From positions 1-61,925 of the forward strand of contig QHSL01000076.1 of assembly GCA_003220435.1 (NCBI GenBank): a stretch of 61,925 nucleotides of DNA. Reading direction: 5' to 3'. The stretch comes from Candidatus Rokuibacteriota bacterium. GTDB lineage: Bacteria; Methylomirabilota; Methylomirabilia; Rokubacteriales; CSP1-6. How positions within the stretch are numbered: position 1 is the stretch's first letter; the number at the start of each line of letters is the position of its first letter. A model generated the notes under the pieces. That model was not told where the DNA came from, did not search any database, and was given only the letters and a program-made list of their open reading frames with translations. Below are positions 1-61,925 of this stretch, piece after piece. The position numbers and the translations under genes are program-made.

Positions 1-2
1 GC

Positions 3-71
3 GATCAGCCGGCGCTGGCCGACAAGGAAAAGCTCAAGAATCCGCAGGCGGCGAATCCGCCGCGGGCCTGA
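3..71 (+). CDS. C-terminal tail of an upstream gene (partial)
   Basis: An open frame enters from the left edge and stops with TGA at 69-71. The 22 visible residues are hydrophilic and rich in Asp, Lys, Asn and Pro, like a disordered tail. The next gene, an M16 peptidase, very often follows pnp (polynucleotide phosphorylase), whose charged C-terminus would look like this, but nothing in the 22 residues identifies the protein. The stop lies 11 nt before the M16 start, so the two are probably cotranscribed. Confidence 0.5.
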   Translation, partial: DQPALADKEKLKNPQAANPPRA

Positions 72-82
72 AAGGCGGGTAC

Positions 83-1348
83 GTGACCGAGGGCTATCGG
101 AAGGGCTCGCTGCCGAACGGCATCCGCGTCGTGACCGAGCGCATGGATCACGTGCGGTCGGTGGCGGTCGGGGTGTGGGTCGAGACCGGCTCGCGCCATG
201 AGTCCGAGAACCGCTGCGGGATGTCCCACCTCATCGAGCACCTCGTGTTCAAGGGGACGGCCACCCGCAGCGCCGAGCAGATCGCGCGGACGATGGACTC
301 GGTCGGCGGCCAGATGGACGCGTTCACGACCAAGGAGCACACCTGCTTCTACGTCCAGGTCCTCGACCAGCACCTGCCGCTGGCGGTCGATCTCCTGACG
401 GACATCCTGCTCAACCCGCTCTTCAACGCCGATGAGCTCGAGCGCGAGAAGTCGGTCGTCCTGCAGGAGATCAAGATGGTCGAGGACACGCCCGACGACG
501 TGATCCACGACCTGTTCGCCGGGCAGATCTGGGAAGGGCACCCGCTGGGCCGGCCCATCCTGGGCAGCCGCGAGGCGGTGACCGGCTACGATCGCCAGAC
601 GGCGCTGAGCCACTTCACCGAGGAATACGTGCCGCCGCGGATCCTGATCTCGGTCGCCGGCAACGCAACGCACGAACACGTGGTCGACTTGTTCAGCGCG
701 GGCTTCCAGGGCTTTGAGCGGGGAGCTACGACTCGCGCCGCCACGCCGCCGGTCACCCGACCTGGCGTGAACATCGTCAGCAAGACGCTGGAGCAGGTTC
801 ACCTCATCATGGGCTTCCCGGGGCTGCGGCACTCGGCGCCCGAGCGTTACGCGCTGTTCCTGCTGAACGACGTGATCGGCGGCAGCATGTCCTCGCGGCT
901 CTTCCAAGAGGTCCGCGAGCGCGAGGGGCTGGTCTACGCGATCCACTCGGGCGTCCAGGCGTACGTCGACACTGGCGTCCTCTACGTGTACGCCGCGACC
1001 GACGCCCAGAACTTCTCCAAGGTCCTCAAATCGACGCTCAAGGTGCTCCGCGAGCTGAAGAAGACGGGCGTGACCGACGAGGAGCTGCGCCGGGCCCAGG
1101 ACCATCTCAAGGGCAGCCTGATGCTCTCGCTCGAGTCGACCTCGAGCCGCATGAACCGCCTGGCCAAGCACGAGATGCACCACGGAACGTTCCTCTCGAT
1201 GGACGCGATGCTGGCGGCCATCGACGGGGTACGGCACGAGGAGGTGCAGACGCTCGTCACCGACCTCCTCGACGAGGATCGGCTGGCGCTGACCACCCTC
1301 GGGCCGCTCGACCGCCGTAACCTGCCGCGCGAGCTCCTGCGGCACTAG
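83..1348 (+). CDS. M16 family zinc metallopeptidase (processing-peptidase-like)
   Basis: The 421-residue product has the inverted zinc motif HxxEH (His49, Glu52, His53 in HLIEH), with the expected third ligand Glu near residue 129 in the segment EREKSVVLQEI. An R/Y-containing C-terminal half follows (SSRLFQEVREREGLVYAI), typical of the M16B subfamily of about 410-430 residues (YmxG, mitochondrial MPP-beta relatives). The start is GTG at 83, preceded by a weak purine stretch. No signal peptide is visible, so it is probably a cytoplasmic peptidase. Family members degrade or process peptides; the substrate here is unknown. Both active-site halves are in one chain and intact. Confidence 0.93.
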   Translation: MTEGYRKGSLPNGIRVVTERMDHVRSVAVGVWVETGSRHESENRCGMSHLIEHLVFKGTATRSAEQIARTMDSVGGQMDAFTTKEHTCFYVQVLDQHLPLAVDLLTDILLNPLFNADELEREKSVVLQEIKMVEDTPDDVIHDLFAGQIWEGHPLGRPILGSREAVTGYDRQTALSHFTEEYVPPRILISVAGNATHEHVVDLFSAGFQGFERGATTRAATPPVTRPGVNIVSKTLEQVHLIMGFPGLRHSAPERYALFLLNDVIGGSMSSRLFQEVREREGLVYAIHSGVQAYVDTGVLYVYAATDAQNFSKVLKSTLKVLRELKKTGVTDEELRRAQDHLKGSLMLSLESTSSRMNRLAKHEMHHGTFLSMDAMLAAIDGVRHEEVQTLVTDLLDEDRLALTTLGPLDRRNLPRELLRH

Positions 1349-1354
1349 ACGCCG

Positions 1355-2206
1355 GTGACGGGCGCGGGGGCGACGAGCGAGTACCTGTCGGTCAACGGAT
1401 TGCGCCTGCGCTATCTCGACTGGGGCAACCGGGGCGCCCCACCGGTCGTGTGCGTTCACGGCTACACCTCGAGCGCCGACGCGTTCAGCGCGCCGGCCCG
1501 AATCTTCCGGAATCGCTTTCACTTTATCGTCCCTGACGTGCGCGGTCACGGCGAGAGCGGGTGGTCGTCGGCCGGCGCGTACAAGTACGCCGACCAGGTC
1601 GCCGATCTCGCGGCGATCGTGGACCGGCTCGGGCTCGAGCGGTTCACGCTGGTGGGCACCTCCATGGGCGGCATCATCGCGATGGCCTACGCTGCCGAGC
1701 ACGCCCAGCGGCTGGTGCGGCTGGTCATCAACGACATCGGCCCCGACGCCGAGCCTGGGAGCCAACGGATCACTCAGATGGTTGGCGCCAGGCCGGAGCA
1801 CTTCCTCACGCTGGACGGAGCGATGGCGTACCGCCGCGAGGCCTCGCCGATCGTGGCCCGCCGCAGCGAGGAGGACCAGCGCGAGCTCGCCCTCGGTGTG
1901 CTCCGAGAGGACGCCGACGGCCGGTGGGCGTGGAAGATGGACCCGGCGTACATCCGCCAGCGCGTCGAGCAGGGCCCGCCGCGGCGGCCGGCGCTGTGGC
2001 CCGTGCTCGAGCGCCTCGCGTGCCCGACGCTGGTGATCTGGGGCGCGGCCAGCGACGTTCTCTCGGAGGTGCAGGCGCGGCGGATGGCGCAGGCGCTGCC
2101 GAAGGGCGAGCTGGTCGTGGTGCCCGGCGTGGGCCACGCGCCCACGCTCACGGAGCCGGTCGTCGTGCACGCTCTGGAGCGCTTCCTGGGGCACCCGGGA
2201 ACGTAG
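1355..2206 (+). CDS. alpha/beta-fold hydrolase
   Basis: The 283-residue protein has the alpha/beta hydrolase architecture: an HG oxyanion segment (VCVHGYTS, about residues 32-39), the nucleophile elbow GTSMGG with Ser103, a likely acid in WGAASDVLS and the catalytic His in GVGHAPTL near the C-terminus. It starts at GTG 1355, only 6 nt after the peptidase stop. The substrate cannot be told from sequence; relatives include esterases, C-C hydrolases and haloperoxidase-like enzymes. No signal peptide, so cytoplasmic. Confidence 0.9.
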   Translation: MTGAGATSEYLSVNGLRLRYLDWGNRGAPPVVCVHGYTSSADAFSAPARIFRNRFHFIVPDVRGHGESGWSSAGAYKYADQVADLAAIVDRLGLERFTLVGTSMGGIIAMAYAAEHAQRLVRLVINDIGPDAEPGSQRITQMVGARPEHFLTLDGAMAYRREASPIVARRSEEDQRELALGVLREDADGRWAWKMDPAYIRQRVEQGPPRRPALWPVLERLACPTLVIWGAASDVLSEVQARRMAQALPKGELVVVPGVGHAPTLTEPVVVHALERFLGHPGT

Positions 2207-2210
2207 CCGC

Positions 2211-2747
2211 CTGGCCTCGCGCGTTCTGTTCTTCGACCTCGACAGAACGCTGACCGACTCGCGCCTGGGCATCGTCCGCTGCATGAAGCACGCGCTCGAG
2301 GGGCTCGGCCGGCCGTGCCCTCTTGACGAGGTGCTCGCTTCGTTCATCGGGCCGTCCCTTCGGGTAGCGTTTGCGACGCTCGTGGAGACATCGGACACCA
2401 AGCTGATCGGAGCGGCGCTGGCGCTGTACCGCGAGCGCCTCTCGGCCACGGGACTCTACGAGAACGAGGTCTACCCCAGTTGCCACTTCACCCAGGTCTA
2501 CGGATCCGAGCTCGACGGCCGATTCGACGACAAGACGGAGCTGATCGCGCACGTCCACGCGTCCGAGGAGATCGACGCGAGCGCCGCGGTGATGATCGGG
2601 GACCGGGCAGTGGACGTTCTGGGCGCCCGCGCCAACGCGGTGCGCTCGGTCGGCGTGCTCTGGGGCTACGGCTCCGAGCGGGAGCTCGTCGAAGCCGGCG
2701 CGGATCGGCTGTGCGCGGCGCCGGCCCAATTGGAGGCCTGCTTCTAG
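2211..2747 (+). CDS. HAD-family phosphatase (phosphoglycolate-phosphatase-like) with an internal deletion
   Basis: HAD motif I is clear (FFDLDRTLTDS, Asp9/Asp11), the motif III lysine region is present (GRFDDKTELIAHV) and motif IV is intact (MIGDRAVDV). Between LYENEVYP and FTQVYGSELDG, Gph/YieH-type homologues normally carry about 33-36 residues containing motif II (hydrophobic-x-T-S-K); here the two flanks are joined directly by Ser-Cys. The frame stays open, so this looks like an in-frame deletion that probably inactivates or alters the enzyme. No ATG, GTG or TTG lies close upstream of motif I; CTG at 2211 is the best-placed candidate start, while the first ATG (2283) would remove motif I. 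From 2211 the length is 178 residues against about 215 in the family. It follows the hydrolase gene by 4 nt. Confidence 0.7.
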   Translation: MASRVLFFDLDRTLTDSRLGIVRCMKHALEGLGRPCPLDEVLASFIGPSLRVAFATLVETSDTKLIGAALALYRERLSATGLYENEVYPSCHFTQVYGSELDGRFDDKTELIAHVHASEEIDASAAVMIGDRAVDVLGARANAVRSVGVLWGYGSERELVEAGADRLCAAPAQLEACF

Positions 2748-2769
2748 ACGACGGCCGCCACCCCTCAAG

Positions 2770-2795
2770 GGCCACGACCGCTACCGGTAGTGGCC
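2770..2795 (+). terminator. small hairpin between HAD gene and purB
   Basis: GGCCAC (2770-2775) pairs with GTGGCC (2790-2795), and the loop contains the palindrome CTACCGGTAG (2781-2790). It lies 22 nt after the HAD stop and just upstream of the purB promoter. There is no T-tract, so it may be a weak or factor-assisted terminator. Confidence 0.35.
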
Positions 2796-2809
2796 GACCT
2801 AACTCGCGC

Positions 2810-2838
2810 TTCCATCGTTTGCGGTTTTGCTCTATGGT
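2810..2838 (+). promoter_or_regulatory. candidate sigma70-type promoter of the pur operon (leaderless)
   Basis: A -35-like TTCCAT (2810-2815, weak) and a -10 box TATGGT (2833-2838) are 17 nt apart. The -10 box ends exactly 6 nt before the purB GTG, so transcription would start on or within 1-2 nt of the start codon. The rpiB gene has the same TATGGT-N6-start arrangement. Confidence 0.5.
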
Positions 2839-2844
2839 GGGGAC

Positions 2845-4143
<1,299 letters not shown>

Positions 4144-4157
4144 AAGCGAGGACGCCC

Positions 4158-4886
4158 GTGAACGTCGAGACGCGCGAGAAGCTCTACGAGGGCAAGGCCA
4201 AGATCGTCTACGAGACGGACCGACCCGGCGTGATCGTCCAGTACTTCAAGGACGACGCGACCGCCTTCAACGCGCTCAAGAAGGGCACGATCGTCGGCAA
4301 GGGCGTCGTCAACAACCGGATGTCGGCGGCGCTGTTCGAGCGGCTGGAGCGGGGAGGAGTGCCGACGCACTACCTGGCCACGCTGTCCGATCGCGAGATG
4401 CTGTGCCGCCGGCTCGACATCATCAAGATCGAGACGATCGTGCGCAACGTCGTCGCCGGCAGCCTCGCCAAGCGGACCGGACTCGAAGAGGGGACCACGA
4501 TCAAGCGGCCGGTGGTCGAGCTCTACTACAAGTCCGATCCCCTCGGCGATCCGATGCTCAACGACGAGCATGTCCGGATGCTGGGGCTCGCGACGCCGGC
4601 GGAGCTGACCTGGATGAAGCGTACGGCCCTCAAGGTCAACTCGATCTTGAAGCCGCACCTGGCGCGTCGCGGGCTCGTGCTGGTGGACTTCAAGCTGGAG
4701 TTCGGCCGGCAGGGCCGCAAGCTCTATCTGGGCGACGAGATTTCGCCCGACACGTGCCGACTCTGGGACAGCCTGAGCAAGGAGCGGCTCGACAAGGACC
4801 GGTTTCGGCGCGATCTGGGCGGTGTCGAAGAAGCCTACCAGGAGGTCTACCGCCGGCTCGTGACTGGAGAGGCCGCCGCCAAGTGA
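4158..4886 (+). CDS. purC: SAICAR synthetase
   Basis: PurC joins CAIR and aspartate with ATP to make SAICAR. The 242-residue product has the family's YEGKAKIVYET nucleotide-binding start, KIETIVRNVVAGS, and the C-terminal LVDFKLEFG and GDEISPDTCRLW segments. The chosen GTG at 4158 has an AGGA about 7 nt upstream. An alternative GTG at 4140 overlaps the purB stop and would add six residues. The neighbours purB and purS flank it as in many compact pur operons. Confidence 0.96.
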   Translation: MNVETREKLYEGKAKIVYETDRPGVIVQYFKDDATAFNALKKGTIVGKGVVNNRMSAALFERLERGGVPTHYLATLSDREMLCRRLDIIKIETIVRNVVAGSLAKRTGLEEGTTIKRPVVELYYKSDPLGDPMLNDEHVRMLGLATPAELTWMKRTALKVNSILKPHLARRGLVLVDFKLEFGRQGRKLYLGDEISPDTCRLWDSLSKERLDKDRFRRDLGGVEEAYQEVYRRLVTGEAAAK

Positions 4887-5152
4887 AAGTGCGCGTCCTC
4901 GTCAGGCTGAAGCCGGGCATCATGGACGTGCAGGGCGCGGCGGTGAAGCACGCGCTCGCGGGGCTCGGCTTTTCGGAGCTCACCGATCTCCGCGTCGGCA
5001 AGGTGATCGACGTCGATGTGGCCGACGCCACGCCGCAGGAGGCGCGTGCCCGCGTCCGCGAGATGTGCCAGCAGCTCCTCGCCAACCCGATTCTGGAGGA
5101 CTACACGATCGAGACCGTCGACGACCTTGCCCCGCACGGGGCCGCACGCTAA
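4883..5152 (+). CDS. purS: FGAM synthase subunit PurS
   Basis: PurS is the small subunit that bridges the glutaminase PurQ and the synthase PurL in the three-part FGAM synthase. The 89-residue protein has the typical KVRVLVRLKPGIMDVQG start and the RVGKVIDVDV strand, ending ILEDYTIETVDD. Its GTG at 4883 overlaps the purC stop (GTGA), and purQ follows within 12 nt, so the order purS-purQ-purL matches the complex. Confidence 0.96.
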   Translation: MKVRVLVRLKPGIMDVQGAAVKHALAGLGFSELTDLRVGKVIDVDVADATPQEARARVREMCQQLLANPILEDYTIETVDDLAPHGAAR

Positions 5153-5164
5153 GATGTGGACGCC

Positions 5165-5878
5165 ATGAGATTCGGCGTCGTCGTCTTCCCGGGAACGTGG
5201 AGCGATTGTGATTTTCACTATGTGATCTCGGAGGTTCTGCACCAGCCGGTGCAGTACGTCTGGCACCGCGAGCGCGAGCTCGGGCAGCTGGATTGCGTCG
5301 TCCTTCCCGGTGGATTTTCGTACGGCGATTACCTGCGGGCCGGCGCGGTCGCCGGTCGCTCGCCGGTCGTCGAGGCGCTGGGCGACTTCGTGGCGCGGGG
5401 GGGGCTCGTGCTCGGCTCGTGCAACGGGTTCCAGATCTTGTGCGAGGCGGGATTGCTGCCCGGCGTCCTCACCCGCAACGAGTGCCTCCAGTACCGCTGC
5501 CAGTCGACCCACCTGGTCGTGGAGAACGCCGACACGCCGTTCACGCGCGGCCTCCGGCCGGGTCAGGTCTTGACGATGCCGATCTCGCACGGCGAGGGCA
5601 AATACTATGCCGACCCCGAGACGCTCGCCCGGCTCAAGCGGCAGAACCTCGTTGTGTTCCGCTATGCGGCCGCCGACGGAAGCGTGACGAAGGCCAGCAA
5701 TCCGAACGGGTCGCTCGAGAACATCGCGGGGATTGTCAACGCCGAGGGCACCGTGCTCGGCATGATGCCTCATCCAGAGCGGGCCTCCGAGACGGCGATG
5801 GGTGGCACTGACGGGCTCCTGATGTTCCAGTCCCTCCTCGGAAGCCTCGTCGAGGATGGCAGCTTCCTCAAGCGGTAG
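5165..5878 (+). CDS. purQ: FGAM synthase glutaminase subunit PurQ
   Basis: PurQ is a class I glutamine amidotransferase that supplies ammonia to PurL. The nucleophile Cys86 lies in GSCNGFQ, and the His-Glu pair is His203/Glu205 in MPHPERASE. The ATG at 5165 is chosen because it gives the family N-terminus (MRFGVVVFPG); an in-frame GTG at 5156 would add three residues. The product is 237 residues. The gene sits between purS and purL. Confidence 0.96.
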   Translation: MRFGVVVFPGTWSDCDFHYVISEVLHQPVQYVWHRERELGQLDCVVLPGGFSYGDYLRAGAVAGRSPVVEALGDFVARGGLVLGSCNGFQILCEAGLLPGVLTRNECLQYRCQSTHLVVENADTPFTRGLRPGQVLTMPISHGEGKYYADPETLARLKRQNLVVFRYAAADGSVTKASNPNGSLENIAGIVNAEGTVLGMMPHPERASETAMGGTDGLLMFQSLLGSLVEDGSFLKR

Positions 5879-5884
5879 GCTGGA

Positions 5885-8107
5885 TTGACGGGGGCCGAGC
5901 CGAAGGTCACGCTCGACCTGGCCCTGGACGCAGGCCTCACGGCCGAAGAGTACGATCGAATCCTCACCCGGCTCGGACGCGAGCCGACCTATCCCGAGCT
6001 CGGCCTCTTTTCCGCCCTCTGGTCGGAGCACTGCGCGTACAAGCACTCACGGGTGTTCCTGGCGCGGCTGCCTCAGAGCGGCCCGCACGTGCTGCAGGGC
6101 CCGGGCGAGAACGCGGGCGCGATCGACATCGGCGACGGTTGGGCCGTCGTCTTCAAGATCGAGAGCCACAACCATCCCTCGTTCATCGAGCCGTTCCAGG
6201 GCGCGGCGACGGGTGTCGGCGGGATCCTCCGCGACATCTTCACGATGGGCGCGCGCCCGATCGCGCTGCTGGACTCCCTCCGCTTCGGCGATCCCGATGC
6301 ACCGAAGACGCGCCACCTGGTGAACGGCGTCGTCTCGGGCATCAGCTGGTACGGCAACTGCTTCGGCTGCCCGACGGTCGGCGGCGAGATCGCGTTCGCG
6401 CCAGAGTACGCGGGCAACCCGCTCGTCAACGTGATGTGCGTCGGCCTCGTACGCGCCGACCAGATCTTCCGCGCGCGCGCCGACGGCCCGGGCAATCCGG
6501 TCTTCTACGTCGGCAACAAGACCGGGCGCGACGGGATCCACGGGGCGACCATGGCCTCGGCCACCTTCGACGAGCACGCGGAGGAGCGACGCCCGACCGT
6601 GCAGGTGGGCGACCCGTTCACCGAGAAGCTGCTGCTCGAGGCGTGCCTGGAGGTGATGCGGACCGGCGCGGTCGTCGGGATCCAGGACATGGGGGCCGCG
6701 GGGCTCGCGTGCTGTACCTCGGAGATGCCGGCGCGGAGCGCCACCGGGATGGACGTCGAGCTCTCCCGCGTGCCCCAGCGCGAGGAGGGAATGACGCCCT
6801 ACGAGATCCTCCTCTCCGAGTCCCAGGAGCGGATGCTGCTGGTGGCTGCTCGCGGCCGCGAGGCGGACGTTCGTCGCGTGTTCGCGAAGTGGGAGCTGGA
6901 CGCGGTCGAGATCGGACGTGTGACCGCCGAGGGCCAGCTGACGGCTCGGCTCAACGGCGAAGTGGTGGCACACGTTCCAGTCGATCTGCTCGCCGAAGCG
7001 CCGAAGTACCAGAGGCCCACCGCCGAGCCTCCGGGGCTCGCCGAGCTGCGGGCATTCGATCCGCTGACACTGCCCGAGCCCGGCGACTACGGCGCCGCGC
7101 TGGTCGAGCTGCTCGCGTCACCGACGATCGCATCGAAGGAATGGGCCTTCCGCCAATACGACCAGCAGGTCGGGATCAACACCCTCGTGCTGCCGGGCTC
7201 CGACGCCGCGGTGCTCCGGGTCAAGGGCACCAGTCGGGCGCTCGCGGTGTCGACCGACGGCAACGCGCGGCAGGTCCTTCTCGATCCTCGGCAGGGCGCC
7301 GCGATGGCGGTGTGCGAGGCGGCGCGCAACGTCTCGTGCTCTGGCGGCGAGCCTCGCGGTGTCACCGACTGCCTGAACTTCGGCTCGCCGGAGCGTCCAG
7401 AGATCCTCTGGCAGTTCGCCGAAGCGGTCGAGGGTATCGCGCTCGCCTGTCGCGCGCTCGACGTCCCGGTGGTCGGCGGCAACGTTTCCTTCTACAATGA
7501 AACCAGCGGCCAGGCGATTCTGCCCACCCCGATCATCGGCGTGGTGGGTGTGCTCGACGACGCGAGCCGCCGCGCGACGCAGTGGTTCCAGGCCCCGGGC
7601 CATCGAGTCGCACTCCTGGGGCCGCCGCACGTCAGCCTCGGTGGCAGCGAATACCTGTGGACGCGCCACCGGCGGCTTGCCGGGCGCCTGGCGCCGCTCG
7701 ACCTCGAGGTCGAGCGACGGGTGCAGCGGGCAGTCCGGGCGGCGGTGAGCGCCGGGCTCGCCACCGCGACCCACGACTGCTCCGAAGGCGGGGTCGCGGT
7801 GGCGCTCGCGGAGGGGTGCGTGACCGGGCGCGAGCTGATCGGCTGCATGGCGGCGCTCCCGGCCGACGCGCGCGCCGACGTGACGCTGTTCGGCGAGGGG
7901 CCGTCGCGGGTCCTGGTCGCGGTCGAGCCGGAGCGTGTGCGGGAGTTCGAGGCGCTGATGGCCGAATCGGCCATTCCCTGGCGCTGGATCGGGACGACGG
8001 GGGGCGACCGCCTCGTCGTCACGGTCGGGACGAAAGCGATCGTCGACGTGGACGTGAGCCGCCTCGAAGGCGCATGGAGACATGGGTTTGAACGTCACGT
8101 GGCGTGA
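5885..8107 (+). CDS. purL: FGAM synthase large subunit PurL (short form)
   Basis: This is the ATP-dependent synthase subunit that converts FGAR to FGAM. At 740 residues it is the short PurL that works with separate PurS and PurQ, not the 1,300-residue fused type. Characteristic stretches include [47 protein letters not shown] and [10 protein letters not shown], then the second AIRS-like half with [13 protein letters not shown] and [11 protein letters not shown]. It starts at TTG 5885, 6 nt after purQ, with no strong ribosome site, and its 3' end overlaps purF by 26 nt. Confidence 0.96.
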
Positions 8108-9503
8108 CGACGACCGATTCCACGACGAGTGCGGACTCTTCGGCATCTGGAACCACCCGGAGGCCGGGAACGTCACCTACCTCGGACTCTACGCGCTCCA
8201 GCATCGCGGCCAGGAGTCGGCCGGCATCGCCACCACGGACGGCGCCAGCTTCCATACCGAGAAGCACATGGGATGGGTGGCGGACGTGTTCAGCCCCGAA
8301 CGGCTCCGCCGCCTCCAGGGGCACCGCGCCGTCGGCCACGTGCGCTACTCCACGGCCGGCAGCTCCAATCTGAGGAACGCGCAGCCGATCACCGCCACCA
8401 CCGCGCGCGGCCCGATCGCGATCGCTCACAACGGCAACCTCACCAACGCCGAGTCGCTGCGCCGCGAGATGGAGAGCGACGGCGCGATCTTCCAGTCGAA
8501 CTCCGACACCGAGGTGATCCTGCATCTGCTGGCGCGCGCCCCGGCCGGGCCGCTCGAGGAGCAGATCGCCTACGCGCTCTCGCGGGTGAAGGGCGCCTAC
8601 TCGCTGCTGATCCTGACCCTCGACGCGCTGTACGCGATCCGCGACCCGTTCGGCTTCCGGCCCCTGACCCTCGGACGCCTGGGCGACGCCTGGGTCGTCG
8701 CCTCCGAGACCTGCGCCCTGGACCTCATGGAAGCGAGGTGGGAGCGCGACATCGAGCCCGGGGAGATCCTGGTGATCTCCGATTCCGGCGTACGGTCCCT
8801 CCGGCCGTTCCCGGCGGGCGATCGGCTTCACTGCGTCTTCGAGTACGTGTACTTCGCCCGGCCCGACTCGATCCTGTGGGGCCGGAACGTCCACACCGTG
8901 CGCAAGTCGATGGGGCGCCAGCTCGCGCGCGAATATCCGGTAGCCGCCGACATCGTCATCCCCGTGCCCGATTCGGGCACCAGCGCCGCGCTCGGCTACT
9001 CCGAGGAGTCCGGCACCGCGTATGAGATGGGGCTGATCCGCAACCACTACGTGGGCCGGACGTTCATCGAGCCCAAGCAGGGGATCCGGCACTTTGGCGT
9101 CAAGGTGAAGCTCAACCCGATGCGGGAGATGCTCGAGGACCGACGCGTGGTGGTGGTCGACGACTCCATCGTGCGCGGCACCACGAGCCGGAAGATCGTG
9201 CGGATGATCCGAAGCGCCGGGGCACGCGAGGTCCACGTCCGCATCTCGTCGCCGCCGATCCAGTGGCCCTGCTACTACGGCATCGACACCCCGACGCGGA
9301 AGGAGCTGATCGGCTCGAGCCACAGCCCGGAGGAAATCCGCCGTTACCTCGGCGCCGACTCCCTCGGCTACCTGTCGCTCGACGGCATGCTCAAGGCGAC
9401 CGGCTCCGACCCCGGCCAGTTCTGCCACGCCTGCTTCACCGGGAACTACCGCGTGGGCATCGAGCCTGAGCCGACACCCCAGCTCCGGCTCTTCGAAGGC
9501 TGA
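8082..9503 (+). CDS. purF: amidophosphoribosyltransferase
   Basis: PurF makes phosphoribosylamine from PRPP and glutamine, the committed step. The Ntn-hydrolase nucleophile is Cys17 (DECGLFGIW) after a 16-residue propeptide. The PRPP loop [13 protein letters not shown] is near residues 356-368. Cysteines matching the four ligands of the B. subtilis-type 4Fe-4S cluster are visible: one in [10 protein letters not shown], one in WPCYYGID, and two in [10 protein letters not shown]. This is therefore the iron-sulfur, propeptide-bearing class. 473 residues; the ATG at 8082 overlaps purL, suggesting translational coupling. Confidence 0.96.
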
Positions 9504-9504
9504 G

Positions 9505-10536
9505 GTGAAACCGCTCACCTACCGCGAGGCCGGTGTCGACATCGACGCGGGCGAGGACGCGGTGCGCCGCATCGCGCCCCTGGCCCGCGCGACGAACCGG
9601 CCCGAGGTGATCGGCGGCATCGGCGGCTTCGCGAGCTTCGTCAGCGTCCCTTCCAAGTTCCGCGAGCCCGTTCTGGTGTCGTCGACCGACGGCGTCGGGA
9701 CCAAACTCCGGGTCGCCTTCTTGACCGGCCGCCACGATACGGTGGGCATCGACCTCGTCGCGATGGGGGTGAACGACATCCTCGTCCACGGGGCCGAGCC
9801 CCTCTACTTCCTCGACTACATCGCGGTGGGTCGTCTCGATCCGGCGCAGATCGAGACGATCGTGAGCGGGATCGCCGAGGGCTGCCGTCAGGCGCGGTGC
9901 GCTCTGGTCGGAGGCGAGATGACCGAGCACGCCGGATCGTTCCCGCCGGGGGAGTACGACTTGGCCGGCTTTGCCGTCGGCGTCGCGGAGCGCAGCCGGT
10001 TGATCGACGGCTCCAAGGTTTGCCCAGGCGACGCGGTGCTGGGCCTCGTCTCATCCGGTCTTCACTCCAACGGCTTCACCTTGGCGAGACGGATCATCTT
10101 CGAGGTCATGGGCCTTCGCGTCTCTGACCGCTTCCCGGGGACCAACCGCCTCGTTGCCGATGAGATGCTCACGCCCACACGTATTTACGTCAGGTCGATT
10201 CAGACGCTGCTCGAGGCGGTCGACGTCAGGGGCATGGTCCACGTGACCGGCGGCGGCATCACGGGCAATGTGCCGCGCGTGTTGCCCCCGGGCTGTCGCG
10301 TGCGTATCTCGCGAGGCGCCTGGTCGCCCCCGGTGGTCTTCCGTACGCTCAGCGAGGCGGGTCAGGTGGACGAGGCCGAGATGTTCAGGACCTTCAACAT
10401 GGGCATCGGCTACGTCGTCATCGTCCCTGCGACAGCGGCTGAGACCGCGGCGCGCACGCTGAAAGAGTCGGGCGAGACGGTCGTGCGCCTCGGCGAAGTC
10501 ACCGCGGGCGAGCGGGGCGTGGAGCTGGTGGCGTGA
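9505..10536 (+). CDS. purM: AIR synthetase (FGAM cyclo-ligase)
   Basis: PurM closes the imidazole ring, turning FGAM into AIR with ATP. The 343-residue protein has the family landmarks YREAGVDIDAG, VSSTDGVGTKLRVA, MGVNDILVHGAEPLYFLDY and GEMTEHAG, and a C-terminal MFRTFNMGIGYV. It starts at GTG 9505 one nucleotide after the purF stop and overlaps purN by 4 nt. Confidence 0.96.
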   Translation: MKPLTYREAGVDIDAGEDAVRRIAPLARATNRPEVIGGIGGFASFVSVPSKFREPVLVSSTDGVGTKLRVAFLTGRHDTVGIDLVAMGVNDILVHGAEPLYFLDYIAVGRLDPAQIETIVSGIAEGCRQARCALVGGEMTEHAGSFPPGEYDLAGFAVGVAERSRLIDGSKVCPGDAVLGLVSSGLHSNGFTLARRIIFEVMGLRVSDRFPGTNRLVADEMLTPTRIYVRSIQTLLEAVDVRGMVHVTGGGITGNVPRVLPPGCRVRISRGAWSPPVVFRTLSEAGQVDEAEMFRTFNMGIGYVVIVPATAAETAARTLKESGETVVRLGEVTAGERGVELVA

Positions 10537-11156
10537 CGCCGCGGCCCGACCGCCTTCGCGTGGGGGTGCTGGCGTCCGGGCGAGGCTCCAACCTCCAGGC
10601 GCTCCTGGACGCCTCGACGCGTCTGGAATATCCGGCCGAGGTCGTCATCGTCATCTCCGATCGGGAGCGGGCGGCGGCGCTCGATCGCGCCCGCGCGGCC
10701 GGCGTCGAAGCGCTGTTCGTCAACCCCAAGGACTTCGCGGATCGTGAGGCGTTCGACCTGGCGCTGGTGGCCGAGCTCACGGCGCGGCGGGTCGGTCTCG
10801 TGTGCAACGCGGGGTTCATGCGGATCCTCTCGCCCGCCTACGTCCGGGCCTTCGCCGGACGCGCCATGAACATCCACCCCTCGCTGTTGCCGGCGTTCCC
10901 CGGCCTTCACGCCCAGCGCCAGGCCCTCGAGTACGGCGCGAAAGTCGCGGGCGCCACGGTCCACTTCGTCGATGAGGGTCCGGTCGATACGGGGCCGATC
11001 ATTCTTCAGGCGAGCATTCCCGTGCTGCCGACCGACACGGACGAGACGCTGTCCGCCCGCATTCTCGTGGAGGAGCATCGTTTGTATCCTCAGGCTGTTC
11101 GTCTGTTCGCCGAGGGGCGCCTGTCCGTCATAGGCCGGAGGGTCACCATACGATGA
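10533..11156 (+). CDS. purN: GAR formyltransferase (10-formyl-THF dependent)
   Basis: PurN transfers a formyl group from 10-formyltetrahydrofolate to GAR. The N-terminal VGVLASGRGSNLQAL phosphate-binding segment, the catalytic MNIHPSLLPAFPG (Asn-x-His, near residue 112) and the Asp of VDEGPVDTGPII are all present. 207 residues, standard length. GTG 10533 overlaps purM (GTGA), and the stop overlaps the purH ATG. One-carbon units would come from GlyA, encoded about 9 kb downstream. Confidence 0.96.
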   Translation: MTPRPDRLRVGVLASGRGSNLQALLDASTRLEYPAEVVIVISDRERAAALDRARAAGVEALFVNPKDFADREAFDLALVAELTARRVGLVCNAGFMRILSPAYVRAFAGRAMNIHPSLLPAFPGLHAQRQALEYGAKVAGATVHFVDEGPVDTGPIILQASIPVLPTDTDETLSARILVEEHRLYPQAVRLFAEGRLSVIGRRVTIR

Positions 11157-12715
11157 AGATCCGCCGCGCGCTCGTCAGCGTTCACGACAAGACGGGGATC
11201 GTCGACTTCGTGCGTGCCCTCAGGGGGCTCGGCGTCGAGATTGTCTCGACCGGCGGAACCGCAAAGCTGCTCCGCGAGTCCGGGCTGCCGGTGATCGAGG
11301 TCTCGGAGGTCACCGGCTTTCCCGAGATGCTCGACGGGCGGGTCAAGACGCTCCACCCGAAGATCCACGGGGGCATCCTCGCCCGGCGTGACGTGCCCGA
11401 GCACCTGGCGGCGCTCGCCAAGCACGGGATCGCGCCCATCGATCTCGTGGTCTCAGGGCTCTATCCCTTCGAGCAGACGGTGGCGCGCCCGGGTGTCACA
11501 CGGCCCGAGGCGATCGAGCAGATCGACGTCGGGGGACCCGCGATGATCCGGGCGGCGGCGAAGAATCACGGGAGCGTCGCTGTCGTCACGGCGCCGTCAC
11601 AGTACCGCGCCGTCCTCGACGAGCTTCGCGCCGACGGCGGGCTGGGCGATGCCACGCGCGCGCGACTGGCCCAGGAGGCGTTCCGGCGGACCGCCGAATA
11701 CGACGCCGCCATCGCCTCGTATCTCACCTCGGCCGACGGCACGGCCGATCCCGGGCCGGCAAGCCTGCGCCTGGAAACCCAGCGGGTGCTCTCGCTGCGG
11801 TACGGGGAGAATCCGCACCAGCTCGCCGCCTTTTACCGTCAGGTCGACGCTCCCGCGATCGGTCTCGGGGGGATGAAGCAGCTCCACGGGCCCGAGCTCG
11901 GCTACAACAACGTGCTCGACTTCTCGGCCGCCCTCTCGCTGCTGCTCGAGTTCGACGAGCCGGCGGCGGTCGTCATCAAGCACACGAACCCCTGCGGGGC
12001 CGCCGTCGGTGACTCCGTCGGCGCGGCGATGGTCCGCGCCAAGGCGTCGGATCCGGTGTCGATCTACGGCGGAATCGTCGGCGTCAACCGGACGCTCGAC
12101 CACCTCGTGGTCGAGGCGCTGGCCGGGATCTTCGTCGAAATCCTGTTCGCTCCGGCCTACACCGCCGACGCGCTGGAGGAGCTCAAGCGCACGAAGAAGA
12201 AGTGCCGCGTGGTCGAGGTCGCGTGCGATCGGACGACGGTGCCGGCGCGGCTCGCCGAGTATCGGAGCGTCCTCGGGGGCCTCCTGGTCCAGTCGGCCGA
12301 TCTCGCCGATCTCGAGCCGGCCCAGCTCAAGACGGTGACGAAGCGAGCGCCGACGGCCGCCGAGCTCACGGCGCTCCGGTTCGGCTGGCGGGTCGCGAAG
12401 CACACGAAGTCGAACGCGATCGTCCTGACCACGCGCGACCAGGTGGTCGGCGTCGGCGCCGGCCAGATGAACCGCGTCGACTCGGCGCGGCTGGCCGTGA
12501 TGCGCGCGCGCGAGGTCGGGCTCTCGACCGCGGGCACGGTGTGCGCCTCCGACGCGTTTTTCCCGTTTCGCGACGGGCTCGACGTGGTCGCCCACGCGGG
12601 CGCCACCGCCGTGATCCAGCCCGGCGGCTCGCTGCGCGATGACGAGGTCATCGCCGCGGCTGACGAGCGCGACCTGGCCATGGTCTTCACGGGCATCCGC
12701 CACTTCCGCCACTAG
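11153..12715 (+). CDS. purH: bifunctional AICAR transformylase / IMP cyclohydrolase
   Basis: PurH carries out the last two steps to IMP. The N-terminal cyclohydrolase (MGS-like) half shows STGGTAKLLRESG and LDGRVKTLHPKIHGG; the C-terminal transformylase half shows LRYGENPHQ, VIKHTNPCGAA and FPFRDGLDVVA. 520 residues, standard length. The ATG at 11153 overlaps the purN stop (ATGA). No core-motif changes seen. Confidence 0.97.
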   Translation: MKIRRALVSVHDKTGIVDFVRALRGLGVEIVSTGGTAKLLRESGLPVIEVSEVTGFPEMLDGRVKTLHPKIHGGILARRDVPEHLAALAKHGIAPIDLVVSGLYPFEQTVARPGVTRPEAIEQIDVGGPAMIRAAAKNHGSVAVVTAPSQYRAVLDELRADGGLGDATRARLAQEAFRRTAEYDAAIASYLTSADGTADPGPASLRLETQRVLSLRYGENPHQLAAFYRQVDAPAIGLGGMKQLHGPELGYNNVLDFSAALSLLLEFDEPAAVVIKHTNPCGAAVGDSVGAAMVRAKASDPVSIYGGIVGVNRTLDHLVVEALAGIFVEILFAPAYTADALEELKRTKKKCRVVEVACDRTTVPARLAEYRSVLGGLLVQSADLADLEPAQLKTVTKRAPTAAELTALRFGWRVAKHTKSNAIVLTTRDQVVGVGAGQMNRVDSARLAVMRAREVGLSTAGTVCASDAFFPFRDGLDVVAHAGATAVIQPGGSLRDDEVIAAADERDLAMVFTGIRHFRH

Positions 12716-12726
12716 CGGGACGCTCG

Positions 12727-13632
12727 ATGAAGGGCCCGCACCCCGAGCGGATCTACGGCTTCCGCGAGCTCACCCGGATTCTGACGCTCACTCCGAGGCG
12801 CGCCGCTCAGCTGCGTCGTCTAGAGCTCTTGCGGGGGGACTCCGGCTACACGTTCCGCGACCTGCTGGCGCTCCGTGCCGCCAGCGCGCTCCTCGACGCC
12901 GGCGCTTCGGTGCGACAGATCCGGAGCGCATTGAGCGCCCTGCGGCGGCAGGACCCGGGGCTGGAGCAGCCGCTGGCTGAGCTGAGGCTGATGGTCGAGG
13001 GCGACCGGCTCCTCGCCCAATCTGATCGCGTCCGCTTCGATCCGCGCACGGGCCAGATGGTGCTGGCGCTCGACTCGGGCGGTCTGCAAGCCGCGGCGTC
13101 CGCGACGCTCTCCACCGGGCTCGTGCGGCCGCTGGCGCCGCCCGCCGACCAGGCCGAGACGTGGTTCGAGCGCGCCAGCGAATGGGACGGGGATCCAGCC
13201 CAGTGGGAGGACGCCGTCGCGGCGTATCGTCGGGTCGTGGCGATCGATCCCACGTACGCGGCGGCCTGGAACAACCTCGGCCTGCTCCTGCATCGCATGG
13301 GGCGCTACGAGGAGGCGGAGGCGTCGTACCGCTCGGCCCTCGCTCACGACGCGGCCTGCTGCGAGGCGGCCTACAACCTCGGATCCCTCCACGAGGATCG
13401 GGGCTTGATCGACGAGGCGGTCAGCGATTATCGCCAGGCGCTCGTGCTGTCCCCCGACTACGCCGACGCTCACTTCAATCTCGCCGGCGCGCTCGCGCGG
13501 AGCGGGCGGGACGGTGAGGCGATCAAGCACTGGCAACGCTACCTCGAGCTGGATTCCGGCAGCCCGTGGGCGCGGATCGCGCGTGCCCACCTCGAGGTCG
13601 TCGAGCCGCCGGAGCAGGGGAAAGAGCCATGA
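12727..13632 (+). CDS. MerR-type HTH protein with C-terminal TPR repeats, inside the pur operon
   Basis: The first 65-70 residues resemble a MerR winged helix (YGFRELTRILTLTPRRAAQL, then YTFRDLLALRAASALLDAG and SVRQIRSALSAL). After a linker with no recognised domain (about 75-140), residues 140-295 carry three to four TPR units (AAWNNLGLLLHRMGRYEEAE, AAYNLGSLHEDRGLIDEAV, AHFNLAGALARSGRDGEAI). The gene sits between purH and purD, 11 nt after purH, with an ATGA overlap into purD, so it is made with the pathway enzymes. A regulatory or scaffolding role in purine synthesis is inference from position. No effector-binding domain is recognisable. Confidence 0.85.
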   Translation: MKGPHPERIYGFRELTRILTLTPRRAAQLRRLELLRGDSGYTFRDLLALRAASALLDAGASVRQIRSALSALRRQDPGLEQPLAELRLMVEGDRLLAQSDRVRFDPRTGQMVLALDSGGLQAAASATLSTGLVRPLAPPADQAETWFERASEWDGDPAQWEDAVAAYRRVVAIDPTYAAAWNNLGLLLHRMGRYEEAEASYRSALAHDAACCEAAYNLGSLHEDRGLIDEAVSDYRQALVLSPDYADAHFNLAGALARSGRDGEAIKHWQRYLELDSGSPWARIARAHLEVVEPPEQGKEP

Positions 13633-14918
13633 GAGTTCTGATCGTCGGCGGTGGCGGTCGAGAGCATGCGCTGGCGTGGAAGATTCGCCAGAGCCCGCTG
13701 GTCGAGGTACTCTTCGCCGCGCCCGGCAATCCGGGAATCGCGCGCGACGCCACCTGCGTCCAGATCGGCGTCGACGCGCAGCGCGATCTGGTCGCGTTCG
13801 CCCGGCGCGAGCGTGTCGACCTGGCCGTCGTGGGGCCCGAGGCGCCGCTGGTCGCGGGGCTGGCCGACCGGCTCGCCGAGGGAGGCCTCACGGTATTCGG
13901 GCCCGGCGCGCGAGCGGCGGCGATCGAGGGGTCGAAGGTCTTCGCGAAGGACCTGATGCGGCGCCACCACATCCCGACCGCGCAGTTCTCGACCTTCGAC
14001 GATCCGGACCGCGCCCGCCGCTACTGCCGCGAGCTCGGGGCGCCGCTCGTGGTCAAGGCCGACGGCCTCGCCGCGGGCAAGGGGGCCATCGTGTGCCGGA
14101 CGCTCGGCGAGGCCGAGGCCGCCATCGCCGAGTGCATGGAGCGGAGAGGGTTCGGCGCGGCGGGCGCCCGGGTCGTCGTCGAAGAGCTCATGATCGGGGA
14201 CGAGGTGTCCTTCTTCGTTCTCTCGAACGGCCACGACGCGATCGCGCTGGCTGCCGCGCAGGACCACAAGACGATCTTCGACGGCGACCGAGGTCCGAAC
14301 ACCGGTGGCATGGGGGCCTGCTCGCCGGTCGGGGTGTTCGACGAGCCCCTCGAGAAGCGGGTGATGGAGACGATCGTCCGCCCGACGCTCGCGGCGCTCG
14401 CCAGCGAGGGCGCGCCCTACCGCGGCGTGCTCTACGTGGGCCTCATGCTGACGACCGGGGGACCGAAGGTTGTCGAGTTCAACTGCCGCTTCGGAGACCC
14501 CGAGTGCCAGGTGCTGCTCACGCGCGCACCGGGCGATCTGGTCCCCTGGCTCCTTGCGGCGGCGCAGGGGGCCACGTGGCCGCCGGCGATCTCGTGGCCG
14601 CACAACGCATCGGTCTGCGTGAACCTCGCCTCGGGCGGTTATCCGGGCGCGTACACGATCGGGCTCCCGATCCGGGGCGTCGACGCCGCCCAGGCGAGAC
14701 CGGGGGTGCGCGTGTTTCACTCGGGAACCGCCGATCGCGAGGGCCGGCTCGTCACGGCGGGGGGCCGGGTGCTCGGCGTGACGGCCGTCGCGGAGACCCT
14801 CGAAGGGGCGATCGCGGCGGCATACGCCGCGGTCGGTGACATCTCGTTCGACGGCATGCACTATCGAACGGACATCGGGCGCCGCGCAGCGCAGCCGCGC
14901 GAGGGGAGGGGACCGTGA
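13629..14918 (+). CDS. purD: GAR synthetase (phosphoribosylamine-glycine ligase)
   Basis: PurD joins glycine to phosphoribosylamine with ATP. The ATP-grasp fold is evident: N-terminal MRVLIVGGGGREHALAWK, the lid segment VVKADGLAAGKGAIV, GPNTGGMGACSPV and the metal-binding FNCRFGDPECQ. The ATG at 13629 overlaps the TPR gene stop and gives 429 residues, typical; an upstream in-frame start at 13566 lies inside the previous gene and is not needed. purE follows with a 4-nt overlap. Confidence 0.96.
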   Translation: MRVLIVGGGGREHALAWKIRQSPLVEVLFAAPGNPGIARDATCVQIGVDAQRDLVAFARRERVDLAVVGPEAPLVAGLADRLAEGGLTVFGPGARAAAIEGSKVFAKDLMRRHHIPTAQFSTFDDPDRARRYCRELGAPLVVKADGLAAGKGAIVCRTLGEAEAAIAECMERRGFGAAGARVVVEELMIGDEVSFFVLSNGHDAIALAAAQDHKTIFDGDRGPNTGGMGACSPVGVFDEPLEKRVMETIVRPTLAALASEGAPYRGVLYVGLMLTTGGPKVVEFNCRFGDPECQVLLTRAPGDLVPWLLAAAQGATWPPAISWPHNASVCVNLASGGYPGAYTIGLPIRGVDAAQARPGVRVFHSGTADREGRLVTAGGRVLGVTAVAETLEGAIAAAYAAVGDISFDGMHYRTDIGRRAAQPREGRGP

Positions 14919-15448
14919 CGGGACCGGTTCGAGTGGGCATCGTGCTCGGTAGCGACTCGGACCTCGAGGTGATGCTCGAGACGGTGAAGGTTCTCGACGC
15001 GCTCGAGGTGGGCAGCGAGGTCGTCGTCGCGTCGGCTCACCGGACTCCCGAGCGCACCCACGAGTACGCGACCACCGCGCACGCGCGCGGCATCGGCGTA
15101 CTGATCGCGGGCGCCGGCGGAGCCGCCGCGCTTCCCGGTGTGCTCGCGTCCCTCTCGCCGCTGCCGGTGATCGGCGTCCCGGTGGCGTCGACGCCGCTCG
15201 GCGGCCTCGACGCGCTCCTCTCGATCGTCCAGATGCCCAAGGGCGTGCCGGTGGCGACGGTCGCGATCGGCACGTGGGGCGCGGCCAACGCCGGGATGCT
15301 CGCGGCCCAGATCCTGGCCCTCGGCGACACTGCCCTCGCGGCGCGGCTGGTCGCCTACCGCAAACGGCTCGCCGACGAAGTCGACGAGCGAGCCCGCCGC
15401 GTCGCCGCGCAGATGAAATCGGACAGGCCGCCGAAGTCGGGGACGTGA
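14915..15448 (+). CDS. purE: N5-CAIR mutase (PurE), class I-like
   Basis: The 177-residue protein has VGIVLGSDSDLEVM, ASAHRTPERTHEY, IAGAGGAAALPG and LLSIVQMPKGVPVATVAIG. These match class I PurE, which rearranges N5-CAIR to CAIR and depends on PurK for its substrate. No purK lies in the window, so PurK must be elsewhere or the enzyme works directly on AIR and CO2 as class II enzymes do. GTG 14915 overlaps purD; the stop overlaps the next start. Last gene of the IMP pathway set. Confidence 0.94.
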   Translation: MTGPVRVGIVLGSDSDLEVMLETVKVLDALEVGSEVVVASAHRTPERTHEYATTAHARGIGVLIAGAGGAAALPGVLASLSPLPVIGVPVASTPLGGLDALLSIVQMPKGVPVATVAIGTWGAANAGMLAAQILALGDTALAARLVAYRKRLADEVDERARRVAAQMKSDRPPKSGT

Positions 15449-16086
15449 GGAACGGGAGCGTCGCGCGGGTCGTCACCGTCGATCCCGTCGCGCCGGCGGC
15501 CGCCGTCCTGCGCGACGCCGCGATCCGGTTGAGGCAGGGGGAGCTGGTCGCGTTTCCGACCGAGACGTTCTATGGCCTGGGCGCGGCCGCGCTCGATTCT
15601 CACGCGATCAAGCGGATCTTCGAGCTGAAGGGAAGGCCCGAGTCGAAGCCCCTACTCGCCCTGGTCGACTCGGTGACAATGGCCGAGACGGTGGCTCACG
15701 TGAGTCCCGCTGCGAAAACCATGATGGCGCGCCACTGGCCCGGAGCGCTCACGATCGTGCTCGCGGCGCGCGCCGATGTTCCCGCGGCGCTCACCGCGGG
15801 AACGGGGACCATCGGGCTCCGCGCCTCGTCGCACCCGGTCGCCCTCGGGCTGGTCCGGGCCTTGGGCGCGCCGGTGACGGCGCCGAGCGCCAACCCGAGC
15901 GGCGACGAGCCGCCGGCGAGCGCGGTGGGCGTACTCGGCTACTTCCCCGAGGGGATCGCGCTGGTCCTCGACGGCGGACCGACCGCGGGGGGGAAGCCGT
16001 CGACGGTCCTCGACATGACGGTCGAGCCTCCGCGGGTCCTGCGCCAGGGTGTCGTCCGGCTCACCGCTGCCGAGCTCGCGAGATGA
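15445..16086 (+). CDS. Sua5/YciO/YrdC family L-threonylcarbamoyladenylate synthase
   Basis: The family makes threonylcarbamoyl-AMP from threonine, bicarbonate and ATP for t6A modification of tRNA. The nucleotide-binding motifs FPTETFYGLG and the KGRPESKPL loop (KxR...) are clear, as are GLRASSHPV and SAPSANPSGDEP-like segments. 213 residues from GTG 15445, the short YrdC/TsaC form without the Sua5 extension. GTGA overlap with purE and ATGA overlap with mobA place it in the same transcript. TsaB, its pathway partner, is encoded at 25 kb. Confidence 0.92.
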   Translation: MRNGSVARVVTVDPVAPAAAVLRDAAIRLRQGELVAFPTETFYGLGAAALDSHAIKRIFELKGRPESKPLLALVDSVTMAETVAHVSPAAKTMMARHWPGALTIVLAARADVPAALTAGTGTIGLRASSHPVALGLVRALGAPVTAPSANPSGDEPPASAVGVLGYFPEGIALVLDGGPTAGGKPSTVLDMTVEPPRVLRQGVVRLTAAELAR

Positions 16087-16679
16087 AGGTCACCGGCGTC
16101 ATCCAGGCGGGCGGAAAGAGCATGCGGATGGGCGGGCGACCCAAGGCGCTCATCGAGCTCGGCGGCCGGCGAATCATCGAGCGCGTGCGCGACGTCCTGC
16201 TTCCCCTCGTTCACGACGCGCTGATCGTGACCAACACGCCCGACCTCTACGAGTTCCTCGGGCTCCCCATGGTCGCCGACGTGTATCCCGATCACGGCTC
16301 GCTCGGCGGGATCTACTCCGGCCTGAAGGCCGCCCCTGGCGACACGGCGTTCACGGTTGCCTGCGACATGCCGTTCCTGCACCCCGACGTCGTCAGACTG
16401 GTCGTCGCGCGCGCCGGGGAGGCCGACGTTGTCGTCCCCCGGGTGGGCGCGCAGCACGAGACGATGCACGCGGCGTACGCGAAGGCATGCCTGCCGCACA
16501 TCGAGGAGCGCCTGATCGCTGGGCAACTGAGGATCACCGGCTTCTTCGAGCGGGTGCGGGTGGTCGAGATCCCCGAATCGGAAGTCGCTTCGCTCAGCGA
16601 CCCGGCCGTCACGTTCATGAACGTCAACACCCCCGAGGAGCTCGAGCGCGCGCGAGCCATCGCGGCCGAGCGCCACTGA
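16083..16679 (+). CDS. mobA: molybdenum cofactor guanylyltransferase
   Basis: MobA attaches GMP to molybdopterin to make MGD cofactors. The 198-residue product has a nucleotidyltransferase start (GVIQAGGKSMRMGGRPKALI), a DHGSLGGIYSGL segment and the metal-site CDMPFLHP, ending FMNVNTPEELERA, which is typical of MobA. Its presence implies molybdoenzymes elsewhere in the genome. ATG 16083 overlaps the previous stop. A related nucleotidyltransferase of other specificity cannot be fully excluded. Confidence 0.88.
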   Translation: MKVTGVIQAGGKSMRMGGRPKALIELGGRRIIERVRDVLLPLVHDALIVTNTPDLYEFLGLPMVADVYPDHGSLGGIYSGLKAAPGDTAFTVACDMPFLHPDVVRLVVARAGEADVVVPRVGAQHETMHAAYAKACLPHIEERLIAGQLRITGFFERVRVVEIPESEVASLSDPAVTFMNVNTPEELERARAIAAERH

Positions 16680-16680
16680 C

Positions 16681-17883
16681 GTGGCGCGACTGCGGCCGCT
16701 CGTCCTGGTGCACTATCACGAGCTCGGCCTCAAGCGGGGCAACCGGCCGCTCTTCCTCCGCCACCTCGCCCGCAACCTGCGGCGCGCGGCGTCGGACCTG
16801 GGCTCCGTGAGCCTCCGCCAGGTCTCTGGTCGCGTGCTGCTGGAGCTCGACGGCCACGCGAACCCCGAGGGCGTCCGCGATCGCGTCCGGCGCGTCTGCG
16901 GCGTCGCCAGCGTCTCGCTCGCTTCCCGCGTCGCTTCGACCGTCGATGCCATGAAGGCGGCGATCGAGTGCCAGATCGAGGGGCGAAGCTTCGCGTCGTT
17001 CCGGATCAGCGCGCGCCGGGCGTTCAAGACCTACCCGATGACGAGCGTCGAGCTCAACCGGGAGCTCGGCCGGTTCGTCGTCGAGCGTACTGCCGCGCGG
17101 GTCGACCTGCACCACCCGGAGCTCGAGATCCACGTGGAGGTGATGCCGGCCGAGACGTTCGTCTACGCCGACCGGGTGGAGGGACCCGGCGGCCTGCCGG
17201 TCGGCTCGAGCGGGACCGTCGCCGCGCTGCTCTCCGGTGGGATCGACTCGCCGGTCGCGGCCTGGCGCATGATGAAGCGCGGCTGCCGCGTGCTCTTCGT
17301 CCACTTCCACAGCGTGCCGTACCTGCCGCCGACCTCTCAGGCCAAGGCGCGCGCGCTGGTGGAGCGGTTGACCCAATGGCAGTACGATTCGCAGCTGGTC
17401 CTGGTGCCGTTCGGCGAGATCCAGCGCGAGGTCGTGCTCACGGTCCCGCCCCCGGCCCGCGTCATCGTCTACCGCCGGCTGATGGTGCGCATCGCCGAGG
17501 CGCTGGCGCGCCGTCACGGCGCTGCCGCGCTGACGACCGGGGAGAGTCTCGGTCAGGTGGCGTCGCAGACCCTCTCGAACATCGCGCGGATCGACGAGGC
17601 GGCGGGGCTGCCGATCCTGCGACCGCTCATCGGGATGGACAAGCTCGAGATCACGGCCGAAGCGCGGCGGCTCGACACGTTCGAGATCTCGATCGAGCCT
17701 GACGCTGACTGCTGCACGCTGTTCGTGCCCAAGCATCCGGCGACGCGGATGTCGGAGCACGAGGTCGACGCCGCCGAATCGAGGCTGGAGGTCCCACGCC
17801 TGGTCAAGGAAGGATGCGACGGCGCGTCCGTCGAGACGTTCGCGTTCCCGGCGGGCGTCTCCGTGGCGCCGGCCGACCCGTGA
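16681..17883 (+). CDS. thiI: tRNA 4-thiouridine synthetase ThiI
   Basis: ThiI uses ATP to activate U8 of tRNA for sulfur insertion and can feed thiazole synthesis. An N-terminal ferredoxin-like/THUMP region (about 1-170; RISARRAFKTYPMTS) is followed by a PP-loop ATP pyrophosphatase domain with SGGIDSPVA near residue 187. The C-terminal rhodanese domain of the E. coli form is absent, so 400 residues is the short type. GTG 16681 lies one nucleotide after mobA's stop, and the 3' end overlaps the next gene by 4 nt. Confidence 0.94.
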   Translation: MARLRPLVLVHYHELGLKRGNRPLFLRHLARNLRRAASDLGSVSLRQVSGRVLLELDGHANPEGVRDRVRRVCGVASVSLASRVASTVDAMKAAIECQIEGRSFASFRISARRAFKTYPMTSVELNRELGRFVVERTAARVDLHHPELEIHVEVMPAETFVYADRVEGPGGLPVGSSGTVAALLSGGIDSPVAAWRMMKRGCRVLFVHFHSVPYLPPTSQAKARALVERLTQWQYDSQLVLVPFGEIQREVVLTVPPPARVIVYRRLMVRIAEALARRHGAAALTTGESLGQVASQTLSNIARIDEAAGLPILRPLIGMDKLEITAEARRLDTFEISIEPDADCCTLFVPKHPATRMSEHEVDAAESRLEVPRLVKEGCDGASVETFAFPAGVSVAPADP

Positions 17884-19259
17884 CGGCCTCGCTGACCTTT
17901 CTCGGCGCCGCCGGCACCGTCACCGGCGCGAAGTTCCTCCTCGAGTCCGACGAGAGCCGCCTGCTGCTCGAGTGCGGGATGTTCCAGGGGCTCCGGGAGC
18001 TCCGCGAGCGAAACTGGACGGAGCCGCTCCCGGCGCCGGCGAAACTCTCGGCCGTGCTGCTCTCGCACGCCCACATCGACCACTCCGGATACTTGCCGCG
18101 GCTCGCGCGCGATGGCTTCGCGGGACCGATCTTCTGCTCGCCAGGCACCGCTGACTTGCTCGCGATCATGCTGCCGGACGCGGCCCGCCTGCAGGAAGAG
18201 GAAGCGGAGTTCAGGAACCGCAAGGGCGCGACCCGCCACCGGCCGGCACTCCCCCTGTTCAGCACCGACGACGCCGCGCGCGCGCTGCGCCTCGTCAAGC
18301 CCGTGGCGTTCGACCGTGAGTTCTCGCCGGCCGGGGGCGTCGAAGCGCGCCTCAGGATGTCCGGCCACATCCTGGGCGCCTCGGTCGTCGACGTCGTGGC
18401 CGGGGGGCGCCGGCTCGTGTACTCGGGCGACCTCGGCCGCTACGACGTGCCGGTGATGCGGGATCCGACCGCCATCGAGGGCGCCGACACCTTGCTGGTC
18501 GAATCCACGTACGGCGATCGGCTGCATCCGGCCGACGACGGGACCGCGGTCATCGGCGAAGCGGTCAAGCGTGCGGCCGAGCGCCGCGGGTGGCTGCTGA
18601 TCCCGGCCTTCGCGATCGGCCGCACCCAGGACCTGCTCTACATCCTTCGTGGCCTCGAGGAAGCCGGACGCATCCCGCGTCTGCCCACGTATCTCGACAG
18701 CCCCATGGGAATCGAGGCGACCGTCGTCTACGGGCGCCATCCCGCGGAGCACGACGCGGACACCGCGAAGATCGAGGCCGCGGGCAAGCGTCCCTTTGCC
18801 CCCTCGCAGTTTCACCTCTGCCGAACGACCGACGACTCGAAGCGGGTGAACGGGCTCGACGGTCCGGGCGTCATCATCGCGGGCAGCGGCATGGCGACCG
18901 GGGGAAGAGTCCTCCACCACCTGCGCCATCGCCTGCCCGACGAGCGGACGACTGTGCTGTTCGTCGGTTACCAGGCCGCCGGAACGCGCGGCCGACTGCT
19001 GCGCGACGGCGCCGAGCGCCTGAGGATCTTTGGCGAGGACGTCCCGGTGCGGGCGAGGATCATGTCCACCGATGCCCTTTCGGCGCACGCCGATCAGGCC
19101 GAGATCCTGCGCTGGCTCGGTGGATTCAAGCGCCCGCCGGGGATGACGTACTGCGTTCACGGCGAGCCGCCGGCCGCGTCCGCGCTGCGAGAGGCCATCG
19201 AGCGGCAGCTCGGCTGGCGCTGCGCGGTCGCCGGCGATCGCCAGCGCATCGACCTCTGA
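17880..19259 (+). CDS. MBL-fold beta-CASP RNA metallo-hydrolase
   Basis: The metallo-beta-lactamase motif HAHIDHSG (near residues 62-69) and later metal ligands (SGHILGAS, YSGDLGRYD) are followed by a beta-CASP insertion with ESTYGDRLH, PAFAIGRTQDLL and AGSGMATGGRVLHHL, then LSAHADQAEIL and a C-terminal CVHGEP. This is the CPSF73/Ysh1-like bacterial family of about 450-470 residues (459 here), which cleaves RNA. GTG 17880 overlaps the thiI stop. Likely cytoplasmic RNA processing; the target is unknown. Confidence 0.93.
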   Translation: MTASLTFLGAAGTVTGAKFLLESDESRLLLECGMFQGLRELRERNWTEPLPAPAKLSAVLLSHAHIDHSGYLPRLARDGFAGPIFCSPGTADLLAIMLPDAARLQEEEAEFRNRKGATRHRPALPLFSTDDAARALRLVKPVAFDREFSPAGGVEARLRMSGHILGASVVDVVAGGRRLVYSGDLGRYDVPVMRDPTAIEGADTLLVESTYGDRLHPADDGTAVIGEAVKRAAERRGWLLIPAFAIGRTQDLLYILRGLEEAGRIPRLPTYLDSPMGIEATVVYGRHPAEHDADTAKIEAAGKRPFAPSQFHLCRTTDDSKRVNGLDGPGVIIAGSGMATGGRVLHHLRHRLPDERTTVLFVGYQAAGTRGRLLRDGAERLRIFGEDVPVRARIMSTDALSAHADQAEILRWLGGFKRPPGMTYCVHGEPPAASALREAIERQLGWRCAVAGDRQRIDL

Positions 19260-19299
19260 CGGTCGCCGGCGCGAGGCCGAACACCGATATGTTGTTGGC

Positions 19300-19329
19300 T
19301 TGACACGCGCGAGCCACTACCGATATGGT
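19300..19329 (+). promoter_or_regulatory. sigma70-type promoter of rpiB-glyA (leaderless)
   Basis: A perfect TTGACA (19300-19305), an 18-nt spacer and a -10 box TATGGT (19324-19329) precede the rpiB ATG (19336) by exactly 6 nt. The predicted transcription start coincides with the ATG. No Shine-Dalgarno sequence is possible on such an RNA. Confidence 0.7.
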
Positions 19330-19335
19330 GCGGAT

Positions 19336-19795
19336 ATGCCTGTCGTCGCCCTCGGGGCCGACCACGCCGGCTTCCCCCTCAAGGAAGACCTCAAAGGATG
19401 GCTCATCGCCCACGGCTACGACGTCGTCGACCTCGGCACTCAGTCGGCGGAGGCCGTCGACTATCCCGACTACGCGGCGGCCGTCGGCGGGGCGGTGATC
19501 GCCGGGAAGGCCGCGCGCGGCGTGCTCGTGTGCGGGACCGGCATCGGAATGGCGATGGCCGCGAACAAGGTGCCGGGGATCCGGGCCGCGGGCTGCTCCG
19601 ACGCCTACACGGCGCGGATGAGCCGCGAGCACAACGACGCGAATGTCCTGGCCCTCGGCGCCCGCATCACCGGTCGCGACGCCGCGATCGAGATCCTCGC
19701 GACCTGGCTCGCCGCGGAGTTCGCCGGCGGCCGCCACGCCCGGCGTGTGGAGAAGATCGTCGAGCTCGATCGCGTGCGAGGGCCGGAGTCGCCCG

Positions 19796-19812
<17 letters not shown>
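19336..19812 (+). CDS. rpiB: ribose-5-phosphate isomerase B
   Basis: RpiB interconverts ribose 5-phosphate and ribulose 5-phosphate, feeding PRPP and hence the purine operon upstream. The 158-residue protein has [13 protein letters not shown], the catalytic-Cys segment [17 protein letters not shown], and [18 protein letters not shown] 19336 is preferred because earlier in-frame codons precede the promoter's predicted start point and add non-family residues. It overlaps glyA by 17 nt, a common bacterial gene pair. Confidence 0.95.
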
Positions 19813-21046
<1,234 letters not shown>

Positions 21047-21062
21047 CCGGGTGGTGCGCGCT

Positions 21063-21161
21063 GCAGGCCGTCGCGGGGCCGCAAGGCGAGCCGCAGGGCC
21101 GCCCGGGGGCTGGGGCCCCCAGGCCCGAGGCGAGCGATGCAAACAGACCCCGCCGGCCGAG
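21063..21161. repeat. intergenic GC-rich hairpin repeat, copy 1 (expanded form)
   Basis: The 141-nt gap between glyA and nrdR contains GCAGGCCGTCGCGGGGC (21063-21079) and CCCCGCCGGCCGAG (21148-21161), both found again at 48536-48571. Here about 68 extra nucleotides lie between the two blocks, including the self-complementary GGGGGCTGGGGCCCCC. The two end blocks are themselves near-complementary (GGCCG..GCGGGGC with GCCCCGCCGGCC), so the element can fold into a hairpin. It ends about 27 nt before the nrdR start. Confidence 0.6.
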
Positions 21162-21188
21162 GCGCGCCCATAGACAAGGGGGGGCCCG

Positions 21189-21692
21189 ATGAAGTGTCCG
21201 TTTTGTGGCCACACGGAAGATCGGGTCGTCGATTCGCGCGTGGGGCGAGACGGCGAGTTCATCCGGCGTCGGCGCGAATGCCTCAAGTGTCACCGGCGGT
21301 ACACGACCTACGAGTACATCGAGGACGTGCTGCCGCATGTGGTCAAGCGCGACGGGCGGCGTGAGCCCTTCGATCGACAGAAGCTCCGCGGGTCGATCCT
21401 CAAGGCCTGCGAGAAGCGGTCGGTGGGCGTCCAGGCGGTCGACGACGTCGTGGTCGAGATCGAGGCCCAGCTCCACGACCGCTCCGAGAAGGAAGTCAGC
21501 AGCGAGGAGCTCGGCAAAATCGTCATGGATAATCTACAGAGGCTCGATCCGGTCGCCTACGTCCGGTTCGCCTCGGTTTACCGGCAGTTCAAGGACATCG
21601 GCCAGTTCGTCGAAGAGGTGAAGGGGCTCCAGAAGGACGACAAGGCCAAGCCCGCCCCGCCAAAGCCGCGGAACCTCGCGAAGACGAAATAG
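21189..21692 (+). CDS. nrdR: transcriptional repressor NrdR
   Basis: NrdR represses ribonucleotide reductase genes by sensing ATP/dATP. An N-terminal zinc ribbon has Cys3, Cys6, Cys31 and Cys34, followed by an ATP-cone domain (VVKRDGRREPFDRQKL to VAYVRFASVYRQF). 167 residues; the last approximately 20 are a Lys/Pro-rich tail. ATG 21189 has a G-rich ribosome site. It lies downstream of glyA, as in many bacteria; no ribonucleotide reductase gene is in the window. Confidence 0.96.
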   Translation: MKCPFCGHTEDRVVDSRVGRDGEFIRRRRECLKCHRRYTTYEYIEDVLPHVVKRDGRREPFDRQKLRGSILKACEKRSVGVQAVDDVVVEIEAQLHDRSEKEVSSEELGKIVMDNLQRLDPVAYVRFASVYRQFKDIGQFVEEVKGLQKDDKAKPAPPKPRNLAKTK

Positions 21693-21694
21693 CA

Positions 21695-21760
21695 CGGCCC
21701 TGCCGCAGGGGAAGACCGACAGGGCCGAGCGCCGCCGGGCGCCTACTTCTTTTTCTTTTT
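21695..21760 (+). terminator. probable terminator after nrdR
   Basis: CGGCCCTG (21695-21702) pairs perfectly with CAGGGCCG (21720-21727), starting 3 nt after the nrdR stop. A second short stem GCGCC/GGCGC (21729-21742) is followed by a T-rich run at 21747-21760, as in an intrinsic terminator. The T-rich run is also the complement of a lysine-codon micro-ORF on the other strand, so the two readings compete. Confidence 0.5.
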
Positions 21761-21781
21761 GGTCGCCTTCTTCTTCGCCAC
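21743..21781 (-). CDS. candidate 12-residue lysine-rich micro-ORF
   Basis: On the minus strand a near-ideal ribosome site (GGAGGTG, 7 nt spacing) precedes GTG, and the frame reads MAKKKATKKKKK then TAG. The strong Shine-Dalgarno argues for translation; the T-rich complement fits equally well as the U-tract of the nrdR terminator. Basic peptides like this could bind nucleic acid or ribosomes, but no function is known. Confidence 0.3.
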   Translation of the reverse strand: MAKKKATKKKKK

Positions 21782-21921
21782 CGTGTCACCTCCCCCCGTC
21801 GAGCAGTCTCTCCCGCTCCCTGAGGCATGCTAGGTGAGCCCGCGCCAGCCTGTCAAGAGCAAAATCCCACATGTGGGGGTGCAGAAACCCGTGACTCCCA
21901 AGATGTTGGGTGAAAGGTTAA

Positions 21922-21950
21922 TTGACATATCCGGAACCAGGATGTAGCGT
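21922..21950 (+). promoter_or_regulatory. sigma70-type promoter of the radical SAM gene
   Basis: TTGACA (21922-21927), a 17-nt spacer and TAGCGT (21945-21950). The transcript would start near 21957, leaving a leader of about 49 nt with a ribosome site before ATG 22006. Confidence 0.6.
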
Positions 21951-22005
21951 GAGCCGCAAGATCGACCTTCACCCGACACGCCCGCTCCCGAGGAGATCTC
22001 CGTTG

Positions 22006-23823
22006 ATGAGACGTACGCTGAAGAAGCTTGTGTTCGTGGAGCCGAAGTCAACCCATCTCCACATCTACAGCAGGGTCTGCATCCCTCGGCTCGGTTCGGT
22101 GCTCCTGGCCACGATCATGCGCGCCAAGGGCTACGACGTTCGCGTCTACATCGAGGACATCCACGACATCGACATGAGCGAAGTCTACTCGGCCGACCTG
22201 GTCGCGATCTCCGCGATCACCTCGACCGCGCCCCAATCGTACCGCCTGGCCGACAAGGTCAGGGAGGCGGGCGGCATCGCCGTGCTCGGGGGGACGCACA
22301 CCAGCTTTCTCCCGGAGGAGGGGCTCCAGCACGCCGACTTCGTGATCCGCGGCGAGGGGGAGTTCGCGTTCCAGGAGCTGGTCGACGCGATCCAGGCGGG
22401 CCACGGGTTCGAGAAGATCCAGAACCTCTCCTACCTGCCCGACGGCCGCGCGGTGCACCTGCCCGAGCGTCCCAAGATCGCAAACCTCGACGTGAATCCG
22501 ATCCCGGACTACCGGCTGATCACGGGCTGGAAGCCCGGCGGGGTCATCTCGGTGGCGACCTCGCGCGGCTGCCCCTTCTCGTGCACCTTCTGCTCGGTCC
22601 CCGGCATGTACGGGCACGCCTTCCGCACGCACTCGGTCGAGCGCGTGCTCCAGGAGCTCGAGTCGCACCGGGGCAACATGTACACGTTCTTTGCGGACGA
22701 CATCTTCACGGCCAACAAGAAGCGCTGCAAGGAGCTGCTGCGCGGGATGATCCAGCGCGACCTGACGCCCGACTGGGGCGCCCAGGTACGGACCGAGACG
22801 GTCGACGACCCGGAGCTCCTCCAGCTGATGCGCGATTCGCGCTGCTTCAACGTCTACGTCGGGTTCGAGTCGATCAACCCGCGCACGCTGAAGCTCTTCC
22901 AGAAGAAGCAGGACCTCGCGAAGATCGAGCGGTCGATCGAGCGGTTCCACGCCCACAAGATCCGGATCCACGGCATGTTCGTGGTGGGCTCGGACGAGGA
23001 CGACGTCGAGACGGTCGACGCGACCGCCGAGTTCGCATTGAAGAACGACATCGACTCGATCCAGTTCATGATCCTGACGCCGATTCCGGGCTCGCCGGAC
23101 TGGGAGCAGGTCTACGACCGCGGCAACAAGTACGTGATCAGCAAGAACTGGCAGTTCTACGACGGTCACCACGTCGTCCATCAGCCGCGCCGCATGAGCC
23201 CCTACGAGCTGCAGATGGCGGCGATCAACGCGATGGCGAAGTTCTACTCCTGGCGCGGCATCGCCAAGAAGCTCCTGAAGGGCGACAAGTACTACGCGGC
23301 GATCCGCTACTTCGGCAAGCGGATGATTCGCGACTGGTGGAAGGACCACGAGAACCGCCAGCACGTCGACTGGCTCAAGGCCCAGCTCTACGGCGAGGCG
23401 AAGGCCTTTAGCCACCAGGCGCTGACGCGAGTGGGGCTCCCGGCCATCCTGCTTCAAGACTCGGTGGGACGGCTGCTCCAGCGCTTCCTGGGCGAGCTTG
23501 GCGTCACCGTGGTGCCGCTCGCAGAAGCGGCGGCCGAGAGCGCGGCGCGGGCGCGCGAGACCGTCGACTGCTTGATCACGCCCATCGTGAAGCGCGCCGT
23601 CAAGGAGCGCGAGGAGTTCTACGCGAACCTGGCGTCGGTCAACGCGCTGCTCCAGAGCCGCTGGGAAAAGCTGCCGCGGGTGAGCTTCCCGCTCGTCGAC
23701 GGCCAGGGACCGGTGTTCGAGCCCTTCGCGAAGATCGGTCTCCTCTTCACCAAGAATCTCGATCGCATCCGCGACGCTTACAAGACCGCCGGCGTGCAGG
23801 AAGGCCTCTGGGAGGCCGCTTAG
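22006..23823 (+). CDS. B12-binding-domain radical SAM protein
   Basis: An N-terminal cobalamin-binding-like Rossmann domain (about 10-150; GSVLLATIMRAKGYDVRVY, ISAITSTAPQSYRLAD, VLGGTHTSFLPEEGL) precedes a radical SAM core with Cys189-x3-Cys193-x2-Cys196 (GCPFSCTFC). The C-terminal 200 residues are alpha-helical and unassigned. ATG 22006 has GAGGAG upstream; an open frame continues further up but would start before the promoter. 605 residues. Relatives include BchE-like, hopanoid methylase (HpnP-like) and methylthiotransferase-like enzymes; the substrate cannot be assigned. It is a single-gene transcript ending at a long-hairpin element. Confidence 0.88.
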   Translation: MRRTLKKLVFVEPKSTHLHIYSRVCIPRLGSVLLATIMRAKGYDVRVYIEDIHDIDMSEVYSADLVAISAITSTAPQSYRLADKVREAGGIAVLGGTHTSFLPEEGLQHADFVIRGEGEFAFQELVDAIQAGHGFEKIQNLSYLPDGRAVHLPERPKIANLDVNPIPDYRLITGWKPGGVISVATSRGCPFSCTFCSVPGMYGHAFRTHSVERVLQELESHRGNMYTFFADDIFTANKKRCKELLRGMIQRDLTPDWGAQVRTETVDDPELLQLMRDSRCFNVYVGFESINPRTLKLFQKKQDLAKIERSIERFHAHKIRIHGMFVVGSDEDDVETVDATAEFALKNDIDSIQFMILTPIPGSPDWEQVYDRGNKYVISKNWQFYDGHHVVHQPRRMSPYELQMAAINAMAKFYSWRGIAKKLLKGDKYYAAIRYFGKRMIRDWWKDHENRQHVDWLKAQLYGEAKAFSHQALTRVGLPAILLQDSVGRLLQRFLGELGVTVVPLAEAAAESAARARETVDCLITPIVKRAVKEREEFYANLASVNALLQSRWEKLPRVSFPLVDGQGPVFEPFAKIGLLFTKNLDRIRDAYKTAGVQEGLWEAA

Positions 23824-23838
23824 CCCCGCGTCGTCTCC

Positions 23839-23982
23839 GCTGGTCGGCGTGGAGGGGGATGGGACCCTCTCCTCGCCGACGCTAGCTCATCACTCACCAC
23901 GCCCTAGTCAAACGCCGGACTTCCGCCGCCACTGACTACACGCGGCGCGGAGAGGGTCCCATCCCCCTCCACGCCGACCAGC
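23839..23982 (+). repeat. long-hairpin 3' element, copy 1 (after radical SAM gene)
   Basis: Arms 23839-23872 and 23949-23982 are a perfect 34-bp inverted repeat; a single mismatch and 5 more pairs extend it inward. The 76-nt interior begins CGCCGACGCTAGCTCA and ends CCGCCGCCACTGACT plus CACGCGGCGC, with a nested TAGTCA/TGACTA pair. The element begins 15 nt after the radical SAM stop. The same interior, with different arms, occurs on the opposite strand at 24064-24214. There is no U-tract. The rest of the 399-nt gap (23983-24063) shows nothing recognisable. Confidence 0.8.
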
Positions 23983-24063
23983 TCAGCGAAGCGTCCATGC
24001 CTCCTCCATCACCTCCGCGCGCATCGGTCGAGGATTCATAGGATCGAAGACTGAAGGGGTAGA

Positions 24064-24214
24064 CGGCGGGCGGGTGGGGCTGGGGTTGGGGTGCCCCTCC
24101 GGCGCCGCGTGCAGTCAGTGGCGGCGGAGATCCCGCGTTGGCTTCGGGCGTGCGCAGAGTGAGCTAGCGTCGGCGCGGGAGGGGCACCCCAACCCCAGCC
24201 CCGCCCGCCCGCCG
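24064..24214 (-). repeat. long-hairpin 3' element, copy 2 (after pyrE)
   Basis: Arms 24065-24100 and 24178-24213 form a 36-bp inverted repeat with one G.U-type position, one more pair at 24064/24214, then a mismatch and 6 pairs inward. Read on the minus strand, the 77-nt interior matches copy 1 closely (identical 16-, 15- and 10-nt blocks). The arm sequences differ from copy 1 but stay self-complementary. In the pyrE transcript it begins 8 nt after the stop codon, the same sense relative to its gene as copy 1. Confidence 0.8.
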
Positions 24215-24222
24215 CCGCCAAG

Positions 24223-24906
24223 CTACGGGACTTTGGGTTCTTGGACCGAGGAGGGACGACGGGAGTGGCGGCGGCGCACGAACTCTTCGTTTAAAGGCAT
24301 TCCTTTGGCGCAGAAGGGGCAGCTCTCCGGATCGTAGGTCGGGAAGTCGCGGCTCACCAGGCTGAACACGGGGCGGTTGTCGAGCTCGACGGACGTACGC
24401 CGCCAGAGGCATCCGATGCCGACCACCTGGCCGCCGAGCTGCTCCACCAGGTTGATCAGCAAGTTCAGCGTCGAGCCGGTGGACACAAGATCTTCGACCA
24501 GCAGGATCTTCGTGCCCGGCCGAACCAGGCGCTGGAACTCGACCGGGAGCGAGACGCGCCGCTTGCCCCCCGACAGCCCCTTGGTGCCGTAGATGACGGT
24601 GGGCCGCGACGGGTGCGCGCGCGCCACGCAATGGGACAGGATCAGCGCGGCCGGCCCCGTCGAGAGCACCATATCGAGCGGCCACTGGGCGAAGTGCTTG
24701 GCGATCACCGCGCCGAGCCCCTCGGTGAACGAGGGCTCCGTGGTCACCAGCGTCTTCTCGATGTACTCGGTCGTGTGCTGGCCGGAGGGCAGGAGGATGT
24801 GGTCGTTCGCATGATAGGCGCCGGTCCGCTTGAGGATCTCGAGGTGGATCTTCTCCCTGACCTCGTTCTCGACGGCGGCGGGGTCCTTCCTGGCGGCAGC
24901 GCTCAT
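24223..24906 (-). CDS. pyrE: orotate phosphoribosyltransferase
   Basis: PyrE makes OMP from orotate and PRPP in pyrimidine synthesis. The PRPP loop ILLVEDLVSTGSTLN is clear, with HANDHILLPSGQHTTEYIEK and DMVLSTGPAALILS earlier. The C-terminus carries a Cys-Pro-Phe-Cys pair (DPESCPFCAKGMPL), seen in one subgroup of PyrE-like proteins. Start at 24906 is favoured by GGGAGG 6-7 nt upstream; an ATG at 24927 adds seven residues. 227 residues. Convergent with the radical SAM gene and divergent from tsaB, with about 75 nt between the starts. Confidence 0.87.
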   Translation of the reverse strand: MSAAARKDPAAVENEVREKIHLEILKRTGAYHANDHILLPSGQHTTEYIEKTLVTTEPSFTEGLGAVIAKHFAQWPLDMVLSTGPAALILSHCVARAHPSRPTVIYGTKGLSGGKRRVSLPVEFQRLVRPGTKILLVEDLVSTGSTLNLLINLVEQLGGQVVGIGCLWRRTSVELDNRPVFSLVSRDFPTYDPESCPFCAKGMPLNEEFVRRRHSRRPSSVQEPKVP

Positions 24907-24968
24907 CCCGGCCCTCCCGGAACGCATTATCGCACGCGCCAGGGACCGGAGGCGCTTTGGGCGCGTGC

Positions 24969-24974
24969 TAGACT
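24969..24974 (+). promoter_or_regulatory. -10 box of tsaB (leaderless)
   Basis: TAGACT lies 7 nt before the tsaB ATG (24982) and there is no ribosome site in between. The -35 region is weak. The predicted RNA begins at or next to the start codon. Confidence 0.4.
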
Positions 24975-24981
24975 CCTCTGC

Positions 24982-25656
24982 ATGCGCACGCTCGCCGTGG
25001 AGACCTCGACGCTGGCGGGCGGTGCCGCACTCCTCGACGGCGACCTCGTCGTCGGTGAGTACGTCCTGGATATCCGGATCACGCACTCCGAGCGTCTGAT
25101 GGCGATCATCGATCGGCTCCTGGGCGATGCCGGTTGGTCGGTTCGCGAGCTCGAAGGTCTGGCGGTCTCGGTGGGGCCGGGCTCGTTCACCGGTCTCCGG
25201 ATCGGCCTCAGCACGGTCAAGGGGCTGGCCCTGGCGCTCGCGATCCCGATCGCGGCCGTGCCCACGCTCGACGCGATGGCGGCGATGCTGCCCTTCGCGG
25301 CGCTGCCCATCGTTCCGGTGCTCGACGCCCGCAAGCGCGAGGTCTACGCGTCACGTTACCGCTGGGACGGCGGGTCCATGCGGCGAGAGTGGGAATATCT
25401 GGCCATCGCGCCCGACGATCTCTCACGGCGTCTCGACGAGCCGGTGATCGTGCTCGGCGACGGCGCCGCTCAGATCGACTCGCCGCACGCGCGGCGGCCC
25501 GATCCGCCTCGCCGAGGGCCGTCGCCGGCGTGCGTGGGCACGCTCGGGCAGCGGCGGCTCGCGGGCGGCGACACGATCGAGGCCGCCGATCTCGTTCCCA
25601 TCTATCTGCGGCCGTCCGAGGCCGAGCTGAAGCGTCGTGGGATCGTTGTCGGTTGA
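24982..25656 (+). CDS. tsaB: tRNA t6A dimerisation/partner protein TsaB
   Basis: TsaB is an ASKHA-fold protein that pairs with TsaD in threonylcarbamoylation of A37. The 224-residue product begins MRTLAVETSTLAGGAALLDG and has VSVGPGSFTGLRIGLSTVKGLA, the family hallmark, and VPVLDARKREVYAS. ATG 24982 is the family start. The C-terminal part (from about 155) is Arg/Pro-rich and poorly conserved. It overlaps rimI, a usual neighbour. Confidence 0.93.
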   Translation: MRTLAVETSTLAGGAALLDGDLVVGEYVLDIRITHSERLMAIIDRLLGDAGWSVRELEGLAVSVGPGSFTGLRIGLSTVKGLALALAIPIAAVPTLDAMAAMLPFAALPIVPVLDARKREVYASRYRWDGGSMRREWEYLAIAPDDLSRRLDEPVIVLGDGAAQIDSPHARRPDPPRRGPSPACVGTLGQRRLAGGDTIEAADLVPIYLRPSEAELKRRGIVVG

Positions 25657-26110
25657 CCGGATGCGCCCCGAGGACCTCGACGAGGTTCTCGGGATCGAGC
25701 GCGCATCGTTCTCGATGCCGTGGTCGCGCGGCGCCTTCCTCTACGAGATCCAGCAGAACCGGGTGGCCCGCTGCTGGGTCATGCGCGAAGAGGCGCGCGT
25801 GGTCGGCTACCTCTGCCTGTGGGAGGTCGCCGACGAGGTCCACATCACCAACATCGCCGTCCGGCCCGAATCGCGCCGGCAAGGGCTCGGACGGACGCTA
25901 CTGGGGGGTGTCCTCGACGACGCCCGGCAGCGGCACGTCCGGCTGGTGGTCCTCGAGGTCCGCCCGAGCAATACCGAGGCGCGAACCCTCTACGAATCCT
26001 TCGGATTCCGGGTGGTCGGCCGCCGCCGCGGCTACTACTACGACACCGGCGAGGACGCCCTCGTGATGGAGAACGACCTCCAGACCGCGCGGCCGGGAAC
26101 CCGTGCCTAG
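25637..26110 (+). CDS. rimI: ribosomal protein S18 alanine N-acetyltransferase
   Basis: A GNAT-fold acetyltransferase of 157 residues: RPEDLDEVLGIERASFSMPW at the start, the acetyl-CoA loop RPESRRQGLGRTLL, and VRPSNTEARTLYESFGF then RRGYYYDTGEDALVM, all typical of RimI. Start taken as GTG 25637, overlapping tsaB by 20 nt; TTG 25646 is an alternative. tsaB-rimI adjacency supports the assignment over other GNATs. Confidence 0.9.
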   Translation: MGSLSVDRMRPEDLDEVLGIERASFSMPWSRGAFLYEIQQNRVARCWVMREEARVVGYLCLWEVADEVHITNIAVRPESRRQGLGRTLLGGVLDDARQRHVRLVVLEVRPSNTEARTLYESFGFRVVGRRRGYYYDTGEDALVMENDLQTARPGTRA

Positions 26111-26170
26111 TCTCAGCCGTTCGTGGTATTAAGGCGTTGCCCCTGCCATCGAGGTCTCAGGAGGACTGAA

Positions 26171-26818
26171 GTGAACAGATCCACGGCGCGAGCGCTCGTC
26201 GTTGCCCTCGGCATGGTGATCGGCCCCGGCCCGGTGTTCGCCGACGTGATCGCGTTCAAGCTTCTCCCGAACTACTCGCGAGCGACATTCAAGAGCGACG
26301 CGCCGCTTGAGACCTTCGTCGGCAACACCGCGGCCGAAGGCGTGGCCGGCACGCTCGCGGTCGATCCGGCGAAGCCGCAGGCGGTTACCGGCACGGTCAA
26401 GGTGGACATGAACCTGGTCCGCACCGGCGTCGACAAGCGTGACGCGGACATGCGCAGCAAGAACTTCCTCGACACCGAGGTCGACGCCAACCGGTGGGTC
26501 ACCTTCGAGGTGAAGGGCGTCGAGATCAGCGGGCCGCTCGAGGTCGGCAAGGCGGTTCCGGCCAGGGTGCGCGGCGTGCTGACGGTCAAGCAGAAGCCGG
26601 TCGAGCGGGTCGCCGACGCGACGATCACCTGGGTCAAGCTCACGCCGGAGCAGGTCGAGAACCAAAAGCGCTTCGGCTTCACTGCCGACAACATCAAGGT
26701 GCGCGCGAAGCTCGCCACGACCTTCTCCGATCACAGCATCCCGCTGCCGCAGATCTTCGTGTTCAAGGTCGCGAACGAGATCCAGCTGGAGACCGACCTG
26801 ACCTTCGTGCGGCAGTAG
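26171..26818 (+). CDS. periplasmic YceI-family protein
   Basis: A Sec signal peptide (about residues 1-24, ending VFA) precedes a YceI-like lipocalin fold: VKVDMNLVRTGVDKRDADMRS and FLDTEVDANRWVTFEVK are the recognisable stretches. YceI proteins bind isoprenoid lipids such as polyprenyl or quinone-like molecules. GTG 26171 has AGGAGG 8 nt upstream, a strong site. 215 residues. The next gene encodes a cytochrome, so a link to respiratory lipid or redox functions is plausible but inferred. Confidence 0.85.
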   Translation: MNRSTARALVVALGMVIGPGPVFADVIAFKLLPNYSRATFKSDAPLETFVGNTAAEGVAGTLAVDPAKPQAVTGTVKVDMNLVRTGVDKRDADMRSKNFLDTEVDANRWVTFEVKGVEISGPLEVGKAVPARVRGVLTVKQKPVERVADATITWVKLTPEQVENQKRFGFTADNIKVRAKLATTFSDHSIPLPQIFVFKVANEIQLETDLTFVRQ

Positions 26819-26826
26819 CGAACGCA

Positions 26827-27717
26827 TTGGGACGGGACGCCGCCCGCCTTCTCATCGCGCTCCTGCTGACCCCGGCCGCGCTCGCATCGACGGCGAGCGC
26901 GCAGACGCCGTCCGCCGCCGACATCGCGCGGGGCAAGTACGTCTTCGGGGCCACCGGTGGGTGTGGATGTCACACGGTGCCCAAGCAACCGGTGAACGCC
27001 GGCGGGCGGAAGTACGACGGGCCGTTCGGGACCGTGTACTCGACCAACATCACGCCGGACCGCGAGACGGGCATCGGAGGCTGGACCGACGAGCAGATCA
27101 TCACCGCGACCCGGCTCGGTCGTCGGCCCAACGGCGAGCGCCTCATCCCGGTGCATCCCTACACGACCTTCAACGGCATGACCGCCGACGATCTCAAGGC
27201 CCTGATCGCGTTCCTCCGGACGGTCCCGCCGGTCAAGCGCGCCAACCAGCCGAAGAAGATCAGCGTGCCGATGTTCGAGAGCGTGTTCCTGCCCGCCTGG
27301 CTCGCGGCGTTCGCCCCCAAGGAGACGCCTCCGACGTCGGCGCCGACCTCCGGAACGGCGCGGGGCGAATACCTGGTGCGGGCGGTCGCTCACTGCGGCG
27401 AGTGCCACACGCCGCGGACCATGACGATGGCGACCGACAACTCGAGGTTCCTCGCCGGGAACCCCAAGGGCCCCGAGGACACGGAGGTTCCCAACATCAC
27501 GCCCGACAAGGCGACGGGCCTGACGTGGACGGAGGAAGAGATCGCCGACTACCTCGGTACCGGCAACAAGCCCGACGGCGACGTCGCCGGGAGCCTGATG
27601 GGCGAGGTGATCGACGGGACGCTAGCCGGCTACAAGGACCTGACCAAGGCCGACCGGCTCGCGATCGCCCGCTATCTCAAAACGATCCCGGCAGTCAAAA
27701 ACAAGATCGGTAAATAA
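26827..27717 (+). CDS. diheme cytochrome c, first heme motif atypical
   Basis: A signal peptide (about 1-26, ending SAQ) is followed by two cytochrome c domains. The first would-be heme site reads Cys46-Gly-Cys48-His49 (GGCGCH), one residue short of CxxCH; the second is canonical Cys190-Gly-Glu-Cys193-His194. Likely axial methionines lie in later segments. 296 residues, resembling the cytochrome subunit of periplasmic dehydrogenases or gluconate/alcohol dehydrogenase cytochromes. The start is TTG 26827, 8 nt after the YceI gene. Periplasmic electron carrier. Confidence 0.82.
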   Translation: MGRDAARLLIALLLTPAALASTASAQTPSAADIARGKYVFGATGGCGCHTVPKQPVNAGGRKYDGPFGTVYSTNITPDRETGIGGWTDEQIITATRLGRRPNGERLIPVHPYTTFNGMTADDLKALIAFLRTVPPVKRANQPKKISVPMFESVFLPAWLAAFAPKETPPTSAPTSGTARGEYLVRAVAHCGECHTPRTMTMATDNSRFLAGNPKGPEDTEVPNITPDKATGLTWTEEEIADYLGTGNKPDGDVAGSLMGEVIDGTLAGYKDLTKADRLAIARYLKTIPAVKNKIGK

Positions 27718-27771
27718 TGGCAGCGCCATTCGACAACCCAGGTCAACCCCCGCTCTGGTGAAGGAGGAACG

Positions 27772-28269
27772 ATGAGACCGAAACACCTCCGTACTGGCGT
27801 CGTTGTTGGGAGTCTCGTGGCGCTGGCGCTCGCCGGCTCCGCGACCGGTCAGTCCACGCCCAAGATCTGGACGAGCGACGTCGTCGCCGATCGCCAGCGC
27901 CTCATGAAGCTCAACGGCGCGAGCTGGGCGGACGCCCAGGCGAAGCTGAAGGCCGGCAACGCCGAAGCAGTCGCGGTGAACGCCGAGACGATGGCGCTCA
28001 TCGCGACACAGATCACCGCGCTGTTTCCCGAGGGCTCGCTGACCGAGAAGTCCAAGGCCAAGCCCGAGATCTGGCAGAAGTGGCCCGAGTTCGAATCCGC
28101 AGTCAAGAATTACGCGACGCAAGCCGAGAAGCTGCGGGACGCCGCGCGGAGCAAGGACCTCGCAGCCACCGAAGCTGTCGCGAAGGAGTTCGGCCGGCAG
28201 GCGTGCGGGACCTGTCACCAGCCCTTCCGAGTTCCGCCACCCCAGCAGCAGGCGCCGCCGACACGCTGA
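27772..28269 (+). CDS. c'-type (C556-like) monoheme cytochrome
   Basis: A 165-residue secreted protein with a signal peptide (about 1-26), a helical body (RQRLMKLNGASWADAQAKLK) and a C-terminal heme site Cys145-Gly-Thr-Cys148-His149. This is the four-helix cytochrome c' layout, in which the heme motif is near the end. ATG 27772 has a strong GGAGG site. It lies 54 nt after the diheme cytochrome, probably the same transcript, and ends before a 13-bp hairpin. Confidence 0.9.
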   Translation: MRPKHLRTGVVVGSLVALALAGSATGQSTPKIWTSDVVADRQRLMKLNGASWADAQAKLKAGNAEAVAVNAETMALIATQITALFPEGSLTEKSKAKPEIWQKWPEFESAVKNYATQAEKLRDAARSKDLAATEAVAKEFGRQACGTCHQPFRVPPPQQQAPPTR

Positions 28270-28284
28270 AGCCAGGTGGTTGTC

Positions 28285-28315
28285 GTCGGGGGGAGCGCCC
28301 GCCGCTCCCCCCGAC
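28285..28315 (+). terminator. hairpin after the c'-type cytochrome
   Basis: GTCGGGGGGAGCG (28285-28297) pairs perfectly with CGCTCCCCCCGAC (28303-28315) around a 5-nt loop. It starts 15 nt after the stop codon. No T-run follows; probably a factor-dependent or structural terminator. Confidence 0.6.
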
Positions 28316-28389
28316 ACCTCGAGCGATCTCCGCCGCCGCCGGCGCGGCGCCCCGACGGCAATCCGCGCTGTGCTAAGGTTGGAGCGCTG

Positions 28390-30375
28390 ATGACCCCGCC
28401 CGTTGCCTTCCGCGACACGTTCTGGAACGTCCCCGGCTGGGCCCAGGTCGCGCTCTACGTCGCCGGCGCGCTGGCGATCTCGATTTTCGTCTACGGGATG
28501 TGGCAGCGGGTGAGCCTCTGGCGGCGCGGTCTGCCCGAGCATCGGCTCGACCGGATCCCCGAGCGCCTCCGTCTCGTGCTCGCCCACGCGCTCGGCCAGG
28601 CGCGCACGCTCTCGCAGCGGTACCCGGGGATCATGCACGCGATCATGTTCTGGGGCTTCCTGGCCCTGTTCATGGGCACCGTGCTGGCCACGATCGACTG
28701 GGACCTCACGCTCCCGGTGTTCGGCTACAAGCTCCTCAAGGGATGGTTCTACCTCTTCTACGAGACCACGCTCGACCTGTTCGGACTCTTCTTCGTGATC
28801 GGCCTGGGCATGGCGGTGTGGCGGCGGTTCGTCCGCCGCCCGGCGCAGGTCGACGCCACCGCGCGCTTCGCGTGGGCGCTGACGCTGCTCTTCGCGATCA
28901 ACGTGACCGGCTTCGTGATGGAGGCGTGCCGCCTCGCGGTGGTGGATCCATGGTGGGCGCGGTGGTCGCCGGTCGGCTGGGCGCTCGGCCGAGGATTCCT
29001 GGCCCTCGGTATGACGGAGGGTCCGCTGCGCCTCCTCCACCTGGCGACATGGGTCTTCCACGCGATCCTCGCGCTGCTGTTCATCGCGATCGTCCCGTAC
29101 TCCTACTTCGTCCACCTGCTGACGACGCCGCTCAACATCTTCTTCTCGAAGCTCGGGCCCCGCGGCGAGATCCGGGAGATCAAGAACATCGAGGAGGCGG
29201 AGTTCCTCGGCGTCTCCAGGCTCGAGGAGTTCTCGTGGAAGCGGCGGCTCGACTTCGATGCGTGCGTCGAGTGCGGCCGCTGCCAGGCGGCCTGCCCGGC
29301 TTACATGTCGGGCTCCGCGCTGTCGCCCAAGCAGATCATCGTGAAGCTCAAGCGCCACATGCACGGCGAGCTGCCCGGTCCGATTCACGGCGAGCTCATC
29401 AAGGCGGACGAGCTCTGGGCGTGCACGACGTGCATGGCGTGCGTGCAGGAGTGCCCGGCCTTCATCGACATCGTCGACACCATCGTCGACCTCCGGCGCT
29501 ATCTGACACTCTCCGAGGGCGCCCTGCCCTCGACGGCGCCGCAGTCGCTCCAGAACATCCAGCGCGCCGGGAACCCGTGGGGGCTGCCGGCCGGCGAGCG
29601 GCTCGCGTGGGCGCAGGGGCTCGATGTCCCCGTCCTCCAGCCCGACCAGGAGGTCGAGTACCTCTACTGGGTGGGCTGCTCGGCCTCGTACGACCGCCGC
29701 AACCAGGCAATCGCGCGCGCGGTGGTGAAGATCCTCAAGGCCGGCGGGGTCAGCTTCGCGGTGATGCAGGAGGAGCGCTGCCACGGCGAGGTCGGCCGGC
29801 GCCTCGGCGAGGAGTATCTCTACCAGACGCTCCAGCAGGAGAACGTCGAGGCGCTCAAGCGGTACCGGTTCCGCAAGGTCATCACGCACTGCCCGCACTG
29901 CTTCAACACGATCAAGAACGAGTTCCCCCAGTTCGGCGGGACCTACCAGGTCCTCCACCACTCGCAGGTCATCGAGGAGCTGATCGCGGCCGGCCGGGTC
30001 CGGCCCAAGCGCGCCCTCGACGTCACGATCGCGTTCCACGACTCGTGCTACCTCGGCCGCTACAACGGCATCCTCGAGGCCCCGCGGAACGTCGCGAAGG
30101 CCGTCCCGGGGCTACGGCTGGTCGAGCTGCCGCGCAACCGGGAGCGCGGCCTGTGCTGCGGGGGCGGGGGCGGCCACATGTGGATGGAGGTCAAGGCGCA
30201 GAAGCGCGTGAACATCATCCGGGTCGAGGAAGCGCTCGAGGCCAGGGTGGACATGGTCGGCACCGGCTGTCCGTTCTGTCTGGCCATGGTCGACCTCGGT
30301 CGCAAGGTGAAAGGGGCCGAGGAGAGTCTTCAAGTGAAGGACGTGAGCGAGCTGGTCGCGGAAAGCCTCGAATGA
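28390..30375 (+). CDS. membrane-bound Fe-S oxidoreductase (HdrD/GlpC-like, ETF:quinone type)
   Basis: The N-terminal ~270 residues hold five to six membrane helices like a NarI/cytochrome b subunit. Two ferredoxin-type clusters follow (CVECGRCQAACP near 295; CTTCMACVQECP near 342), then two CCG domains (HCPHCFNTIKNEF and FHDSCYLGRYNG, with RGLCCGGGGGHMW). This layout matches the EtfAB-linked quinone reductase family. 661 residues from ATG 28390; a TAAGGT -10-like box lies 10 nt upstream and GGAG just before the ATG. It overlaps the next gene by 4 nt. It probably passes electrons from a soluble carrier to the quinone pool. Confidence 0.87.
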   Translation: MTPPVAFRDTFWNVPGWAQVALYVAGALAISIFVYGMWQRVSLWRRGLPEHRLDRIPERLRLVLAHALGQARTLSQRYPGIMHAIMFWGFLALFMGTVLATIDWDLTLPVFGYKLLKGWFYLFYETTLDLFGLFFVIGLGMAVWRRFVRRPAQVDATARFAWALTLLFAINVTGFVMEACRLAVVDPWWARWSPVGWALGRGFLALGMTEGPLRLLHLATWVFHAILALLFIAIVPYSYFVHLLTTPLNIFFSKLGPRGEIREIKNIEEAEFLGVSRLEEFSWKRRLDFDACVECGRCQAACPAYMSGSALSPKQIIVKLKRHMHGELPGPIHGELIKADELWACTTCMACVQECPAFIDIVDTIVDLRRYLTLSEGALPSTAPQSLQNIQRAGNPWGLPAGERLAWAQGLDVPVLQPDQEVEYLYWVGCSASYDRRNQAIARAVVKILKAGGVSFAVMQEERCHGEVGRRLGEEYLYQTLQQENVEALKRYRFRKVITHCPHCFNTIKNEFPQFGGTYQVLHHSQVIEELIAAGRVRPKRALDVTIAFHDSCYLGRYNGILEAPRNVAKAVPGLRLVELPRNRERGLCCGGGGGHMWMEVKAQKRVNIIRVEEALEARVDMVGTGCPFCLAMVDLGRKVKGAEESLQVKDVSELVAESLE

Positions 30376-30713
30376 AGGCGCTGCTGCGCGCGCTGCCCGA
30401 CGTGGTCCGGACCATCGCCGGACTCGCCGTCGATCCGGTGCTGCCGAAGGCCGCCAAGATCGCGCTGGCGGCCGCGGTGCTCTACCTCGTATCGCCGGTG
30501 GATCTTATCCCCGACTTCATTCCCGTCCTCGGCTACTTCGACGATCTGCTGGTCGCGGCGATCGTGGTCGACGGGATGCTGAGCTACGTGAACCGGGGGC
30601 TCGTCCTCAAGTACTGGCCGGGAAGCCCGGAGTCCCTGGAGCGCGTCGCTCGCTCAGCCCGGGTGCTCGCCGCGTGGGTGCCGCGCCGGCTCAAGCTGAA
30701 GATCTTCTCCTGA
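30372..30713 (+). CDS. YkvA/DUF1232 family membrane protein
   Basis: The 113-residue product contains the DUF1232 core YLVSPVDLIPDFIPVLGYFDDLLVAA, with one membrane-prone segment. ATG 30372 overlaps the Fe-S protein stop (ATGA). Function unknown. It probably shares the oxidoreductase transcript. Confidence 0.88.
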   Translation: MKALLRALPDVVRTIAGLAVDPVLPKAAKIALAAAVLYLVSPVDLIPDFIPVLGYFDDLLVAAIVVDGMLSYVNRGLVLKYWPGSPESLERVARSARVLAAWVPRRLKLKIFS

Positions 30714-30872
30714 TCCCGACACGACCCCGACCCCGACGGGAGGACGCACGATCGCCGGCCGATGGCGCTGAACCTCGTCGCCAAGCGGCTGGGCAGGAGC
30801 TGGCGACACACGGGATCGCGATGCTCGAGCGGCTCGCCGACGTCAAGGTCGGCGGCTGATCCGGTGCCGGTA

Positions 30873-30901
30873 TTGACAACGATCCGGGCCCAACTTCTAA
30901 T
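30873..30901 (+). promoter_or_regulatory. strong sigma70-type promoter of the liv operon
   Basis: TTGACA (30873-30878), exactly 17 nt, then TCTAAT (30896-30901, 5 of 6 consensus). Transcription from about 30908 leaves a 43-nt leader with GAGAGGA before ATG 30951. The 159 nt before it (30714-30872) hold no confident gene. Confidence 0.75.
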
Positions 30902-30950
30902 GGCGCGCACGGAGCGAACCCCGCAGGGAGTCGTTCGTGGAGAGGACCGC

Positions 30951-32270
30951 ATGCGCCCTCACTGGCTGAGTCGCCTCGCGCTGGGACTGCTCGCGGCCAC
31001 GCTGGTCGTGGTCGCGGTCTGGACCCCGGCACCGTTCGCGCAGGGCAAGAAGATCAAGATCGGCGTCGTGTACGACTACACCGGGCCCTTCGCCGGCGGT
31101 GGCTCCGAGCTGCACGCGCTCGGCGCCAAGATCATGATCGACTACTTCATCAAGAAGGGCGGCGTGGAGGGCTATCAGATCGAGGCGCTCTACGCCGACG
31201 CCCAGAGCAAGCCCGACGTCGCGATCAACGAGGCGGTGCGCCTGATCGAGCAAGAGAAGGTCGATATGCTGCTGGGCTTCTATTCGTCGGCGGAGTGCGT
31301 GCCGGCGGCGGCCCGGATCGAGCAGCTCAAGAAGTTCATGTGGATCACCACCTGTATCTCATCCGCGGTGCTCGAGAATCGCAATCTCAAGTACGTCTTT
31401 CGGGCGCAGCCGAGCGGTCGGCAGTTCGGCCTGATGTCGGCGGACTTCGTCGCCAAGAACACGAAGGCGAAGCTCGGCAAGGAGCCCAAGGACCTCCGGG
31501 TCGCCATCATCCACGAGGACGGGGCGTACGGTGTCGACGTCTCGAAGGGGAACGAGGAGGGAGCCAAGAAGGCCGGCTTCGCCATCGTCCTCAAGGAAGG
31601 ATACGCCGCGACCGCGCCCGACCTGGCGTCGCTGGTGACCAAGCTCAAGCGCGGGCGCCCGGACGTCGTCTTCCACACCGGCTACAACCCGGACATCACG
31701 CTGTTCCTGCGGCAGGCGCGCGAGCAGGGGCTGCGCTTCAGCGCCCTGATTGGCCACGGAGCGGGCTACGGCGTATACGACAAGCTGAAGGAGTCGCTCG
31801 GCCGGGACGTGAACTACTTCTTCAACGTCGATCCGATCTCGATCTGGCTGACCAACGAGAAGGCCTTGAGGAAAGAGCTGCCGCCGATGATCAAGCTGAT
31901 CGGCGACGAGTACGAGAAGGCGCGGCCGGGCACGCACGTGAGGTCGGCGCACGTGGGCATGTCCGCCAGCAACACGTACGTGTTCATGACCGAGGTCCTG
32001 CCGCGGGCCATCAAGAAGCACGGCGGCATCGACGCCGAGGCACTGCGCAAGGCCGCGCTCGAGGTCGATCTGCCTGAGGGCGGCACGATGCTGGGCTTCG
32101 GCGTGAAATTCCTCGGCGAGGGCTCGCCCATGGCCGGGCAGAACGATCGGGCATTCCCGGTCATCGTGCAGTACGTCGACGACAAGCCGTACATCGTCTG
32201 GCCGGCGAGCCTGCAGCAGCGCGAGCCAGTGCTGCCTCTCCCCGGCTCGTCGCCGTACGCGGCGCAGTGA
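30951..32270 (+). CDS. branched-chain amino-acid-type ABC transporter substrate-binding protein
   Basis: A Sec signal peptide (about 1-30, ending PFAQ) is followed by a type I periplasmic binding fold of the Leu/Ile/Val family: KIGVVYDYTGPFAGGG, NEAVRLIEQEKVDMLLGFYSS and VIHEDGAYGVDVSKGNEEG. 439 residues. In this family ligands range from amino acids to aromatic acids, so the substrate is open. First gene of a complete SBP-G-F-H-M operon under its own promoter. Confidence 0.92.
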   Translation: MRPHWLSRLALGLLAATLVVVAVWTPAPFAQGKKIKIGVVYDYTGPFAGGGSELHALGAKIMIDYFIKKGGVEGYQIEALYADAQSKPDVAINEAVRLIEQEKVDMLLGFYSSAECVPAAARIEQLKKFMWITTCISSAVLENRNLKYVFRAQPSGRQFGLMSADFVAKNTKAKLGKEPKDLRVAIIHEDGAYGVDVSKGNEEGAKKAGFAIVLKEGYAATAPDLASLVTKLKRGRPDVVFHTGYNPDITLFLRQAREQGLRFSALIGHGAGYGVYDKLKESLGRDVNYFFNVDPISIWLTNEKALRKELPPMIKLIGDEYEKARPGTHVRSAHVGMSASNTYVFMTEVLPRAIKKHGGIDAEALRKAALEVDLPEGGTMLGFGVKFLGEGSPMAGQNDRAFPVIVQYVDDKPYIVWPASLQQREPVLPLPGSSPYAAQ

Positions 32271-32306
32271 TGGGCCGCGCCGAGGGCGTCCCGGCCTGAT
32301 CCCTCC

Positions 32307-33062
32307 TTGCTGAAGATCGCGGGCCTGACCAAACGCTTCGGCGGCTTCACCGCCGTCAGCAACGTGTCGTTCGAGGTCGAGAAGGGCGAGATCCTGGGCC
32401 TCATCGGCCCCAACGGCTCCGGCAAGAGCACCATCTTCAACATGGTCTCCGGGACGCTGGCTCCGAACAGCGGCTCGATCCAGTTCGACGGCCGCGAGAT
32501 CGCCGGCCAGCCGCCCCACCGGATCATCAACCTCGGCATCGGCCGGACCTTCCAGATCCCACGCCCCTTCCGTCGCCTCTCGCTGGTGGAGAACGTGGTG
32601 CTGGCGGGCTTCTACGGGCAGGGGCGACGCTCGCGCCGGGAGGCGTTCGAGGCGGCCGAGCGCGCGCTCGGGCTCGTGGGGCTTCCGACCGATCGCGGAG
32701 CCACCGTCGAGGGACTCGGCGCCGCGGCGCTGAAGAAGCTCGAGCTCGCCAAGGCGCTGGCCACCGCGCCGAAGCTCCTCCTGGCCGACGAGAGCCTCAG
32801 CGGGCTGGACGAGCACGAGATGGACCAGGCCGCCGATTTGCTGCGGCGGATCTGCCGCGATCTCGACGTCACCATCGTCTGGGTCGAGCACATCATGGGA
32901 GTCCTGATGCGGGTGGTCGATCGGGTGATGGTGCTCGATCACGGCGAGAAGATCGCCGAGGGCCAGCCCGCGGCGGTGGCGAGCGACCCGCGCGTGATCG
33001 AGGTCTATCTCGGAACGCAGGCGGCGGCGGTGCGCGCCGCCGCCGGTGCGGCCCGCGCCTGA
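32307..33062 (+). CDS. livG: ABC transporter ATP-binding protein (LivG type)
   Basis: The 251-residue ATPase has Walker A (GPNGSGKST), a Q-loop region (GRTFQIPRPF) and Walker B with the catalytic Glu (LLLADESLSGLDEHE). The signature that is normally LSGGQ reads LGAAALKKLELAKALA, a divergent form. TTG 32307 is the start that fits the family N-terminus (LKIAGLTKRFGG); no ribosome site is obvious, and it lies 36 nt after the binding-protein stop. Confidence 0.9.
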   Translation: MLKIAGLTKRFGGFTAVSNVSFEVEKGEILGLIGPNGSGKSTIFNMVSGTLAPNSGSIQFDGREIAGQPPHRIINLGIGRTFQIPRPFRRLSLVENVVLAGFYGQGRRSRREAFEAAERALGLVGLPTDRGATVEGLGAAALKKLELAKALATAPKLLLADESLSGLDEHEMDQAADLLRRICRDLDVTIVWVEHIMGVLMRVVDRVMVLDHGEKIAEGQPAAVASDPRVIEVYLGTQAAAVRAAAGAARA

Positions 33063-33081
33063 GCCGGCCACCGGCGCGCTC

Positions 33082-33786
33082 ATGCTCGCGCTGAAATCGG
33101 TCCGCGCGGACTACACCACCTTTCAGGCGCTGTTCGACGTGTCGCTCGAGGTCCGGCAGGGCGAGGCCGTCGGTGTCATCGGCCCGAACGGCGCCGGGAA
33201 GACCACCCTCATGCGCGTCGTCTCCGGACTGCTGCGGCCGACCGGGGGATCGATCGTCATGGAGGGTGTCGATCTGGTCAAGACGCCGCCGCACCGGATC
33301 GTCGAGCTGGGGATCGCGCACGTGCCCGAGAGCCGCCGTCTTTTCCCACGCATGTCCGTCGAGGACAACCTCAAGATGGGCAGCTTCATGCGGGCGGCGC
33401 GCCCGAAGTTCCGTCGGCGGCTCGACGTGGTCTACGAGCTCTTCCCGCGCCTGCGCGAGCGGCGGGCGCAGCTGGCCGGCAGCATGTCCGGCGGGGAGCA
33501 GCAGATGTGCGCGATCGGCCGCGCCCTCATGTCCGAGCCGAAGCTGCTCCTGCTCGACGAGCCGTCGGCGGGGCTGGCTCCCGTCGTCGTGGAGCAGGTC
33601 TTCGACCTGGTGACGCGCCTCCGGGCCGCCGGCCTCACCGTGCTGATCGTCGAGCAGAACGTGCAGCAGGTGCTGCGCGTCGTCGATCGCGCGTACGTGC
33701 TCAAGGCCGGCCGCATCCGCGCCGCCGGCGCCGCCGCCGAGCTGCTGGCCAGCGACACGATCCGCGAAGCGTATCTCGGAATCTGA
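33082..33786 (+). CDS. livF: ABC transporter ATP-binding protein (LivF type)
   Basis: A standard 234-residue LivF: Walker A GPNGAGKTT, signature MSGGEQQMCAIGRALM, Walker B LLLLDEPSAGLAP and the switch His region IVEQNVQQVL. ATG 33082 gives the usual length; an in-frame GTG at 33046 would overlap livG by 17 nt and add 12 residues. It pairs with LivG to power the LivHM channel. Confidence 0.93.
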   Translation: MLALKSVRADYTTFQALFDVSLEVRQGEAVGVIGPNGAGKTTLMRVVSGLLRPTGGSIVMEGVDLVKTPPHRIVELGIAHVPESRRLFPRMSVEDNLKMGSFMRAARPKFRRRLDVVYELFPRLRERRAQLAGSMSGGEQQMCAIGRALMSEPKLLLLDEPSAGLAPVVVEQVFDLVTRLRAAGLTVLIVEQNVQQVLRVVDRAYVLKAGRIRAAGAAAELLASDTIREAYLGI

Positions 33787-33807
33787 GGAGAAGGGACGAC
33801 CGCCCCC

Positions 33808-34677
33808 ATGGCCATCTTCGACATCTTCCTGCTCGAGGCGCTGCTCAACGGCGTGCTGCTGGGTGGCGTCCTGGCCCTGCTCTCGCTCGGCTTGAACCTG
33901 ATCTTCGGCGTCATCGACGTTGTCTGGATCTGCTACGCGGAGCTGATCATGCTCGGGATGTACGGGATGTACTTCCTGTACACGGTGTACCACGCGCCGA
34001 TCGTCGCGGCGGCGGCGGTCTGCATCGTCGCCGTCGCGATCCTGGGCGTCCTCCTGCACGTGCTGGTGATCGCGCCGCTGCTGGGAGCCGCGCCCATCAA
34101 CCAGCTCCTGGCCACCGGCGGCGTGCTGTTCTTCCTGCAATCCGCCGCCACGGTCCTGTTCGGCGTCGAGTTCAAGAACCTCGGCCTGCGCCTGCCGGTC
34201 CTCAAGGCGGCCGGGATGTTCATCAGCTACTCGCGCCTGCTCGCCTTCGTCGCCGCCCTCGTCGGGATGGTGCTCGTCTATCTGTTCATGACGCGGACGT
34301 ACACCGGGACGGCGATCCGGGCGATCGCGCAGGACCGTCAGATCATCCCGCTCATGGGGGTCAACAGCCGTCGGATCTACCTGGTCACCTCGGCGCTCGG
34401 CGGCGGGCTGGCCGGGCTCGCCGCGTGCCTGCTGGTGCTGCAGTACGATGTTCACCCCTTCGTCGGACTGTCATTCGGGCCGATTACCTTTTTGATCTGC
34501 GTGCTCGGCAGCCTCGGCAACTTCGTGGGCGGCTTCGTCGCCGCCTTCGTGTTCGCGGAGATCATCGCGCTGGGCGGGCTCTACCTGGATCTCGAGTGGG
34601 GCTACGTGTTCGCGTTCGCGTTCTTCATCGTGATGATGTTCGTCCGCCCGGAAGGCTTGATGGCGCGCCGTTCGTGA
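33808..34677 (+). CDS. livH: branched-chain amino-acid-type ABC permease (LivH)
   Basis: The 289-residue protein has about eight hydrophobic helices and the LivH-like start LLNGVLLGGVLALLSLGLNLIFG. The cytoplasmic loop TGTAIRAIAQDRQIIPLMGVN contains the EAA-like coupling element. ATG 33808 follows livF by 21 nt, with a ribosome site (GAGGAGAAGGGA). It overlaps livM by 4 nt. Confidence 0.93.
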   Translation: MAIFDIFLLEALLNGVLLGGVLALLSLGLNLIFGVIDVVWICYAELIMLGMYGMYFLYTVYHAPIVAAAAVCIVAVAILGVLLHVLVIAPLLGAAPINQLLATGGVLFFLQSAATVLFGVEFKNLGLRLPVLKAAGMFISYSRLLAFVAALVGMVLVYLFMTRTYTGTAIRAIAQDRQIIPLMGVNSRRIYLVTSALGGGLAGLAACLLVLQYDVHPFVGLSFGPITFLICVLGSLGNFVGGFVAAFVFAEIIALGGLYLDLEWGYVFAFAFFIVMMFVRPEGLMARRS

Positions 34678-35627
34678 CCCGCTACCTGCCCTGGCTCGGG
34701 GGCCTGGCGCTGATCGGGTTGCCGTTCGTCTACACCGCGCCGTACCCCATGCACATCCTGATCATCATCCTGATCTGGTCGTTCGCCTACACCTCGTGGT
34801 CGGTCATGGGGCGGTTCGGCCTGGTGTCGCTCGGTCACGGCGGGTTCATGGGCATCGGCGCGTACGCCACCGCGCTCGCGTGGAACTACTGGCACATCAG
34901 CCCGTGGATCGGCGCCCCGATGGCCCTGCTGGCCGGCGCGCTCCTGGCGGTCGTGGTCGCGTACCCGTGCTTCCGCTTCCGGATCATCGGCCACTACTTC
35001 GCGCTGGTGACGCTGGCGCTCTCCGGCATCGTCCTCCAGGTGATCACCGCCACCCGCGACTACACGGGCGGCTCACTCGGCTACACGCCGGAGCGCTACC
35101 AAAGTGGCAGCTCGTTCTACGCCCTTCAGTTCACGGGCAAAACTACGTGGTACTTGATCGCCCTCGGGGTCTGGGCGGCCGGGCTCTACGTCTGGCATCG
35201 CGTCGATCGCAGCATGCTCCGCTACGCGCTCGAGGCGATCTCGGAGGACGAGGACGGCGCGGCCGCCGCCGGCGTGCACGTGACGCTGGAGAAGCTCAAG
35301 ATCACCGTGCTGAGCGCCGCCATGACCGCCCTGGCCGGCGCGCTCTACTGCCAGTATCAGATGTTCATCTCGCCCGACACGGTGAGCGGCATCGCGGTGT
35401 CGCTCCAGATGGTGTTCGCGGTGGTCGTCGGCGGAATCTACGTGCCCCTGGGCCCGACGGTGGGCGCGGTGATCACCATCCTGCTCGCCGAGGTGCTGCG
35501 TGTCTCCTTCGGCACCAGGGCGGTCGGCTGGGACAACCTCGTGTACGGCATTCTCCTGGTCATCTTCATCATCTTCCTGCCAAAGGGGATCCTGGGCAGC
35601 TTGCTGGCGCTGCGCCGGGCTAGTTGA
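34674..35627 (+). CDS. livM: branched-chain amino-acid-type ABC permease (LivM)
   Basis: A 317-residue polytopic protein starting at GTG 34674 (GTGA overlap with livH). Family segments: GRFGLVSLGHGGFMGIGAYA near the start, the coupling loop LRYALEAISEDEDGAAAAGV, and IPLGP-type GGIYVPLGPTVGAV. Completes the transporter. Its last 8 nt overlap the 3' end of the opposing deoxyribosyltransferase-like gene. Confidence 0.93.
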   Translation: MTRYLPWLGGLALIGLPFVYTAPYPMHILIIILIWSFAYTSWSVMGRFGLVSLGHGGFMGIGAYATALAWNYWHISPWIGAPMALLAGALLAVVVAYPCFRFRIIGHYFALVTLALSGIVLQVITATRDYTGGSLGYTPERYQSGSSFYALQFTGKTTWYLIALGVWAAGLYVWHRVDRSMLRYALEAISEDEDGAAAAGVHVTLEKLKITVLSAAMTALAGALYCQYQMFISPDTVSGIAVSLQMVFAVVVGGIYVPLGPTVGAVITILLAEVLRVSFGTRAVGWDNLVYGILLVIFIIFLPKGILGSLLALRRAS

Positions 35628-36120
35628 TCCGCGGCCGCAAGGGCATGAGCGCCTGCGCCAGGTCCTCGAGGCGGGTCACGATCGAGCCGCCGCTCTTGCG
35701 GATGAAATACTCGACCTGCAGGTTCACGGTGGAGCCTTCGTTGTCAGCGCTCAGGCGGAAGTCGCCCCGATAGCCGACGATCAGCTTGCCCATGCCGAAG
35801 GCGTAGCCGATCTCCGCCGCGGTGCCGCTGTCGACGTCGACACCGTCGAGCACTGCGACCACGCCGCGCGCGGCCGCGATCGCCGCGCGATTCGTCTCAC
35901 CGATCTCGGGGTTGAGCGCCCGCCACGCATCGCGTCGCTCGGACCCGTAGGGCATCCGCTCGATCGCCTGGAGCTTTCGGGGATCGGTCAGGCTCCACGG
36001 GTCGACGACCTCGTAACCCAGCCCTTGAAGGTACGGGATGAAGACGCGGGTGTAGAAGTGCCGACCCGCTTCGGAGAAGCCCAGGGGGCTCGCGAGATAG
36101 ACCGCCATCGTGTCGTTCAT
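35620..36120 (-). CDS. nucleoside 2-deoxyribosyltransferase family protein
   Basis: The 166-residue product begins MNDTMAVYLASPLGFSEAG and has the family's DGVDVDSGTAAEIGYAFGMGK, with the conserved Asp and Glu of the active site. Members exchange bases on deoxynucleosides or hydrolyse N-glycosidic bonds. The first ATG (36120) or the second (36108) could start it. A TATCCT -10-like box at 36132-36137 would give a leader of only about 5 nt. It is divergent from a nucleoside-type binding protein, which supports a role in nucleoside salvage. Confidence 0.88.
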   Translation of the reverse strand: MNDTMAVYLASPLGFSEAGRHFYTRVFIPYLQGLGYEVVDPWSLTDPRKLQAIERMPYGSERRDAWRALNPEIGETNRAAIAAARGVVAVLDGVDVDSGTAAEIGYAFGMGKLIVGYRGDFRLSADNEGSTVNLQVEYFIRKSGGSIVTRLEDLAQALMPLRPRIN

Positions 36121-36260
36121 GGCCGCCGACGAGGATAACCGACTATGCGAACCCGGTGCGGCTGAGTATCATCGGGACGCCCGGATCCCGAGGGGCGTCG
36201 GGCCCCGGCGTGGAGGACGGACATGGCGGACCTTTCGGCGACGAGATCGGAGCGATACGC

Positions 36261-37271
36261 ATGATGACGCTACGCGCACTCACGCGGGCCGTCCTGACGC
36301 TGCTGGCTCCTCTCTCACTGGGCGCGGGCTGGTCGGCCGCCCCGGCGGGCGCGCAGGACTTCGTCCCGTCCGTGGTGTTCGACATGGGCGGCAAGTTCGA
36401 CAAGTCCTTCAACGAAGCCGCCTACCAGGGGGCCGAGCGCTTCAAGAAGGAGACCGGGATCGCGTACCGCGAGTTCGAGGTGACCGCCGAGGCTCAGCGC
36501 GAGCAGGCGCTCCGCAACATGGCACGGCGCGGCGCGCACGTCGTCGTGGGGATCGGCTTCTCGCAGGCCACCGGCATGGAGAAGGTCGCCAAGGAGTTCC
36601 CGAACATCAAGTTCGCGATCGTCGACGCGGTCGTGAACCTCCCCAACGTCCGGTCGATCGTCTTCAAGGAGCACGAGGGCTCGTTCCTGGTCGGCATGGC
36701 GGCGGCGATGGCCTCGAAGAGCGGCAAGGTCGGGTTCGTCGGCGGGATGGACATTCCGCTGATCCGGAAGTTCGCGCTCGGCTACGAGGAGGGCGTGAAG
36801 TACGTCAACGCCAAGGCCGAGGTCTTCCAGAACATGACCGGGACGACGCCGGCCGCCTGGAACGACCCGACCCGGGGCGGCGAGCTGGCGCGGAGCCAGT
36901 TCGACCGCGGCGCCGACGTGATCTATGCGGCCGCGGGCGCGACCGGGCTCGGCGTGCTCCAGGCCGCGAAGGACAAGGGCCGCCTGGCCATCGGCGTCGA
37001 CAGCAACCAGAACCACATCCACCCGGGCACGATCCTGACCTCGATGGTCAAGCGCGTCGACCTGGCCGTCTACGAGTCGTTCAAGGCCGCCAGGGACGGG
37101 ACGTGGAAGTCGGGCGTGCGCAACCTCGGCGTCGCCGAGGGGGGCGTGGGATACGCGCTCGATCAGAACAACCGCAGCCTGATCACTCCCGAGATGGAGA
37201 AGCGCCTGGAGCAGGCGCGCGCCGACATCGTGGCCGGCAAGATCAAGGTGACGGACTACATGGCCAAGTGA
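36261..37271 (+). CDS. BMP-family (nucleoside-type) ABC substrate-binding protein
   Basis: A signal peptide (about 1-31, ending AGAQ) with no lipobox Cys is followed by the Bmp/PnrA/Med fold: VVFDMGGKFDKSFNEAAYQGAERF, VVGIGFSQATGMEKVAKEFPN, VGFVGGMDIPLIRKFALGYEEG and IGVDSNQNHIHPGTILTSMVK. 336 residues from ATG 36261 with GGAG 7 nt upstream; earlier in-frame codons precede the hydrophobic signal and are rejected. A TATCAT box at 36167-36172 could be its -10. Nucleosides are the usual ligands. Confidence 0.92.
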   Translation: MMTLRALTRAVLTLLAPLSLGAGWSAAPAGAQDFVPSVVFDMGGKFDKSFNEAAYQGAERFKKETGIAYREFEVTAEAQREQALRNMARRGAHVVVGIGFSQATGMEKVAKEFPNIKFAIVDAVVNLPNVRSIVFKEHEGSFLVGMAAAMASKSGKVGFVGGMDIPLIRKFALGYEEGVKYVNAKAEVFQNMTGTTPAAWNDPTRGGELARSQFDRGADVIYAAAGATGLGVLQAAKDKGRLAIGVDSNQNHIHPGTILTSMVKRVDLAVYESFKAARDGTWKSGVRNLGVAEGGVGYALDQNNRSLITPEMEKRLEQARADIVAGKIKVTDYMAK

Positions 37272-37275
37272 GCGC

Positions 37276-38835
37276 GTGAGCTCGCACGCGTCCGCCGGGC
37301 GCGACACCGCCGCGCCGCCCGTCATCGAGCTCCGGTCCATCGACAAGTGGTTCGGCAAGGTCCACGCGAACCGCGATATCTCGCTGGCGATTCGGGCGGG
37401 TACGATCCACGGCATCGTCGGCGAGAACGGCGCTGGCAAGTCGACCCTGATGGGGATCCTCTACGGCTACTACCGTCCCGATCGCGGCGAGATCCTCGTG
37501 CGCGGCAAGGCGGCGGCCATCCGCAGCTCCCAGGAATCGCTCGCCGCGGGGATCGGCATGGTCCACCAGCACTTCATGCTCGTGGAGCCGTTCACGGTTC
37601 TGGAGAACGTCGTGCTCGGCGTCGAGGGCGGCTTCCGGCTCCGCGCGGGCCTCGGGCGCGCGAGGGCCGAGCTCGAGCGGCTCGGCCGCGAATACCACCT
37701 GGAGGTCGACTCCGACGCGCGCGTCGAGGACCTCGGCGTGGGACAGCGCCAGCGCGTCGAGATCCTCAAGGCGCTCTACCGGGGCGCCGATCTGCTGATC
37801 CTCGACGAGCCCACCGCCGTGCTGACACCTCAGGAGGCCGACCACCTCTTTCGCGTTCTGGCGGCGCTGCGAGCCGAGGGCAAGACGGTCGTGCTGATCA
37901 CCCACAAGCTGCGCGAGATCCGCGAGACGACCGACGTCGTCACTGTGATGCGCCAGGGGCGCGTCGTCGCGACGCTTCCGACCGCCGAGACGACGTCGGA
38001 GCAGTTGGCCGAGCTGATGGTCGGACGCAAGGTGAGCCTGCGCGTTCACAAGGAGCCTCCGCGCCCGGGCGCGCCGGTGCTCGAGGCGCACGATCTCGTG
38101 ATCGAGGACGGTCTCGGCGTCGAGCGCGTCAAGTCCGTCAGCTTCACGCTGCGCCAGGGCGAGATCGTCGGGATCGCCGGCGTCGCCGGCAACGGCCAGT
38201 CGGAGCTGCTGGAGGCGCTGGCCGGCATCCGCCCGCTGAAGTCGGGGACGATCCAGTGGAAGGCCCGCGACATCAGCGAGACGGGCGTTCGGTCTCCCCG
38301 TGGCATGCGCCATCTCGGACTCTCCCACGTGCCCGAGGACCGTCACCGGATGGGCCTGATCATTCCGTTCTCGGCGCGCGAGAGCGCGATCCTCGGCTAC
38401 CACCACGAGGCGACGTACAACGACATCGTTCGCCTGCGCCGGTCGGCGGTGGCGTCGAGCTTCCGACGGCAGGCCGCCGAGTATGACATCCGGCCCGTCG
38501 ATGGCGGCCTGCCCACTTCGGCCTTCTCGGGCGGGAACCAGCAGAAGATCGTGCTGGCGCGCGAGCTGGACCACGATCCCGACGTCATCCTGGTCGGCCA
38601 GCCCACGCGCGGCGTGGACATCGGCGCGATCGAGTTCATCCACCGCCGCCTCGTGGAGCTGCGCGACGCGGGTAAGGCGGTCTTGCTGGTCTCGGTCGAG
38701 CTCGACGAGATCCTGGCGCTGGCCGACCGGATCCTCGTGATGCACGACGGGCACATCGTGGGCGAAGTCGAGCAGGCCGCGGCCACCGAGCGCGCCATCG
38801 GCCTGATGATGGCCGGAGTCACCGGCTCCGGCTAG
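37276..38835 (+). CDS. nucleoside-type ABC transporter ATPase with two ABC domains
   Basis: A 519-residue fused ATPase like YufO/RbsA. The first cassette has Walker A GENGAGKST, signature LGVGQRQRVEILKAL and Walker B LLILDEPTAVLTP. The second has a degenerate Walker A (GVAGNGQSEL), signature FSGGNQQKIVLAREL and the usual GQPTRGVDIGAIEFIH in place of a catalytic Glu motif. GTG 37276 lies 4 nt after the binding-protein stop. Its two permeases are not adjacent but lie 4.7 kb downstream. Confidence 0.93.
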   Translation: MSSHASAGRDTAAPPVIELRSIDKWFGKVHANRDISLAIRAGTIHGIVGENGAGKSTLMGILYGYYRPDRGEILVRGKAAAIRSSQESLAAGIGMVHQHFMLVEPFTVLENVVLGVEGGFRLRAGLGRARAELERLGREYHLEVDSDARVEDLGVGQRQRVEILKALYRGADLLILDEPTAVLTPQEADHLFRVLAALRAEGKTVVLITHKLREIRETTDVVTVMRQGRVVATLPTAETTSEQLAELMVGRKVSLRVHKEPPRPGAPVLEAHDLVIEDGLGVERVKSVSFTLRQGEIVGIAGVAGNGQSELLEALAGIRPLKSGTIQWKARDISETGVRSPRGMRHLGLSHVPEDRHRMGLIIPFSARESAILGYHHEATYNDIVRLRRSAVASSFRRQAAEYDIRPVDGGLPTSAFSGGNQQKIVLARELDHDPDVILVGQPTRGVDIGAIEFIHRRLVELRDAGKAVLLVSVELDEILALADRILVMHDGHIVGEVEQAAATERAIGLMMAGVTGSG

Positions 38836-38852
38836 CTGGTTCGCGGGGAGTC

Positions 38853-38877
38853 GAGAGGGGGGCGGAGCCCCCTTCTC
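38853..38877. terminator. hairpin between convergent ATPase and dioxygenase genes
   Basis: GAGAGGGGGGC (38853-38863) pairs with GCCCCCTTCTC (38867-38877) around GGA, with one G.U pair. It lies in the 53-nt gap between two opposing stop codons and could serve both. No T-run. Confidence 0.6.
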
Positions 38878-38888
38878 CAGAGAAAGGA

Positions 38889-39731
38889 TCAGGGCAGGGC
38901 AGCGGGCCTGAGCGCGTCCTCCGGGGTGCCGTCCTTCCACGGGAGCGCCACCGGGTAGGGGTGGAGCAGGCAGTCGTCGGGCAGGCACTCGATCGGCGTG
39001 AAGTCGCGGTGGGCGATGAACTCGGGCCGCTTGAAGCGCCGGATGTGGTTCGATACCGCGCAGAGGCTCAGGTACACGCTCACCCGGTTCCACGGCGAGA
39101 GGTTCGAGGTCGAGGCGTGCACGAGGCACGAGTGGAACACGATCATCGACCCCGTGGGCCCCTTCGGCGCGACCAGGCCGCCGCGCGCTACCAGCTTCGT
39201 GATCGTCTCGTGGTCGATGGTCCACAGCGGGTAGCTGGTCGTCGTGGTGTCGTGCCCGGCGTCGAGCACGCCGAGCTTGTGGCTGCCGGGAATGAACATC
39301 AGCGGGCCGTTGAACTCGTTGACCTCGTCGAGGAAGATCGCCACGTTCATCGCGCGCGCCTCGGGCATCTGGTCGTCGTTGACCCAGGTGCCGAAGTCCT
39401 GGTGCCACTGCCACACGTCGCCGTCGAACGCCATCTTGCCGTTGATCTTGAACTGGTGCATGTAGACCGGCTCGCCGAAGATCTGCACGACCGGCTCGAT
39501 CATGCGCGGATGACGCGCCAGCCGGGCGAACGGGGCGCTGTACATGTGGGCCGCGAAGTTCGTCCGCACGGCCTCGCTGGACCGCTCGCGCACGTTCTCG
39601 GGCCGGCGCTGGGCGTAGAGCGCGGGCACCTCGTCGGTCAAGGTCTTGATCTCTTCCGCCGTGAACAGGCGCGGGAAGAACAGGTAGCCCTCGCGATCGA
39701 ACTGCTCGAGCTGCGCCGACGTGAGCTTCAT
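38889..39731 (-). CDS. phytanoyl-CoA dioxygenase (PhyH) family oxygenase
   Basis: A non-heme Fe(II)/2-oxoglutarate oxygenase of 280 residues. The metal-binding H-x-D is in WQWHQDFGTW and the distal His in MIVFHSCLVHAS, followed by the 2OG-binding Arg (WNRVSVYLS). The N-terminus EQFDREGYLFFPRLF is typical of the family. Substrates range from lipids to ectoine, so none is assigned. Cotranscribed with the epimerase gene 25 nt upstream of its start. Confidence 0.9.
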   Translation of the reverse strand: MKLTSAQLEQFDREGYLFFPRLFTAEEIKTLTDEVPALYAQRRPENVRERSSEAVRTNFAAHMYSAPFARLARHPRMIEPVVQIFGEPVYMHQFKINGKMAFDGDVWQWHQDFGTWVNDDQMPEARAMNVAIFLDEVNEFNGPLMFIPGSHKLGVLDAGHDTTTTSYPLWTIDHETITKLVARGGLVAPKGPTGSMIVFHSCLVHASTSNLSPWNRVSVYLSLCAVSNHIRRFKRPEFIAHRDFTPIECLPDDCLLHPYPVALPWKDGTPEDALRPAALP

Positions 39732-39756
39732 GGCCTCACCTCCCGCCCGGCCGCCG

Positions 39757-40623
39757 TCAACTCTTCGGCGCCCGCCGCGCGATCGCGGCGATGGCGTCGG
39801 CGAAGTTCACCTGGCTGTCGTCCTGTGGCTCGTAGCCGATCTTCGTCTTGGCGCTGGCCAGGCTCCAGAACCGGTGCGTGTTGCCGCTGATCCCGTAAAC
39901 GATCAGGAACGGGACGCCGTTCTCGTCGGTGATGTCGGGCGTCTCGACCATCCGGATCGCCTGCTGGACCTGATCGCGACGCGAGAGATAGGCGCCGAGC
40001 GCCCGGTGCATCACCTTGATGTCCCCGAGCTTCACGTGCTGGATATCGTCGTCGCGGGGCCCGCCGATGCGCCACTGGACCACCTCGAGCTTGCGGCCGT
40101 CGACCTTCCCGGTGGCGAAGACGAAGCCCAGCAGCTCGTAGGCCGCCTTGGCCCAGCCGTACCAGTTGTCCGAGCGGGGCGGCATCTCGGGGGTGACCAT
40201 GTCGACCCGACCGTCCCACACCAGGCGCTCGTAGTAATCGGCCGCGTGGTTCGAGCTGGCCACGACCACGCGCCGCACGCCCTCTTCGAGGGCGACCCGG
40301 TAGACGTTGTAGGCGAGCGCGACGTTCTGGTGCTCGGCCCAGAACTTCGCGTCGTTGTTCTCCTGCCAGGTCGTCGCGTCCATGCCGGGCGCGCGCACGT
40401 ACCCGAGATGGATCACCGCGTCGGCGCCGTGGAAGTACTGGCGATACTCGTCGCGATTGGGCCGCGTGAGGTCGGCGACGACCAGGCCCGGCACCTTCTC
40501 ACCGCTGCGGGTCGCGCCGACGACGTCGATCGGGACCAGGTCCCAGCGCTCGGCGAGCTCCTTGAACATCCGCTGGCCGACGTAGCCGGCGGCCCCCGTG
40601 ATCACCACGCGTCTCTTCGCCAT
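39757..40623 (-). CDS. NAD(P)-dependent epimerase/dehydratase (extended SDR)
   Basis: The 288-residue protein starts with the nucleotide-binding VVITGAAGYVGQRM and has the active-site Y-x3-K in NWYGWAKAAYE. ATG at 40623 follows a strong G-rich ribosome site (GGGGGGGGAGG); codons further upstream lie in the divergent promoter region. Similar proteins include uronate dehydrogenases and UDP-sugar epimerases. It is divergent from an acid-sugar-dehydratase-like gene, so a sugar-acid role is plausible. Confidence 0.87.
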   Translation of the reverse strand: MAKRRVVITGAAGYVGQRMFKELAERWDLVPIDVVGATRSGEKVPGLVVADLTRPNRDEYRQYFHGADAVIHLGYVRAPGMDATTWQENNDAKFWAEHQNVALAYNVYRVALEEGVRRVVVASSNHAADYYERLVWDGRVDMVTPEMPPRSDNWYGWAKAAYELLGFVFATGKVDGRKLEVVQWRIGGPRDDDIQHVKLGDIKVMHRALGAYLSRRDQVQQAIRMVETPDITDENGVPFLIVYGISGNTHRFWSLASAKTKIGYEPQDDSQVNFADAIAAIARRAPKS

Positions 40624-40725
40624 AGCCCCTCCCCCCCCTACGGTCCGAACTGTAGCAGCAAGAGGAGATATTTTCATGCTCCCAGGCTATGCTGTCGTCG
40701 CGAAGAACCGCCGCGGGAGGAGATC

Positions 40726-41847
40726 GTGAAGATCACGCGCGTCGAGCCGTTTCACGTGAACTGGGGCGCCGGCCGGAGCCGCAGCGCCTGGATACGGATC
40801 TTCACGGACGCCGGGCTCTGGGGCCTCGGCGAGGCGAGCCCGATGATGCACGGCAACGCCTCGCTGGAGATCATCGCCAGCGCCTTCACGCCGGCGCTGC
40901 TCGGCGCCGACCCGATGGAGGTGCGCGTGATACAGGATCGGCTGTTCCACGAGCACATCAAAGTGGGGCCGGAGGGCGCCTACGCGGCCGCGCTGGCCGC
41001 CGTCGATATCGCGCTGTGGGACCTCAAGGGCAAGGCGCTGGGCCAACCGGTGTGGAAGCTCCTCGGCGGCGCGTGGCGGCGCGAGCTGCCGTTCTACGCG
41101 TCGATCGGCGGCAACGGCCGGCGCACCGTCGACGAAGTCTGTCGTGTCGTCGAGCAGTGGCTCGAGCTCGATCCCGCCCAGGTGAAGATCCGCTTCGACG
41201 CCGACAAGACCACGCGCGACGCCGACCTCGCCGGGGACATCGCCAAGGCGCGTGCGGTGCGTACGCTGGTTGGCGACGGCTTCCCGCTCGCGTTCGACTC
41301 CAACAACGGCTATTCCGTCCAGGGCGCCATCCGGGTCGGCCGCGCGCTGGAAGAGCTGGGCTACGTGTGGTTCGAGGAACCGGTGCAGCACTATCACGTC
41401 GAGAGCTTTGCGAAGGTGGCGGCCGCCCTCGATATCGCCGTCTCGGCCGGCGAGCAGGAGTATACGCTGCAGGGGATCAAGCGGCTCATCGATGCGGGGG
41501 TGGACATCGTCCAGCCCGACATCGTCAAGACGGGAGGCTTCACCGGGCTCGGCGACATGGCGGCGCTCGCCCGCGCCTACGGCGTCGATCTGGTCCCCCA
41601 CCAGACCCAGCCCTCCATCGGCCACACCGCCAACCTCCACTTCGTCGCGGCGCTCACGCACTCGCACCACCCGGCGGAGTACAACGGCCCCCGGGAGATC
41701 CAGGACGTCGTGTTCAAGACTCCGGTGCGCCCGACGCGGGGGAAGTTCGTGCTGTCGGACGCGCCGGGCCTCGGGCTCGAGCTCGAGGAGGCCGAGCTCA
41801 AGAAGCGTATGGTCCCCTGGGAATCGTCGGCTTTTCGACGAGAATGA
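40726..41847 (+). CDS. mandelate racemase/muconate lactonizing enzyme (enolase superfamily)
   Basis: The 373-residue protein shows the acid/base segment AQVKIRFDAD (K-x-R rather than K-x-K), metal ligands in FDSNNGYS, WFEEPVQ and SAGEQEYT, and the His segment HQTQPSIGHTANLHFVA. These place it in the mandelate-racemase-like group, which includes many sugar-acid dehydratases. GTG 40726 has GGGAGGAG upstream, and a TATGCT -10-like box sits at 40688-40693. Its last 50 nt overlap the opposing methyltransferase gene. Confidence 0.9.
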   Translation: MKITRVEPFHVNWGAGRSRSAWIRIFTDAGLWGLGEASPMMHGNASLEIIASAFTPALLGADPMEVRVIQDRLFHEHIKVGPEGAYAAALAAVDIALWDLKGKALGQPVWKLLGGAWRRELPFYASIGGNGRRTVDEVCRVVEQWLELDPAQVKIRFDADKTTRDADLAGDIAKARAVRTLVGDGFPLAFDSNNGYSVQGAIRVGRALEELGYVWFEEPVQHYHVESFAKVAAALDIAVSAGEQEYTLQGIKRLIDAGVDIVQPDIVKTGGFTGLGDMAALARAYGVDLVPHQTQPSIGHTANLHFVAALTHSHHPAEYNGPREIQDVVFKTPVRPTRGKFVLSDAPGLGLELEEAELKKRMVPWESSAFRRE

Positions 41848-42664
41848 GATCCTCCACGGGATTCATCCCGTAGTAAGCAGCCTCCGCGTCCGTGGAGACG
41901 TCGCGATGTCGGCGGAGCCTCAGGCGAAGCCCAACGGCCTGGATACGGTCCAGGAAATCCGCTCCGTACAGTCTCACGTGATCTTCCTGCCCGTAGACTT
42001 CCAGGCGCAACCGATCGGTGGCGATGCCCGGGTCCTCGATGCTCCGCGTCAGCACAGTCGAATAGGGCGTCTGCAGGACGGCAAGCCCTCCCGGCTTGAG
42101 GACGCGGTGGACTTCCGAGAGGGCGCGCCGATCGTCGGTGACGTGTTCCAGCACGTGATTACAGATCAGAAGGTCGAACGTGTCCGCCGGCGCGGCAATG
42201 TCCGTGACGTCCTGACGTTCGACTGCGTGGTCTCTTGCGTGAAGGTGGTCCGGATAGAGATCGGCGGTGACGTATTGGCGCGGCCCACAAGACTTGATGC
42301 GCCACGAGAGATGAGGCTCCGGCGCGAAATGCAAGACGGCGGCGTCGCGGACGCCATCCCAGAGCCTGAGCCGATCAAAATACAGGAACAGATGCCGCTC
42401 GCGATCACTGCTGTGGCAAAACGGGCAGCCGAAGTTGATGACGTCACTTCCGACAACCCCGAGCTTGAGCAAGAAGGGCGTGATCGACTTCATGCCGTCG
42501 CGGTAGGGATAGAACCTTCTGAACCGGCGACGACAGATGTAACACTGACGCCTCGGAGGGAAGCGGTTGAGCACCGTCCAGCGCAAGCTCCATCCAGCCC
42601 GCCGAACGGCCCGCCCAACTCGACGAACCACAGAGACCGCGGCGCGCCAGTATTTGCAACCCAT
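41798..42664 (-). CDS. class I SAM-dependent methyltransferase with N-terminal Cys-rich domain
   Basis: Residues ~40-80 contain two Cys pairs (CYICRRR and GCPFCHSSDRERH), likely a zinc site. A type-11 methyltransferase core follows (AAVLHFAPEPHLSW, then FDLLICNHVLEHVTDDRRAL and RVLKPGGLAVLQTPYS). Start at 42664 (MGCKYWRAAV) is a choice without a ribosome site. 288 residues. The 3' end overlaps the enolase-family gene by 50 nt on the other strand. Codon bias and neighbours differ somewhat from the transporter genes, suggesting later insertion. Target unknown. Confidence 0.82.
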   Translation of the reverse strand: MGCKYWRAAVSVVRRVGRAVRRAGWSLRWTVLNRFPPRRQCYICRRRFRRFYPYRDGMKSITPFLLKLGVVGSDVINFGCPFCHSSDRERHLFLYFDRLRLWDGVRDAAVLHFAPEPHLSWRIKSCGPRQYVTADLYPDHLHARDHAVERQDVTDIAAPADTFDLLICNHVLEHVTDDRRALSEVHRVLKPGGLAVLQTPYSTVLTRSIEDPGIATDRLRLEVYGQEDHVRLYGADFLDRIQAVGLRLRLRRHRDVSTDAEAAYYGMNPVEDLILVEKPTIPRGPYAS

Positions 42665-42683
42665 GTGAGGCGAAGTGCTTCGA

Positions 42684-42715
42684 GGGTGGCGGGAGGCCCT
42701 GGCCTCCCGCCACCC
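42684..42715 (-). terminator. 15-bp perfect hairpin after the secreted-protein gene
   Basis: GGGTGGCGGGAGGCC (42684-42698) pairs perfectly with GGCCTCCCGCCACCC (42701-42715) around a 2-nt loop, with CGAG/CTCG extending it after a bulge. In minus-strand transcription it directly follows the stop at 42721. No U-tract. Confidence 0.65.
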
Positions 42716-42720
42716 CTCGT

Positions 42721-43329
42721 TTATGGCTGGACGAAGGTACCGCTCAGGAAGTTGGTGGGAACCGAATTCACGACGCTCACCGCGGTGGCGACGTCGCCGG
42801 TCAGCACGGGGGGGATCCCGGGCTGGATCCCGTCGGTCGCCAGATCGACATCGCACTTGCCGGCCAACTGCAGGAAGATCGTCCCCGAGTTGGTCACGAC
42901 CTTCACGATCGACACCAGGAACGTCTGCGTGTTGGGCTCGTCGTTGCTGTCCGTCTCAATAGGCACCGGGATGAGGGAGCACTCGGCGTAATTCTGACCT
43001 GCGCGACTGAGGACCACTCGGATGTCGGCCGACGAGATCGACGAGCTCTGTTTGGGGAGGGTGACGGTGCTGGAGAAGATGTTGGCCGTCCCGACGCCCG
43101 GCTTGCTCAAGGTGTTGGACTGGGCGACGCCCGAGGCAGCCGGCTCCGGGTTGCCGCAGCACGGCGTGAGGACCGCCACGTTGAGCGTCTGCGTGACAGC
43201 GCCCAGGTTGAGGGGCGGTGTCACAGGGCCCGCCGCGTACGCCGCGCCAGCCGTCGTCCCGAGAACGGCGCACGCCACCAGAGACAACGTCGCCACCAGC
43301 GTTGTGAATCGAGGAGAGTCGGGGTTCAT
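42721..43329 (-). CDS. secreted protein of unknown function
   Basis: A clear signal peptide (about 1-33: LVATLSLVACAVLGTTAGAA, cleavage after AYA) precedes about 170 residues rich in Ser, Thr, Val and Pro, probably all-beta. It has two adjacent cysteines (TPCCGNPEP) plus two later single Cys (AECSLIP, GKCDVDL), which may form disulfides. I do not recognise the family. ATG at 43329 has GGAGG 7 nt upstream; the open frame upstream is not used. It has its own promoter, divergent from a nucleoside permease. Confidence 0.8.
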   Translation of the reverse strand: MNPDSPRFTTLVATLSLVACAVLGTTAGAAYAAGPVTPPLNLGAVTQTLNVAVLTPCCGNPEPAASGVAQSNTLSKPGVGTANIFSSTVTLPKQSSSISSADIRVVLSRAGQNYAECSLIPVPIETDSNDEPNTQTFLVSIVKVVTNSGTIFLQLAGKCDVDLATDGIQPGIPPVLTGDVATAVSVVNSVPTNFLSGTFVQP

Positions 43330-43399
43330 GATCGAGCCTCCGGATGTCGGGTGAGCGTCACGAGCACGAGCTGTGCTCTCGAAGAACGTCGTTTGGCCT

Positions 43400-43428
43400 A
43401 GGTTATCGACCGTGGCTCCGCGAGTCAA
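43400..43428 (-). promoter_or_regulatory. sigma70-type promoter of the secreted-protein gene
   Basis: On the minus strand TTGACT (43428-43423), a 17-nt spacer and TAACCT (43405-43400). The leader would be roughly 65 nt before ATG 43329. Confidence 0.6.
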
Positions 43429-43492
43429 CGAACTTTGGTGACACCGACGCTGCGATTTCCAACGCGAGTGACGATCCGACACAGCGTTCTGT

Positions 43493-43498
43493 TACGAT
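43493..43498 (+). promoter_or_regulatory. -10 box of nucleoside permease gene (leaderless)
   Basis: TACGAT ends 7 nt before GTG 43506, with no ribosome site between. A TGACG-containing -35-like stretch lies at 43468-43474. The transcript would begin at the start codon. Confidence 0.4.
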
Positions 43499-43505
43499 CC
43501 GCCTG

Positions 43506-44612
43506 GTGAGCCTGTCCCCGACGCGCGTCCGGCTCGACTGGGTGGTCCCGGTGCTGTTGCCGGTCGTCAATCTGGCCGTGGCTCTGCTACTTTCCGCGGT
43601 CGTGGTGGTCCTGATCGGAGAGAGCCCCGGCCGCGCGCTCCGGACGCTCGCGAGCGGCGCCTTTGGCGACGCCGAATCGGTCGGCTACACGCTCTATTAC
43701 GCGACCAACTTCGTCTTCACGGGCCTCGCGGTCGCCGTCGCGTTCCACGGCGGCCTCTTCAACATCGGCGCCGAGGGCCAGGCATACATCGGCGGCCTCT
43801 GCGTAGCGCTCCTCTGCCTCGGCGTGGGGAGCTGGCCGACGGTTCTCGTCGTCGCCGTCGCCATCGTCATCGCGGCGGTGGGCGGGGCGGCCTGGGCGTT
43901 CGTGCCCGCGTGGCTGCAGGCGCACCGGGGCAGCCACGTCGTGATCACGACGATCATGTTCAACTTCATCGCCTCGTCGCTGATGACGTACCTGCTGGTC
44001 AACGTGCTGATCAAGCCCGGCCAGCAGTCGCCGGAGACCCGTGAGTTCGAGCCGAGCACCTGGCTGCCCCAGCTCCACGACGTCGTCAGGTGGCTCGGCT
44101 GGGAGATCGGCCGCTCGCCGCTGAATCTCGCGTTCGTCTTCTCGCTGATCGCCGGCCTCCTGGTCTGGTTCTATCTCTGGCACACACGCTGGGGCTACGA
44201 GCTCCGGGCCTTCGGCCACAACGCGACCGCCGCGGTCTACGCGGGAATCTCGCCGGCATCGACGGTGGTCACGGCGATGGCGATCTCGGGCGCGCTGGCC
44301 GGGCTCATGAGCCTCAACGAGGTGATGGGCGTCCAGCACCGGCTGCTGCTCAACATGCCCGGCGGCGCCGGATTCGTCGGGATCGCAGTGGCGTTGATGG
44401 GTCGCAACCATCCCGTCGGGATCGTGGTGGCCGCCATCCTCTTCGGCGCGCTCTACCAGGGCGGGTCGGAGCTTTCCTTCGACATGCCGAAGCTCACGCG
44501 CGACATGGTCGTGGTCATCCAGGGGCTGATCATCCTGGTCTGCGGCGCCTTGGAGCACGCGCTGCGGTCGCCCGTCGAAGCGCTGCTCCGCCGGCCGGCG
44601 CGTGCCGAATGA
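43506..44612 (+). CDS. nucleoside-type ABC transporter permease 1 (YufP-like)
   Basis: A 368-residue polytopic protein with FNIGAEGQAYIGG and the coupling loop LRAFGHNATAAVYAGI, typical of the first permease of BMP-type nucleoside transporters. GTG 43506 fits both the family N-terminus and the upstream -10 box; the longer open frame upstream has no homology-like sequence. It overlaps permease 2 by 4 nt. The ATPase and binding protein lie at 36-39 kb. Confidence 0.9.
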   Translation: MSLSPTRVRLDWVVPVLLPVVNLAVALLLSAVVVVLIGESPGRALRTLASGAFGDAESVGYTLYYATNFVFTGLAVAVAFHGGLFNIGAEGQAYIGGLCVALLCLGVGSWPTVLVVAVAIVIAAVGGAAWAFVPAWLQAHRGSHVVITTIMFNFIASSLMTYLLVNVLIKPGQQSPETREFEPSTWLPQLHDVVRWLGWEIGRSPLNLAFVFSLIAGLLVWFYLWHTRWGYELRAFGHNATAAVYAGISPASTVVTAMAISGALAGLMSLNEVMGVQHRLLLNMPGGAGFVGIAVALMGRNHPVGIVVAAILFGALYQGGSELSFDMPKLTRDMVVVIQGLIILVCGALEHALRSPVEALLRRPARAE

Positions 44613-45586
44613 TCGCCGACGCCTTCCTGATCGTGACGCTGCTGGCCGCGGCGACCGTGCGCGGCGCCGCGCCGCTGATCCTGGCCGCGCTCGGTGGCCT
44701 GTTCGCGGAGCGCTCCGGCGTCGTCGACATCGGCCTCGAGGGGAAAATGCTGACCGCGGCGTTCGCGGCGGCCGCCACGGCGGCGGTGACGGGCTCCGTC
44801 TGGGCGGGCCTCGCCGCCGGCATCGCGGCCTCGGTCCTGTTCGCGCTGATGCACGGCTTCGCCTGCGTCACGCACCATGGCAACCAGGTGGTGTCCGGGA
44901 TGGCGCTCAACATCACGGTCTCGGGGCTGACGGTCGTGCTCGGCTACGCGTGGTTCCGGGAGGGCGGCCAGACCCCGCTCCTGGCCCCGGGCGCGCGCTT
45001 CGGGCCCGTCGACCTGCCGGGCGCGTCAGCGCTCGCCCCGTTGCCCGTGATCGGCTCGATCTACCGCGAGGTGATCAGCGGCCACAACCTCCTGGTGTAC
45101 GTGGCCGCCGCGGCCGTCCCGATCGTCGCGTGGCTCGTGTACCGCACGCGCTTCGGGCTGCGCCTGAGAGCGGTGGGCGAGAGCCCGGGCGCCGTCGACA
45201 CCGCCGGGGTGTCGGTCGCCGCCACGCGTTACATGGCGCTCGTCGGCAGCGGCATCCTGTGCGGGCTTGCTGGCGCCTACCTGTCGACCGCGCACCACGC
45301 GTCGTTCATCCGCGACATGTCGGCCGGCAAGGGCTACCTGGCGCTGGCCGCGCTGATCTTCGGGCAGTGGCGGCCGCTGCCGACGCTCGGCGCCTGCCTC
45401 CTGTTCGCCTTCGCCGACGCGGTGCAACTTCGTCTGCAGGGGACGCCGCTGCCACTCGTCGGCGTGGTGCCGGTGCAGCTGATCCAGGCGATCCCGTACG
45501 TCCTCACCGTGTGCTTGCTCGCGGGCGTCGTCGGTCGGGCGGTCGCGCCCCGGGCGATCGGCGTTCCCTACGTGAAGGAGCGATGA
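44609..45586 (+). CDS. nucleoside-type ABC transporter permease 2 (YufQ-like)
   Basis: A 325-residue permease with GGLFAERSGVVDIGLEGKML and HGNQVVSGMALNI, the hallmarks of the second nucleoside permease; the coupling loop is LRAVGESPGAVDTAGV. ATG 44609 overlaps permease 1 (ATGA) and the stop overlaps cdd (ATGA). Multiple hydrophobic helices throughout. Confidence 0.92.
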   Translation: MIADAFLIVTLLAAATVRGAAPLILAALGGLFAERSGVVDIGLEGKMLTAAFAAAATAAVTGSVWAGLAAGIAASVLFALMHGFACVTHHGNQVVSGMALNITVSGLTVVLGYAWFREGGQTPLLAPGARFGPVDLPGASALAPLPVIGSIYREVISGHNLLVYVAAAAVPIVAWLVYRTRFGLRLRAVGESPGAVDTAGVSVAATRYMALVGSGILCGLAGAYLSTAHHASFIRDMSAGKGYLALAALIFGQWRPLPTLGACLLFAFADAVQLRLQGTPLPLVGVVPVQLIQAIPYVLTVCLLAGVVGRAVAPRAIGVPYVKER

Positions 45587-45996
45587 CGGAGTCGATCGCG
45601 TCGATGGTAGAGCTGGCACGTCGGGCCCTGGCGAACGCCTACGCGCCGTACTCACGCTTCCGGGTCGGGGCGTGCGTGCGCGCCGAGAGCGACCGCCTCT
45701 ACGCCGGATGCAACGTGGAGAACGCGGCCTATCCGATCACCCAGTGCGCCGAGGCGACCGCCATCGGCGCGCTCGTCGCCGGGGGCGACCGACGCATCCT
45801 CGAGGTCGTGATCCTCACCGAGGGCACGGAGCCCTGCGCGCCTTGCGGCCGCTGCCGCCAGCAGCTCGCCGAGTTCGCTCGCCCGGACGCTCGCATTCAC
45901 CTCTGCGGCCCCGAAGGCGTCCGTGCCACGACCACGCTGGGAGAGCTCCTGCCGCTCGCCTTCGGCCCCGACACGCTGGGGCGTCCCGGCACGTGA
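45583..45996 (+). CDS. cdd: cytidine deaminase
   Basis: Cdd deaminates (deoxy)cytidine to (deoxy)uridine. Zinc ligands are Cys55 (with catalytic Glu57 in TQCAEATA), Cys88 and Cys91 (APCGRC). APYSRFRVGA and GCNVENAAY are typical. 137 residues, the homotetrameric short form. It overlaps both neighbours by 4 nt, coupling uptake to deamination. Confidence 0.95.
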   Translation: MTESIASMVELARRALANAYAPYSRFRVGACVRAESDRLYAGCNVENAAYPITQCAEATAIGALVAGGDRRILEVVILTEGTEPCAPCGRCRQQLAEFARPDARIHLCGPEGVRATTTLGELLPLAFGPDTLGRPGT

Positions 45997-47330
45997 AGAC
46001 CCCGCCGGCCGAGCTGATCCGTCGCAAGCGAGACGGCGTGGCCCTCGGCGACGATGAGATCGCCGATCTGGTCGGCGGGATCGTCGATGGCTCGGTGAGC
46101 GACGGCCAGGTCGCCGCCTTCGCGATGGCGGTGTACTTCCGCGGCATGACGCGGGGCGAGTGCGTGTCGCTCACCAGCGCGATGACCCGTTCGGGCGCAA
46201 CGCTCGACTGGAGAGGCGCGGGCCTCGACGGCCCCGTGCTGGACAAGCACTCCACGGGAGGCGTCGGCGACAAAGTCAGCCTGATCCTCGCTCCAACGGT
46301 GGCCGCGTGCGGGGGCTTCGTGCCGATGATCTCCGGCCGAGGGCTGGGACACACCGGCGGCACGCTCGACAAGCTCGACAGCATCCCGGGCTACGACACC
46401 GCGCCCGACCTCGAGCGGTTCCAGGCCGTCGTGCGCTCCGCCGGCTGCGCGATCGTCGGCGCGACCCGAACCCTCGCTCCGGCGGACCGTCGCCTGTACG
46501 CGATGCGCGACGTCACGGCGACCGCCGACTCGATCCCTCTGATCACCGCGTCGATCCTCTCCAAGAAGCTCGCCGCCGGGCTCGATGCGCTGGTCATGGA
46601 CGTGAAGGTCGGGTCGGGCGCGCTCGTTCCGACGCTCGACGACGCCGGAACGCTGGCCGAGAGCCTCGTGGACGTCGCCGAGGGAGCGGGCCTTCGGACA
46701 GTCGCGCTGCTGACCGATATGGGGCAGGTGCTCGGCGACGAGGTGGGCAACGCGCTCGAGATCCGCGAGGTGATCGGCTTCCTCACGGGCAAGCGGCGAG
46801 AGGCCCGGCTGCGCGCGGTCACGACGGCCCTGGCCAGCGAGCTGCTGGTGCTCGGGCGCCTCGCCGGCGACCGGGCCGACGCGGTCGCCGCCGTCGACCG
46901 GGCTCTGGCGTCCGGCGCGGCGGCCGAGCGCTTCGCGCGCATGGTCGCCGCGCTCGGTGGCCCGAAGGACCTGGTCGACCGCCCGGAGCGTCACCTCCCG
47001 GCGGCGCCCGTGAGCCTCTCGGTGGCACCGGAGCGGCCCGGTGTCATCAGCCGGGTCGACGCGCGGGCCATCGGTCTGGCCGTCGTCGATCTCGGCGGTG
47101 GGCGCCGGCGTGCCGATGACGCCGTCGATGCCGCTGTCGGCCTGAGCTCAGTCCGCGGGCCCGGGCAAGCCGTGGGTCCGGGCCAGCCCATCGCCGTTGT
47201 CCACGCCCGGTCGGCAGCCCAGGCCGAGGCCACGGCGGCGGCGATCCGCTTCGCCGTGACGACGGAAGAAGCGCCGTGCCTGGCGATCAGGCCGCCGGTG
47301 CTCCGGCGTGTCGGTTCGGGCACTGCTTGA
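45993..47330 (+). CDS. deoA: pyrimidine-nucleoside/thymidine phosphorylase
   Basis: The enzyme splits uridine/thymidine with phosphate to base and (deoxy)ribose 1-phosphate. The 445-residue protein has AVYFRGMTRGECVSLTSAM, the signature SGRGLGHTGGTLDKLDSIPG, VLDKHSTGGVGDKVSLI and the phosphate/base segment KLAAGLDALVMDVKVGSGA. GTG 45993 overlaps cdd. The order permeases-cdd-phosphorylase makes a complete uptake and breakdown route. Pdp and DeoA types are not distinguishable here. Confidence 0.94.
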   Translation: MKTPPAELIRRKRDGVALGDDEIADLVGGIVDGSVSDGQVAAFAMAVYFRGMTRGECVSLTSAMTRSGATLDWRGAGLDGPVLDKHSTGGVGDKVSLILAPTVAACGGFVPMISGRGLGHTGGTLDKLDSIPGYDTAPDLERFQAVVRSAGCAIVGATRTLAPADRRLYAMRDVTATADSIPLITASILSKKLAAGLDALVMDVKVGSGALVPTLDDAGTLAESLVDVAEGAGLRTVALLTDMGQVLGDEVGNALEIREVIGFLTGKRREARLRAVTTALASELLVLGRLAGDRADAVAAVDRALASGAAAERFARMVAALGGPKDLVDRPERHLPAAPVSLSVAPERPGVISRVDARAIGLAVVDLGGGRRRADDAVDAAVGLSSVRGPGQAVGPGQPIAVVHARSAAQAEATAAAIRFAVTTEEAPCLAIRPPVLRRVGSGTA

Positions 47331-47363
47331 CGAGCCGCGGGCGACGGAGCAGGATCGCGCGGG

Positions 47364-48512
47364 ATGGATAAGCTTTCGAGGATCGAGCTCCTCAGCCGCG
47401 CCGAGCAGTTGGTCCCCATTCTGAAGGAGCGAGCTCCAAAGACGGAGCAGCTCAGACAAATCCCCGCCGAAAGCGTGCGCGATCTGCTGGACTCCACGCT
47501 CATCCGGATCGGCAATCCCGAGCGCTACGGTGGCCACGGGCTCGAGATGGACGCAGCGTACGACGTGAGCTGGGAGCTCGGGCGCGGCTGCGGATCGACC
47601 GCCTGGTGCTACTCGCTGTGGACCGCTCACAACTGGTGGCTCGGCCACTTCCCGGAGAAGTGCCAGGACGAGTTCTTCGCCACCGGTCCGGACACGCTTT
47701 TCTCCAGCGGGCTCAACCCCGCCGGCGCCAGGGTGGAGCCGGTCGCGGGCGGGTTCCGGGTTGCCGGCCGCTGGGGGTTCTCCAGCGGCTGCGACGCCGC
47801 CACCTGGGCGATGGTCGCCGTTACCGGCTCCCGCCCGGGCTCGTTGATCTGGCTGCTGCTCCCGCGGCCGGACTACGAGATCGTCGACACGTGGTTCGCC
47901 GCCGGGATGCGGGGGAGCGGCAGCAAGGACGTCGTCATCAAGGACGCGTTCGTCCCCGCCTACCGCGCGATCGATCCCGAGCGCGCCGGCGCCGACGAGA
48001 AGACCGGGTGGGAGATCCACGGGCGATTGAGCTACCGCGTGCCCCTGCGCTGCATGGCCGGATGGGATCTCGCGGCGCCGCTCGTCGGCGTCGCCCAGGG
48101 CGCGATCGACGAGTTCACGTCGCGCCTGCTGCGCACCTCGGGGCCGGGGCGGACCGCCGATTCCGTCGCTCTCCAGCTCCGGCTGGCCGAGGCCGCGGCG
48201 GAAGTGGACGCGGCCCGCTCGCTCCATCGCTCCGACATCGCCGAGATGCTCGACCGCGCGGCGCGGGGCGACACGTTCACGGACCTGGATCGCGCCCGCT
48301 ATCGCCGGGACAAGGCCTTCGTCGCCCGGCTGTGCGTTCGGGCGGTGGATCGACTGTTCGAGGGAGGCGGCGCGCGCGCGATCCTGGACTCTGACCCGAT
48401 CCAGCGTTGCCACCGCGACGTCCACGGCGCCTCGCACCACGCAGCGCTCAGCTGGGACCTCGTCGCCGAGCAGTTCGGGCGCCAGGCCCTCGGCCTCCCG
48501 CCAACCGCGTGA
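47364..48512 (+). CDS. flavin-dependent monooxygenase of acyl-CoA dehydrogenase fold (HsaA-like)
   Basis: The 382-residue protein aligns in style with the oxygenase components of two-component flavin monooxygenases: PERYGGHGLEMDAAYDV, GCGSTAWCYSLWTAHNWWLG, GGFRVAGRWGFSSGCDAA and a C-terminal GGGARAILDSDPIQRCHRDVH. The catalytic Glu of true acyl-CoA dehydrogenases is not evident, and HRD near the end is typical of HsaA/HpaH-like enzymes. ATG 47364 lies 33 nt after the phosphorylase. Substrate unknown; probably aromatic hydroxylation or a related oxidation. No flavin reductase is seen nearby. Confidence 0.83.
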   Translation: MDKLSRIELLSRAEQLVPILKERAPKTEQLRQIPAESVRDLLDSTLIRIGNPERYGGHGLEMDAAYDVSWELGRGCGSTAWCYSLWTAHNWWLGHFPEKCQDEFFATGPDTLFSSGLNPAGARVEPVAGGFRVAGRWGFSSGCDAATWAMVAVTGSRPGSLIWLLLPRPDYEIVDTWFAAGMRGSGSKDVVIKDAFVPAYRAIDPERAGADEKTGWEIHGRLSYRVPLRCMAGWDLAAPLVGVAQGAIDEFTSRLLRTSGPGRTADSVALQLRLAEAAAEVDAARSLHRSDIAEMLDRAARGDTFTDLDRARYRRDKAFVARLCVRAVDRLFEGGGARAILDSDPIQRCHRDVHGASHHAALSWDLVAEQFGRQALGLPPTA

Positions 48513-48535
48513 ACGCTCGAGTGGCAGTGCGAGTC

Positions 48536-48596
48536 GCAGGCCGTCGCGGGGCTGGGGCCCCGCCGGCCGAGACGAGCCTATAAGCCGAGACGAGCC
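48536..48596. repeat. intergenic GC-rich hairpin repeat, copy 2 (compact form)
   Basis: GCAGGCCGTCGCGGGGC (48536-48552) is followed almost at once by CCCCGCCGGCCGAG (48558-48571), the same blocks as 21063-21161 without the internal spacer. The blocks pair into a GC-rich hairpin. A 13-nt direct repeat GCCGAGACGAGCC occurs at 48566-48578 and 48584-48596. It lies just before the ribosome site of the ThDP gene. Confidence 0.6.
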
Positions 48597-48615
48597 GACA
48601 AAAGGAGAGCACATC

Positions 48616-50259
48616 ATGAAGGTCGTCGAAGCGATCGCCGAGATCATGAAGCGGGAGGGCGTGGAATTCCTGAGTACCTATCCGACGACGCCGATCATCG
48701 ACGCGGCCGCCGCCGCGGGGATCCGCCCGGTGCTCTGCCGCCAAGAGCGAGTCGGCGTCGGGATCGCGGACGGGTTCAGCCGAACGACCAACGGCCGTCG
48801 TCTCGGCGTGTTCGCCATGCAGTACGGGCCGGGCGCCGAGAACGCCTTCTCCGGCGTCGCGACGGCGTTCTCGGACTCGGTGCCGATGCTGGTGCTCCCG
48901 CTCGGACACCAGCGTGATCGGGCGCAGGTCTTCCCGCTCTTCAGCTCGGCGCGGACGTACGCGTCGGTCACCAAGTGGGTGGAGACGTTGAACCAGCCCG
49001 AGCAGGTGAACGAGGTCATGCGCCGCGCGTTCAATCTCATCAAGATGGGGCGGCCCGGGCCCGTCATGGTCGAGATCCCGGCCGACGTGGCGGTGGCCGA
49101 GGTCGGCGACGCGGCGCTCGCCTACAAGGCCGTGAAGGCCGCGCACCCGGCCGGCAACCCGCGCGATATCGAGGCCGCGGCGCGCGTGCTCGTGCAGGCG
49201 AAGCGGCCCGTGATCCACGCCGGTCAGGGCGTGCTGTACGCCGAGGCGTCGGCGGAGCTGGTCGAGCTCGCGGAGCTCCTGCAAGCGCCGGTCATGACCA
49301 CGCTGGAGGGCAAGAGCGCATTCCCCGAGAACCATCCGCTCTCGCTCGGCGCCGGTGGCGGCGGTGTCATGTCCGGGCCCGTCCACCACTTCCTGCCGCT
49401 CGCCGACGTGCTGTTCGGCGTCGGGTGCAGCTTCACGAAGCACGGCATGGCCACCGGCATTCCCGCCGGCAAGACGATCATCCACGCCACCAACGACGAG
49501 CGCGATCTGAACAAGAACTACCCGGCCGACTACCCGATCCTCGGCGACGCGAAGCTGGTCCTGCGCCAGATTATCGACGCGGTGAAGGATGCCGCCGGCC
49601 GGCAGCCACGCGCCGCCGGCGCCGCCGCCGAGGTGAAGCAGGCGAAGGCGACGTGGCTCAAGGAGTGGATGCCCAAGCTCACCTCCGACGAGGTGCCGAT
49701 CACGCCCTACCGCGTGATCTGGGACTTCATGCACGCGGTCGACCCGCGCGACGCGATCGTGACCCACGATTCCGGCAGCCCGCGCAACCAGCTGGTGCCG
49801 TTCTACAGCGCGACGGCGCCGCGCGGCTACATGGGCTGGGGCAAGTCGCACGCGCTCGGCACCGGCCTGGGCCTGATCATGGGCGCCAAGCTCGCGGCCC
49901 CCGACAAGTTCTGCGTGAACTTCATGGGTGATGCCGCCTTCGGGATGACCGGGCTCGACTTCGAGACCGCCGTGCGCTGCGGCATCCCCATCACGACGAT
50001 CGTCCTCAACAACTCCACGATGGCCATCGAGCGCCACGCGCTCGTGGTCTCGCACGACCGCTACCGCACCCGCGACATCGGCGGCAACTACGCCGACATG
50101 GCCCGGGCGATGGGCGGCCAGGCGGAGCGGGTGACGAAGCCGGCGGACATCGCCGGAGCCATCGGACGCGCCCGCAAGGTGAACGAGGGCGGGCAACCGT
50201 TCCTGCTGGAGTTCATCACCAGCGAGGAAATCGCGTTCTCCCACCGGCGCGCGCTGTAG
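48616..50259 (+). CDS. thiamine-diphosphate-dependent enzyme (acetolactate synthase/decarboxylase-like)
   Basis: A 547-residue three-domain ThDP protein. The PYR-domain catalytic Glu is about Glu44 (CRQERVGVGIADG); the ThDP/Mg motif GD...N is at Gly438-Asp439 (NFMGDAAFGMTGLDFETA) ending IVLNNSTMA. The central domain (PVIHAGQGVLYAEA) is present but without a clear FAD motif. This fits benzoylformate-decarboxylase- or acetolactate-synthase-like proteins of unknown substrate. ATG 48616 has AGGAGAG upstream. Confidence 0.88.
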   Translation: MKVVEAIAEIMKREGVEFLSTYPTTPIIDAAAAAGIRPVLCRQERVGVGIADGFSRTTNGRRLGVFAMQYGPGAENAFSGVATAFSDSVPMLVLPLGHQRDRAQVFPLFSSARTYASVTKWVETLNQPEQVNEVMRRAFNLIKMGRPGPVMVEIPADVAVAEVGDAALAYKAVKAAHPAGNPRDIEAAARVLVQAKRPVIHAGQGVLYAEASAELVELAELLQAPVMTTLEGKSAFPENHPLSLGAGGGGVMSGPVHHFLPLADVLFGVGCSFTKHGMATGIPAGKTIIHATNDERDLNKNYPADYPILGDAKLVLRQIIDAVKDAAGRQPRAAGAAAEVKQAKATWLKEWMPKLTSDEVPITPYRVIWDFMHAVDPRDAIVTHDSGSPRNQLVPFYSATAPRGYMGWGKSHALGTGLGLIMGAKLAAPDKFCVNFMGDAAFGMTGLDFETAVRCGIPITTIVLNNSTMAIERHALVVSHDRYRTRDIGGNYADMARAMGGQAERVTKPADIAGAIGRARKVNEGGQPFLLEFITSEEIAFSHRRAL

Positions 50260-50281
50260 GCGTCAGGTGCCAGGGGATCCC

Positions 50282-51346
50282 ATGCGCTTCGGCTGGCTGA
50301 CGCTCGCCCATTCGGCGTCGCCGGAGGCCGACTACGCCCACGTGCACGACCTGATCGAGCAGGCGTGCTTTGCGGAGACGGCGGGATTCGACGGCATCTG
50401 GCTCACCGAGCACAACTTCACCGGGGAGAGCGTCTACTGCGACCCGATCCCGTTCGCGTCGGTCGTGGCGGCGCGGACATCGCGGATCCGGATCGGCTTC
50501 GCGGTCATCCAGCTGGCGCTCCGCCACCCCATTAGATTAGCGACAGAGCTGGCGCTGCTCGACAACCTCTCGGACGGCCGGATCGACGTCGGGGTCGGCC
50601 ACGGGACCAACTTCAACGAGTACGAGTTCATGGGCTACGGCCTGCGCAGCGACGACAGCCGCGAGCGGATGGAGGAAACGCTCGACGTGATGGTCCGGGC
50701 GTGGACCGAGGCGCCGCTCGTCCACGAGGGCAAGTTCTACCAGCTCCGCGTGCCGGCGCTCCGGCCGCAGCCGCGCCAGCGGCCGCACCCGCCGATCTGG
50801 CGCAGCGTCTCATCGGCCGGATCCGTCCGCGAGTGCGGCCGGCGAGGCGCGCCGATCATGATGGCGCGCATCCCGCTCGCGCGCGTGCCCGAGCGCCTGG
50901 CGCTCTACGAGGCCGGTCTCGCCGAGAGCGGACTGGCGCCCACGCGTCAGCGCGAGCTGCGCGAGCACGCCGCCCTGTGGCGGTTCGTTCACGTCGCGGA
51001 GAGCCAGGCGCAGGCCGAGGACGAGCTGACCGCGGCGCTCCTGGAGACCCGCCGGCACATGGTCCACGCCCGCGAGACGCACAACCCGGCCGACTTCCAC
51101 GTCGAGGCGAACCGGGTCAACCCGTGGAACGATCCGGCTGTGTCGCACGAGGACGGCGTCCGCTACTCGCTGCAGACGTCCACGCTCTACGGCACCCGGC
51201 AGCGCGTCGCCGAGCAGGTGGCCGAGCTGCGCGACGCCGGCGTGCACCACGTCTTGTGCCAGATCAGCTACGGGTATTTGCCGCACCGGACGATCGTGGA
51301 GTCGATGCGCCGCTTCGGCGAAGCGGTCGCGCCGAAGTTTCGCTAG
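50282..51346 (+). CDS. LLM-class flavin-dependent oxidoreductase
   Basis: A luciferase-like monooxygenase of 354 residues: MRFGWLTLAHSASPEADY, GFDGIWLTEHNFTGES, VAARTSRIRIGFAVIQLALRH, LLDNLSDGRIDVGVGHGTNF and a C-terminal ISYGYLPHRTIVESMRRFG. ATG 50282 has AGGGGA upstream. Such enzymes use FMNH2 or F420 to oxidise small molecules. It is 22 nt after the ThDP gene, so one operon is likely. Confidence 0.92.
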   Translation: MRFGWLTLAHSASPEADYAHVHDLIEQACFAETAGFDGIWLTEHNFTGESVYCDPIPFASVVAARTSRIRIGFAVIQLALRHPIRLATELALLDNLSDGRIDVGVGHGTNFNEYEFMGYGLRSDDSRERMEETLDVMVRAWTEAPLVHEGKFYQLRVPALRPQPRQRPHPPIWRSVSSAGSVRECGRRGAPIMMARIPLARVPERLALYEAGLAESGLAPTRQRELREHAALWRFVHVAESQAQAEDELTAALLETRRHMVHARETHNPADFHVEANRVNPWNDPAVSHEDGVRYSLQTSTLYGTRQRVAEQVAELRDAGVHHVLCQISYGYLPHRTIVESMRRFGEAVAPKFR

Positions 51347-51544
51347 ATGCCGGAGCTTCCGGTCATCGAAGAACACTCCAGTGCCGCGCAGATCTTGAAG
51401 GATCTTCGACTGCCCGTGCTTTCCGGGGCCGCCGGGACTGCACACACTCTTACGTTCCTTGGCGAGATCGTCGGAGAGTTCTCTCGACCCGACCAGGTAT
51501 CGCCTGGCTCTATGCCGCCCCCCTTCACCATAGACGTGCAATAG
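51347..51544 (+). CDS. small ORF after the LLM gene, unassigned
   Basis: An ATG directly abuts the LLM stop and a 65-residue frame (MPELPVIEEHSSAAQILKDL...) follows. The first 20 residues look helical and plausible, but no family is recognised and no ribosome site is visible. Less GC-rich than its neighbours (more A/T at third positions), so possibly a remnant or foreign. The remaining 113 nt to the next gene hold only a ribosome site. Confidence 0.3.
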   Translation: MPELPVIEEHSSAAQILKDLRLPVLSGAAGTAHTLTFLGEIVGEFSRPDQVSPGSMPPPFTIDVQ

Positions 51545-51657
51545 GCTGCTCGTTCCAGCGGGTGGGCCCCTCGTCCCCGAATCCCGGCCGTCCGTCCGAT
51601 TGGCGAGACGGCGTCGCCGGTGACGGCGAATCTGGGTGTCGAGGAGGAGCCATCATC

Positions 51658-52194
51658 ATGACGACACACAGGATCGGACAGCTCGCAATCGCCGCGACGG
51701 TCGCCCTCACGCTATGCTGTGCCTCGATCGAGCCGGTCCACGGCCAGGGGGTCCCGCCGCGCGCGTTCCCCAACGTGGTGGGGGCGCTCAAGGCGACGCC
51801 CGGCGTCCTCGGCGTGGAGACGGGACAGACGGCGAGCGGCCGGCAGGTGATCTTCGCGTGGTTCGACGGCAAGAAGTCGCTGGTCGACTGGTATCACAGC
51901 GACATGCACCAGAGGGCGATGCGAACGGTCTATCCGAACCAGGTGTTCGACCGCGAGCCGCTGCCGGATCTGCCCGACAACACCGGCCCAATCCTCACGA
52001 TCGTCTCGGTCAAGTTCGCCGATGCGCCGGAGCCGGGGGCGAGCGCGCCGCGCATCGTCTCGATCGGCATCGAGCTCTACGGCCCGCTGCCGGGCGGCGT
52101 GGCGGTGGGCGGGCGGTTCGCGCCTGAAGCGCTCAAGGTGCCCGGGCTTCGCGACATCGACCTCGCGAGGGCGCGGCAGGCCGAGCCGCGTTGA
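51658..52194 (+). CDS. secreted protein of unknown function
   Basis: A signal peptide (about 1-30, ending VHGQ; a Cys-Cys pair at about 20-21 is a weak lipobox candidate) precedes a 148-residue domain with GVLGVETGQTASGRQVIFAW, KKSLVDWYHSDMHQRAM and VSIGIELYGPLPGGVAVGGRF. The middle resembles small ferredoxin-like alpha+beta barrels such as ABM monooxygenases, but this is weak. GAGGAGG site before ATG 51658. Overlap or close coupling with the amidohydrolase downstream suggests a shared role. Confidence 0.8.
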   Translation: MTTHRIGQLAIAATVALTLCCASIEPVHGQGVPPRAFPNVVGALKATPGVLGVETGQTASGRQVIFAWFDGKKSLVDWYHSDMHQRAMRTVYPNQVFDREPLPDLPDNTGPILTIVSVKFADAPEPGASAPRIVSIGIELYGPLPGGVAVGGRFAPEALKVPGLRDIDLARARQAEPR

Positions 52195-52220
52195 CCACGC
52201 ACAGGCGAGGAGAAATGACG

Positions 52221-53675
52221 ATGAGCTCGAGGCGCTGGGCGCGGAAGTGGGCGCACGACGTCGTGACCGATGGGTTCTCGCCGCTGCCCACGCAGGTCGT
52301 CTCCAACGAAGAGTACCTCCCCCTCGACCAGACGCCGGAGCAGCGGCAGGTCGCCGCGCTCCTCGCGGAGACGGCGCGGCGGAACGCGCGCCGGCTCGGT
52401 GTCAGTCGCCGGGAGTTCATGTCCTCGAGCGCCGGGATGGCCTCGGCCTTCCTCGCGCTGAACACGGTCTTCGGCCCCTTCTTCGAGGTGGCGCCCGTCG
52501 AGGCTCTCGAGGCGGCCGCGGCGGACGAGCGCAAGCCGCCGGACCAGTTCGTGTTCGACATCCAGACCCACCACGTCGCGGCGCCTCGTCAGTTTTCACA
52601 GCTGCTGGGCTTGAGGCGCACCGGACGCCGCTGGAACCCGGCGCTCGATCACGACCGGGGCACGATGGAGGATCTGTACCTCGAGAACTACATCAAGGAG
52701 GTCTTCCTCGACAGCGACACGACGGTCGCGGTGTTGAGCGGCATCCCCTCGGTCACCGACTCGAGCAACATCCTGCCGCCGGACAAGATGGCGGAGACGC
52801 GTGACATCGTCAACCGGCTGGCCGCCTCGCAGCGGCTCGTCGCTCATGGCCTGGTGACGCCCAACAAGGGGCCTGGCGACCTGGACGAGATGCGGCGCCA
52901 GGCGGCCAACCTGAAGATCAGCGCCTGGAAGGGCTACACGGGGCTGCCGTTCGGAAACCCGCCGAAGCCGTGGCGCGTCGACGACGAGAAGGTCGCCTAC
53001 CCGATGCTGGAGGCGTCGCGCCGGCTCGGCATCAAGAACATCTGCCTGCACAAGGGGCTGCCGCTGCAGGGCGGTGTCGAGGAGTTCTGGCACCCTCGCG
53101 ACATCGAGAAAGCGGCGAGCGATTTCCCCGACCTGAACTTCATCGTCTACCACGCGGCCTTTCATTCGCTGCGCCCGCTGCTCGAGGCGGCGCGCGACGA
53201 GTTCAAGACCTCGGCGCAGGTGAACTGGGTCACCGATCTCTGCGAGATCCGCCGGCGCAAGCCGCAGCTCACGAACATCTACGCCGAGCTCGGATCCACG
53301 TTCGGCCAGATGGTGATCACCTCGCCGATGCTCTGCGGCCACGTGCTCGGCATGCTCATCCAGTCGCTCGGCGCCGACCACGTGCTGTGGGGGACCGATT
53401 CGATCTGGTGGGGCTCGCCTCAATGGCAGATCGAGGCGCTCCGTCGGTTCACGATGCCAGAGGCGCTGATCAAGCGGTTCGGCTACACCCCGCTCACTCC
53501 CGACGTGAAGGCGCAGATCCTCGGGCTCGCCGCCGCACGCGTCTACGGCATCGACCCCAATCGCCAGCGCAACCCGATGCCGGCCGACTATGTCTCCAAG
53601 CTCAAGGCCGCCTACCGCGAGCAGGGGCCGCGGCCGAGCCTGACCCAGTACGGGTGGGTGCTGGATCATTGCTGA
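52221..53675 (+). CDS. amidohydrolase-2 family protein with internal twin-arginine signal
   Basis: A TIM-barrel hydrolase/decarboxylase-like protein (ACMSD-related). The beta1 motif reads DIQTHH (113-118), so the first metal His of D-x-H-x-H is Gln115. Later ligands look intact (ICLHKGL, FIVYHAAFH, LWGTDSIWW). Before it, SRREFMSSSAGMASAFLALN (about 62-81) is a typical Tat signal, but with a 60-residue N-extension. ATG 52221 is best spaced from AGGAG; ATG 52215 and TTG 52191 are in frame. 484 residues. Probably exported folded. Confidence 0.85.
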   Translation: MSSRRWARKWAHDVVTDGFSPLPTQVVSNEEYLPLDQTPEQRQVAALLAETARRNARRLGVSRREFMSSSAGMASAFLALNTVFGPFFEVAPVEALEAAAADERKPPDQFVFDIQTHHVAAPRQFSQLLGLRRTGRRWNPALDHDRGTMEDLYLENYIKEVFLDSDTTVAVLSGIPSVTDSSNILPPDKMAETRDIVNRLAASQRLVAHGLVTPNKGPGDLDEMRRQAANLKISAWKGYTGLPFGNPPKPWRVDDEKVAYPMLEASRRLGIKNICLHKGLPLQGGVEEFWHPRDIEKAASDFPDLNFIVYHAAFHSLRPLLEAARDEFKTSAQVNWVTDLCEIRRRKPQLTNIYAELGSTFGQMVITSPMLCGHVLGMLIQSLGADHVLWGTDSIWWGSPQWQIEALRRFTMPEALIKRFGYTPLTPDVKAQILGLAAARVYGIDPNRQRNPMPADYVSKLKAAYREQGPRPSLTQYGWVLDHC

Positions 53676-54721
53676 AGATCCTCACGGTCACCACGGTCGG
53701 CACCGCGCTGTACGCGATCGTCACCGGTTTGCTCGTGGGCTGGTCGGCGGTGCCGCTGCGGTTCGCAATCGCGCTGATCTGCTCGACCGTGATCGGCGCC
53801 GCCGCGGCGCTGATCCTGCCGCCCCTGGCGCATCGGCTCTCCGCCCGCTCGCCCACCGTCGCCTGGCTCGGCATCGCCGGCGCTCTCGTCGCGATCGCGG
53901 TGCCTGGCTCGCTGGTGGCGGGCGCCGTGGCGCAAGCGCTGGGCCTCGTCGAGCCCGGCTCGTTCTGGGCGGTGCAGCGCGAGGGGTTCGGAATCACGCT
54001 CGTCATGACGCTCACCATCGGGATGGCAATCTCGATTCACGAGCGCACGCGCGCTCGCCTCGACGAGGCGCGTGAGCGACTACGTGCGCGGGAGCTCGAG
54101 GCCGAGCGCGCGCAGCGCCTGGCCGCCGACGCGCGTCTAGCGTCGCTGGAGTCGAGACTGCACCCGCACTTCCTCTTCAACGCGATCGCGGCGATTTCGG
54201 GCGAGATCCGCGAGGCGCCCGAACGCGCCGAGCGGCTCCTGGGTGAGTTCGCCGACCTGCTCCGAGCCTCGCTCGACTCGACTGGGCGCCACACGGTGCC
54301 GCTACGGGACGAAATCGCGGTGGTCCAGGCCTATCTGGAGATCGAGAAGGCGCGCCTGGGCGAGCGCCTGCGCGTCAAGCTCGACGTGCCCGACGAGCTC
54401 GACGCCTGGCCGGTCCCGCCGTTCGCCCTCCACACGCTGGTGCAGAACAGCGTCAAGCACGTGGCGGCCGCCCGTCCGGGCGGCGCCGAGATCCGCGTCT
54501 GGGCCCGGCAGCGGGGCGAGGGACTCGAGCTCAGCGTCTGGGACGACGGGCCCGGGATCGACCTCGCGGCGGCTCCGCCGGGCCACGGACTCGACACGCT
54601 GCGCGCCCGACTAGCCGTGCTCTTCGGCCCGCAGGCAACGCTTGCCGGCCGCCATCAGGACGGCGGCGGCCAGGTCACGATGGCGCTTCCGCCGCGCGAC
54701 CGCGTGAGCTCGAGCGCATGA
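53669..54721 (+). CDS. LytS-type sensor histidine kinase
   Basis: The N-terminal ~130 residues form four or so membrane helices; a coiled segment (ARERLRARELEAERAQRL-like) leads to a His_kinase domain with the phosphoacceptor His165 in HPHFLFNAI. The ATPase has an N box (HTLVQNSVKH) and G1 box (WDDGPGID). TTG 53669 overlaps the amidohydrolase stop; GTG 53654 is an alternative start. 350 residues. It pairs with the LytTR regulator downstream. The membrane part has no recognisable ligand domain. Confidence 0.9.
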   Translation: MLKILTVTTVGTALYAIVTGLLVGWSAVPLRFAIALICSTVIGAAAALILPPLAHRLSARSPTVAWLGIAGALVAIAVPGSLVAGAVAQALGLVEPGSFWAVQREGFGITLVMTLTIGMAISIHERTRARLDEARERLRARELEAERAQRLAADARLASLESRLHPHFLFNAIAAISGEIREAPERAERLLGEFADLLRASLDSTGRHTVPLRDEIAVVQAYLEIEKARLGERLRVKLDVPDELDAWPVPPFALHTLVQNSVKHVAAARPGGAEIRVWARQRGEGLELSVWDDGPGIDLAAAPPGHGLDTLRARLAVLFGPQATLAGRHQDGGGQVTMALPPRDRVSSSA

Positions 54722-55494
54722 CGCCCGTGACGGGGCGGCTCCGCGCCTACGTCGTCGACGACGAGCCCGGCGCGCTAAAGCAGGTCGTCCAGAGCCTCAA
54801 GTCGAGCGGCCGCGTCGACGTGGTCGGGACCGCGACGACGGCTGAGACGGCGCTCGCGGAGGTTCCAGCGCGCGACGTGGAGGCGCTGTTCCTCGACATC
54901 CACATGTCCGGGATGACCGGGTTCGAGCTGCTGGAGCGGCTCCAGACGAGCGCGCTGGTCGTGTTCGTCACCGCCCACGACGAGCACGCGCTCCGCGCCT
55001 TCGAGGCCGCGGCGATCGACTATCTCCTCAAGCCGGTCAAGCGTGAGCGCTTGGAGCGCACGCTCGACCGTCTCGAGAGCCGCCGCGGCGATCCCGGCGC
55101 CTCCGTCCAGGCGGTGCTGGAGAAGCTGGCGCGCCACTATCCGCGCGCGCCGGCCTATGCCGAGCGGATCAGCCTCGACCTCGGTCAGCAGCGCACTCAG
55201 CTCGTCGAGGTCGCCAAGATCTCGCACTTCCTAGCCCAGGGGAAGGGGACCATTGCGGTGACGGCCTCGGGAAGCCATCTCGTGGATCGGGCGCTGGGCG
55301 AGCTCGAGGAACGCCTGGACCCGCGGCAGTTCGTCAGGATCCACCGCAGCGCGATCGTGAATCTCCAGTGGGTCGCCGAGGTTCAGCCCGAGCTCGGCGG
55401 GCGCTTGATCGTGAAGCTCAAGGACGGCCCGCGCACCGAGCTCCAGGTCGCCCGCGATCGGGCGCGCGCCTTCAAGGAGCGGATGGTGCTGTAG
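54718..55494 (+). CDS. LytTR-family response regulator
   Basis: A receiver domain with acidic pocket Asp14/Asp15, phosphoacceptor Asp60 (FLDIHMSG), Thr85 and Lys105 (DYLLKPVK) is joined to a C-terminal LytTR DNA-binding domain (from about 155: SHFLAQGKGTIAVTASG, FVRIHRSAIVNLQWV). 258 residues. ATG 54718 overlaps the kinase stop. Targets are unknown; the adjacent amidohydrolase or the whole catabolic cluster are candidates. Confidence 0.94.
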   Translation: MTPVTGRLRAYVVDDEPGALKQVVQSLKSSGRVDVVGTATTAETALAEVPARDVEALFLDIHMSGMTGFELLERLQTSALVVFVTAHDEHALRAFEAAAIDYLLKPVKRERLERTLDRLESRRGDPGASVQAVLEKLARHYPRAPAYAERISLDLGQQRTQLVEVAKISHFLAQGKGTIAVTASGSHLVDRALGELEERLDPRQFVRIHRSAIVNLQWVAEVQPELGGRLIVKLKDGPRTELQVARDRARAFKERMVL

Positions 55495-55902
55495 CTAGGA
55501 GCGGCCGCTAGTGCGGCTGCGCCACTCTTCGACGATCGCGTCGGCGTCGAGGACGCCGAGCCGGCTCGCAGGGCCGTCGGATATCCGCGCGTTCGCCCGA
55601 GAGATCTCGGAATTCAGGGTTGCCACCCGAGCCCTGACCTCGGCCTCGTCGCGCAACGTCCAGATCCGCGCCATCTCCACCTCGACCTTTCGCAGGAGCC
55701 CCAGGGCCGGCGGCAGCACGGACACTTTCTCCCGGCGGATGAGCTTCTTCACCCACCAGTCCGGATCGTAGCCCTGATCGAGATCGGGCAGGGGCTTGCC
55801 CGCGCCCTCGAGGTTGTCGAAGGCGCCGTCTTCGCGAGCCTGACGGATCTGCTCCTCGAGCCACGACTCCCAGCTGCGCCCGGGCGGCTTGCGCTCTGTC
55901 AT
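55495..55902 (-). CDS. DUF1992 (DnaJ-C28-like) domain protein
   Basis: The 135-residue product contains the DUF1992 core: WLEEQIRQAREDGAFDNLEGAGKP then LPDLDQGYDPDWWVKKLIRREK. Start at 55902 (MTERKPPG) is the family start; a TACGCT -10-like box at 55912-55917 leaves almost no leader. Its stop codon directly abuts the stop of the opposing LytTR gene. Function unknown. Confidence 0.92.
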   Translation of the reverse strand: MTERKPPGRSWESWLEEQIRQAREDGAFDNLEGAGKPLPDLDQGYDPDWWVKKLIRREKVSVLPPALGLLRKVEVEMARIWTLRDEAEVRARVATLNSEISRANARISDGPASRLGVLDADAIVEEWRSRTSGRS

Positions 55903-55964
55903 GGCGTCTGCAGCGTACGCCCTGGTGGTATGCTGCACCCTCGTATCGTCGAGCGCGGAGCGCT

Positions 55965-56921
55965 ATGACCACGAGAACGGAGGTCATCGTGAGCAACCTT
56001 GCCGTCGTCGTCGATCCCGATGCGCCCGGTCGTCTCGTTCTCAAGCCCGTCCCCGAGCCCACGCCCGACCGGGGCGAGGCGATCGTGCGCGTGCGTGCGA
56101 TCTCGCTGAACCGCGGGGAAGTTCGGCGCTCGACCATGGCCGCCGCCGGATGGCGCCCGGGCTGGGATCTCGCCGGCGTCATCGAGCGTGCCGCCGCCGA
56201 CGGCGGGGGCCCGAAGGTCGGCGAGCGCGTGGTCGGCTTCCTGCCCGAGGGCGCCTGGGCGCAGCGCGTGGCCGTGCCGAAGAACGCGCTGGCCGAGCTC
56301 CCGGAAAAGGTGACCTTCTCCCAGGCCGCCACGTTCCCGGTCGCCGGCCTGACGGCGCTGCTGGCGCTCGGCAAGGGTGGCCCGCTCCTCGGCAAGCGCG
56401 TGCTCGTCACCGGCGCGACCGGTGGCGTCGGCGACTTCGCGGTACAGCTCGCACGACTCTCCGGCGCCCACGTGACCGCGCTCGTCCGCCGGAACGACCA
56501 GGCGGCTGCGGTTCGACAGCTCGGCGCGCACGAGGTGGTCGTGGGCGACGAGATCGCCAAGGAGCCCAAGTACGATCTGATTGTTGATTCTGTTGGCGGG
56601 AAGACGCTCGGAACCGCGCTGGGAGCGCTGCAACGCGCGGGCGTCTGCGTCACGCTCGGCGTCTCGGCCTCGGCCGAGGTGACCTTCGACGCGCGCGAGT
56701 TCTTCGTGGCCGGCCGCTCGACGCTCTATGGCTTCTACCTGTTCACCGAGTTCGGGAACGAGCCGGCCTCGGTCGGGCTGCGGCGTCTGGCCGATCTGGT
56801 GGCCGCGGGCCAGCTCTCCCCGCACATCAGCCTCGAGCGACCGTGGAAGGAGATCGCCCAGGTCGCGCAGGATTTGATAGCGCGGCGCTATCCGGGAAAG
56901 GCGGTGCTCACGCTTGACTGA
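55965..56921 (+). CDS. quinone oxidoreductase-like MDR protein (zinc-free)
   Basis: A medium-chain dehydrogenase/reductase of 318 residues: GROES-like half with ISLNRGEVRRS and WDLAGVIERAA, then the NADPH-binding LVTGATGGVGDFAVQLARLSG. The structural-zinc Cys cluster is absent, as in quinone oxidoreductases. GGAG lies 7 nt before ATG 55965. It overlaps the SDR gene by 8 nt, so the two probably act together. Substrate unknown. Confidence 0.92.
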   Translation: MTTRTEVIVSNLAVVVDPDAPGRLVLKPVPEPTPDRGEAIVRVRAISLNRGEVRRSTMAAAGWRPGWDLAGVIERAAADGGGPKVGERVVGFLPEGAWAQRVAVPKNALAELPEKVTFSQAATFPVAGLTALLALGKGGPLLGKRVLVTGATGGVGDFAVQLARLSGAHVTALVRRNDQAAAVRQLGAHEVVVGDEIAKEPKYDLIVDSVGGKTLGTALGALQRAGVCVTLGVSASAEVTFDAREFFVAGRSTLYGFYLFTEFGNEPASVGLRRLADLVAAGQLSPHISLERPWKEIAQVAQDLIARRYPGKAVLTLD

Positions 56922-57720
56922 CCCGGGGCCGTTCGACTTCAAGGATCAGGCCGTGCTTGTCACCGGGGCCGCCGCCGGGATCGGCTTCGGCATCGCCCAG
57001 GCCTTCCACGGGGCCGGGGCGCGTCTGGCGCTCGGCGATCTGCGGGAGCCGGCGCTCAAGCAGGCGGTGGATCGGCTGGGGCGCTCGGCACGAGTCTTCA
57101 GCCAGGTCGTCGACGTCCGGGACGGCCGGTCGGTCGCGGACCTCGTGAGCGCGGCCGAGCGCGCGCTGGGGCCGATCACCGTCGCCGTCGCGAACGCGGG
57201 GATCTATCCGAACTCGCCCGTGCTCGAGATGACGGTCGAAGAGTGGGACAGCGTGATGGAGACGAACGTACGCGGCGTCTTCCTCACGTGCCAGGCGGTC
57301 GGCCGGCGGATGACGGAGGACAAGACGCCGGGGAAGATCATCACGATCTCGTCGGGCGCGTACAACAGCGGGCGCAAGGGCGCCGCGCACTACTGTGCGT
57401 CCAAGGCAGGCGTGGTGATGTTCACCAAGGTCCTCGCCATGGAGCTGGCACCGCACCGGATCAACGTCAACTGCATCGCGCCCGGGCTGATCACGGTCGA
57501 CCGCGACGCGAGCCAGGTGTCCGACGAGTACGTGCGGACGCTCGTGGCCAATATCCCGTGGGGCCGGCCGGGCACGCCCGACGACATCGCGCGAGCCGCG
57601 CTATTCCTGGCCTCGCCCTACGCCGACTTCATCACGGGCGAGGTGCTCAGCGTCGACGGTGGCAGCGGCACCGGCCGCACCTGGCTTCCCTACAGCGGCA
57701 CACCCCCGCGCCAGGCCTAG
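56914..57720 (+). CDS. short-chain dehydrogenase/reductase (SDR)
   Basis: A classical SDR of 268 residues: LVTGAAAGIGFGIAQAF nucleotide loop, NAGIYPNSP, catalytic Ser in ITISSGAYNS, and YCASK (Tyr-x3-Lys), with a C-terminal FITGEVLSVDGGSG. TTG 56914 overlaps the quinone oxidoreductase gene. FabG-like enzymes share these features; no substrate is assigned. It ends 4 nt before a long hairpin. Confidence 0.94.
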   Translation: MTDPGPFDFKDQAVLVTGAAAGIGFGIAQAFHGAGARLALGDLREPALKQAVDRLGRSARVFSQVVDVRDGRSVADLVSAAERALGPITVAVANAGIYPNSPVLEMTVEEWDSVMETNVRGVFLTCQAVGRRMTEDKTPGKIITISSGAYNSGRKGAAHYCASKAGVVMFTKVLAMELAPHRINVNCIAPGLITVDRDASQVSDEYVRTLVANIPWGRPGTPDDIARAALFLASPYADFITGEVLSVDGGSGTGRTWLPYSGTPPRQA

Positions 57721-57724
57721 GCGC

Positions 57725-57922
57725 GGATCATTCACGAACTACGTGCGGGAGACCGGCCGGGTGGCGCCGGGGGCTCTGGGCGCGGCCGGCGTAGTGGGAC
57801 CCCTTCGTCCTGTGCGCCGCTCGAAGAGCGGCGATTCAGGCGAACGGGTGGCGGAGCCGGCTGCGCCAGAGCCCCCGGCGACAGGACCCGGCCGCCTCAC
57901 GCGGCGCATTCGTGAATGATCC
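57725..57922. terminator. long imperfect hairpin between convergent SDR and ABC permease genes
   Basis: Outer arms GGATCATTCACGAA (57725-57738) and TTCGTGAATGATCC (57909-57922) pair perfectly (14 bp). A second 15-bp perfect block pairs 57765-57779 with 57866-57880, and a 10-bp block pairs 57781-57790 with 57856-57865 with one G.U-type position. The apex carries CGCCGCTC-GAA-GAGCGGCG (57815-57833). The base is 4 nt from one stop codon and 3 nt from the other, so it can act on both transcripts. Confidence 0.7.
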
Positions 57923-57925
57923 CGG

Positions 57926-58765
57926 TTAGACCTTGAGCCGCGGGTCGAGGAGGTCGCGAAGGCCGTCGCCGAGCAGGTTCATCGCCAGGACGGTCAGCAT
58001 GATGCCGAGGCCGGGGAACGTCGAGATCCACCAGGCTTCGCGCAGATAGTCGCGTCCTTCCGCGAGCATGCGTCCCCACTCGGCCGCCGGCGGCTGGCTG
58101 CCGAGCCCGAGGAAGCTGAGCGCCGCGGCCGACAGGATCGCGGTGCCCAGGCCGAGCGTGGCCGTCACGATGAGCGGCGCCACCACGTTGGGCAGGATGT
58201 AGCGGGTGAGGATCGTGCGATCGCGGCCGCCGATCGCCCGCGCGGCCTCGACGTAGACCTGCTCGCGCGCCGAGAGCACGCTGGCGCGCACCAGCCGCGC
58301 GTAGGTCGGCACTGCGGCGAGCCCGACTGCGATCATCACGTTGCCGAGGCCCGGCGTCAGCACGCTCACGATCGCCAGCGCCAGGAGTATTCCGGGGAAA
58401 GCCAGCAGCACGTCGATCATCCGCATCAACAGCGCGTCGAGCCGTCCGCCGTAATAGCCGGAGACGAGACCGACCGGCGCGCCGATCCCCACCGCGATCG
58501 AGACGGAGATGAGTCCGACGACCAGCGAGATCCTGGCGCCGTGCAGCACGCGACTGGCCACGTCGCGGCCGAACTGGTCGCTGCCGAGGAGATAGCGCGA
58601 CCCGGGCGCGTGGAGCGCGGTGCGCGGCGAGGTCTTGATCGGATCGCGCGGGCTGAGCCAGGGCGCGCCGATCGCCAGCAGCGCGAGCGCGCCCAGGATT
58701 ACGAGGCCCGCCACAGCGCCCCGGTGGCGAACCACGCGCTGGAGCGGGCTCGGCCCGTCAGCCAA
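57926..58765 (-). CDS. peptide/nickel-type ABC permease (DppC-like)
   Basis: A 279-residue permease with the DppC/OppC N-terminus (HRGAVAGLVILGALALLAIG), the conserved LLGSDQFGRDVASRVLHGARIS, and the EAA coupling loop VEAARAIGGRDRTILTRYILPNV. It overlaps the dppB-like gene by 8 nt. About six membrane helices. Ligands of the family include peptides, nickel and glutathione. Confidence 0.92.
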   Translation of the reverse strand: MADGPSPLQRVVRHRGAVAGLVILGALALLAIGAPWLSPRDPIKTSPRTALHAPGSRYLLGSDQFGRDVASRVLHGARISLVVGLISVSIAVGIGAPVGLVSGYYGGRLDALLMRMIDVLLAFPGILLALAIVSVLTPGLGNVMIAVGLAAVPTYARLVRASVLSAREQVYVEAARAIGGRDRTILTRYILPNVVAPLIVTATLGLGTAILSAAALSFLGLGSQPPAAEWGRMLAEGRDYLREAWWISTFPGLGIMLTVLAMNLLGDGLRDLLDPRLKV

Positions 58766-59681
58766 CGCGGATCCGCGGGTCGACGAACGCGTAGGCGACG
58801 TCGACGAGCACGTTGATCATCACGTAGGACGCCGCCACGAACAGCACGGTGCCCTGGACCAGCGGGAAGTCCTTGGCGAGGATCCCGCCCACGATCAGGC
58901 GCCCGAGCCCTGGCCGGCTGAACACGGTCTCGACGATGACGGCGCCGGCCAACAGATTTCCGAACTGCAGGCCGAAGATCGTGATGATCGGGATCAGGGC
59001 GTTCTTCAGGGCGTGCCGGACGACCACGCCCCACCACGCGAGGCCCTTGGCCCGCGCGGTGCGTACGTAGTCCTGACCGAGCACCTCGAGCATGCTCGAG
59101 CGCGTGAGACGCGCGATGATCGCCGAGGCGATCGTGCCGAGCGTCAGGCTCGGGAGGACCAAATGCAGGAGATCGCCGCCGCCGGTCGCCGGGAACCACG
59201 CCAGGTGTAGCGAGAAGACAAAGATGAGCAGGAGCCCGAGCCAGAAGCTCGGCATCGACACGCCGAGGAGCGCGACCACCATCGAGCCGACGTCGAGCCA
59301 CGTGTTGCGAAAGAGCGCCGCCAGCAGGCCGAGCGGCACGCCGATGGCGATGGCCACCGCCATGCTGGCCAGCGCCAGCTGAGCTGTGCTGGCGACGTTC
59401 TCGGCGATCTCGGTCGCGACGGGCCGCCGGCTCCGGATCGAGGTGCCCAGATCACCCCGGAACGCGTTCGCGACGAACCGGCCGTACTGCTGCGGCAGCG
59501 GCTCGTCGAGGTGGAGCTGGGCGCGCATCTGGGCGATCTGGTCGGGGCTAGTGACGAACTCGGCGAGCATCATCTTCACGGGGTCGCCGGGCACCAGGAA
59601 CAGCATGCTGAAGACGGCCAGCGTGACGCCGAACAGGACGGGCACGACGGCCAGCACCCGCCGGGTCAGGTAGATCAGCAC
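58758..59681 (-). CDS. peptide/nickel-type ABC permease (DppB-like)
   Basis: A 307-residue permease starting GTG at 59681 (MLIYLTRRVLAVVPVLFGVT, the classic DppB start). The coupling loop is DYVRTARAKGLAWWGVVVRHALKNA, and AVIVETVFSRPGLGRLIV follows. Its start abuts the binding-protein stop, so SBP-permease-permease is one leftward operon. No ATPase gene is adjacent; it must be encoded elsewhere. Confidence 0.93.
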   Translation of the reverse strand: MLIYLTRRVLAVVPVLFGVTLAVFSMLFLVPGDPVKMMLAEFVTSPDQIAQMRAQLHLDEPLPQQYGRFVANAFRGDLGTSIRSRRPVATEIAENVASTAQLALASMAVAIAIGVPLGLLAALFRNTWLDVGSMVVALLGVSMPSFWLGLLLIFVFSLHLAWFPATGGGDLLHLVLPSLTLGTIASAIIARLTRSSMLEVLGQDYVRTARAKGLAWWGVVVRHALKNALIPIITIFGLQFGNLLAGAVIVETVFSRPGLGRLIVGGILAKDFPLVQGTVLFVAASYVMINVLVDVAYAFVDPRIRVG

Positions 59682-61274
59682 CTATTTCTGGATCGCGGCG
59701 TCGCTCAGGACGGGATACGTGGCGAAGGTGTACTTCACGCCCCGGACATTGGCGCGGAACGCCCACACCGACAGCTCGTCAACCAGCGGTACCGTGAGCG
59801 CCTCGTCGAGCACCATCTGCTCGATCGCGAGATAGATCGCGCGCCGCTTCGCCGGGTCGAACTCGCGCCGCCCCTGCTCGAGCATCTGGTCGAGCTTGGC
59901 GTTCTTCACGCACGACCAGTTGAAGTTGCCGCCGACCAGCGACGAGTGGAACAGCGGATAGAGCCCGTCGGGATCGGTGGCGCGCAGGAACATGACGGGC
60001 CCGTGGGTGGCGCAGCGATAGTTGTCCTCGTACCAGGGCGGCCGCGCTTGCGCCTTGATCTTGAGATCGATCCCGACCTCGCGGAGCGACGACTGGATGA
60101 GCTGCGCCGTCGGCTCGGGGCCGCCGCCGTACTCGATCGCGTTCAGGACGATCTCGAGCCGCGCGCCGCCCTTCGTCCGGATCCCGTCGGCACCGGGCTG
60201 CCAGCCGGCTTCCGCGAGCAGCGCCTGAGCCTTCGCCGCGTCGAACGGATACGCCTGGCGCAGCGTTGGATCGTCGAGCATGGCCGCGGTGAGCGGCGCG
60301 AAGGCCTTCAGCGCGATGCCCTTGAAGACGGTGGCGAGGAGCGCTTCCTTGTCGACCGCGTAGTTGAGCGCGCGACGGACCTTGACGTCGTCGAGTGGCG
60401 GCTTGGTCGTGTTCAGGAGCCAGATGCGCGGTGCGCCGGGATAGGGGATCTTGTCGACCCGCATCGCGGTGTTCTTCTCGATGCGCGGCAGCGACTGCGC
60501 CGGGACCAGATAGACGCCCTGCGCCTCGCCGCTCTCGAGCGTCGTCACGCGCGTGCCGGCCTCGGGCACGAACTTCCACACGATCGAGTCCAGCAGCGCC
60601 CCGCCCGCCCGGTCGCTCCACGGCGCCTTCCGCGTGTACGCGGGGTTGCGGACCATCGTGGTGTGGTCCTTCGCCACGTAGTCCTTGATCATGAAGGGCC
60701 CGCTGCCGACCGGACGCGTGTGGACCGGGTCGCCCGTCTCGCGCACGGCCTTGGGCGAGACGAGGCTGAGTGTGCCGCCCGCCGCGTAGGCGAGGAACGG
60801 CGCGTACGGGTTCTCGAAGCTGACCTGCACGGTGAACTCGTCGAGCACCTTCGATCCGGCGTAGCCGGCCAGGGCGGATCGCGAGCCCCCGGCCTTGAAC
60901 TTCGGATCGACGATCCGGTCGAAGTTGAACTTGACCGCCTCGGCGTTGAACGGGGTCCCGTCGTGGAACTTCACGTCGCGCCGGAGCTTGAACGTCACGC
61001 TCCGCCCGTCACGCGAGCTCGTCCACGACTCGGCGAGCCACGGCACCAGCTTGCCGTCGAGCCCGCGGTAAACCAGGTTCTCGGTGACCGAGGCGATGAT
61101 CTGGTACGTCACTGCCGACGGCGACGCGTGCGGGTCGAGGGTCGGCGGCTCCTGGTCGAGCGCGATCACCAGGGTGCCGCCCGCTTGAGCATGAGCCGCG
61201 GCGGCGGTCGTCCCTAGCAACGCCAGGACACACGCGACGACGAGGGCGAAACGCGAGGCGCGCGCAAGCGGCAT
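59682..61274 (-). CDS. peptide-type ABC transporter substrate-binding protein (Sec-exported)
   Basis: A family 5 binding protein of 530 residues. Start at 61274 gives a proper signal peptide (MPLARASRFALVVACVLALL, cleavage near AHAQ); the frame upstream reads without homology. Typical stretches: GTLVIALDQEPPTLDPHASP, LAESWTSSRDGRSVTFKLR, VKFHDGTPFNAEAVKFNF and VRRALNYAVDKEALL. First gene of the leftward transporter operon. Confidence 0.93.
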   Translation of the reverse strand: MPLARASRFALVVACVLALLGTTAAAAHAQAGGTLVIALDQEPPTLDPHASPSAVTYQIIASVTENLVYRGLDGKLVPWLAESWTSSRDGRSVTFKLRRDVKFHDGTPFNAEAVKFNFDRIVDPKFKAGGSRSALAGYAGSKVLDEFTVQVSFENPYAPFLAYAAGGTLSLVSPKAVRETGDPVHTRPVGSGPFMIKDYVAKDHTTMVRNPAYTRKAPWSDRAGGALLDSIVWKFVPEAGTRVTTLESGEAQGVYLVPAQSLPRIEKNTAMRVDKIPYPGAPRIWLLNTTKPPLDDVKVRRALNYAVDKEALLATVFKGIALKAFAPLTAAMLDDPTLRQAYPFDAAKAQALLAEAGWQPGADGIRTKGGARLEIVLNAIEYGGGPEPTAQLIQSSLREVGIDLKIKAQARPPWYEDNYRCATHGPVMFLRATDPDGLYPLFHSSLVGGNFNWSCVKNAKLDQMLEQGRREFDPAKRRAIYLAIEQMVLDEALTVPLVDELSVWAFRANVRGVKYTFATYPVLSDAAIQK

Positions 61275-61348
61275 GGAGCCACAATCCTCTGCCGGAAGGC
61301 CCGTCGCGTCAAGAGGGCGCATACTGAAACGCACGGGGGAGCCACACG

Positions 61349-61925
61349 ATGGACGAGTGGGAGCTGGCCGAGTCGCTGCGGCGTGTTCGCGAGGGCTCGC
61401 TCGACCGACGTCAGTTCGCCCGGACGCTTCTCGGGCTCGGGCTGACGGCGCCGATGGTCGTCGAGTTGCTGGGACCGCGCCCGGGTCATGCACAGGCACT
61501 GCGGTCGGTCTTCACGCCGACGCGTCGTGGGGGCGGCGGCGAGCTGAAGACGCTCTGGTGGCAGGCCCCGACGATCCTGAACCCGCACCTGGCCACTGGC
61601 GCCAAGGACGCCGATGCCTCTCGAATCTTTTACGAGGGGCTCGTGTCGTTCGACCCCGATGGCACCATCGTCCCGAACCTGACCGCTGAGATCCCGACGA
61701 TCGAGAACGGCGGCGTGGCCCGCGACGGGCTCTCGATCATGGTGAAGCTGAAGAAGGGAGTCCAGTGGCACGACGGCAAGCCATTCACGGCGGACGACGT
61801 CGTGTTCACCTGGGAGTACGTCATGGACCCGGCGACGGCCGCGACGACGAGCGGGGCGTATCGGGACATCGCGCGCATCGACAAGCTCGACTCGCACACG
61901 GTCAAGATCGGGTACAAGAATCCCA
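61349..61925 (+). CDS. peptide-type ABC transporter substrate-binding protein (Tat-exported, partial)
   Basis: The gene begins at ATG 61349 with GGGGGAG 8 nt upstream and runs off the right edge after 192 codons. An RR motif (LDRRQFARTLLGLGLTAP, about 22-39) with a hydrophobic stretch fits a Tat signal. The family-5 fold follows: GGELKTLWWQAPTILNPHLA, SRIFYEGLVSFDPDG and VQWHDGKPFTADDVVFTWE. Divergent from a Sec-exported relative; the 74-nt gap must hold both promoters. 3' end not visible. Confidence 0.9.
   Translation, partial: MDEWELAESLRRVREGSLDRRQFARTLLGLGLTAPMVVELLGPRPGHAQALRSVFTPTRRGGGGELKTLWWQAPTILNPHLATGAKDADASRIFYEGLVSFDPDGTIVPNLTAEIPTIENGGVARDGLSIMVKLKKGVQWHDGKPFTADDVVFTWEYVMDPATAATTSGAYRDIARIDKLDSHTVKIGYKNP

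What the first reader, a model, noticed from the sequence alone, without database searches (positions are those of the whole stretch)
23839..24214. Two copies of a long-hairpin 3' element with conserved loop but different, self-compensated stems
Copy 1 (23839-23982) has a perfect 34-bp stem; copy 2 (24064-24214, minus strand) has a 37-bp stem with one wobble. Their ~76-nt interiors are clearly homologous (shared blocks CGCCGACGCTAGCTCA, CACGCCC, CCGCCGCCACTGACT, CACGCGGCGC), but the arms differ in sequence while each stays complementary. In both, a single mismatch separates the long stem from a 5-6 bp inner stem. Each copy lies just after the stop codon of a gene (15 and 8 nt) and in the same orientation relative to that gene's transcript, which a randomly inserted repeat would not explain. 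It could be a 3'-end structure for termination, RNA stability or processing, or a mobile hairpin with a target-site preference for gene ends. I do not recognise it as a known family.
Basis: partly seen in the sequence, partly recalled or inferred. Interest (0 to 1): 0.78.

Follow-up and report, generated by a model that had tools for sequence, protein, structure and literature searches.

The report
Fixed-loop, changeable-stem hairpins after genes
The two hairpins belong to a previously undescribed family of about 150-base DNA hairpins, some fifty per genome in one group of uncultured soil bacteria, that sit just after gene ends with a conserved loop and fast-changing stems that stay perfectly paired, probably because DNA copying rewrites one arm from the other.

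Summary
Both hairpins are at the stated places and far exceed chance. They are two of many: a survey of 1.26 Mb (23%) of this Rokubacteria-like genome gave 18 such hairpins against 0 in shuffles. Two loop families exist, A (GGCTGGGCTCCATCC) and B (CTGACTACACGGG; the window pair). Model hits at E<=0.001: A 31 and B 23 in this genome; A in 27 and B in 29 of 57 genomes of the taxonomic family; A in none of 38 others in the phylum. Hairpins follow a stop codon with the loop in gene sense (A 43/75, B 21/27; random expectation 12%). All 8 close pairs are head-to-head.

At orthologous sites 58 base pairs changed on both sides and stayed Watson-Crick, against 31 one-sided changes; 42 of the 58 are transversion-type, they cluster (p 0.0005), and G-U is not favoured over A-C. 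This points to DNA template switching rewriting the arms, not to RNA pairing selection. Orthologous loops can also be inverted, swapped (A/B) or lost. The conserved, sense-oriented loop probably acts in the 3' UTR; that is inferred. It resembles REP elements but fails their size, shared-sequence and transposase criteria.

The parts
23839..23878 (+). hairpin 1 (family B), 5' arm, 40 nt incl. inner stem
   Evidence: the repeat finder I3, 98% complementary
23879..23942 (+). hairpin 1 conserved loop (ACGCTAGCTCA...CACTGACTACACG)
   Evidence: alignment of 13 family-B hairpins; 84% identical to loop 2
23943..23982 (+). hairpin 1, 3' arm
   Evidence: the repeat finder I3
23983..24063 (.). 81-nt spacer between the two head-to-head hairpins
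24171..24214 (-). hairpin 2 (family B), 5' arm read on the - strand
   Evidence: the repeat finder I2, 95% complementary
24108..24170 (-). hairpin 2 conserved loop
24064..24107 (-). hairpin 2, 3' arm read on the - strand
   Evidence: the repeat finder I2
22003..23823 (+). upstream gene of hairpin 1 (B12-binding / radical SAM protein); stop codon 15 nt before the hairpin
   Evidence: gene call, Pfam
24223..25086 (-). upstream gene of hairpin 2 (phosphoribosyltransferase-like, pyrE-like by recognition; no Pfam hit at 1e-8); stop codon 8 nt before the hairpin
   Evidence: gene call; no Pfam hit

Best explanation
The pair belongs to a lineage-specific family of dispersed hairpin elements (about 120-190 bp) kept just downstream of genes. 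The heritable, conserved part is the 60-100 nt loop and inner stem, read in gene sense, which most likely acts in the 3' UTR of the upstream gene (termination, RNase III-type processing or 3'-end protection; inferred). The 20-54 bp arms have no conserved outer sequence. They stay almost perfectly Watson-Crick paired because, during replication, the nascent strand folds back or switches template and one arm is rewritten from the other (quasipalindrome correction). The same process can invert the loop and may allow loops to be exchanged. Shown: family, positions, orientation bias, compensated arms, loop inversion and loop-type change at orthologous sites. Inferred: template switching as the cause, and the function of the loop.
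For: Family: 18 hairpins in 1.26 Mb, 0 in shuffles; loop motif 27 times in this genome against 2 for the reversed pattern, and most motif loci fetched lie in a long hairpin; covariance models hit 27/57 (A) and 29/57 (B) genomes of the taxonomic family. Position: sense orientation with the stop close upstream in A 43/75 and B 21/27, null 0.116; sense-only v antisense-only 38:5 and 18:2. Arm correction: 16 orthologous hairpins show 58 WC-to-WC double changes, 31 single changes, 3 other doubles; 42/58 transversion type; adjacent clustering 18 v 9.8 expected, p 0.0005; single changes 5 G-U v 18 A-C. Stems overall: 2935 WC, 34 GU, 66 AC, 37 other. Paralogue outer arms are as similar as shuffled arms (0.57 v 0.54) although loops are 0.81 identical; orthologue outer arms 0.73. 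Loop inversion with related stems at livH/livM: G000 and G018 v G015. Template switching is described as homogenising inverted-repeat arms and inverting spacers (PMC8604942) and as creating and maintaining perfect hairpins with multibase compensatory changes (PMC8794818).
Against: No expression data, so the 3'-UTR function is untested. The sense bias means selection or insertion preference must also act, since template switching alone would randomise loop orientation. Spacers of 60-100 nt are longer than in the template-switch cases read. No ancestral reconstruction was done: single events were not placed on a tree. Many hairpins are orthologues of each other, so p-values are approximate. All data are metagenome assemblies.
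Confidence: 0.6

Rival explanations
1. A structured RNA (terminator or 3'-end stabiliser) whose stem is kept by selection on RNA base pairing; compensatory changes arise one base at a time.
For: 3' position and sense orientation; very stable folds; abundant compensated changes.
Against: G-U is not favoured over A-C in sense (34 v 66); double changes are mostly transversion-type and clustered; no U tract follows (1 of 109 with TTTT); inside the family-A loop no predicted pair shows a two-sided compensated change; loop pairs are invariant or vary on one side only.
Confidence: 0.2
2. A non-autonomous mobile hairpin (REP/REPIN- or MITE-like) moved by an unidentified enzyme that prefers gene 3' ends; head-to-head pairs are the mobile unit.
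For: Dispersed copies; presence/absence at orthologous sites; 8/8 close pairs head-to-head with 73-135 nt spacers; 3' preference as in REPs (PMC3733652).
Against: No Y1_Tnp (PF01797) in 9 genus genomes; no target-site duplication above shuffled pairs; no recent near-identical copies in the two best-sampled genomes apart from one probable contig overlap; absences at the livH/livM site look like losses.
Confidence: 0.3
3. Assembly artefact: fold-back chimaeras create false inverted repeats.
For: Metagenome assemblies; several copies lie at contig ends and four are truncated inside the loop.
Against: The same hairpins at orthologous sites in separately binned genomes, with conserved loops and gene-end phase.
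Confidence: 0.03

Closest known systems
REP elements / REPINs / BIMEs (GTAG and CGTC palindromic repeats, PMC3733652)
   Same: Dispersed palindromes in intergenic DNA, close to the 3' ends of upstream genes, often as inverted dimers
   Different: REPs are 20-40 bp; here 120-190 bp with 20-54 bp arms, a conserved 60-100 nt loop and arms unrelated between copies; no Y1 transposase found in the genus
Quasipalindromes corrected by template switching (PMC8604942, PMC8794818, PMC7202029)
   Same: Arms homogenised, multi-base compensated changes, spacer inversion
   Different: Known cases read here are scattered short repeats or RNA stems; here a whole dispersed element family with 60-100 nt loops appears to be shaped by it
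Intrinsic transcription terminators of high-GC bacteria, including those without a U tract (own knowledge)
   Same: GC-rich hairpin within about 30 nt after a stop codon
   Different: Arms 20-54 bp, loop 60-100 nt with conserved sequence, only some fifty detected copies per genome, no U tract
Integron attC sites (own knowledge)
   Same: Imperfect palindromes just after stop codons with variable, self-complementary sequence
   Different: No GTTRRRY/RYYYAAC core above shuffled level at the feet (1 of 218); arms are nearly perfect

Membership tests
REP/REPIN | short (20-40 bp) palindrome | tested here: not met
   median hairpin length 163 (A) and 151 (B) nt; REP size from PMC3733652
REP/REPIN | palindrome sequence shared between copies | tested here: not met
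   paralogue outer arms 0.57 identical v 0.54 shuffled
REP/REPIN | RAYT (Y1_Tnp) transposase in the genome | tested here: not met
   PF01797: 0 of 9 genus genomes; the search rang in 5 control genomes
REP/REPIN | GTAG or CGTC tag at the foot | tested here: inconclusive
   28/218 and 55/218 feet, a moderate excess over shuffled feet; no fixed consensus position
REP/REPIN | inverted dimers, 3' of genes | tested here: met
   8/8 pairs head-to-head; stop-codon proximity
Template-switch-corrected quasipalindrome | compensated changes in multi-base clusters | tested here: met
   18 adjacent v 9.8 expected, p 0.0005
Template-switch-corrected quasipalindrome | no preference for G-U intermediates | tested here: met
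   GU 34 v AC 66
Template-switch-corrected quasipalindrome | spacer inversion between arms | tested here: met
   livH/livM site: loop antisense in G000 and G018, sense in G015, with related stems
Intrinsic terminator | U tract after the stem | tested here: not met
   TTTT in 1 of 109; no terminator-like site near the window pair
Rfam families | match to a curated covariance model | tested here: not met
   none in the window; only microRNA-like matches below gathering score on a hairpin locus
Integron attC | R'/R'' core sites | tested here: not met
   1 of 218 feet

The most novel reading that the evidence does not exclude
The loop is itself a replicating or exchanging unit: it spreads between gene ends and between hairpins (families A and B replacing each other, in either orientation, on related outer arms), and new locus-specific arms are generated by fold-back DNA synthesis rather than carried along. 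This would be a kind of dispersed element with inherited loop and improvised stem.
Probability: 0.25. Interest if true: 0.88.

Novelty: new variant of a known kind. Interest (0 to 1): 0.72.

Why it matters
It offers a natural comparative dataset, hundreds of hairpins with orthologues in dozens of genomes, in which template-switch arm correction, loop inversion and loop replacement can be followed. That makes directly testable the open question of how long perfect stems evolve without passing through broken intermediates. It also identifies an undescribed 3'-end element in an uncultured bacterial lineage.

Tried and rejected
Rfam at gathering threshold and at E-value threshold: nothing beyond sub-threshold microRNA-like matches on a hairpin locus and a 6S RNA elsewhere. 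RAYT/IS200-type mobilisation: PF01797 absent from the genus. Target-site duplications of 3-9 nt: no excess. Spread by plasmids or phages: no plasmid match for the window pair; ten viral contigs carry the 16-mer of loop A but none has a hairpin there; none carries a 21-mer of loop B. A shared regulon: the eight of ten upstream genes with Pfam hits are functionally diverse. The 15-mer scan of genome contigs gave 96 stretches, of which only the AR34 contig, one of two genomes known to hold the pair, had two matches; the other stretches carried one match each and were not examined further. An automated orthology pass listed many inverted loops; most come from paralogous cross-hits between paired hairpins, one checked site (L202/L282) proved same-oriented, and only sites checked by eye are used.

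Full report
Observation. The two hairpins are present as described: 23839-23982 (+) with 40-nt arms at 98% complementarity and 24064-24214 (-) with 44-nt arms at 95%, folding at -104.8 and -103.2 kcal/mol, with shuffle z-scores of -14.2 and -7.4. The interiors are inverted copies of each other. The stop codons of the B12-binding/radical SAM gene (22003-23823 +) and of the opposing phosphoribosyltransferase-like gene (24223-25086 -) lie 15 and 8 nt away. Rfam has no match.

Not a local oddity. The interior sequence finds only this pair in the own genome by BLAST, but also a pair at the orthologous site in a second species of the genus (G016). G016's contig has the same length, 131,020 bases, as QHSI01000101.1, Candidatus Rokuibacteriota AR34. 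Its stems are altered but again complementary. Of the other genus members, five (L140, L141, L144, L145, L146) have one long hairpin with a 31-65 nt loop after these genes, one has a loopless 24-nt palindrome (L142) and one had none detected (L143).

Survey. In 1.26 Mb of the own genome, 18 hairpins with arms of at least 18 nt were found and none in shuffled sequence. Their loops fall mostly into two sets. Family A has GACCACGCGGCACGCG...GGCTGGGCTCCATCC...GGGAACGGGTC; family B, to which the window pair belongs, has GACCACGCTAGC...CTGACTACACGGGTC. The family-A 16-mer occurs 27 times in this genome against 2 for the reversed pattern, with similar contrasts in eight other genus members; 26 of 30 fetched loci have a long hairpin. 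Covariance models find family A in 27 and family B in 29 of 57 genomes of the taxonomic family, 31 and 23 hits in this genome. The number of candidates scored per genome was capped, so the highest counts are lower bounds, and E-values are rough. Outside the family, 0 of 38 genomes of the phylum have family A; family B was not searched there.

Where they sit. With a home-made gene finder (93% coding in the window), 109 unique hairpins were placed. The loop is read in the sense of a gene whose stop codon lies within about 40 nt upstream in 43 of 75 family-A and 21 of 27 family-B cases that could be scored. Random intergenic insertion gives 12%. Counting only unambiguous cases, sense to antisense is 38:5 and 18:2. 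Close pairs are always head-to-head (8 of 8) and of one family, 73-135 nt apart. Orthologues are counted separately, so these probabilities are approximate. Upstream genes are diverse.

How the arms evolve. Sixteen orthologous hairpins between the own genome and G016, a close relative with flanks near 90% identical, were aligned as duplexes: 444 pairs unchanged, 58 changed on both sides and still Watson-Crick, 31 changed on one side (18 A-C, 5 G-U, 8 other), 3 other doubles. Of the 58, 42 are transversion-type, which cannot pass through G-U, and the changes cluster (18 adjacent v 9.8 expected, p 0.0005). Across stems in loop sense there are 2935 Watson-Crick, 34 G-U and 66 A-C; the direction persists when inner pairs are left out, although it loses significance in the outermost set. 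Selection on a sense RNA would favour G-U over A-C. Outer arms of paralogues are no more alike than shuffled ones (0.57 v 0.54), while loops stay 0.81 identical; orthologue outer arms are 0.73. In contrast, predicted pairs inside the family-A loop are invariant or vary on one side only. So the loop is conserved as sequence and the arms are conserved only as a relation. DNA template switching is known to homogenise arms of inverted repeats, to cause multi-base compensated changes and to invert the spacer (PMC8604942; PMC8794818).

What happens at orthologous sites. In the livH/livM-like gap, G000 and G018 carry a family-B hairpin with the loop antisense and G015 one with the loop sense, on recognisably related stems. 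G014 and G019 carry a family-A loop there (antisense and sense, the latter truncated), G014 with related outermost arm sequence. G016 and G020 have no hairpin. Because five genomes share the site, the absences look like losses. At a second site (upstream of a serine-hydrolase-like gene) G013 and G018 have loop A antisense, G020 has it sense, and five others have none; a third site shows opposite loop orientation between G000 and G016. At these two sites the stems differ too much to exclude independent insertion. A fourth gene end carries A in two species and B in a third genome of another genus.

Interpretation. The most economical account is a dispersed gene-end element whose conserved loop is the selected part and whose long arms are kept paired by replication-linked arm correction. 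What the loop does is inferred from position and orientation only: a 3'-UTR role in termination, processing or stability. There is no U tract (1 of 109), so it is not a canonical intrinsic terminator. Mobility in the usual sense is unproven: no Y1 transposase, no target duplication, no recent identical copies in the sampled genomes.

Relation to known elements. It works in some respects like REP dimers, which also lie 3' of genes and pair up (PMC3733652), but REPs are 20-40 bp, share their palindrome sequence and are tied to RAYTs where a transposase is known; those features were tested and not met. I found no description of such an element in the papers searched, which cover open-access literature only.

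Limits. Metagenome assemblies, 23% of the own genome read, automatic gene calls, non-independent orthologues, no expression data, and no ancestral reconstruction.

Noticed in passing
L184, L192 (L322), L241, L175: Truncated family-A copies that lack one arm and half of the loop; the break always lies inside the loop. Either palindrome-provoked deletions or assembly errors.
   Followed up: partly
L237 (G000:C92 start), L240 (G000:C127 end), L252 and L270 (ends of G016 contigs): Several hairpins lie at or near contig ends; L237 and L240 have identical outer arms and 97% identical loops, so contigs C127 and C92 probably join there.
   Followed up: no
L178:283-466 (-): A 6S/SsrS RNA gene (91.5 bits, above the gathering score) near a family-A hairpin in another genus member.
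   Followed up: no
G014:C60:59918-60296: Three family-A loop motifs in direct tandem at about 182-base spacing, the only tandem array seen in the motif list.
   Followed up: no
5' arms of all family A and B hairpins: The 5' arm is strongly G-rich (1788 G v 758 C) and the 3' arm C-rich whichever strand is read; cause unknown.
   Followed up: no
   Followed up: no
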